Of a stretch of 37,918 nt of DNA, positions 1 to 37,918 are shown piece after piece. Source of the stretch: Gemmatimonadaceae bacterium (lineage in GTDB: Bacteria > Gemmatimonadota > Gemmatimonadetes > Gemmatimonadales > Gemmatimonadaceae). Position numbers and translations under genes: made by a program. The number at the start of each line of letters is the position of its first letter. Position 1 is the stretch's first letter. The notes beneath the pieces are model-generated. The model searched no databases and had not been told where the DNA came from. It worked only from the letters and a program-made list of their open reading frames with translations. The stretch lies in assembly GCA_017881585.1 (NCBI GenBank), contig JADGQS010000015.1:1-37918 (forward strand), written 5' to 3'.

Positions 1-245
1 CGCTTCATCGCCTCGTCGTCGAAGAATCCGATCTGGATGGGCGCGCGCCGCACCTGGAAGGCGTTCGTGCCGACGACGGCGCCGGCGATGTTCTCCTTCA
101 CGTACGCGTTCATGCCCTGGATCACCGCCACCACGGCGACGAGGAACGCGACGGACACGATGATGCCGAGGAGCGTAAAGAACGAGCGCAGCTTATTGGC
201 TCGTATTTCGCCGAAGGCGACGCTCAGCAGGTCGGCCAGGCGCAT
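1..245 (-). CDS. MacB/FtsX-like ABC transporter permease, N-terminal part (runs off the left edge)
   Basis: Reverse-strand reading from ATG at 245 gives MRLADLLSVAFGEIRANKLRSFFTLLGIIVSVAFLVAVVAVIQGMNAYVKENIAG..., the MacB permease N-terminus; resembles the two following permeases. Confidence 0.85.
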   Translation of the reverse strand, partial: MRLADLLSVAFGEIRANKLRSFFTLLGIIVSVAFLVAVVAVIQGMNAYVKENIAGAVVGTNAFQVRRAPIQIGFFDDEAMK

Positions 246-250
246 GCTGG

Positions 251-295
251 AAGCTATCCGCCGACAGCTATCGGCTGATAGCCGTCAGACGGCTA
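251..295. repeat. Overlapping short palindromes in the permease-permease spacer
   Basis: gctatcggctgatagc (267-282) and tagccgtcagacggcta (279-295); the latter contains the stop codon of the 293..1567 gene. Confidence 0.8.
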
Positions 296-1567
296 TTCGT
301 GTCTGAGCGACTCCACCGGGTCCATTCTGGCAGCCCGCGCGGCGGGCATCATGCCGAAGAGAATTCCCGTGCCGGCCGCGGCGACGAGCGCAACGAGCAC
401 GGCTTCCGGCGGAATCGAGGCGGGGATCGGCGTGTAGATCTTCACGAGCCAGGACAGGACGGCGCCGATCACCAGTCCGATCGCGGCGCCGAGCGTCGTG
501 AGCGTCGCCGCCTCCACGAGGAACTGCCAGAGGATGATGGCCGATGTGGCGCCGAGCGCCTTGCGCACGCCGATCTCGCGAGTGCGCTCGGTGACGGAGA
601 TCATCATGATCGCGACCACGCCGACGCCGCCGACGAGCAGGCCCACACCGGAGAGGGTGATGCCCACGAGGAAGATCGCACCGAAGAACTGGTTGAAGAT
701 GTCCATGATGCGGTCTTCGCCAACCAGGTAAAACGAGTTGTTCGCACCCGGCTTGATGCCGCGCCGGCTGCGCAGCAACGCCGTGACGGCGTCCATCGCG
801 TCGTCGCGCGTGACCGACGGCTGCGGCATCACCGCGACGCTGATGCCGCGCTTGTATACGCTGAGGTGCCGCCACGCCGTCATCATCGGGATGATCGCGC
901 GGGGGTTGTCCGGGCCGGTGCCGTTCAGCGTCTTGAGGAAGCCCGCCTTGGTGTGGAACACGCCGATCACGGTGAATGGCTTGCCCTCGAGCGTGATCTC
1001 CTTGCCGAGCGGATCGGAGTCGCCGAAGAGCTGCGACTTCAGCGTGTCGTTGACGATGATCAGCGGAGCCGCGCTCTGGTCCTCCGACTCGGTGAAACTG
1101 CGGCCCGGCGAGATGTCGGCGCGGTCGGTGCGGATCCAGTCGGATGTGTACGCGTCGAAGCCCACGGACTTCAGCTGATGATCGCGGTAGATCATCGTGC
1201 CCTGGTTTCCGATTCGCGCGACGGCGTACGCCACCTCCGGAAGGTTCTGGATGGCGTGCAGCTCGTCGAGCGAGACCGGGGGATTCTTCCGGTCGGGGCA
1301 GGGATCGTCCGGGCTGTTGCACTGATTGTTGCCCGGGTCGCGGCGGTTGATCTGGAACGTGGTCGCGCCGAACTCGTCGAGATCCTTCTGGAAGCTCTCG
1401 CGAATGCCGTGCACGGCGGCGGCCATCGTGACCACCACGAACACGCCGACGGCGACCCCGGAAATCGTGAGCGCGGCGCGCACTTTGTTGCCGCGGATCG
1501 CCTCGAAGGCGATGGTCACGCCCTCGAGCGCCATGGAGACCCGCGCGAAGAACTTCATGGCTGCCAC
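293..1567 (-). CDS. ABC transporter permease, MacB/FtsX family
   Basis: 424-aa ORF; N-terminal IRGNKVRAALTISGVAVGVFVVV, C-terminal TERTREIGVRKALGAT...FLVEA and PVESLRHE typical of MacB-type permeases. Confidence 0.93.
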   Translation of the reverse strand: MAAMKFFARVSMALEGVTIAFEAIRGNKVRAALTISGVAVGVFVVVTMAAAVHGIRESFQKDLDEFGATTFQINRRDPGNNQCNSPDDPCPDRKNPPVSLDELHAIQNLPEVAYAVARIGNQGTMIYRDHQLKSVGFDAYTSDWIRTDRADISPGRSFTESEDQSAAPLIIVNDTLKSQLFGDSDPLGKEITLEGKPFTVIGVFHTKAGFLKTLNGTGPDNPRAIIPMMTAWRHLSVYKRGISVAVMPQPSVTRDDAMDAVTALLRSRRGIKPGANNSFYLVGEDRIMDIFNQFFGAIFLVGITLSGVGLLVGGVGVVAIMMISVTERTREIGVRKALGATSAIILWQFLVEAATLTTLGAAIGLVIGAVLSWLVKIYTPIPASIPPEAVLVALVAAAGTGILFGMMPAARAARMDPVESLRHE

Positions 1568-1568
1568 C

Positions 1569-2807
1569 TCATTCCTGCCTCAGCGCCGCGATGGGATCGA
1601 GCCGCGCCGCGCGGGAGGCCGGATACACTCCGGCCACGATACCCACGCCCGCACCGAGCACGAGCGCCATCAGGATGGACCACGGTGCGACCGCCGCGGG
1701 CAGCGGCGTGAGCCAGGAGACGATCTTCGCCGCCAGCAGGCCGAGGGCGATGCCGATGCCGGCGCCGACGACGCTCAGCGTGGATGCCTCGATGAGAAAC
1801 TGCGAGAGGATGTCGATGCGCCGGGCGCCGAGCGCCTTGCGAATGCCGATCTCCCGCGTGCGCTCGGCCACGGCGACGAGCATGATGTTCATGATCACCA
1901 TGGCGCCCACGACGAGGCCGATCGCGGGGAGCGCGGTGCCGAACACGATCATCTGCCGCTTGAGCCCATCGAAGAACGCGAGCGCCGAGTCTTCCGTTTC
2001 CAGCGCGAAGTTGTCGGGCCTGCCCGGCGCGAGATGCCGCGAGCCGCGCATTGCTTCGCGCGCGTTCTCGATGCCGTCCTGCATCTCCTCGCGCGAGCTG
2101 CCCTGCACGATCATCGACTGCAGGTCGCCCTTCGGCTGGATGAGGCGGCTCACCGGCGTGGTCCACGGCACGATGGCCATGCGGTCGAGCGAGAAGCCGA
2201 ACACGCTGCCCTGCTTCTCCAGCACGCCGATCACCGTGTACGGCATGCCGCCGATGCGCACCTCGCGCCCGAGCGGATCGAGCCCGTTGAACAGGTGGTC
2301 GGCGATGTCCGTGCCGATGACGATGACCTTCGCGCCGGCGCCGACTTCCTGGGAGCTGAAGGCGCGCCCGCTCTCGACGACCAGTTTCTTGATGTCGAAG
2401 TACGCGGCCTCGGTCGCGATGGCCTGCACCTGGCGCGGGCGCGACAGCTTCGACGAGGCGTAGAGGAAGTTCTGGTTGACGATCGCGGCCTTGTTGCCCG
2501 TGGGAAGCACGGAGCGCACGAGTTCCGCGTCGGCCGCGTAGATGCGCGGGCGGCGCTGGAACTCACGCCACTGATCGTCGGTGGTGTTCGGGTTGAAGTT
2601 GGGACGGCGCCGGAACGTGAACGTGTTCACGCCGATGATCTTCGCGGCGAAATCGTTCTCGACGTAGTTGCTCATCCCCTGCACGATCGAGACGACCGCG
2701 ATGAGGAACATCACGCCGATCATGACGCCGAGCAGCGTGAAGAAGCTCTTCAGCTTCTGCACGCGGATCGTGTTCAGTGCGAGCGCGACCGATTCGAAAA
2801 AGGGCAT
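1569..2807 (-). CDS. ABC transporter permease, MacB/FtsX family
   Basis: 412-aa ORF; LNTIRVQKLKSFFTLLGVMIGVMFLIAVVSIVQGM... AERTREIGIRKALGARRIDILSQFLIEA... PIAALRQE. Confidence 0.93.
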   Translation of the reverse strand: MPFFESVALALNTIRVQKLKSFFTLLGVMIGVMFLIAVVSIVQGMSNYVENDFAAKIIGVNTFTFRRRPNFNPNTTDDQWREFQRRPRIYAADAELVRSVLPTGNKAAIVNQNFLYASSKLSRPRQVQAIATEAAYFDIKKLVVESGRAFSSQEVGAGAKVIVIGTDIADHLFNGLDPLGREVRIGGMPYTVIGVLEKQGSVFGFSLDRMAIVPWTTPVSRLIQPKGDLQSMIVQGSSREEMQDGIENAREAMRGSRHLAPGRPDNFALETEDSALAFFDGLKRQMIVFGTALPAIGLVVGAMVIMNIMLVAVAERTREIGIRKALGARRIDILSQFLIEASTLSVVGAGIGIALGLLAAKIVSWLTPLPAAVAPWSILMALVLGAGVGIVAGVYPASRAARLDPIAALRQE

Positions 2808-2827
2808 CGCGGCCCTTTGTGCCGCGG

Positions 2828-3622
2828 CTACAGCCCGAGGCTCGACGTGACCTTCTGGTTGCGCTCGTCGCTCGCGATCTTGCCGTCGCGAAGCACCACG
2901 ACGCGGCGGGCGTGCGCGGCGATGTCCGGCTCGTGCGTCACCATGATCACCGTCTGCCCGGTGCTCGCCAGGTTCTCGAACACGCGCATGATCTCTTCCG
3001 ACGTCGTCGAGTCGAGGTTGCCGGTGGGCTCGTCGGCAAGCAGGATCGCCGGGCGGTTCACGAGTGCGCGGGCGATCGCCACGCGCTGGCGCTGGCCGCC
3101 GGAGAGCTCGTTGGGACGGTGCGAGGCGCGGTCGGCGAGCTGCACCTTGGTGAGCGCCTCCATCGCGCGCTCCTTGCGCTCGGCCGATCCGACGCCCGCA
3201 TACACGAGCGGCAACTCCACGTTATGGAGCGCGCTGGCGCGCGGGAGCAGGTTGAACGTCTGGAAGACGAACCCGATCTCCTTGTTGCGGACGCGGGCGA
3301 GTTCGTCGTCCTTCATGGTCGAGACGAGCTGGCCGCTCAGCCAGTACTCGCCGCCGTTGGGCGTGTCGAGGCAGCCGATGAGGTTCATCAGGGTCGACTT
3401 GCCCGATCCCGACGGACCCATGATGGCCACATACTCGTTCTTGCGGATGGCGAGGTCCACGCCCTGGAGGGCGCGGACGATTTCGCCGCCCATGTCGTAT
3501 TCGCGCTTCAGCCCGCGCGTGACGATCACCCAGTCCTTGCCGGGCTGGGCGCCGGCCGACTGTACGACGACCTTCCGCTCCGCGGTGGTGCTGAGGGCTA
3601 CATCATCGGTTTGTGGACTCAC
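2828..3622 (-). CDS. ABC transporter ATP-binding protein (MacB/LolD type)
   Basis: 264-aa ORF; Walker [10 protein letters not shown], signature [15 protein letters not shown], Walker [16 protein letters not shown] start overlaps the upstream TGA. Confidence 0.96.
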
Positions 3623-4905
3623 GGCTTCGTGCTCCCAGTGGCCTTCGTGTCGGGCTGCTTCATGTCACGCACAAGCGTGCCGTCTTTGAGGTCGCGGATT
3701 GCCTGATAGGTGCCGCCCACGATCTTGTCGCCTTCCTTGAGACCGGACAGTACCTCGAAGTGTTTCTCACCTGCAATCCCTACCTTTACGGGCTTGAAGG
3801 TGACTTTGTTGTCCGCACCGACCACGAAGACGCCCTCCACGTCCTTCTTGCCCACCTGCTTGCCGTTCGACGTCTTGCTCCCCGGGCGCTGGGCTGTATC
3901 CGTCTTGGCGAGCGCTTCGTTCTCGCGGACCGTCAGCGCGATGATCGGGATCGAGAGCACCTGCGTGCGGGCGTCCGTGATGATCTTGGCCGTCGCCGAG
4001 AAATCCGGCTTGGTGTCCTTCGGCGGGTTCAGGAGGCGGATGGTCACTTCGTAGTCGATCGCCTGGTCGCCCGTCGTCGTCGTCGTTCCCTTGACCGAGC
4101 TGTTCGAGATCTCGACGACCTTGCCGAGGAACGTGGTGTCGGGGAAGGCGTCGAGCTGGACGATGGCGGAGTCGCCGAGCGCGATTCGTGACACATCGGT
4201 CTCGTCGACCTTCACCTTGGTCTCGAGCACGCTCATGTCCGAGATCGTGAGGAGCGTTGCAGCGTCCTTGTTGAATGTGCCCTGGATCGCCGTTTCGCCG
4301 TTCTGTACGATGAGGCGGGTCACGCGGCCGCTCATCGGGGCGCGGATGGTCGTCTTTGCGAGCGAGACCTTCGCGTCGGTGACGCCGGCGAGGGCCATCT
4401 CGGTGTTGTGCTTGGAGGCGTCGTACAGCGCCGTGTTCACCTCGACCGCCGTCTTGAGCTGCTCCATCTGGTCGTCGGACACGAGATTCGGGTTGCTCTT
4501 CCGGATGTCGGATGAGCGACGGTAGTTGGCCTGGGCCTGCGTCAGGCTCGCGAGCGCCTGCGTCTCGGACGCTCTCGCGTTCGCGACGGAGGCCTCGGTG
4601 CGCTGCACGGCGGCCTGGAACGACTGCGGGTCGATCTGGAGGAGGAAGTCGCCCTCCTTCACCCAGTCGCCCTCCTTGACCGTGAGCTTGACAATGCGGC
4701 CCGAGACGTCGGCTGACAGATCGGCCTTGGTGTGCGGCGCCACCTGGCCGCTGGCGGTCACCGAGGCGACGAGATCGCGCTTCTGCACGCCCTCGATGCG
4801 CACTTCGGTGGGCTTCTTGTTCTTCCTGGCGGCCGTCACGGCGATCACGCCTCCCAAGGCGAGGACCGCGACGCCCAAGATCCCGTATTTCATCCCCTTG
4901 CTCAT
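3619..4905 (-). CDS. Efflux transporter periplasmic adaptor subunit (MacA/HlyD family)
   Basis: 428-aa ORF with N-terminal TM, lipoyl-like halves ([40 protein letters not shown]), coiled coil, [20 protein letters not shown]. Confidence 0.94.
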
Positions 4906-4917
4906 GACGATCCCCGG

Positions 4918-6447
4918 TTAGCGAAGGGAGCGGCCGACGGCGCTTTCCAGCGCCGCGAACGCCCGATGGAATTCAAATATCGCGTAGATCCTGCCGGCTT
5001 CCGCGGTCTCGTAGTCGCTGCGCGCCTGCTGCAGGTCGACCAGGCTGTTGAGGCCGACGCGGTACCGTTCTTCGGCGAGCTGCAGCGCCTCGCGCGCGGC
5101 CACCGAGTTCGACTCCTGCAACTTCAGCGCCTGGTAGTCCGCGATCAGCGTGACGTGGGCCGACTGGACGTCGGCGGTGAGCTTGAGCTGCTGCGCCTTC
5201 AGGTAGTACTCTGCGTCGCTCTGGTCGGCGGCCGACGATTCGATCGTCTGCTCGCGCTGGAAGCCGTTGAACAACGGAAGCGACAGACCCAGCGACAACG
5301 TGTACGGGTTCGAGACGAACTTGAACGGGAAGTTCTGGTTCGACGCGCGGAGCTGGTCGGCCTGCGCGCTCGACAGCACGTAGCTGCCGCAGTAGCTCAG
5401 CCCCGGGAGTCCCGCGCCGCGGCGCAGCGAGTCCGAGGAATAGCACTGGGCCTGCGAAGAGGCGAGCTGCGTCTGCGCCTGGGTGACGAGGTAGTTCTGG
5501 TCCGTGTATTGCTGCGACGACCCGCCGATGTTCGCGGAGAAGTTCAGCGACGGGATGTACTGTCCGCGCGCACCGTTGTAGTTCTGGCGGGCCGCTTCGA
5601 TTCTCGCCGCCAGGGACTTCAACGTGGGATTCGACTGCGTGGCCATCGCGAGGAGCTGGTTCAGGTCGAACGTGGGCTCGGTCACGGGCGGAATCGTCGT
5701 CAGCTGGACGTTCACCTGCGGCGCAATTCCGATGCTCTGGAAGAGCCGGAGCAGGTCGACCGCCGCGGCGTTGCGGGCGCGGAGCGCCGCCACCTGCTGG
5801 GTGCCGAGCGCGACTTCGGCCCGCTTCACATCGAGCGACGTGGCCGAGCCTACGCCGGCCTTCGCCCGGGCGAGATCGAGCTGCAGTCGGTTGAAGACGA
5901 CGAGCGTGTCCTGCAACCGCGTCTGCGCCTGATCCTCGAGCACGAGGAAGTACTGGCTGGTCACCGCGAAGCGGAGGTTCTGCTCGGCGCTGACCACGTC
6001 GGATTCCGACGCCATGACATTCGAACGGGCCGCCTTCAGTGTGGAGAACGAACTCGCGCTCAGGCCGGCCGAAATGTTCAGGCCCCAATTCGACGAGAGC
6101 AGGTCGGAGTTCGAACCGAACTCGACACCCTGGAAGAACTGCGGCTTACCCTGACGGTAGCCGGTGTTGAGGTTCGTGCTCGCGCCGGGAAGAAAGGATC
6201 CCCGCGCGGTGCGCAGGCTTGCGTCGGCGCGCCGGCGTCCGTTGCCCGACTGCAGGTACGTCGGATTGTTCGCCTTGGCGAGCGAAAGCGCGTCGTCGAG
6301 CGAGAGGGTCGGCCCGACGGCGCCCTGGCCGGCGGCGGGCAAGGCCGTAGCCAAGAGGAGAAGAGCACACCACAGCTTTCGCATCTTTGTATTGATCCTG
6401 GGTGGGGTACGTGTTTCTTCAAGTGGCCGTACGCGAGACCGGTCCAC
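4918..6447 (-). CDS. TolC family outer membrane efflux protein
   Basis: 509-aa ORF, signal peptide (LWCALLLLATALPAAGQ), TolC-type repeats; ends ...FEFHRAFAALESAVGRSLR. The start codon may lie downstream (MRKLWCALLL). Confidence 0.9.
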   Translation of the reverse strand: MDRSRVRPLEETRTPPRINTKMRKLWCALLLLATALPAAGQGAVGPTLSLDDALSLAKANNPTYLQSGNGRRRADASLRTARGSFLPGASTNLNTGYRQGKPQFFQGVEFGSNSDLLSSNWGLNISAGLSASSFSTLKAARSNVMASESDVVSAEQNLRFAVTSQYFLVLEDQAQTRLQDTLVVFNRLQLDLARAKAGVGSATSLDVKRAEVALGTQQVAALRARNAAAVDLLRLFQSIGIAPQVNVQLTTIPPVTEPTFDLNQLLAMATQSNPTLKSLAARIEAARQNYNGARGQYIPSLNFSANIGGSSQQYTDQNYLVTQAQTQLASSQAQCYSSDSLRRGAGLPGLSYCGSYVLSSAQADQLRASNQNFPFKFVSNPYTLSLGLSLPLFNGFQREQTIESSAADQSDAEYYLKAQQLKLTADVQSAHVTLIADYQALKLQESNSVAAREALQLAEERYRVGLNSLVDLQQARSDYETAEAGRIYAIFEFHRAFAALESAVGRSLR

Positions 6448-6466
6448 GGGGTTTCAGCGAGGGTGA

Positions 6467-7153
6467 TCAGCGTGGTGATTCGTCGCGGACCGCGACGATC
6501 TTGGTCGCCGGAATCACCACTTTCAGCAACCGGCCGGCCGCGTCGACCCACACGTCCCTCGTGACCCCGGATCCCTCGGTGCGCAGCCGCAGATGACGCG
6601 CCTCGAGGTCGTGGCCGTCGATCGTGAGGGCCTCGCTGCCGACGAGTTCGACACGCACCGTCTCGACCACGTTGCGCAGCGGCGAGAGCACCGAGACCGT
6701 GGCCCCCGGACCGCGCCGAGCGATGAACCAGAGCTGGTGGAGGACGTCGTCCTCGACGGCCACGGTTCCCGGCGGAAGACGGAATTCGCGGGACGACTCG
6801 CCCTCCGGCCTGGTGGAGCGGGCCTGGTAGTGGTCGCGGACAAGCTTGCCGCTATATGTCAGGGCGGTCCGTCCGTTTTCGCGCACCTCGGTCTCGTATT
6901 TGTGCACGGCGCCGTTGGTGTCCGCGTTCAGCTTCGGCTCGATACGCCGGGATCCGATCGCGACGACGCCGTGCGCGACGAGCACGCGACCCCTTTCGGA
7001 CGGCGAACTGCGAATCGAGAAGTCCTCACGGCCGACACGGTCGCCCGCCCGCATGACTGTAAAGCTCCCCTCGTCGAGGGAGATCACCTGGGCGCGGGCG
7101 GTCGAGGCGAGGCAAGCCGCGAGCGCGAGAAGAGGGATCGGTCGCATCCTCAT
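6467..7153 (-). CDS. Secreted protein of unknown function (DUF6134/DUF3108-like, tentative)
   Basis: 228-aa ORF with signal peptide MRMRPIPLLALAACLASTARAQ; family assignment is by eye only. Confidence 0.7.
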   Translation of the reverse strand: MRMRPIPLLALAACLASTARAQVISLDEGSFTVMRAGDRVGREDFSIRSSPSERGRVLVAHGVVAIGSRRIEPKLNADTNGAVHKYETEVRENGRTALTYSGKLVRDHYQARSTRPEGESSREFRLPPGTVAVEDDVLHQLWFIARRGPGATVSVLSPLRNVVETVRVELVGSEALTIDGHDLEARHLRLRTEGSGVTRDVWVDAAGRLLKVVIPATKIVAVRDESPR

Positions 7154-7171
7154 AAAGATACACCGGACCTA

Positions 7172-7385
7172 CGGCGACGGGTGAGGGGCGACAAGACGGC
7201 GACGGGCGACGCGTGAGGGGCGACTTGGTGAAGAGCGATGTGTCAGGCGTGAGGAGAACATCTCCGCGCTCCTCACGCGTCGCCCTTCGCCAGATCGCCT
7301 CTCACCCGTCGCTCGTCGCCGTCTTGGCACCTCTCACCCGTCGCTCGTCGCCGTCTTGGCACCCTCACCCGTCGCCCGTCGCCGT
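7172..7385. repeat. Intergenic repeat region: two exact 32-bp tandem copies (7299-7330, 7331-7362) with degenerate flanking copies and inverted copies at 7172-7224
   Basis: ctctcacccgtcgctcgtcgccgtcttggcac occurs twice in tandem; gacgggtgaggggcgac...gacaagacggcgacgggcgacgcgtgaggggcgac upstream is its reverse-complement variant; 10-bp inverted repeat 7247-7256/7269-7278. Confidence 0.92.
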
Positions 7386-7406
7386 TTGTCGGGGTATTAT
7401 CCCATT

Positions 7407-10400
7407 GTGAACCCTCGTCCCGGCCTCTGGTGGACGGTGGCCGCGACGGCAACCGTGCTGAGCGCGGCCCTCTGGCTGCGAGCGCCCGCGACCGGAACGT
7501 TGATCGCATGCGGGCTGACCACGGCGCTGAGCGTCGCGCTCACCCTGGGCGGCGACCGGGCGTGGAATCGCATCGGATTCGCCGTGTCGGCGGCGGCGTT
7601 CGTCGTGCTCGTCGCGATGACGGAGCGCTCGCGTGCCTCGTTCGCCGCGAATCCAAACGCGGCCCGCACCGCAGTCGCCGCACGTGGCACGGCCGCGATG
7701 GCCGCGGCGCTCGAGGTGGAAACCGCCGCGCTCCAGCGGCTGGCGGTCCAGGCGCTCGATGCGCACGCCGACCCGCGGCGCGCGTTCGCCGACCTCGACA
7801 GGCTGCGCGGATCGTCGGAATCGCGCTCGGTCGTGCTGATCCGCGGCGGTGCGCCGTTCGCGTGGTCGGGACGGCTCATGACACCGCTCGATTCCCTCGC
7901 GGGGCCGGTCGGCGCCTGGTCGACGCCGTTCTACCTCGCGCTCTATGCGATTGCCGGACGCGGCAGCGACCGCGCCGTCGCCGAGGTGCTCGTGCACGCC
8001 GATCGTCCCGGCGACGTGCTTGCTTCCGCCTTCGACGAACCGCTGACTCTCGCGTACGGGGTACAGCGATTCGGCTACGGGTCTGCAGCGGACGCCGACC
8101 GCGACACGCTGACGGTCGTGCGCGCCGCCGGAGTGCCGGTGATGGGCGTTCGAGCGGTTGCGCCCGCCGGAGAGCTGCTGGCCGATGCCGCCCGCGAGCG
8201 GGGCCGGACGCGCGGCGGCATTGCCCTTGCGATCGCCGCGCTCTTCTTCCTCGCGGCGACGTGGCGCCATCGGGACGGCGTCACGCGCCGGCTCGCCGCG
8301 CTCGCGGTGGCGCTGGCGGTCGTGGCGCTCGTGCCCCTCGCGCGATTCTCGAACGCGTCGTCGCTGTTCGATCCGACCTACTTCTACGTGGCCAACGGCG
8401 GCCCGTTCACGGGCAGCGTTGGAGCGCTCGCGCTCACCTGCTCGCTCGTGCTGCTCGGCATGCTCGCCGCGCTGCGCGCGCGCGTCGGCACGCGGTCGCG
8501 TGCGCAGGCGATTGTCGCAGTCGCTATCATCGCGGGCGTCGGCCCGTTCCTGCTCCGCGATCTCGCGCGCGGCATCCAGTTCCCGGAAGCCGGTGTGTCG
8601 ACCGCCATGTGGCTCGCATGGGAATCGACGCTCTTTCTCGCGTCGGTCTCGGTGCTGATGGCGGGCGCCACCGCGGGGCAGGCCGCGCTCGGCGAGCGCA
8701 AGGGGATTCCGCTCTGGATCGCGCCCGGCGTCGCCGCGGCGGCATCGCTGCTCGCTCCCGCACTCATGGACGCGCCGGGCGGGTATCCGCCGTGGTATCC
8801 CGCGCTCTGGGTGGTGGCGATCGGCGCGCTCGCGTTCGCCCGGCGCGCGCGCGGATCGGTCCTTCCCGTGGCGATCGTCGCGGCGTGCGGCGCCGTGACG
8901 CTTGTGTGGGGACAGTCGGTGCACTCGCGCGTGCTGCTCGCCGAACACGACGTGGCGAGCCTCAACATGCTCGACAGTTCCGCGGCAACGCTCCTGAAGC
9001 GCTTCACCGCGCAGCTCGACGTCGCGCACGCCCCCGCGAGTCGCTCGGAGCTGCTCGCGCGGTTCGCCGAGTCGGATCTCGCGAGCGGCGACTATCCGGT
9101 CGAGCTCACGAGCTGGAGTCCGTTGGGTGCGCCGATGGCGAATCTGCTCGTCGGGAAGACCGAGAAGACGGCCGGAATCGAATACTTCGCGCGGCAGGCG
9201 GCGGATTCCACGCATGCGATCTTCAGCAAGGTGCCTGGGACGCCGGGATTGCACCTCGTGCTGTCGGTGCCGCATGAGGACCGGTCGGTGACGACCGTCG
9301 TGGTGGCGCCGCGCACGCGGCTCCTCGCCCGCGACCCGTTCGGGGCGCTCATGGGATTGGGCTCGACGCCGACCACCGATCCGCCGTATACGCTGACGCC
9401 GGGTGGCATCCGGCACAACGCGCTCATCACGAACGAAGCGCAGTGGGAACGGCACGGCGACGAGCTGCACGGTGACTGGTTCCTGCCCGACACCAAGGGC
9501 GGGTTCTACAACGTGCACGCCGGCGTGCAACTGCGGAGCTTCAACCAGCTGATCATGCGCGGATCGCTGGTGGTGATCCTCGATCTCTTCGCGCTCTTCT
9601 CGCTCTGGTTGCTGCTCGTGATCGCCGACGGCGCGTTCGGCCGCTGGCTGCGCATGCAGCGCCGCCGCTGGCTGCGCAGCTACCGCACGCAGCTCACGCT
9701 CGCGCTCTTCGCGTTCTTCGTGATCCCCGCGGGCGCGTTCGCGGCCTGGAGTTACCAGCGCCTGCGGAGCGACGACGACCAGGCGCGCGATCTCCTCGTG
9801 CGCGAGACGCTGCGCGGCGTGGCGGTCTACACCGACAGTGCCAAGCTCTCGGACATCGCCGCGAAATTCCAAACGCCGCTCTTCCTCTATGCCGACGGCA
9901 TCCTGCTGGCCTCGAGCGACACGGTCCTCGACGCGCTCGCGCCGCTCGGCCGTCTCCTGCCGCGGTCCACCGCGCTCGCGCTCGAGGAGCGCGACGACAT
10001 CACGGCCAGCAGCGAGGAGCTGGTTGGTTCCGAGCCGATGCTGTTCGGATTCCGCGCGGCCAGCGCCGACGCATCCCCCGTGCGATTCGTCCTCGCCGCG
10101 CCGGCGCGCACGGACGATCTCGCGCTCGACCAGCGACGGCGCGACCTCGGCATCCTGGTGCTTTTCGCGGCGGCGCTCGGCGCGCTCGCGGCGCTCTGGC
10201 TTTCCGGACTCGCCGCCCGCCAGTTCTCGCGGCCGATTCGCACGCTGCAGGAGGGTGCGCTGGCGCTCGCCGCCGGCGAGCGGGAGCCGCGGCTCTCGAG
10301 CGATCCGCCGGTGGAATTCCAGCCGGTGTTCACCGCCTTCCGGCAGATGGCGCACGACATCGAGGCCGGGCGCGAGCAGGAAGCGCACGCGCAGCGCGTG

Positions 10401-11066
10401 CTCGCCTGGGGCGAGATGGCGCGGCAGGTCGCGCACGAAATCAAGAACCCGCTCACGCCGATGCGGCTCGGCATGCAGCACCTGCGCCGCGCGCGCCACG
10501 ACCCGAACGTGGACTTCGACCTGGTGCTCGAGGAGAACGTCTCACGCGTGCTTTCCGAGATCGACCGGCTCGACGAGATCGCGCGTGCGTTCAGCCGCTA
10601 CGGCACCGCGCCGGATGACCGTGCCGCGGCGGTGCCGGTGGACGTCGCCCAGGTGCTGAACGATGTCATGCGCCTCGAACAGCTCGGCGGCGAGGAAGTG
10701 CGCTGGCACGCCGAGGGAGCCGGGTCGCCTGTGCTGGTGCTGGCGGGCCGGACGGAACTTCGCGAGGTGCTGCTCAACCTGCTGGAAAACGCCCGCCTCG
10801 CGAACGCCCGTAACGTACACGTCACGCTGTCGGCGGCCGGTGAGACGGTCCAGGTCTCGGTGCGCGACGACGGACACGGGATCGCCGGCGACGTCATGCC
10901 CCGGATCTTCGAGCCGCACTTCTCCACGCGGACCAGCGGCAGCGGGCTCGGACTCGCCATCAGCCGGCGCATGATCGAGGGGTGGGGAGGCACGATCAGC
11001 ATCGAGAGCGCTCCAGCCGAAGGCACGACCGTCCGCATCGCACTGGTTCCGGCGCCCGCCATCTGA
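7407..11066 (+). CDS. Large NtrY-like membrane sensor histidine kinase
   Basis: ORF 7356..11066; probable GTG start at 7407, because the upstream ATG lies in the repeat. Many TM segments, HAMP-like region, H-box RQVAHEIKNPLTPMRLGMQHL, N-box LLNLLENARLANA, G-boxes DDGHGI and GSGLGLAISRRMI. Confidence 0.93.
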   Translation: MNPRPGLWWTVAATATVLSAALWLRAPATGTLIACGLTTALSVALTLGGDRAWNRIGFAVSAAAFVVLVAMTERSRASFAANPNAARTAVAARGTAAMAAALEVETAALQRLAVQALDAHADPRRAFADLDRLRGSSESRSVVLIRGGAPFAWSGRLMTPLDSLAGPVGAWSTPFYLALYAIAGRGSDRAVAEVLVHADRPGDVLASAFDEPLTLAYGVQRFGYGSAADADRDTLTVVRAAGVPVMGVRAVAPAGELLADAARERGRTRGGIALAIAALFFLAATWRHRDGVTRRLAALAVALAVVALVPLARFSNASSLFDPTYFYVANGGPFTGSVGALALTCSLVLLGMLAALRARVGTRSRAQAIVAVAIIAGVGPFLLRDLARGIQFPEAGVSTAMWLAWESTLFLASVSVLMAGATAGQAALGERKGIPLWIAPGVAAAASLLAPALMDAPGGYPPWYPALWVVAIGALAFARRARGSVLPVAIVAACGAVTLVWGQSVHSRVLLAEHDVASLNMLDSSAATLLKRFTAQLDVAHAPASRSELLARFAESDLASGDYPVELTSWSPLGAPMANLLVGKTEKTAGIEYFARQAADSTHAIFSKVPGTPGLHLVLSVPHEDRSVTTVVVAPRTRLLARDPFGALMGLGSTPTTDPPYTLTPGGIRHNALITNEAQWERHGDELHGDWFLPDTKGGFYNVHAGVQLRSFNQLIMRGSLVVILDLFALFSLWLLLVIADGAFGRWLRMQRRRWLRSYRTQLTLALFAFFVIPAGAFAAWSYQRLRSDDDQARDLLVRETLRGVAVYTDSAKLSDIAAKFQTPLFLYADGILLASSDTVLDALAPLGRLLPRSTALALEERDDITASSEELVGSEPMLFGFRAASADASPVRFVLAAPARTDDLALDQRRRDLGILVLFAAALGALAALWLSGLAARQFSRPIRTLQEGALALAAGEREPRLSSDPPVEFQPVFTAFRQMAHDIEAGREQEAHAQRVLAWGEMARQVAHEIKNPLTPMRLGMQHLRRARHDPNVDFDLVLEENVSRVLSEIDRLDEIARAFSRYGTAPDDRAAAVPVDVAQVLNDVMRLEQLGGEEVRWHAEGAGSPVLVLAGRTELREVLLNLLENARLANARNVHVTLSAAGETVQVSVRDDGHGIAGDVMPRIFEPHFSTRTSGSGLGLAISRRMIEGWGGTISIESAPAEGTTVRIALVPAPAI

Positions 11067-11081
11067 CAGTTTTCCAGCGAC

Positions 11082-14000
11082 ATGCCGAGCGCCGAAACCA
11101 TTCCAGTCAGACGCACCACCGGGATTCCGCCGCACCTCGACGGATGGCAGCTCCCGCCCGGCTGGATCTGGGGCGATCAGGGCTACTACGCCAACCACCG
11201 GCACGCGCAGGAGATCATCGACGCGCTCGGCCGCTCGCTCGCGCTCGTCACGGTGCCGGATCCCGCGCACGCGACCTGGCTGTTCGACGAGGCGCGTTCG
11301 CTCGCGCACCGCAACCATCCGGCGATTCCCACGACGTATCACTTCTGGACGCAGAGCGCCGGGTCGCGCCGCGGGCCGGGATACCTCCGGAGATGGATCG
11401 TCGGCGAAACGGTTGGTGCGCGCATCCGCCGGCTCGGCATCGAGACGATCCCGTACATGCTGCGCGTGCTGCGCGCGGCGGGTTCGGCCGTCGCCTACCT
11501 GCACGACGCCGGCCAGACGCACGGCGCGCTTTCGCCCGACACGATCTACGTGACACCCACCGGCCGCGTATGGATTCTCGGGTGGCAGTGGGCGCTGCCG
11601 TCGTCGGAAATTCCGCCGGGTGTCCGGCCGGACCCGCTCTTCACGCCGCCTCCACGCGAGTGGGCGGCAGGCGAGTGGCGTCCGACGCCGGCGAGCGATC
11701 AGTGGCAGCTCGCCGCGAGCTGCTTCGCGATCCTCACGGGTGAACTGCCGCCGCGCGACGAGATCCCGCCGCTCCGCTGGGTGCGCCCCGATTGCCCGGC
11801 GAACGTCGCCGAGCTGCTCGACCGTGCGCTGGCCGCGAACCCGGACGACCGCTTTCACTCGGTTGCGTCGCTGCTGCGCGCGGTTGAAAAGATTTCGGGA
11901 TCCGGAACGCCCGCCCTCTCCGGCGTGGACATCGCGTCGGGTGAATACAAGGCGGTGAGCGAGGAGGACCGCCTGCGCTGGGCCACCGGCGACGACTTCG
12001 AGGTGCTGTCGTCGCTCGGGTCCGGCACGTTCGGAACGGTCTGGCGCGTGCGCGATCTCTCGCTGCAGCGCGAAGTGGCGATGAAGGTGCTGCATCCATC
12101 GGTGGCGAAGAGCGACGCCGCGGTCGCACGGTTCCGTCGCGAGGCGCAGATGGCCGCACGGCTGCAGCACCCGGCGATCGTCCCCATATACGATTGGGAC
12201 TCCAAAGGAGATGTGCACTGGTACGTGATGGAGCTCGAGGACGAGGGCTCCGTGGCGGATCTCGTGCGGCGCATGGGTCCGCGGCCGCTCGCGGAAGTCG
12301 CGCCGCAGATCGACCTCATTCTCGACGGTCTCCACGCCGCGCACGAGAACGGGATCATTCATCGCGACCTGAAGCCGGAGAACTTGTTGATCGACCGCTA
12401 TCGCCGCTGGCGCATCGCGGACTTCGGCATCGCGAACGCGATGGGCGAGGAGTGGGCGGGGTCGAGCGGCACGCCGGCGTTCGCGCCGCCGGAACAGCTG
12501 CTCGGCGAACCGCAGGGAGTCGCGGCAGACCTGTTCGCGGTGGCGGCGATCGTCTACTTCGCGCTGACCGGCGCGGCGCCGTTCGTGGGCGAGGACGGGC
12601 GCGCGATCCTGGCGCAGCAGCTCGCGGGCAGCGCGGACCTCTCACGCTTCCATCCCGAGCTCGCGAGCTGGCTGCGCAAAGGGCTCGCGGCGGATCCCGA
12701 CCAGCGATTCGTGGACGCCTCGGAAATGCAGGCGGAGTGGCGCCGGGTCACGCGTGAAGTGCTGAAGCACGAGTCGCGGCTGCCGTGGAGTGCGCGCGTC
12801 GCACAGGCGATCAGGAACGGATTCGGCGGAGCGGCGGGCGCGATCCTCGTGGCGGCGGCGCTCGCGGCGCCGCTCGGGACGTCGGCGCACGCGCAGGCAC
12901 CATCGGGATCCGCGCGCGCCGACTCCGTGCGCGCGGCGCAGCGCGATTCCGTTCGCGCGCAGCGCGATTCCACGGCCCAGGCTCTCTCCCGCGTGCACGT
13001 GTCGGTGACGCGCACCGATCAAACGGCGCAGCGGGCACCCTGGGCCGTGGGAATGCAGGACAAGTCGGACATCCAGGCGGGGCAGGCGACGCTCGGCATC
13101 GACGAGGCGCTCAACAACATTCCCGGCGTGTACGTCGACAACCGCTACAACTACTCGCTCGACCAGCGCCTCTCGATTCGCGGCGCGGGTTCGCGCGCGA
13201 ACTTCGGCATTCGCGGCGTGAAGGTCCTGATCGACGGCGTTCCGCAGTCGCTCCCCGACGGGCAGAACCAGCTGAACAACCTGGAGCTTGGCGACGTCTC
13301 GCGCGTGGAGGTGCTGCGCGGTTCCGCGTCGTCGCTCTACGGAAACGGCTCGGGCGGCGTGATCTCCTTCACCACGGACATGTCGGCGCCGGATCCGCTC
13401 GACCAGACGCTGCGCATCGAGAGCGGATCGTTCGGCACCACGAAGTGGCAGTCGCGCACGTCGGGCCGCGATGGCTCGCTCGTGGGCTCGCTCTCGGCGT
13501 CACGCACGACCGTGGACGGGTTCCGCCAATTCAGCAACGCCGACCTCAAACAGCTCAACGGCGCGCTCGACTACGGGTTCACGCCGGGCACGTCGCTTTC
13601 GCTTCGCGCGTTCGCGACGGAGATGCCGACCGCGCTCAACCCCGGCGCGCTCACCGCCGCCGAGTACGCGGCGAACCGCGATTCGGCATCGGCGACGAAC
13701 ATCAGGCGCGACGCGAGCAAGGCGATCTCGCAGAATCAGTTCTCGGCGCGGCTGCAGCACAGCGCGGGCGACGGCGGCAGCTACTCGGCGACGGCGTACG
13801 TGGTGCGGCGCTTCGTCGACAACCCGCTCGCGACGTCGCCGCCGGGCACGGCGGGCGCGACCGTCGGGACGTATTCGACGCTCAATCGCTGGGTGACGGG
13901 CGCGCGGATCGATGCGTCGCATCCGCTGTGCGCGTGCGAGAACGCGCCGCGCCTGGCGACGGGGATCGACATCGAGCGGTCGCTGGACATCCGCCGCAAC

Positions 14001-15008
14001 TCCCGCGCGACCGGCGGGCACCCGAACGCCGCAACCGACACGCTCTATTTGAACCAGAGTGAAAGTGTGGGGTCGGTTGGTCCCTTCGCCGATATCGAAT
14101 GGTCGCCCGTGGCGAAGCTTTCGCTCAGCGCCGGCGCCCGCTGGGACCGGACCACGTTCACGGTGCAGGATCACTTCTTCGGCGACCACCTCGACAACAG
14201 CGGTTCGCGCGCGATGACCGCGACCACAGGGCACGTGGGCGCGTCGTACGTGGTGTCGGACGCGTTCACGCCGTACGCGAGCTGGTCCACCGCGTTCGAA
14301 ACGCCGACGACGACCGAGCTCGACGTGAAGCCGGACGGCACCGGCGGGTTCAACCCGGATCTCGGACCGGCGCAGATCCGCACCATCGAGGCCGGCGCGC
14401 GCGGGAGCCTCGGCGCGGACGTGACATACACCGTGAGCATGTTCCGGCTGATCGAGGACAACGCGATCATCCAGTACCTGCAGTCCGGCTCGTCCGCGTA
14501 CTACCGGAACGCAGGACGGATACGCAACGACGGCCTGGAATTCGGACTCGCAGCGCGCGTGGCGAACTGGGCGAATCTCAACCTCGCCTGGACGGAGGCG
14601 AAGTACCGGTTCGTGCGTTACATATTTCCGGTCGGCGCCGTGATGGACACGCTGAACGGCAAGAAACTCTCTGGGGTTCCGGATCATTTCGTGCGATTCG
14701 GACTTCGAACGCACTGGAATCGCTGGACCCTGGATGCCGACGAAACGTGGAGTTCTTCGATGTACGCCGACGACCAGAACACGCAGCTCATCTCGAGCTG
14801 GGGAAACGGCGACCTCAACGTGCGCGCGACGTGGACCGCGGAGGCCGGCAGCGTCCGCCTGCAGCCGTACGCCGCCGTCAACAACCTGCTGAACCAGGCT
14901 TATATCGGATCGGTGACGATCAACGGAGCGGCCGGACGGACGATCGAGCCGGCTCCGCTTCGCAACTATTACTTCGGGATGGAGATCGGATGGCGCGCAG
15001 TAAAGTGA
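11082..15008 (+). CDS. Pseudokinase + Ser/Thr protein kinase + signal-peptide-like segment + TonB-dependent receptor in one ORF
   Basis: 1308-aa uninterrupted ORF. Kinase 1 is degenerate (HGALSPDT, no DFG). Kinase 2 has GSGTFGTVW, VAMKVL, HRDLKPENLL (12360-), DFG (12420-). Then GAILVAAALAAPLGTSAHAQ, then TonB plug (IDEALNNIPGVYVDNRYNYSLDQRLSIRGAG...GSASSLYGNGSGGVISF) and a barrel ending NYYFGMEIGWRAVK. Confidence 0.93.
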   Translation: MPSAETIPVRRTTGIPPHLDGWQLPPGWIWGDQGYYANHRHAQEIIDALGRSLALVTVPDPAHATWLFDEARSLAHRNHPAIPTTYHFWTQSAGSRRGPGYLRRWIVGETVGARIRRLGIETIPYMLRVLRAAGSAVAYLHDAGQTHGALSPDTIYVTPTGRVWILGWQWALPSSEIPPGVRPDPLFTPPPREWAAGEWRPTPASDQWQLAASCFAILTGELPPRDEIPPLRWVRPDCPANVAELLDRALAANPDDRFHSVASLLRAVEKISGSGTPALSGVDIASGEYKAVSEEDRLRWATGDDFEVLSSLGSGTFGTVWRVRDLSLQREVAMKVLHPSVAKSDAAVARFRREAQMAARLQHPAIVPIYDWDSKGDVHWYVMELEDEGSVADLVRRMGPRPLAEVAPQIDLILDGLHAAHENGIIHRDLKPENLLIDRYRRWRIADFGIANAMGEEWAGSSGTPAFAPPEQLLGEPQGVAADLFAVAAIVYFALTGAAPFVGEDGRAILAQQLAGSADLSRFHPELASWLRKGLAADPDQRFVDASEMQAEWRRVTREVLKHESRLPWSARVAQAIRNGFGGAAGAILVAAALAAPLGTSAHAQAPSGSARADSVRAAQRDSVRAQRDSTAQALSRVHVSVTRTDQTAQRAPWAVGMQDKSDIQAGQATLGIDEALNNIPGVYVDNRYNYSLDQRLSIRGAGSRANFGIRGVKVLIDGVPQSLPDGQNQLNNLELGDVSRVEVLRGSASSLYGNGSGGVISFTTDMSAPDPLDQTLRIESGSFGTTKWQSRTSGRDGSLVGSLSASRTTVDGFRQFSNADLKQLNGALDYGFTPGTSLSLRAFATEMPTALNPGALTAAEYAANRDSASATNIRRDASKAISQNQFSARLQHSAGDGGSYSATAYVVRRFVDNPLATSPPGTAGATVGTYSTLNRWVTGARIDASHPLCACENAPRLATGIDIERSLDIRRNSRATGGHPNAATDTLYLNQSESVGSVGPFADIEWSPVAKLSLSAGARWDRTTFTVQDHFFGDHLDNSGSRAMTATTGHVGASYVVSDAFTPYASWSTAFETPTTTELDVKPDGTGGFNPDLGPAQIRTIEAGARGSLGADVTYTVSMFRLIEDNAIIQYLQSGSSAYYRNAGRIRNDGLEFGLAARVANWANLNLAWTEAKYRFVRYIFPVGAVMDTLNGKKLSGVPDHFVRFGLRTHWNRWTLDADETWSSSMYADDQNTQLISSWGNGDLNVRATWTAEAGSVRLQPYAAVNNLLNQAYIGSVTINGAAGRTIEPAPLRNYYFGMEIGWRAVK

Positions 15009-15604
15009 AGACGAAGGCGAAAGCTCGGGCGAATGGGAAGGCCGATGTGAATGGGAAGGCCGATGTGAAGTCGATCCTGCCGTTCGCCGTTCGCGGGTCG
15101 AAGATCGCGGGGCGGGGCGCATTCGCGGTGCGCCCCATAGCCAAGGGCGAGCGGATCGTGGAGTACCTCGGTGAGCGCGTTTCGCACGCCGTGGCCGACG
15201 CGCGTTACGATGATCACAAGGGAGGGCTGCACCACACCTTCCTGTTCACCGTGAGCCGAAAGGTGGTGATCGACGCGACCGTCAACGGGAATGAGGCGCG
15301 CTTCATCAATCACTCGTGCGATCCGAACTGCGAGTCGGTCATCGAGGGCGGGCGCGTGTTCATCGACGCGGCCAAGCCGATCAAGACCGGCACCGAACTC
15401 ACGTACGACTACGCATACACTCGAGACGGATCGGAGACGGAGGAGGACGAGACCGGCCTTTACGGGTGTCGCTGCGGGGCCAAGAGCTGCCGCGGGACGA
15501 TTCTCGCTCCGCTCTCACAGGCTGAAGTGCGTCGGCGCGCCGCCGCGGCGAAGCGGCGGCACCACCGGGCGCACGTGCACGCGCGCACCGGGCAGGAAGA
15601 CTAG
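14990..15604 (+). CDS. SET-domain protein (putative lysine methyltransferase) with Lys/Ala-rich N-terminus
   Basis: Within ORF 14099..15604, ATG at 14990 gives MARSKVKTKAKARANGKADVNGKADVKSILPFAVRGSKIAGRGAFAV...; SET motifs GRGAF, FINHSCDPNC, ELTYDYAY and post-SET-like CRCGAKSCRG. Overlaps the receptor ORF by 19 nt. Confidence 0.92.
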   Translation: MARSKVKTKAKARANGKADVNGKADVKSILPFAVRGSKIAGRGAFAVRPIAKGERIVEYLGERVSHAVADARYDDHKGGLHHTFLFTVSRKVVIDATVNGNEARFINHSCDPNCESVIEGGRVFIDAAKPIKTGTELTYDYAYTRDGSETEEDETGLYGCRCGAKSCRGTILAPLSQAEVRRRAAAAKRRHHRAHVHARTGQED

Positions 15605-15609
15605 AGCGC

Positions 15610-17190
15610 CTACCGCCGCGTGAACACGTATTGCGCGCTGCCGTCGAGCATCACCGAGGCGACATTCCCGGCCGGATCGAGCGCGAACGTGAGTGCATTG
15701 CTCCCGCCGCGGCCGTCGCCCAGTCTCACCCGGAAGGTGTCGTAGTTCCAGTGTTCGAGCAGCCCGGTGTTGTCGGCGCCGGTGCCGAGCGTCATCCGCA
15801 GCGCGCCGTTGTCCATCTTCAGCACCAGGTCGCCCCACGCCGGATGCGTGTAGGTGCCGGCGTACTTCTCGAGCGCGAGCGACGGATGCGTTCCCGTCAC
15901 GCGCAGCGCGTCCTGCGCCGCACGCGCGGTCTGCGCGCGCTTCTCGGCGTCGCCGTAGAGTGTGAGAAACTCCGCGCTCCAGTCGCGCGCGGGCTGACCG
16001 TTGGTTCCCGCGAAGAGATCGAACGCCTTGTACATGAGCGCGTGCCGGAACTCGGCGTGGTCGATATTTCCGAAGACGTACACGCCCACGCGCTCGTCGG
16101 GCATGAGCCCGATGATCGCCGTGCGGCCGGCGAGGCTGCCCGTGTGGTACGCCACGAAGCGGCCGCGGAAATCCTCCTCGAAAAAGCCGAGTCCGTACGT
16201 CTCCCAGTGCGGCTTGATGATCCGTGACGTGGGATAGAAGCCGTTCGGCGGACCGACCACCTGCGGCTTGAACAGTTCGTGAAAGTTGCGCTCGCTCACG
16301 AGCCGCGTGCCGCTCACGCGGCCGCTGTCGAGGAGGAAGCGCATCCACTTCGCCATATCGCTCGCCGTGGACCAGATCGCTCCTGCGGACTCGATCGGAT
16401 CTGCCGGTTCATCGTCGATGACGCGAACCGTGTCGCGGATCCTGAAATGCGGCGAGGAAACGTTCGCATCGTGCGCCGCGCGCATGATGCCGAGCGTGGG
16501 ATACGATCGGGTCATGCCAAGCGGCTGGAAGATCCGCGTCCGGATGAAGTCCTCCCACGAGATCCCCGACGCCCGCGCGACCACCTCGCCCGCGGCGCCG
16601 TACATGACGTTCTGATAGACGAACCCGTTGCGCATCGAATAGGCCGGCGTGAGGAACCGCACACGGCGCAGGATTTCGTCGCGCGACAGGTCGCCGCGCG
16701 TCCAGAGCAGGTCGGCGCCGCCGAGCCCGGTGTTGTGCGTGAGCAGGTCCTTCACGGTCAGCTCGCGCGACTGGAGAACGTCGGGGAACTCGAGCTGCGG
16801 AAGCCATTTCGTGACGGGGTCGTTCCACGCGAGCTTGTGCTCGTCGACGAGCATAGCGATGGCCATCGCGGTGAACGCCTTGGTGGTGGACATGATGCCG
16901 AAGAGCGTCTGGTCGTCCACCGCGCCGGCGCCGGCGAGCGTGCGCACGCCGTATCCGCGCGCGAAGATCACGCTGTCGTTCTTCACGATCGAGACCGAGA
17001 GGCCGGGAATGCCCCAGTCCTTCACGCCCTTCGCGACGAACGCGTCGAGCTCGTTGATCTGCGACGCGCGTTCCAGCGCGGCCTTTTGCGCGGCGGCTCG
17101 CGACGGCTGCGCGGAGGCGGGAACCGCGAACGAAAACGCGGCCGCCGCGATCAGCAGCGCGCGCGACGGGCGGAGAAGGGGACGGTGCAT
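15610..17190 (-). CDS. Serine hydrolase, beta-lactamase class C/penicillin-binding protein-like
   Basis: ORF to 17211; ATG at 17190 preceded by GGAGG (spacing 7). Signal peptide ...AVPASAQ, SxxK motif STTK, YQN, HNTGLGG. Confidence 0.92.
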   Translation of the reverse strand: MHRPLLRPSRALLIAAAAFSFAVPASAQPSRAAAQKAALERASQINELDAFVAKGVKDWGIPGLSVSIVKNDSVIFARGYGVRTLAGAGAVDDQTLFGIMSTTKAFTAMAIAMLVDEHKLAWNDPVTKWLPQLEFPDVLQSRELTVKDLLTHNTGLGGADLLWTRGDLSRDEILRRVRFLTPAYSMRNGFVYQNVMYGAAGEVVARASGISWEDFIRTRIFQPLGMTRSYPTLGIMRAAHDANVSSPHFRIRDTVRVIDDEPADPIESAGAIWSTASDMAKWMRFLLDSGRVSGTRLVSERNFHELFKPQVVGPPNGFYPTSRIIKPHWETYGLGFFEEDFRGRFVAYHTGSLAGRTAIIGLMPDERVGVYVFGNIDHAEFRHALMYKAFDLFAGTNGQPARDWSAEFLTLYGDAEKRAQTARAAQDALRVTGTHPSLALEKYAGTYTHPAWGDLVLKMDNGALRMTLGTGADNTGLLEHWNYDTFRVRLGDGRGGSNALTFALDPAGNVASVMLDGSAQYVFTRR

Positions 17191-17218
17191 CACGAACCTC
17201 CGTGTATTCAACTGATTA

Positions 17219-17243
17219 GACGGCAGACGGCAGACGGCAGACG
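17219..17243. repeat. 7-bp tandem repeat GACGGCA x3.5
   Basis: gacggcagacggcagacggcagacg read directly. Confidence 0.95.
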
Positions 17244-17247
17244 AACA

Positions 17248-17601
17248 CTAGGCGGCGCGGGCGCCGTCGATCATGTCGCGCAGGCTGCCGTCGTAGCCGG
17301 CGACCGCCTTTTCGTCGGACGTGAAGAGCGACACGAGGATCCCGATGAGGAAAGAGCCGGGAATGGTCAGCACTGCGGGGTTCTTCAGGGGGAACCACGC
17401 AGAGGTGTGCTTCAGGATGTCCACCTGGATGACCGGTGAGAGCCAGATGAGCAGCAGCGTTCCGACGGTGCCTGCGACCATGCTCGCGACGGCGCCTTGC
17501 GTGGTGCAGCGCCGCCAGAAGATCGAGAGCACCAGGGCGGGGAAGTTCGCGCTCGCCGCGCGCCACCTGGCCGCCGCCAGCGTGTGGTGAGTCGATGTCA
17601 T
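17248..17601 (-). pseudogene. actP: 3' remnant of a cation/acetate symporter (ActP, sodium:solute symporter family)
   Basis: 117-aa ORF: AASANFPALVLSIFWRRCTTQGAVASMVAGTVGTLLLIWLSPVIQVDILKHTSAWFPLKNPAVLTIPGSFLIGILVSLF resembles only the ActP C-terminus; the preceding transmembrane segments are absent because the cyclophilin gene ends at 17636. Confidence 0.75.
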
Positions 17602-17635
17602 GTAGGGCGCCGCTCCGGCTCCAAGGCGGTGAAGG

Positions 17636-18379
17636 CTACTTGTTCTTCTTCCACTCCTGTGCGATGCGTGCGGTCACGATGAAATCGAGCTTCGGAAAAT
17701 CTTTCTTGAGATACGCGTTTCCCTCCATGCCGAGCCTTCCCTGTGCCGGTCCGCGCCCTCCGCCCTCGTTTCCCTCGCCGTAGCCGCTGTACAGCGAGTC
17801 CACGACGTTCATGCCGTTGCTGACCTCGCCGATCGGAGAGAATCCCGTTTTATCGAGCTGCGCGTTGTTGCCGAAGTTGATGAACAGCTGCGTCGTGCGC
17901 GTGTTGGGTCCGGCGGTGGCGAAGGTGAGCCTTCCGCGCGTGTTGCTCTGCGTGACGGGATCGTCGGTGAGGTGCAGGTCGCGCCATACTCGTGAGACGG
18001 TGGTGTCGCCCGAAACGCCGAACTGCGCCATGAATCCGTCGAGCACGCGAAAGAAACGGGCGCCGTCGAAGAAGCCGTTCGACACGAGATAGTACAGCCG
18101 GTCGGACCCTTTCGGCGCCCATTTGCGGTGTACGATCATGTCGAAATCACCGCGCGACGTCACCGTATGGACGATGAAGCTGTCGGGACCTGCCGCCGCG
18201 AGCGTCGCCGCATCAGGATGCAGGATCGCCGCAGTCGGCGGCGCCGGAACCGCGGCTGCGGCGGCCGCCCAGGCCTTCTCCGCCGGAGTCTCGGGTGCCT
18301 TCGCCGGCGGCGGCGCTTTCTCACACGCAGCAATGAGCGCCGCGAGGGCGATCAGCGAAGATTTCGTCGAACGTTTCAT
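17636..18379 (-). CDS. Peptidyl-prolyl cis-trans isomerase, cyclophilin type (lipoprotein-like)
   Basis: 247-aa ORF; Cys near N-terminus (LIALAALIAACEKAPPP); cyclophilin motifs NGFFDGARFFRVLDGFMAQFGVSGD, GRLTFATAGPNTRTTQLFINFGNN, FSPIGEVSNGMNVVDSL. Confidence 0.93.
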   Translation of the reverse strand: MKRSTKSSLIALAALIAACEKAPPPAKAPETPAEKAWAAAAAAVPAPPTAAILHPDAATLAAAGPDSFIVHTVTSRGDFDMIVHRKWAPKGSDRLYYLVSNGFFDGARFFRVLDGFMAQFGVSGDTTVSRVWRDLHLTDDPVTQSNTRGRLTFATAGPNTRTTQLFINFGNNAQLDKTGFSPIGEVSNGMNVVDSLYSGYGEGNEGGGRGPAQGRLGMEGNAYLKKDFPKLDFIVTARIAQEWKKNK

Positions 18380-20184
18380 GGCTGTCGATTGGTTGGAGAT
18401 TTGAGATTCGCGATCGCCTTCAGTGTCGCATCATCCACGCGCTTCACCGACGCCGCGATCGCCGCCTTGGTGACGTCACTCGACCCGCCCACCTCGATAT
18501 CGTCCGCCGTCCTGAGTGCCTCGCGGTACCACGCGCCCCATACCTCGAGAATGTGCGACTCGAACGCCGCACTGCCACCACGCGCGAGCGTGTCGGCGGA
18601 AAGTTTGCGCTCGGTCTCGAGTCGCGCGAGGGCCGCGCGCTCGAGTTCCGTTACAATCGCCCTTGCGGTGGCGCCGTCGGCACTCGCCATCGTCAGGCCG
18701 CTCGCGAGCGCCGCGATCCCCGCATTCTTCATCTCGCCCGCCGAGACCATCTCCTTGCGATCGCCGTCCGTGTGATAGAACACGTCGGTGAAATGCCAGA
18801 GGAGCAATCCCGGCTTCCTGGCATTGAGGAACGGCGTGTGATCGCTCCCGCCCTCGAACGGATTCGTCTTCACGACCCATCCCGTGCCTTTCGCCTGGTC
18901 GAGGCAGCGCTGCAGCACGTAGTCGTTGAAATAGTGCGGCGTCATGCGGTCTTCCTTCAATACGGACCCGCCCCACTCGGTGTGATGATCCTCGCCGCGC
19001 GTCCAGATCGCCGACGGGTCCGGCATCTTCTCGATGAGAAAAGTGCCGCCGGTCTTCTGCGTATCCTCGCCGACCATGTCGAGGCTCATCCCCCAGCGGA
19101 TGCCCCTGGCGCGCACCGTGTCCTCTTTGATGAACCGGTCGGTCTCGGTGATTTCCTGGCCCCACAGGAACGTGAGCGTGCGTTTCGGATCTTCCTTCCC
19201 CGTCCGCACGAGATCCGCGGCGACGCGCGCCATTTCCTGGAGCGTACCGACGCCGCTGGCATTGTCGTTCGCGCCCGGCTCCTGCACGTGCGCGCTCCAC
19301 ACCCAGCGCTCATCGGGTTTCGCGCTTCCGCGAATCTCGGCGACGATGGCGAGTTCCACGGCGGGCTGCGTGAAGCGCGACTTGGTCATGACGTGAAGCA
19401 TGACCGGGCCCGACGCGAGCGCGTTCGTCAACTGCACGCGCGCGGCGAACGAGATCGGCATTCCCCAGCTTCGGCTCGAGCTGTCGTACGCGATGCTGGT
19501 GAACTGGATCGACGTGCGGTAGCGCTCGGGCTGTGTGTATTTCGGCATCGAGTACGCGAGCACGCCGATCGCGCCGCGTTGCTGCACCGCGAGCGTGAAG
19601 AGCTGTCCGAGCCGCCCGTCGGCCAGCACGATCTTCCCCTTCACGTGCGCGGAGTCGAGCGCGGCGGCCGTCACGGCGGCGACGCGCACCAGCTCGGCGT
19701 TCACGCCGCCGTCGGGAGTGGAGAACGAGTTGGTCGCGAGCATGTTGCGGTTCGTCGCGAAGGAAAGCACCGGAGTCCGTACGTCACTGGCGCCCCGGGC
19801 GCCCCCGGCTCCGCCGGCGCCGACGATCGCGACCGAGGCATCGACCGGCTCCCACGCGGGGCGCGACATCGGATAGCGCTCGATGCGATACGTGAGCCGG
19901 TCGGAAGTTTTCGCCGCCGACCGCTCGACGTATCCCGCCGCCGCGAGTTTGGCCGCGACATGCATGATGCTCGAGTCGAATCCCGCGTTTCCCGGCCATC
20001 GCACGTACCGGTCGAGAAACGCGACGGTTTCCATCGCGTGCGACGGGTCGAAGCGCGGCCGCACGAGCGCAAAATGCGCATCGGCTGGGCCGGTCTGCGC
20101 CGAGAGCGCAGTGCCGGCCGCTGCGAGCAGCGCCGCGACCAGCGTGCAATTGCGGCGCCTCCACGCGATTCCGTCCACCGTCAT
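18376..20184 (-). CDS. M28 family metallopeptidase
   Basis: ORF to 20205; likely start ATG 20184. EPGANDNASGVGTLQEMARV, WGQEITETDRF, FEGGSDHTPFL, LLLWHFTDVFYHTDGD. ATGA overlap with the cyclophilin gene. Confidence 0.9.
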   Translation of the reverse strand: MTVDGIAWRRRNCTLVAALLAAAGTALSAQTGPADAHFALVRPRFDPSHAMETVAFLDRYVRWPGNAGFDSSIMHVAAKLAAAGYVERSAAKTSDRLTYRIERYPMSRPAWEPVDASVAIVGAGGAGGARGASDVRTPVLSFATNRNMLATNSFSTPDGGVNAELVRVAAVTAAALDSAHVKGKIVLADGRLGQLFTLAVQQRGAIGVLAYSMPKYTQPERYRTSIQFTSIAYDSSSRSWGMPISFAARVQLTNALASGPVMLHVMTKSRFTQPAVELAIVAEIRGSAKPDERWVWSAHVQEPGANDNASGVGTLQEMARVAADLVRTGKEDPKRTLTFLWGQEITETDRFIKEDTVRARGIRWGMSLDMVGEDTQKTGGTFLIEKMPDPSAIWTRGEDHHTEWGGSVLKEDRMTPHYFNDYVLQRCLDQAKGTGWVVKTNPFEGGSDHTPFLNARKPGLLLWHFTDVFYHTDGDRKEMVSAGEMKNAGIAALASGLTMASADGATARAIVTELERAALARLETERKLSADTLARGGSAAFESHILEVWGAWYREALRTADDIEVGGSSDVTKAAIAASVKRVDDATLKAIANLKSPTNRQP

Positions 20185-20207
20185 CTGTCGTCTGTCATCT
20201 GTCATCT

Positions 20208-20263
20208 GTCGTCGGTCCTCTGTCGTCGGTCCTCTGTCGTCGGTCCTCTGTCGTCGGTCCTCT
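20208..20263. repeat. 14-bp tandem repeat (GTCGTCGGTCCTCT) x4 with degenerate flanks 20182-20277
   Basis: Four consecutive exact copies at 20208, 20222, 20236, 20250; flank (g)tcatctgtcgtctgtcatctgtcatct is a related degenerate array. Confidence 0.95.
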
Positions 20264-20275
20264 GTCGTCCGCCGT

Positions 20276-20809
20276 CTAGTAGATGTGGTCGTCGCGAATG
20301 AGAATCACCGCTGCGCGCCGCGAAACCGACCCGTTGCGGTAATCGAAGGGCACGTCGATCTCCCTTCCCTTGAACGTGCCGGTGAGAATCCGGAGGCCGT
20401 TGCCGCCGCGCTTTGGATCGGGTACGAATCGCAGTTCCGTGCCGACCACCGCCCACGTTCCGTACACGATCATCTTCTGCAACGGATCCTGGCCGAACCG
20501 TGCGCCCTTCGCTGCGAGCGTCTGGCGGTACTTCAGCGCCGCGCGAAACTCGTGGTTCGCCCGGATGCCGAGTATCAGCTCGCCGAACTCGATCAGGTAC
20601 TGCACGCCTTTGTCGTCGCTGACGCGGTCGGTCACCGGGAGCGGCTTTCCGTTGAGACGCTGCGACACGTACGACGCCGCTGCCGGCTCGGCCGCGCGTG
20701 CCGGCGGCGCTGCGGGCGGCGCTGCGGGCACCTGGGCGAATGCGGCGCCGGCGATCAGCGACGCAATCGCCGCGCGGGCCATCGCGCGAAGCGGGGAAGT
20801 GGATGTCAT
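20276..20809 (-). CDS. Secreted protein of unknown function
   Basis: ORF to 20839; probable start ATG 20809 (MTSTSPLRAMARAAIASLIAGAAFAQ...), signal peptide, no family recognised. Confidence 0.75.
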   Translation of the reverse strand: MTSTSPLRAMARAAIASLIAGAAFAQVPAAPPAAPPARAAEPAAASYVSQRLNGKPLPVTDRVSDDKGVQYLIEFGELILGIRANHEFRAALKYRQTLAAKGARFGQDPLQKMIVYGTWAVVGTELRFVPDPKRGGNGLRILTGTFKGREIDVPFDYRNGSVSRRAAVILIRDDHIY

Positions 20810-20855
20810 ATCAGGAAGGAAAGTACGAGCGGGTCCCAACGACGCGCCACCATAC

Positions 20856-21950
20856 TCAGTTCCCGAGCAGCTCGCCGAAATGGACCAGCCCCGGGATGTG
20901 ATCGCACGCGATCTTCACGACCGCCGTGAGCGGCACGGCGAGCACGGCACCCGGAACTCCCCAGATCCAGGCGAAGAACAGCAAGCCGAGGAAGATCGCG
21001 ACCGTGTTCACCGGGAGCCGCCGGCCCAGCAGCATCGGCGTGACGAGGTTGTTCTCCGTGAGGTGAATCGCGACGAAGCAGGCCGGCGCGACCAGCGCGC
21101 GCGTGAGATCGTCGAAGCTCGCGAACGAGGTGAACGTGATGATGGTCGCGGTCGTGATCGGTCCGAGATACGGTACGAAGTTGAGCACGGCCGCCACGCC
21201 GCCCCAGAGAATCGGGTTCGGCACTCCGACCGCCCAGAGTGCGAGCGCCGTGGCGATTCCGACGCCGGTGTTGATCATCGTCGCGGTCGCCAGAAACTTC
21301 GACGTGGCGATCTCGATTTCGCTCAGGATGGTCTCGAAGTGGGCCACGTCGCGCCGGCCCGGAAGAACCTGCGCGAGCTTGCGCCGGAACAGCGGTCCGC
21401 TCGCCAGCAGAAAATACGTGAGAAAGATGACGCTGAGCGCGGCGGGCACCGCGGCCAGGGTCTCGAACCCCACGCGTTCGAAAAGACCCGGCCCCTGAAG
21501 CTGAACCTGTGCCGGAGGCTTTACGCCGGGCGGCGTCGCAGGCGCGGTCACCGTGGCCATGCGGTCGGCCGACTGCTGGAGCGCGACCATCGGTTTGAAG
21601 ACCAGGCGGATCTTCGATGCGACCTTTTCGACGGTCGCCGGCGCCGACGATACCCAGTCGACGGCTGGCGAAAAGAGCAGCGTACCCGCGCCCGCCGCGA
21701 CACCGAGCGCGCCGAACACCACGATTGCCGCGCCCCACCGTTCGGGGATCTTCCGCTGCCGCAGCCAGCGCACGGGCGTGCTCAACAGCAGGGAAAGCAG
21801 GACCGCGATGATGACGGGGAGCACCACCGGGCGTCCGATCTTCAGCGCCGTGATGCTCATCACGACGATGATCACGATCGCCGCGGACCTCACGGCGTCG
21901 CTGTCGCTTGCCTGCTTGGGTGCGCCTTTCGCTTCGTCGGCCGTTGCCAT
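20856..21950 (-). CDS. AI-2E family (PerM/TqsA-like) transporter
   Basis: 364-aa membrane ORF; YFLLASGPLFRRKL, WGGVAAVLNFVPYLGPITT, NLVTPMLLGRRLPVNTVAIFLGLLFFAWIWGVPGAVLAVPLTAVVKI. Confidence 0.93.
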   Translation of the reverse strand: MATADEAKGAPKQASDSDAVRSAAIVIIVVMSITALKIGRPVVLPVIIAVLLSLLLSTPVRWLRQRKIPERWGAAIVVFGALGVAAGAGTLLFSPAVDWVSSAPATVEKVASKIRLVFKPMVALQQSADRMATVTAPATPPGVKPPAQVQLQGPGLFERVGFETLAAVPAALSVIFLTYFLLASGPLFRRKLAQVLPGRRDVAHFETILSEIEIATSKFLATATMINTGVGIATALALWAVGVPNPILWGGVAAVLNFVPYLGPITTATIITFTSFASFDDLTRALVAPACFVAIHLTENNLVTPMLLGRRLPVNTVAIFLGLLFFAWIWGVPGAVLAVPLTAVVKIACDHIPGLVHFGELLGN

Positions 21951-22121
21951 GACCCGGTTCCTGTCGAGGGTACGCGAACCGTCGGGCCGCGGCTTGAATA
22001 GTACTACATCGAGACCGTGTTTCGAGAGGAATAGTCCGGCATCGCGACTACTGGAAGTTGCGACGATTCGTTGACGCGTTAACGTTAGCCGGAGCCAACT
22101 CCTTCCTCGAGAGGATTCACC

Positions 22122-22826
22122 ATGCGTCGTGTATCACAGTTCGCGTTTGCGGTAGCTGCGGGTTCGCTCGTCGCGGTCAGTTCGGCGCAGGGTCAGCAGG
22201 ACCAGTCGAAGTCGGTCGCGGGCGGCGGAATCTCCGTCCCCGGGTGGATGGGGCAGGTGGACGCTGCCGACGCCAAGGGCGGCAAGTCGGCCAACGATTC
22301 GAAGTTCACGAAGGAAGGCAACAACCTTCACATCACTACGGGCCCGGCGACGACGTACTGGAATCCGGCCAACAAGGCGAGCGGCAACTACACGGTGAAG
22401 GCGACGTTCACCGAGCCGAAGTTCCAGAACCTCAACACCCACCCGCATCCGTACGGCATCGTGATTGCGGGGAACGACTTGGGGGGCGACCAGGCCACCT
22501 ACCTGTATTGCGCCGTCAATGGCAACGGGTCGTTCATCGTCCGCGGAATGGGTCCCGCCGCATTCCAGATGAATGGCGGACGCGGTGAAGCGAACGCCGC
22601 CGTGCACAAGGCGGCCGCGGTCGGCGAAACGGTGACGAACGAGGTCGCGCTTTCCGTGAAGGGCGACAAGGTCGAGTGCGCGATGAACGGCACGGTCGTC
22701 GCGAGCTATGCGAAGGCCGACCTGGTCGTGGCCGGCAAGCTGAAGTCCGCCGACGGCCTCTACGGACTTCGTTCCGCGCACAATACCGAAGTCACCGTCG
22801 CCGGCCTGACGATCACGAAGCCATAG
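22122..22826 (+). CDS. Secreted protein of unknown function (DUF1080/lectin-like fold, tentative)
   Basis: 234-aa ORF with signal peptide MRRVSQFAFAVAAGSLVAVSSAQGQ; beta-rich, GIVIAGNDLGGDQATYLYCAVNGNGSFIVRGM, GLYGLRSAHNTEVTVAGLTI. Confidence 0.75.
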   Translation: MRRVSQFAFAVAAGSLVAVSSAQGQQDQSKSVAGGGISVPGWMGQVDAADAKGGKSANDSKFTKEGNNLHITTGPATTYWNPANKASGNYTVKATFTEPKFQNLNTHPHPYGIVIAGNDLGGDQATYLYCAVNGNGSFIVRGMGPAAFQMNGGRGEANAAVHKAAAVGETVTNEVALSVKGDKVECAMNGTVVASYAKADLVVAGKLKSADGLYGLRSAHNTEVTVAGLTITKP

Positions 22827-22848
22827 AGTCCAGCCGGGAGGCAACAAG

Positions 22849-23889
22849 CTGAGCAAGGTTTTCGTCTCCCGGCGGATTCCCGCCGCCGGCATCGAGCTGC
22901 TCGAACGCGCCGGCGTGGAGGTGCGCGTCGGGCAGGAGCGCGAGGACGAGGGTGTCGCGCCCTCGGTGATGCTCGAGGGCGTGCGTTGGTGCGACGTCCT
23001 CCTTTCGCTGCTCACGGAACCCGTGGATCGCGCGCTGCTCGCGGCGAACCCCGCGCTCCGCGGCGTCGCGAACTGCGCGGTCGGCTTCAACAACATCGAC
23101 GTGGCCGGGGCCACCGCGCTCGGCCTCCCCGTGAGCAACACGCCCGACGTCCTCACCGACACGACCGCCGATCTCACGTGGGCGCTCCTGCTCGCAGCCG
23201 CGCGCAGGATCCCGGAGGCGCAGGAGTACATGAAGGCCGGCCGGTACAAGCTGTGGGGACCGAACCTCCTGCTTGGAGCCGACGTGAGTCCTGGCGGCAG
23301 TGGCCGCAGGAAAGTGCTCGGCGTGGTTGGCTTCGGACGCATCGGCGCGGCAGTCGCAAGGCGCGCCATCGGGTTCGACATGGACGTGATCGCGTACGAT
23401 CCGCACGCGCGAGCGCAGATCGACGCGAGCGGCATCGCGCGATGGGCCGAACTCGACGACCTGCTCGAGCGCAGCGACTTCGTGACGCTGCACCCGCTCC
23501 TCACGCGGGAGACGCATCACCTCATCAACGAGCGCACGCTCAAGCGCATGAAGCCGACCGCGATCCTCGTGAATGTCTCACGAGGGCCGGTGGTCGACGA
23601 AGCCGCGCTCGTGCGCGCCCTCCAAGAGCGGTGGATCGCAGGCGCGGCGCTCGACGTGTTCGAGCACGAGCCCGCGATGGCGGAGGGGCTGCGGGAGTGC
23701 GAGAACGCGGTGCTCGTCCCGCATATCGCGTCGGCGAGCGCCGACACGCGGGACAAGATGGCGACGATGGCGGCTGAGAACGCGCTCGCGCATCTGCATG
23801 GCAAACGGGCGCCGAACGCGGTGAACGCCGAGGTGTACTCGAGCGACGCGTACCGCGCGCGGATCTCGCGGTTCCCGACCGAGCGGTGA
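22849..23889 (+). CDS. D-glycerate dehydrogenase/2-hydroxyacid dehydrogenase, apparent CTG start
   Basis: ORF track starts at GTG 22915, but the conserved N-terminus (SKVFVSRRIPAAGIELLERAGVEV) lies upstream with only CTG 22849 available, preceded by GGGAGG 22836-22841. Body: VGFNNIDVAGATALGLPVSNTPDVLTDTTADLTWALLLAAARR, GVVGFGRIGAAVARRA, NVSRGPVVDEAAL, DVFEHEP. Confidence 0.9.
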   Translation: MSKVFVSRRIPAAGIELLERAGVEVRVGQEREDEGVAPSVMLEGVRWCDVLLSLLTEPVDRALLAANPALRGVANCAVGFNNIDVAGATALGLPVSNTPDVLTDTTADLTWALLLAAARRIPEAQEYMKAGRYKLWGPNLLLGADVSPGGSGRRKVLGVVGFGRIGAAVARRAIGFDMDVIAYDPHARAQIDASGIARWAELDDLLERSDFVTLHPLLTRETHHLINERTLKRMKPTAILVNVSRGPVVDEAALVRALQERWIAGAALDVFEHEPAMAEGLRECENAVLVPHIASASADTRDKMATMAAENALAHLHGKRAPNAVNAEVYSSDAYRARISRFPTER

Positions 23890-25268
23890 GCGATTCCCTC
23901 ACGGACGCGGTGCGGCAATGCCTGCTCGCGGCCATCAGCGCGGTCGACCCGCGCGAGCTGACGGCGAACGCGCTGCGAGGATGGAACGCCGGCTTCGCGC
24001 CGCGGTCGGTGGAGCTGATCGCGGTCGGCAAGGCCGCGGTCGGGATGGCGCAGGGTGCGAGCGATGCGCTCGGCGAGGCGTTGCGTGGCGGCGTCGTGAT
24101 CGCGCCCGATGCGCCGGCCGATGTCCCGGCCTCGATGCCGCGGGGCGTGATCGCGTTCGCCGGAGGTCACCCGATGCCGAACGACGAAGGCGTACGCGGC
24201 GCGCAGGCGGCCGTGCGCCTGCTGGGGGAACTCGGCGCGGAATCGCGAGCGCTCGTGCTCATTTCCGGCGGCGCCTCGGCATTGATGACGCTGCCCGCGC
24301 ACCACATCGCGCTCGACGACATCGTCGCCACGTCGCGGGCCTTGATGGCCGCCGGCGCGGACATCCGCGAGCTCAACTGCGTGCGCAAGCACCTCGACCA
24401 GCTGAAGGGCGGACTGATGGCGAGGATTTCCGCCGGCGCGGCGATTCGCGTGCTCGTGCTGTCCGACGTGATCGGCGATCCGCTCGACGTGATCGGGTCG
24501 GGACCGCTCGTGCCGGATTCCACCACGTATGCGGACGCGATCGCGGTGCTGCGCCATCGCCATGTGTGGGACGCGCTGCCGCCATCGGTGAGCGCGCACC
24601 TGCTCGCCGGCGCGCGCGGCGAGCAGCCGGAGACGCCGAAGACCGGGGATCCGTGCTTCGCGAACGTCGAGATCGAGATCATCGGGAACAACGCGCTCGC
24701 GGTGCAGGGCGCGGCGGCCGAGGCTCGGCGGCGCGGATTCGAGGTGGAGGTCGTCGCCGCACCTGTCGACGGCGAGGCGCGAGAGGCTGGCGCGGCGTTC
24801 GCGCGCCGAGTGCTCGAGGCGATGTCGCAGCGCGATCGCAGCGGCCCGAGATGCATCGTGGGCGGAGGCGAAACGACGGTGACGGTTTCCGGCTCCGGAA
24901 TCGGCGGGCGCAACCTCGAATTCGCGGCGGCCGCGGCGCTCGTGATTGATGGAACAAGCGGCGTCGCGATCGGATCGGTCGGGACCGACGGTCGCGACGG
25001 TCCGACCGATGCCGCCGGCGCCGTCGTTGATGGTGCGACCGCTCTCCGCGTGCGAGCCGCCCGATTGGATCTCGCCGATCAACTGCGAAACAACGACACC
25101 CTGCGAGCGCTCGACGCGGCCGGCGCCGTGATGCGAACCGGTGCGACGGGCACGAACGTCATGGACGTTCACATCGCCACGATCGCACCGGCGCAAGACT
25201 CGAAGGCGCGACGGAGCAGCGCTAGCGCGCGACGCTCTCCGGGCGATCCCACGGCGGCAGCACCTTGA
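23886..25268 (+). CDS. Glycerate 2-kinase (MOFRL family)
   Basis: 460-aa ORF; GTGA overlap with the dehydrogenase; LISGGASALMTLPA, NCVRKHLDQLKGGLMARIS, DVIGDPLDVIGSGPLVPD, GGGETTVTVSGSGIGGRNLEFA, GSVGTDGRDGPTDAAGAVVDG. Confidence 0.93.
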   Translation: MSDSLTDAVRQCLLAAISAVDPRELTANALRGWNAGFAPRSVELIAVGKAAVGMAQGASDALGEALRGGVVIAPDAPADVPASMPRGVIAFAGGHPMPNDEGVRGAQAAVRLLGELGAESRALVLISGGASALMTLPAHHIALDDIVATSRALMAAGADIRELNCVRKHLDQLKGGLMARISAGAAIRVLVLSDVIGDPLDVIGSGPLVPDSTTYADAIAVLRHRHVWDALPPSVSAHLLAGARGEQPETPKTGDPCFANVEIEIIGNNALAVQGAAAEARRRGFEVEVVAAPVDGEAREAGAAFARRVLEAMSQRDRSGPRCIVGGGETTVTVSGSGIGGRNLEFAAAAALVIDGTSGVAIGSVGTDGRDGPTDAAGAVVDGATALRVRAARLDLADQLRNNDTLRALDAAGAVMRTGATGTNVMDVHIATIAPAQDSKARRSSASARRSPGDPTAAAP

Positions 25269-26421
25269 TCAGCACCGTCAGCACGATGAACGGAAGCACG
25301 AGCAGTACGAGCGTCATCAGGAAGCCGTCCATGCCGCCGATCTTCGCCTTGTACTCCATCAGTCCCCGGAAGCTCTTCGAGAACATCTGCCCGCCGATCA
25401 CCACGTTCCATCTCGTGGCGAAGATGCCGAGCTGGATGAGGATCACAGCGACGAAGTAGAGCAGCTTTCGAAGTTCTTCGTCGAGGCGCAACACCCGGAT
25501 CAACACCATGATGCCGAGCGGGACGAACATTCCGAGCAACACCTGGATGACGCCGAGGCTGAAGAACAGCCGGTTCATCACGAGCTCCGAGAGGATCTTG
25601 ATGGACTCCTCGCTCTCGTACAGGCGATGGATGAAGTCCAGGAATTCGAGCGAGAAGTCGAGGATCACGGCGTAGAAGAGGAACGAGGCCATCTTATCCA
25701 GGCAGGCCATGTTGATGCGCTCGCGCCGAAGCGTCGTCAACACCATGTAAAGGAACGTGACGAGGGCGATCCCCGACACGATCGCGGAGAACAGGAAGAC
25801 GATCGGCATCAGCACCGAGCTCCACCAGGGATTCGCCTTCACGGAACCGAAGATGAATCCGACGTATCCGTGGAGCAGAAAGGCGGATGGAATGCCGACG
25901 ATGGTGATGACCTTGATCGCCTTCCTGTCGAACGCCGCGGATTCCTCGCTCGTATCCACCGAGAACAGGGAGAGCACCCGGTAGACCACCTTCATGACGG
26001 TCCGTTCACCCTGCGACCAGACGATGAGCTCCCGCCGGTAGGTGAACCAGATCTCCAGCAGGAGCACCACCATCAGGTACCAGGCGTACACGAAGCCGAA
26101 CATCGCCATCGCGGACGTCAGGTTCGGGGTCAGGAAAATCTCGTACGATCGTTCCGGATGCCCGAGGTGCAGGAGCAGCGGGAGCGGCGCGATGAGCAGA
26201 AAGGCGAGCGCCGTCAGCAGGGAGAGGCGATAGACCGGCTGCAGCTCCTTGACGTTGAACACCTTCACGAGCGACGCGAGGATGAACGCGCCCGCGACGA
26301 GGCCGGTGAGATACGGATACACGACGATGAGGAGGCTCCACGGCATCTCGGCTTCGTTCGGAAAGATGTAGCCGGTGGTCTGCGGCAGCAGGAACAGCAT
26401 GGCGTGAGCGGCCGTGTGCAC
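25222..26421 (-). CDS. NrfD/PsrC-type polytopic membrane subunit
   Basis: 399-aa membrane ORF next to 4Fe-4S and multiheme cytochrome genes; NrfD-like pattern (LLHLGHPERSYEIFLTPNLTSAMAMFGFVYAWYLMVVLLLEIWF). Confidence 0.88.
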   Translation of the reverse strand: MHTAAHAMLFLLPQTTGYIFPNEAEMPWSLLIVVYPYLTGLVAGAFILASLVKVFNVKELQPVYRLSLLTALAFLLIAPLPLLLHLGHPERSYEIFLTPNLTSAMAMFGFVYAWYLMVVLLLEIWFTYRRELIVWSQGERTVMKVVYRVLSLFSVDTSEESAAFDRKAIKVITIVGIPSAFLLHGYVGFIFGSVKANPWWSSVLMPIVFLFSAIVSGIALVTFLYMVLTTLRRERINMACLDKMASFLFYAVILDFSLEFLDFIHRLYESEESIKILSELVMNRLFFSLGVIQVLLGMFVPLGIMVLIRVLRLDEELRKLLYFVAVILIQLGIFATRWNVVIGGQMFSKSFRGLMEYKAKIGGMDGFLMTLVLLVLPFIVLTVLIKVLPPWDRPESVAR

Positions 26422-27170
26422 TATCTCACCTCCCCGTCGAGGTCCGCGTACTGGACCTTGGGCTCAGTGTTCAACGAGGGCTTGAGGACGTGCAGCTTGT
26501 TCATTCGCCTGAAGCGAGCCAGCGGGCTTGCAGGGCTGTCGATGTCGCCGAAGATCCTGGCCTGCGTCGGGCACACCTCCACGCACGCGGGCAACAGTCC
26601 CTTCGTGATGCGATGATAGCAGAACGTGCACTTGTCCGCGGTGTCGGTCAGCGGATTGAGGTATCGCGCGCCGTAGGGGCAGGCCTGGATGCAGTAGCGG
26701 CACCCGATGCAGCGGTCGGCGTCGACCAGGATGACGCCGTCTTCGGTCTTGAACGTCGCTCCCACGGGACAGACCTGGACGCAGGGCGGGTTATCGCACT
26801 GGTTGCAGAGCTTCGGGACGAAGAAGGTGCGAACGGTGTTCTCGTTCGGGATCGGTTCATGCGATCCGCTCGATCCCGGATCGACGCGCTCCACCACGAC
26901 CCCACCGTCCTGCTCGATCACGTAGCGCTCGACCCACGTCCGGAAGTGGGCCACGTCCCTCGGAACGTTGTTCTCCTCCTTGCACGCCTCCACGCACTTC
27001 CCGCAGCCGATGCACTTGTCGATCTGGATCCCCATGCCGTAGCGGTGCTTCGAGGGGTCGTATCCCTTCGGCTCGGCACGCGCGGTCTTCGCCGCCGTCG
27101 CGATGCCGCCCAGCACGCCGGCCTCCGCCAGGAGCGTCAGGCTCTTCTTAAGGAAGCGTCTTCGTTCCAT
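26421..27170 (-). CDS. 4Fe-4S dicluster ferredoxin (HybA/NrfC/DsrO-like) with twin-arginine-type signal
   Basis: ORF to 27191; likely start MERRRFLKKSLTLLAEAGVLGG. Four Cys groups: CIGCGKCVEAC, CNQCDNPPCVQVC, CIGCRYCIQAC, CTFC...CVEVC. Confidence 0.93.
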   Translation of the reverse strand: MERRRFLKKSLTLLAEAGVLGGIATAAKTARAEPKGYDPSKHRYGMGIQIDKCIGCGKCVEACKEENNVPRDVAHFRTWVERYVIEQDGGVVVERVDPGSSGSHEPIPNENTVRTFFVPKLCNQCDNPPCVQVCPVGATFKTEDGVILVDADRCIGCRYCIQACPYGARYLNPLTDTADKCTFCYHRITKGLLPACVEVCPTQARIFGDIDSPASPLARFRRMNKLHVLKPSLNTEPKVQYADLDGEVR

Positions 27171-27912
27171 ACGAGTGCAGTTCCGGTTCATGGGGATAAT
27201 GGCACTGCCAGCACAGGTACTTCTCGCCGTGCGTCTTGATATCGACCTTCTGGGTTTCCTTCACCGGCGAGTCGATGCTGTGGCACTTGGCACAGAACGA
27301 CCGATCGGACGGGATCTGGGCCCTGACCTCCCGCGGCGAGACCTTGTGCTGAACGTCCACCGTGTGGCAGGTCGTGCAGGGAAGGTCGACGTGCGGTGAA
27401 ACCTCCTTGGTGCGCGCGATCTGCCCGTGGCAGGCTTGGCACTCCTGCGGCACGTGCGGCGGTTTCGGGCTGTGCGGTTTGTGGCATTCCACGCACTGTT
27501 TCCGCGGATTGTGCACGACCGGGTTGATCTGCGGGAAACCGGTCGGCCGCGACGGGTCGTACATGTGGCACCTTGTGCAGGCTTCACGGACTTTGTCCGT
27601 CACCGCCTTGACGTCCGGATCCTCCGCGTGATTCTTGGCGGCGCCGTGGCACGTCTCGCACGAGAGATTGCGGTGGTAGCCCTCCGTCTTGACGGCGTTG
27701 ATCTCTTTGTGGCACTCGGTGCAGGCATCCGCGCCGGCGTAGTGTATGGCCTTGGCAGTCTCTCTCTTGACCGTCGCCGTTCGGTGTTCGCGGCCGTTCT
27801 TGAGGGACGCGGGAATCATCCACCGCGCGAACGACACGGTGGTGATGAAGAGAAGGAACACGATCCCGACGCGGACGACCGCCTCAGGCAGCCTCTTGAA
27901 AAAGCCCGTCAT
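27148..27912 (-). CDS. Membrane-anchored multiheme c-type cytochrome with 8 CXXCH motifs
   Basis: ORF to 27978; likely start MTGFFKRLPEAVVRVGIVFLLFITTVSFARW. CTECH, CETCH, CTRCH, CVECH, CQACH, CTTCH, CAKCH, CWQCH counted in the translation. Confidence 0.93.
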   Translation of the reverse strand: MTGFFKRLPEAVVRVGIVFLLFITTVSFARWMIPASLKNGREHRTATVKRETAKAIHYAGADACTECHKEINAVKTEGYHRNLSCETCHGAAKNHAEDPDVKAVTDKVREACTRCHMYDPSRPTGFPQINPVVHNPRKQCVECHKPHSPKPPHVPQECQACHGQIARTKEVSPHVDLPCTTCHTVDVQHKVSPREVRAQIPSDRSFCAKCHSIDSPVKETQKVDIKTHGEKYLCWQCHYPHEPELHSYGTKTLP

Positions 27913-28030
27913 GCGATTCTTCGCAGCGCTCTTCGAGGCAGCAAGGCAGTACCCTCCCGCTGTGAATTTTGCAAACAACCCTCCAGTCCGATGCGCTTAC
28001 GCGATCAGAATGGCCCCGCCCGATGGAAGG

Positions 28031-28059
28031 GTCGGCATCCTCATTCGGAGCATGCCGAC
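28031..28059. promoter_or_regulatory. Inverted repeat (GTCGGCAT...ATGCCGAC) in the divergent spacer between cytochrome and comM genes
   Basis: 8-bp perfect arms 28031-28038 and 28052-28059 with inner CTC/GAG complementarity; function not established. Confidence 0.45.
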
Positions 28060-28219
28060 AGAACGGCGACGTGGCAGTCGGAAAAACACTGATTGTGTGT
28101 GGGAGCTTTCCGGACGCCAGCGGGCCGCGAAGGTTGATCCCCTACAGAGCGTGCGCCAATGCGATGCCCATGGCATGGTTCCGGTGACGCGATTCTCGCC
28201 TCGCGTGGCATCATGGATC

Positions 28220-29737
28220 ATGCTCGCCGCCGTCCGCTCAGCCGCCGTGCTTGGCATCGAGGCCTACGACGTCACCGTCGAAGTCGATGTGGCGGCGGGG
28301 CTCCCCGCGTGGACGATCGTCGGCCTCGCCAGCGGCGCCGTTAAGGAAGCGCGCGAGCGAGTCACCGCCGCGATCGCGAACTCGGGGTTCGCGCTTCCGT
28401 CGCGACGGGTCACTGTAAACTTAAGTCCGGCCGACGTGCGCAAAGACGGCACCGCGTTCGATCTCCCGATCGCGCTGGGCTTGCTCTCCGCAACGGGACA
28501 ACTCGACGCGGCCGCTCTCGACGGACTGCTCGTCGCGGGAGAACTCGGACTCGATGGATCCATCCGTCCGATTCGGGGCGCGCTGCCACTCGCGCGCTCG
28601 GCGGCCCGCAGCGGCGTGCGGGCGCTCGTGCTCCCCGAAGGAAACACCGCCGAGGCGATGCTCGTGACGAGCGCCCGCCTTGCGACCGCGCCGACGCTGC
28701 GCGCGCTCGTGGATGCGCTGCGGGCGGGTGCCTTGCCGCCGGCCGTTTCGCCGCCGGTGCGATCCGGCACGCCGCCCGATGCGCTGGACTTTGCGGACGT
28801 GATCGGCCAGCCCGTCGCGAAGCGCGCGCTGGAAATTGCGGCGGCCGGATCGCACAATGTGCTGCTCGTCGGCCCGCCGGGCGCCGGGAAGACGATGCTG
28901 GCGCGGCGCCTCCCCGGAATCCTTCCCGCGCTCGACGAGGCCGCGTTGCTCGAGGTTGTCGCCGTGCACTCGGTGGGCGGCCTGCTCCCGCCCGGCACGT
29001 ATCCATCGCGCACGCCGCCGTTCCGCGCGCCGCATCACACGATCTCGATGGCTGGACTGATCGGCGGCGGCCCCGGCCCGCGGCCGGGCGAAGTGAGCCT
29101 CGCCCATCGCGGCGTGCTGTTCCTCGACGAGATGCTGGAGCTCCCGCGCCACGTGCTCGACGCGATGCGGCAGCCGCTCGAGGACGGACGCGTGGTGATA
29201 GCGCGCGCCGCGCAGGCCGTGGCGTACCCGGCACGATTTCAGCTCATTGGTGCCTGCAATCCATGTCCATGCGGAAAATCGGGCGACCCCAACGCCATCT
29301 GCTCCTGCAGCGCGGCCGACATCGAACGCTACGGCGCGCGCCTCTCGGGCCCCCTGGCCGACCGAATCGATCTCCATGCGCACGTCGGCGCGGTCGCCCT
29401 GTCGGCGCTCGGCGCCGTGAACACGGAGGAACGTTCCGAATCGGTCCGTGCGCGTGTCGAAGCTGCACGGGAACGCCAGCGCGCTCGCTACGCGTCGCTC
29501 ACCGGCACGCAGACCAACGCGGACGTGCCGGGACGCTGGTTGCTCGCGCATGGTGGAATCACTACGTCAGCGCGACTCGTGTTGGAGCAGGCCGCCGACC
29601 GGCTGCACCTCAGCGCTCGAGGCTATCATCGCGCGTTGCGAGTGGCCCGCACGATTGCCGACCTCGATGGCGCCGACGACGTCCCCGACGCGGCGGTGGC
29701 CGAGGCGTTGAGGTTCCGGAACCGCGGCGCTGCCTGA
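28220..29737 (+). CDS. comM: YifB/ComM family Mg-chelatase-like AAA+ ATPase
   Basis: ORF 27746..29737; start of conserved protein at ATG 28220 (MLAAVRSAAVLGIEAYDVTVEVDVAAGLPAWTIVGLA). Walker A GPPGAGKTMLARRLPGILP; FRAPHHTISMAGLIGGG; GVLFLDEMLEL; CNPCPCG. Confidence 0.95.
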   Translation: MLAAVRSAAVLGIEAYDVTVEVDVAAGLPAWTIVGLASGAVKEARERVTAAIANSGFALPSRRVTVNLSPADVRKDGTAFDLPIALGLLSATGQLDAAALDGLLVAGELGLDGSIRPIRGALPLARSAARSGVRALVLPEGNTAEAMLVTSARLATAPTLRALVDALRAGALPPAVSPPVRSGTPPDALDFADVIGQPVAKRALEIAAAGSHNVLLVGPPGAGKTMLARRLPGILPALDEAALLEVVAVHSVGGLLPPGTYPSRTPPFRAPHHTISMAGLIGGGPGPRPGEVSLAHRGVLFLDEMLELPRHVLDAMRQPLEDGRVVIARAAQAVAYPARFQLIGACNPCPCGKSGDPNAICSCSAADIERYGARLSGPLADRIDLHAHVGAVALSALGAVNTEERSESVRARVEAARERQRARYASLTGTQTNADVPGRWLLAHGGITTSARLVLEQAADRLHLSARGYHRALRVARTIADLDGADDVPDAAVAEALRFRNRGAA

Positions 29738-29738
29738 C

Positions 29739-31061
29739 TTACGTGAGCGTCGCCAGCGCCGCCTCGAGCCGCGGCATCGCCTCGGCGATCTGCGCCTCGC
29801 TTACGGCTCCGACGCTCAGGCGAAACCAGCCGGCGTCGTCCGGCACGCCGAACGCCTGGAACGGGATGATCCCGATCTGCGCGGCCGCGAGAATCCAGGC
29901 GCGCACCTCTTCATTCGTGTTCAGCACCTTCCCCTCGCGCGTGCGCTTGCCGAACGGATGGATGCGCGCGCTGAGGTAGATCGCACCCATCGGCGCGATG
30001 ACGTCCACGGGCAGTCCCTTCGCCTTCATGGCTGCGAGCGCCTGGTAGGTCACGTCGAGCCGACGCCGGATACCAGAGAGGAAGGTCGCGTTGTACGCCG
30101 CGCGTCCGGCGGCATCGTCGAGCAGTGCGGCGGTCGCGACCTGCTCCGCACGCGGCGCCCACGCGCCGACGTGGCCGAGAATCGCGCTCATGCGCTCGAT
30201 CACGTCGACGGGACCCACCGACCAGCCCACGCGCACACCGGTGGCGGCGAACGCCTTCGAGATGCCGTCCACGAATATCGTGTATCGCGCCATCTCCGGG
30301 ACGAGCTCGGGCGGCGTGACGTGCTTCGTCTCGCCCACGCAGAGCGGCCAGTAGATGTGGTCGTACATCAGGTAGACAGGACCCGCGCCGGTCGTCTCGC
30401 GCCGCCGGTTTTCGGTGACGATGGCCTCGCTGATGCCGCGCAGCACTTCCGGGTCGATCGCGGTTCCCGTTGGGTTGAGCGGCGAGTTGAGGCACACGAG
30501 CCGGGCCGTCGGAAGCTCGGGGGCGAGATCTTCCAGCGTCGGAAGGAATCGGTTCCCACTCGTGCACGGCAGCGGCACGCCCTGCGCGCCGGCCATGTGG
30601 ATGTAGTGCGTGTTGTTCCAGGATGGCAGCGGATACACCACGCGATCGCCCTCGTCCACCACCGCACGGTAGATCGCGTAAATCAGCGGACGGGCGCCGC
30701 CCGCGATGAGGATCGACTCCACCGGATACTCGAGCCCGAGCTCCCGCCTGTAGTAGCGCTGCACCGACTGTCGCAGCTGGAGCACGCCGTCCGACGGCGG
30801 ATAGTTCGTCTCGCCGGCGTCGAGCGCCTTGACGATTTCGGAGCGGAGGCGCTCCGGAATCGGGAACTGCTTGGGGTCGAAGTCGCCGACGGTGAGGTTG
30901 CAGATGGACTTGCCGCCCTGCACCAGTCCGCGGATTTGACCGGCGATCTTGAGGATCTCCGAGGCGACGAGGCCGCCGGCCATTTCCGAGACGCGATTGG
31001 GGCCGGTCTGTTTGGCGAGTGCGGCAAGGTCGAGTGCTGACGGCGGGGCGGATGCGCTCAT
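29739..31061 (-). CDS. Pyridoxal-phosphate aminotransferase, class I/II
   Basis: ORF to 31109; likely start ATG 31061. NYPPSDGVLQLRQSVQRYY, GGARPLIYAIYRAVVDEGDRVVYPLPSWNNT, NSPLNPTGTAID, DGISKAFAATGVRVGWSVGP (PLP-Lys SKAFA). Confidence 0.95.
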   Translation of the reverse strand: MSASAPPSALDLAALAKQTGPNRVSEMAGGLVASEILKIAGQIRGLVQGGKSICNLTVGDFDPKQFPIPERLRSEIVKALDAGETNYPPSDGVLQLRQSVQRYYRRELGLEYPVESILIAGGARPLIYAIYRAVVDEGDRVVYPLPSWNNTHYIHMAGAQGVPLPCTSGNRFLPTLEDLAPELPTARLVCLNSPLNPTGTAIDPEVLRGISEAIVTENRRRETTGAGPVYLMYDHIYWPLCVGETKHVTPPELVPEMARYTIFVDGISKAFAATGVRVGWSVGPVDVIERMSAILGHVGAWAPRAEQVATAALLDDAAGRAAYNATFLSGIRRRLDVTYQALAAMKAKGLPVDVIAPMGAIYLSARIHPFGKRTREGKVLNTNEEVRAWILAAAQIGIIPFQAFGVPDDAGWFRLSVGAVSEAQIAEAMPRLEAALATLT

Positions 31062-31169
31062 GCCTGAAATCTGTCGTCGTGGCGCGCGCGTCGAAAGTGC
31101 GGCCGCCAACTCGCTTATCTTTCCTCCCGTGAATCCTGGACACAGTCACCGAGCACCCCACCCCGCCTG

Positions 31170-32741
31170 ATGGGATCCCCAACTGAGCGCGCGTTCGACC
31201 GCGGAGAGCCGCACAAGTACGTCATCGCGTTCGCGGTGGTGCTCGCGTCGCTGCTGCCGGTCATCGACAGCTCGATCGTGAACGTCGCGCTCCCCGACAT
31301 GATGGGGAACCTCGGCGCGTCGCTCGACGAGATCGCCTGGGTCTCCACCGGTTACATCCTCGCGAGCGTGATCATCATTCCGCTCACGGGGTGGCTCGGC
31401 GGCATGTTCGGGCGCAAGCGCTATTTCGTGGGGTCGATCTTCCTCTTCACGGCGGCGAGCTTCTTCTGCGGGGCGGCGCACTCGCTCGCCGTGCTGATCT
31501 TCTGGCGTGTGGTGCAGGGCATCGGCGGCGGCGCGCTCATGACCGTATCGCAGGCCGTGCTCCTCGAGACCTTCCCGCCCGAGGAGGCGGGGATGGCGAT
31601 GGCCTTCTTCGGGCTCGGAGTGATGGTGGGCCCAACGATCGGCCCGACGCTCGGCGGCTGGATCACGGATAACTGGAGCTGGCCGTGGATCTTCTACATC
31701 AACGTGCCGCTCGGCATCCTCGCCGCTTTCGGGATCGCGACATACGTGCACGATTCCGCGCACCAACGCCGTTCGCCCACGGTGGATTACATCGGGATTT
31801 CCCTGCTCATCGTCAGCGTGGCGTCGCTGCAATACCTGCTCGAGTACGGCCAGCGTGACGACTGGTTCGACTCGAAGCTCATGATCGGCCTCGCGATCTC
31901 ATTTGTAGTCGCCGGCGCGCTGCTCGTGTGGCGCGAGCTCACCACGGACCACCCCGTGATCGACTTCCGCGTGCTCCGCCACCGGCAGATGTGGGTCGGC
32001 ACGCTCCTCGGCATCGTGATGGGTGTCGGGCTGTTCGCGTCGGTGTTCACGCTGCCGGTGTTCCTGCAGAACAATCTGCGCATGACCGCGCAGCAGACGG
32101 GAATCGTCCTCCTCCCGGGCGCGATCGCCACGGCGCTCTCGATGTGGGTGGTGGGACGTCTCACGAGGAAGTTCGACCCGCGATTCCTGATCGCGTGCGG
32201 CGCGGCGACCTTTGCGGTGGCGATGTGGCAGCTCTCGCAGGTGACGAGCGCCAGCGGCCGCACGGATTTCTTCCTGCCGCTCATCCTGCGCGGCGCCGGC
32301 CTCGGGCTCATGTTCGTGCCGCTCACGATGGTGACGCTCGCGGAGCTCTCGCGCCCGGAACTGCCGCAGGGGACCGGGCTCTTCAACTTCTTCCGGCAGC
32401 TCGGCGGATCGCTCGGCATCGCCGCCGTCGCGACGATCGTTTCGCACGACACCGCGAAGGTGCGGGCGCTCTTGTCCGAGCATGTGACATCCACGGACCC
32501 CGGGAGCCTCGCGCGCGTCACGATGCTCGCGCGCGGTTTCGCGGCGCGCGGCGCGGACGCGGGGACCGCGCTGCGCCGCGCGTACGCCGTGCTCGACCGG
32601 GAGATCCTGGGGCAGGCGAGCGTGATCGCCTACTCGCACACCTACATGCTGGCCGCAGGGCTCGTGCTGGCGTTGATCCCGCTGCTGGTGCTCGTGCGGA
32701 AGACGAAGAGCGCCAATGCGGCAGAGGTGATGTTGGAGTAG
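31170..32741 (+). CDS. MFS transporter, DHA2 family (EmrB/QacA-like drug efflux)
   Basis: 523-aa ORF, about 14 TM; LLPVIDSSIVNVALPDMMGNLGAS, IAWVSTGYILASVIIIPLTGWLGGMFGRKRYF, GVMVGPTIGPTLGGWITDNWSWPWIFYINVPLG. Confidence 0.95.
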   Translation: MGSPTERAFDRGEPHKYVIAFAVVLASLLPVIDSSIVNVALPDMMGNLGASLDEIAWVSTGYILASVIIIPLTGWLGGMFGRKRYFVGSIFLFTAASFFCGAAHSLAVLIFWRVVQGIGGGALMTVSQAVLLETFPPEEAGMAMAFFGLGVMVGPTIGPTLGGWITDNWSWPWIFYINVPLGILAAFGIATYVHDSAHQRRSPTVDYIGISLLIVSVASLQYLLEYGQRDDWFDSKLMIGLAISFVVAGALLVWRELTTDHPVIDFRVLRHRQMWVGTLLGIVMGVGLFASVFTLPVFLQNNLRMTAQQTGIVLLPGAIATALSMWVVGRLTRKFDPRFLIACGAATFAVAMWQLSQVTSASGRTDFFLPLILRGAGLGLMFVPLTMVTLAELSRPELPQGTGLFNFFRQLGGSLGIAAVATIVSHDTAKVRALLSEHVTSTDPGSLARVTMLARGFAARGADAGTALRRAYAVLDREILGQASVIAYSHTYMLAAGLVLALIPLLVLVRKTKSANAAEVMLE

Positions 32742-32753
32742 TATTTTTCGCTG

Positions 32754-34160
32754 GTGAAGATCACTCGCCGAATTCTCAGGGCAGCCGCTCTCGCAGCCGC
32801 TGTCGCAGCTGTTTCCTCCACGGCTGTCGCCGTGTGCCTGGCCGCCTGCTCCAGCCGCGCGTCGGCGCAGGGCGCTCCCGATACGCTCGCGCACATCGCG
32901 TTCACGAACGCCACCGTCATCGATGGCTCGGGCGCCGCGCCCGCGGCGAAGCAGACCATCCTCGTGAATCGCGGCCTCATCGAGGACATCTTCGAAACCG
33001 GGAGCCGGGCGCTTCCCGCGGATGCGCGCACCGTGGATCTGACCGGAAAGTTCGTGATCCCCGGCCTCATCGATTCGCACGTGCACGTCGCCACCGATCC
33101 TGCGGGACAGGACGCGAAGGCCGGCGCGACACTGCGCCTCGCGCTTCTCGGGGGCCTCACCAGCGTGCGTGACATGGCCGGCGACGGGATCGCACTCGGG
33201 GAGCTCGCGACGCGGTCCCGTCGCGCCGACGCCGAGCTGCCGCGCCTGTACTACGCGTCGCTCATGGCGGGGCCGAGCTTCTTCACCGACGCGCGGACGA
33301 AGGCGTCGGCGCACGGCGGAACGCCGGGCGAGGTTCCCTGGATGAAGGCGATCACACCGACGACGGACATGAAGCTCGCCGTCCGCGACGCAAAGGCTAC
33401 CGGCGCAACCGCGATCAAGATCTACGCCGACCTTCCCGCCGACCTCGTGAAGAAGATCACGACCGAGGCGCACCGGCAGGGAATGAAGGTCTGGAGCCAT
33501 TCGACCGTCTTTCCGGCGACGGCCCTCGACGAGGTGGACGCCGGCGTGGACGTGATTTCACACGCGATCTACCTCTACTGGGCGGCAATCCCGAACCCGC
33601 CGATGCATTACGCCGACCGCGTGCCGCCGCGTTCGGCGTACGATTCCGTGCCGGCGGACGGACCGGCGATGCAGGACCTCTTTGCGAAGATGAAGGCGCA
33701 GAACACCGTGTTCGACGCAACGCTCTCGATCCTGCCGCGTTTCGAAGCCGCGCGCGAATCGTCGTTTGGCCTGATAGACCCAAAGCGCGCGGCGCAATGG
33801 GCGTACGATGTGACACGGGCCGCGAAACTCGCCGGCGTCACGATTTGCGCCGGCACCGACGGCATGATGCCCTTCGGCTCGCACGACTCGCTTCCGGGAC
33901 TTCACGGCGAGATGGAACTGCTCGTGACCCGTGCCGGCTTCACGCCGCTCGAGGCGATCACGGCCGCGACGCTCAACTCCGCGCTCGCGATCGGCGCGGC
34001 TTCCTCTCTCGGCTCGATCGTGCCCGGGAAGATGGCCGACCTGGTGGTGCTCGACGGGAACCCGGTGTCCGACATCCGGAACACCAGGCGCATCGCCTTC
34101 GTAGTGAGGGGAGGCGTGATCCATCAGCGCCTCGCGCCATCCCAAAGACCATCTCACTAG
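32754..34160 (+). CDS. Secreted amidohydrolase family protein (imidazolonepropionase-like)
   Basis: 468-aa ORF from GTG; signal/lipobox-like N-terminus, VIPGLIDSHVHV, GLTSVRDM, CAGTDG, EAITAATLNSALAIG...GSIVPGKMADLVVLDGNPVSDI. Confidence 0.94.
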   Translation: MKITRRILRAAALAAAVAAVSSTAVAVCLAACSSRASAQGAPDTLAHIAFTNATVIDGSGAAPAAKQTILVNRGLIEDIFETGSRALPADARTVDLTGKFVIPGLIDSHVHVATDPAGQDAKAGATLRLALLGGLTSVRDMAGDGIALGELATRSRRADAELPRLYYASLMAGPSFFTDARTKASAHGGTPGEVPWMKAITPTTDMKLAVRDAKATGATAIKIYADLPADLVKKITTEAHRQGMKVWSHSTVFPATALDEVDAGVDVISHAIYLYWAAIPNPPMHYADRVPPRSAYDSVPADGPAMQDLFAKMKAQNTVFDATLSILPRFEAARESSFGLIDPKRAAQWAYDVTRAAKLAGVTICAGTDGMMPFGSHDSLPGLHGEMELLVTRAGFTPLEAITAATLNSALAIGAASSLGSIVPGKMADLVVLDGNPVSDIRNTRRIAFVVRGGVIHQRLAPSQRPSH

Positions 34161-34170
34161 CTTTCCTTGG

Positions 34171-35031
34171 ATGCCGATGCACGTGTCGCCGTCTGCACTC
34201 GAAAAGGAAGTCGCGCTGGTCGAATGGCTGCGGAGCCGGGGCTCCGTGCTTGTCGGCTTCAGCGGCGGCGTGGACTCGGCGTACCTCGCGTGCGTCGCGC
34301 TCGACGCGCTCGGGCCGGAGCATGTGCTCGCCGTGATCGGGCGCAGCGCGAGCTATCCCATGGAGCAATGGTCGCGTGCGCGGGACGTGGCCGGCCGGTT
34401 CGGCGTGCCGGTGCTCGAACTGGATACCGACGAGATCAACGATCCGCGCTACGCCGCGAACCCGTCGAACCGCTGCTACTTCTGCAAGACGGAACTCTGG
34501 TCGCGGCTGGTGCCCGTCGCCCGCGAGCGGGGGCTCGCCGTTGTGATCGACGGCACGAATGCCGACGACGAACGCGATCACCGGCCGGGGAAGGGCGCGG
34601 CCGCGGAGCACGGCGTGCTCTCACCGCTGGCTGAACTTCGCTTCACGAAGGACGAGATTCGCGCGCTCTCGCAGCGGCGCGACATCCCTACCTGGTCAAC
34701 GCCGTCGTCGCCGTGTCTCGCGTCGCGCCTTCCATATGGAACTGCAGTCACGCCGCTTCGCCTCGGGAAGGTCGAGGCGGCCGAGCGCGCACTGCGAGAG
34801 ATCGGTGTGGCGGGCGACCTGCGGGTTCGCTATTTCGGGAGCGCCGCCCGGGTAGAGCTGGCGCCGGCGGAATTGGAGCGCTGGCGTACACCGGACGGCC
34901 GCGGGGCACTGCGCGCCGCTGTGCGGGCCGCCGGATTCGAGACCGTGGAGCTCGACCTGCGCGGCTTCCGCAGCGGATCCCTCAATCGCGCGAACGAGCC
35001 GCCGCTCGTCGAGTCGCTGGGAGTGTCCTGA
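34171..35031 (+). CDS. larE: ATP-dependent sacrificial sulfur transferase LarE
   Basis: 286-aa ORF; PP-loop LVGFSGGVDSAYLA, NPSNRCYFCKTELW, DGTNADDERDHRPGKGAAAEHGVLSPL, SSPCLASRLPYGTAVT. Confidence 0.93.
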   Translation: MPMHVSPSALEKEVALVEWLRSRGSVLVGFSGGVDSAYLACVALDALGPEHVLAVIGRSASYPMEQWSRARDVAGRFGVPVLELDTDEINDPRYAANPSNRCYFCKTELWSRLVPVARERGLAVVIDGTNADDERDHRPGKGAAAEHGVLSPLAELRFTKDEIRALSQRRDIPTWSTPSSPCLASRLPYGTAVTPLRLGKVEAAERALREIGVAGDLRVRYFGSAARVELAPAELERWRTPDGRGALRAAVRAAGFETVELDLRGFRSGSLNRANEPPLVESLGVS

Positions 35032-35692
35032 TGTTCGGTTGCATCGGCCGGCTGGGCTGTCTCCTCGTGCTGGCCGTGGCCGGCGCGATAGGCTGGTTCA
35101 CCCACGACTCGTGGTATCCGAAACTTCGCGAGCGACTCGGCGTCGGGCCCGCGGCCGTGAAGGTTTCCGCCGAGAAGTGGGAGCCGCTGACTCCCGAGGG
35201 CTCGGCGCGCGCGCGCCTCGCGGTGGGCCGCTTGTCGAGCAGGAACGGCCCCGTCTACGTCGACGTGGCTGCGGGCGACCTCGCCGCGTACGCGCTCGAC
35301 CCGGCGCTGCGCGAGCTGAGCCACGATTCCGCCGGCGCCGAGGCGCTCGCGCGCGACGATCGCCTCTACGTGCGGGCGATGGTGAACATCGCAGATCTCG
35401 TGGATGCCAAGTCGCTCGGGTCGCTGGGCTCGATGATCGGCGGCAGACAGGAGATCACGGTGCGCGGCCGCCTCGAGGTGGTCTCGCCGGGACATGCGCT
35501 GTTCCGCGTCGATCAGATTGCGCTCAAGGATCTGCAGCTGCCGTCGGCGCTGATCGCGAAAATCGTGGGCCGGATCCGGCCGAAGGATCGCAACGCCGCC
35601 ATGCCCAGGGATGCGATTCCGGTGCACGTGCCGCTGGAGCTCGCGGACGTTCGCGTGGCGAAGGGGCACGTCGTCCTCTACAAGTTGGTGCC

Positions 35693-35696
<4 letters not shown>
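35031..35696 (+). CDS. Membrane-anchored/secreted protein of unknown function
   Basis: ATG 35031 overlaps the LarE stop (TGATG); MFGCIGRLGCLLVLAVAGAIGWFTHDSWYPKLRERLG...; in frame with ORF 34713..35696. Confidence 0.8.
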
Positions 35697-37056
<1,360 letters not shown>

Positions 37057-37060
<4 letters not shown>

Positions 37061-37497
37061 GCGATCGAGACTGGGATGCCGAGATGCGGAAGATCGACCA
37101 GCAGATCTCGTCGATTCCGAGCCAGGGCGCCGCGCCGGTGCGCGCGCCTGCGCAGTCCGCGGGAATCGCGCCGCCGGCGGCGCGCTCCGAAACGTCGACA
37201 TTCGGCGTGATGGCGCGACTCGGGCTCGCGTGCGTGCTCGGCATCGCGATCGTGTTCTGGCCGTACGGCGCGCGGTGCGGGTTCGGCCTGGCTGGTTATC
37301 TCGGCGCCGTCGCCACGCTGATCGTCGCAGGCGTGTGGTCGTCGATCTGGACCTGGAAGCACAGGGCCGCGAGGGCGCACACGGTTTCGCTGCTGTTGCT
37401 CACCTGGGGCATCGTGCTCGCCGCGGCGGATGTGCTTCCCCGCGTCGGCTACGCGAAGCCGACGCCGAATCATCCGGCGAACTGGACGTGTTCTTAG
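37057..37497 (+). CDS. Small membrane protein of unknown function
   Basis: 146-aa ORF, ATGA overlap with the regulator; about 3 hydrophobic segments. Confidence 0.8.
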
Positions 37498-37542
37498 CTT
37501 CGAGCATTTGAACAGCGGTAACCGGTCTTCAGTCGTCGCAAC

Positions 37543-37678
37543 AAAGGGGATGAGTTAACCGTCTTCGGATGCAGAGTATCGAACAAGCGGCGACGGGACA
37601 GCCGTGCGCAGCGCGACCTGTCCTGTCGCCGTTAGTTCGTGACCAACGACCGATAACCGTTAACTCATCCCCTTTTTT
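37543..37678. repeat. About 133-bp interrupted palindrome with 17-bp perfect outer arms, ending in a T6 run (possible terminator or MITE-like element)
   Basis: aaaggggatgagttaac (37543-37559) vs gttaactcatccccttt (37659-37675); inner arms cggcgacgggacag (37588-37601) vs ctgtcctgtcgccg (37618-37631; one G.T pair); tttttt 37673-37678. Confidence 0.9.
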
Positions 37679-37717
37679 GCGATTACTCAGTACAGAAAAC
37701 CATTCTTCAGCGGGACT

Positions 37718-37918
37718 ATGAGCAGCGAAACTCCAACATTCAAGAACTTCATCGCCGGCCAGTGGGTGGCGCCGGTTGAGGGCAAGCATTTCGAGAACGC
37801 GAATCCCGCCGACACGCGGGACGTGATCGGCCACTTTCCACTCTCGGGACAAGCCGACGTCGATGCCGCCGTGGCCTCGGCGATGCGCGGCTTCGAGATC
37901 TGGCGCCGCACTCCGGCG
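37718..37918 (+). CDS. Aldehyde dehydrogenase family, N-terminal part (runs off the right edge)
   Basis: ATG 37718: MSSETPTFKNFIAGQWVAPVEGKHFENANPADTRDVIGHFPLSGQADVDAAVASAMRGFEIWRRTP, the ALDH N-terminus. Confidence 0.9.
   Translation, partial: MSSETPTFKNFIAGQWVAPVEGKHFENANPADTRDVIGHFPLSGQADVDAAVASAMRGFEIWRRTPA

Follow-up and report, generated by a model that had tools for sequence, protein, structure and literature searches.

The window analysed here is a stretch of 37,918 nucleotides from a Gemmatimonadaceae bacterium (GenBank assembly GCA_017881585.1, contig JADGQS010000015.1). Between positions 11082 and 15008 of its forward strand lies a single frame of 1308 codons with no internal stop (ATG at 11082, TGA at 15006-15008), in which a Hanks-type serine/threonine kinase is joined to a TonB-dependent receptor. 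The original prediction had described one such stop-free frame running from kinase into a complete receptor with plug and barrel, and this is borne out by the sequence and by Pfam searches of the translation, which returned the Pkinase, Plug and TonB barrel matches that it expected. The features of the locus are as follows.

7356 to 11066, forward strand: sensor histidine kinase (HAMP-HisKA-HATPase_c by Pfam), ending 15 bases upstream of the fused frame; start codon uncertain.
11082 to 15008, forward strand: fused frame of 1308 residues, in the order pseudokinase, Hanks-type kinase, internal signal peptide, linker, PqqU-like TonB-dependent receptor.
11157 to 11906, forward strand: predicted N-terminal pseudokinase, approximately residues 26-275, from hhalign to the second domain and a kinase-like secondary-structure order in the model.
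11997 to 12713, forward strand: Ser/Thr kinase domain, residues 306-544 (Pfam PF00069, 6.3e-44; best Foldseek match M. tuberculosis PknB).
12780 to 12827, forward strand: basic amphipathic helix LPWSARVAQAIRNGFG, from its likeness to split-kinase tails the old C-terminus of the kinase, now the putative n-region before the export signal.
12831 to 12893, forward strand: predicted internal signal peptide, with hydrophobic core AAGAILVAAALAAPL (residues 584-598) and AHA motif, found with a home-made motif rule.
12894 to 13031, forward strand: variable linker rich in Ala, Asp, Ser and Arg (DSVRAQRDS type) with a TonB-box-like VHVSVTR before the plug, from comparison of fused and split genes.
13032 to 13358, forward strand: TonB plug domain, residues 651-759 (Pfam PF07715, 2.4e-18; alignment to 6v81/9c4o).
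13614 to 15005, forward strand: TonB-dependent beta barrel, PqqU-like (Pfam match at residues 845-1269, 5e-36; PqqU comparisons).
14990 to 15604, forward strand: SET-domain gene (Pfam PF00856, 2.2e-24), its ATG overlapping the receptor stop by 19 bases.

The short gap to the histidine kinase upstream and the overlap of the SET-domain gene with the end of the receptor make a transcript of four parts likely, one that would carry the SET-domain gene together with the fused frame. At most related loci the reading frame upstream of the kinase has the same kind of C-terminus as this histidine kinase. No strong second copy of the kinase half or of the receptor half was found in the assembled genome, which is about 90% complete.

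Two kinase domains had been predicted; the second is a recognisable Pkinase, but the first does not stand as an active kinase. The Hanks-type motif set (Gly-rich loop, VAxK, HRDLKPEN, DFG and an APE-type motif) is present in the second domain, in agreement with the original prediction, and K335, the HRD aspartate D429 and the DFG aspartate D447 are invariant across 34 homologues. The N-terminal domain lacks the set, and we take it to be a pseudokinase because the VAIK lysine is absent, HGALSPD replaces HRDLKPEN and LGWQW replaces DFG. Its approximately 290 residues gave no Pfam kinase match; hhalign nevertheless paired residues 1-292 with residues 296-560 of the A1 alignment at a probability of 98-98.7%, and the order of strands and helices is kinase-like in a predicted structure of medium confidence.

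The best relatives of the receptor half in a PDB sequence search were YncD/PqqU (1.8e-77, approximately 29% identity), and the top match of its predicted structure (pLDDT 75, pTM 0.77) was E. coli PqqU, with a TM score of 0.90-0.91 by target length. PqqU, which is reported to be widespread in Gemmatimonadetes, is called on Y, F or W at position 99 together with R304 and R365 (PMC12124388). The equivalents here are F708 (13203) for Y99, R910 for R304 and R971 for R365, accompanied by Q730 for Q121 and K880 for K274, and the residues at 99 (F), 304 and 365 are invariant in 29 of 29 aligned receptors, fused and split. Q84, N477 and R536 of PqqU are replaced; at R536, a semi-conserved PQQ ligand whose place is taken here by S1138, the three fused receptors of genus 1 that were scored carry Ser, and all others, including that of G161, a fusion from another genus of the same family, carry Arg. 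The score against the NCBIfam equivalog NF041535 was 312.6 bits, below its cut-off of 1200, and for this reason we use the label "PqqU-like" rather than equivalog. Judging from sequence and model, the receptor is probably an importer of PQQ, a vitamin-like cofactor. Searches of the genome for PQQ enzymes returned weak PQQ-repeat matches only, and PqqE fell below cut-off both here and in every control genome, so that the low score here does not count as a sign of absence.

A survey of 179 genomes of the family recovered five fusions: the present one (G000), three others in the same genus (G011, 96% identical; G002, 90%; G014, 87%), each with the frame uninterrupted, and that of G161 (59% identity); no additional fusion was found when the survey was extended to 288 genomes of the order. 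Homologues with the same domain order, the search for which had been proposed as a check, are thus present in related genomes. The carriers are some soil and lake Gemmatimonadota. Long frames of 1547 aa in G015 and 2160 aa in G001 were also considered as fusions and rejected, each kinase having a stop of its own. In G011, short runs of N within the gene leave the frame complete only from residue 58-59, with the junction itself complete.

The original prediction had also entertained an assembly error or a recent fusion. Every named record bearing the fusion is metagenome-assembled, as would be expected if an assembly or sequencing artefact had deleted a stop and a start; yet the four separately assembled genus-1 genomes share the same junction, their public counterparts were sampled in different projects (fen_1231, GL140, Umea3), and a simple indel could not yield the G161 fusion, because no start codon belonging to the receptor frame occurs close to the signal there. 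An artefact is exceedingly improbable, and we regard assembly error as ruled out by these four genomes and the one independent case. Nor is the fusion very recent: the more distant of the fused species differ by a dS of approximately 0.8-0.9. The open frame shared by these genomes goes far beyond chance, and both of its halves are under purifying selection, with dN/dS in the fused genes of approximately 0.04-0.07 (kinase half) and 0.09-0.15 (receptor half); pairs of split homologues gave 0.03-0.12 and 0.09-0.20, respectively, so that fused pairs are no looser.

In most relatives kinase and receptor are encoded by two genes, which often share an orientation and are spaced by 0.9-5.5 kb; among the genes found between them are those for an aldehyde dehydrogenase, a GNAT acetyltransferase, an amidohydrolase or a beta-lactamase-fold protein. 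The two genes also adjoin in several genomes: in G162 and G167 they touch through a TGATG stop-start overlap, in G174 a single in-frame TAG separates them, and in G165 and G139 they are likewise adjacent. G007 and G012 have the two genes on different contigs, the kinase of G012 being cut by a contig end. The kinase tree and the receptor tree each need two origins of fusion, and the genus-1 fusions form one fully supported clade. The trees place the fusion as having arisen at least twice, independently. Split genes in sister genomes had been named as grounds for refuting the fusion; many relatives are indeed split, but this marks the ancestral condition, and the fusion stands. Each origin would have been a deletion between neighbouring co-oriented genes that took out the stop of the kinase and the start of the receptor.

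Split kinases terminate in a basic amphipathic helix (e.g., VPLGRRMVNSIERFFG and VPFGTRVTRAFQTLMG), the equivalent of LPWSARVAQAIRNGFG in the fusion, and this helix is followed by the core AAGAILVAAALAAPL and then AHA|QA, with a predicted cut after A604, between 12893 and 12894. Our rule, which sought a basic residue, an uncharged hydrophobic core and AxA and is not a dedicated predictor, matched only this one signal-peptide-like site in the whole protein in G000, G011, G002 and G014; the G161 junction has an equivalent core, LVGLGAVALTTPLLAQ, and fails the strict AxA rule (PLLA|Q). All five fusions retain the hydrophobic core and four retain AxA-Q; the C-terminal helix of the kinase is preserved, and the receptor has lost its own start and n-region. 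Comparison with the split genes indicates that the deletion took the last residues and stop of the kinase together with the start and n-region of the receptor. The linker differs in length among the four fused genomes of genus 1 by whole codons only, and the same type of linker is found in split receptors. The internal signal peptide had gone unmentioned in the original prediction.

Based on these observations, we suggest that the locus encodes a natural bacterial polyprotein, a reading that we consider probable: the joined chain would be exported from the internal signal and cleaved into a tail-anchored kinase and an outer-membrane receptor, the two being synthesised 1:1. Of the features that characterise an internal-signal polyprotein, the stop-free frame is conserved across species, and core and cleavage motif are found by our rule in G000, G011, G002 and G014, with the core only in G161. 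The ribosome would make the joined chain, whose kinase part would fold in the cytoplasm; the internal signal, with the basic C-terminal helix of the kinase as its n-region, would target the chain to SecYEG in an N-in orientation, and the receptor part would be translocated. Signal peptidase I would then cut after the AxA motif, leaving the signal peptide on the kinase as a C-terminal membrane anchor, while the receptor would fold into the outer membrane by the usual chaperone/BAM route and import PQQ or a similar ligand. Since there is no stop between the halves, every ribosome starting at 11082 also makes receptor.

Sec normally handles proteins that carry an internal signal sequence and adopt an N-in/C-out topology. 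The original prediction had called the architecture topologically paradoxical, and a cytoplasmic kinase is indeed joined to an outer-membrane receptor, but the paradox was overstated and is largely resolved by the signal peptide at the junction. Among the readings it offered, a real fusion processed after translation, the processing being what we infer, has the strongest support, since kinase and receptor meet precisely at a signal peptide that carries an AxA site. Some observations count against our explanation: a folded N-terminal domain of 570 residues may slow Sec targeting, the PLLA|Q of G161 falls outside the strict AxA rule, and R536 is replaced by Ser in the genus-1 fused receptors scored.

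Internal initiation, also raised in the original prediction, offers a different account of how the exported receptor is made. Starts within the kinase C-lobe, at ATG (M549) or GTG (V560), would yield most of the receptor, and the joined chain would serve mainly as kinase. Each of the four genus-1 fusions has both codons in frame ahead of the signal, and the resulting n-regions of approximately 24-35 residues, rich in Arg and Lys, would be long but usable. M549, however, is invariant in 34 of 34 kinases, split ones included, and is therefore kept for the kinase; the only in-frame ATG, GTG or TTG before the signal in G161 is this same M549-type methionine, common to unfused kinases. Synonymous change is 0.85 over residues 541-560 and 0.47 over 561-580, against 0.57 overall, and thus shows no dip near ATG549 or GTG560 of the kind that selection on a start region would leave. 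Internal starts could add receptor, as had been predicted, but with no stop present they cannot give free kinase; because they add only kinase-free receptor, free kinase requires proteolysis. We judge this account rather unlikely. The lack of Shine-Dalgarno motifs was dropped as evidence against internal starts, such motifs being rare at the candidate starts of split receptors too. A further alternative is that the chain stays uncleaved as a trans-envelope receptor-kinase, the signal segment spanning the inner membrane, the receptor sitting in the outer membrane and the ligand signal passing directly to the kinase. A single polypeptide with a hydrophobic segment between its cytoplasmic and its periplasmic/outer-membrane parts would suit this arrangement, but AxA-Q is kept in four of five fusions although the flanks drift, and the linker from segment to plug, approximately 25-45 residues and variable in length, is marginal for bridging the periplasm. 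We regard an uncleaved chain as very unlikely.

If the cleaved polyprotein is accepted as the mechanism, why the genes were joined may be viewed in more than one way. An in-frame deletion may simply have been tolerated because internal signals work, without any functional link between kinase and receptor; this bears on the reason for the fusion and not on its mechanism, is compatible with cleavage, and has in our view about an even chance of being right. It is consistent with gene spacing in relatives that varies from 0 to 5.5 kb, with the occurrence of the second fusion and three adjacent pairs in genomes of only 1.8-2.3 Mb, and with the finding of fusion in five of 179 family genomes. On the other side, the same pair has been fused twice independently and retained across a dS of approximately 0.8-0.9, and the pair is directly adjacent in several lineages. 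A less probable reading is that the fusion, which evolved twice, ties an outer-membrane PQQ receptor to its own kinase: it would fix a 1:1 output, and receptor export would release and membrane-anchor a kinase that could then report receptor export or supply.

We found no description of a kinase-TonB receptor fusion in the open-access literature, in line with the original prediction, which knew of no family with this architecture. Nor did we find there a prior description of an outer-membrane beta-barrel receptor that forms the C-terminal portion of an enzyme of the cytoplasm, an arrangement that is here fixed in several species and has evolved twice. Should processing be confirmed, an outer-membrane protein would be seen to pass through Sec and BAM even when a large folded domain in the cytoplasm precedes it in the chain, and PQQ uptake would appear to have a Hanks kinase as a functional partner.

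The fused receptor shares with PqqU (YncD; PDB 9c4o, 6v81) its fold and the residues Q121, K274, R304 and R365, with F at Y99; only the fused receptor has an in-frame cytoplasmic kinase ahead of it. The kinase domain is 33-34% identical to PknB and shares all catalytic motifs with PknB-type Hanks kinases. Here a tandem pseudokinase is added in front, there is no PASTA sensor, and the C-terminal transmembrane segment would be a borrowed signal peptide through which the chain continues into a second protein. FecA and FpvA are TonB-dependent transducers with an N-terminal STN domain, a signalling domain that is periplasmic and follows the signal peptide. The present protein likewise has a signalling function added at the N-terminus of a TonB receptor, but here the kinase precedes the signal peptide and would stay cytoplasmic. 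The closest precedent known to us is FbcH of Bradyrhizobium japonicum, a cytochrome b-c1 polyprotein in which one gene gives two proteins cut at an internal signal sequence. Both are single bacterial genes with an internal signal sequence, cleavage in our case being predicted from the junction; in FbcH the first product sits in the inner membrane and the second, a cytochrome facing the periplasm, belongs to the same complex, whereas the present gene places an outer-membrane barrel after a soluble kinase. Both halves thus belong to known families and the bacterial polyprotein with an internal signal is a known kind, while their combination is, as far as we have found, new.

Among relatives that encode the kinase and the receptor as separate genes, some gene pairs come close to the fused state. 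In one of them (G174; locus L080, 5700-5800), both genes lie in one frame and are separated by a single TAG, readthrough of which would yield a fused protein. In two others (G162 and G167; loci L082 and L083), which have genomes of just 1.8-2.1 Mb, the kinase stop overlaps the receptor start as TGATG, an arrangement that suggests translational coupling as a stage preceding fusion.

The fused ORF begins with a pseudokinase and is flanked by two further genes:

7356-11066, large sensor histidine kinase (about 1236 aa)
11157-11906, tandem pseudokinase, N-terminal to the active-type kinase
14990-15604, SET-domain gene (protein methyltransferase-type), with a 19-base overlap with the receptor stop codon

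The histidine kinase, whose long N-terminal part has no Pfam match, adjoins the Ser/Thr kinase on its upstream side in most relatives. In several split relatives, a small lysine-rich ORF similar to the SET-domain gene lies 3' of the receptor.

A pseudokinase ahead of the active-type kinase is a conserved feature of this kinase family across Gemmatimonadaceae; NCBIfam matches to the defence kinases MAD6 and BREX PglW fell below cut-off. Within the receptor, S1138 (14493-14495) occupies the position of the semi-conserved PQQ ligand R536 of PqqU. Each of the three fused receptors scored from genus 1 has serine here, yet the remaining aligned receptors (26/26), including that of the independently fused G161, have arginine.
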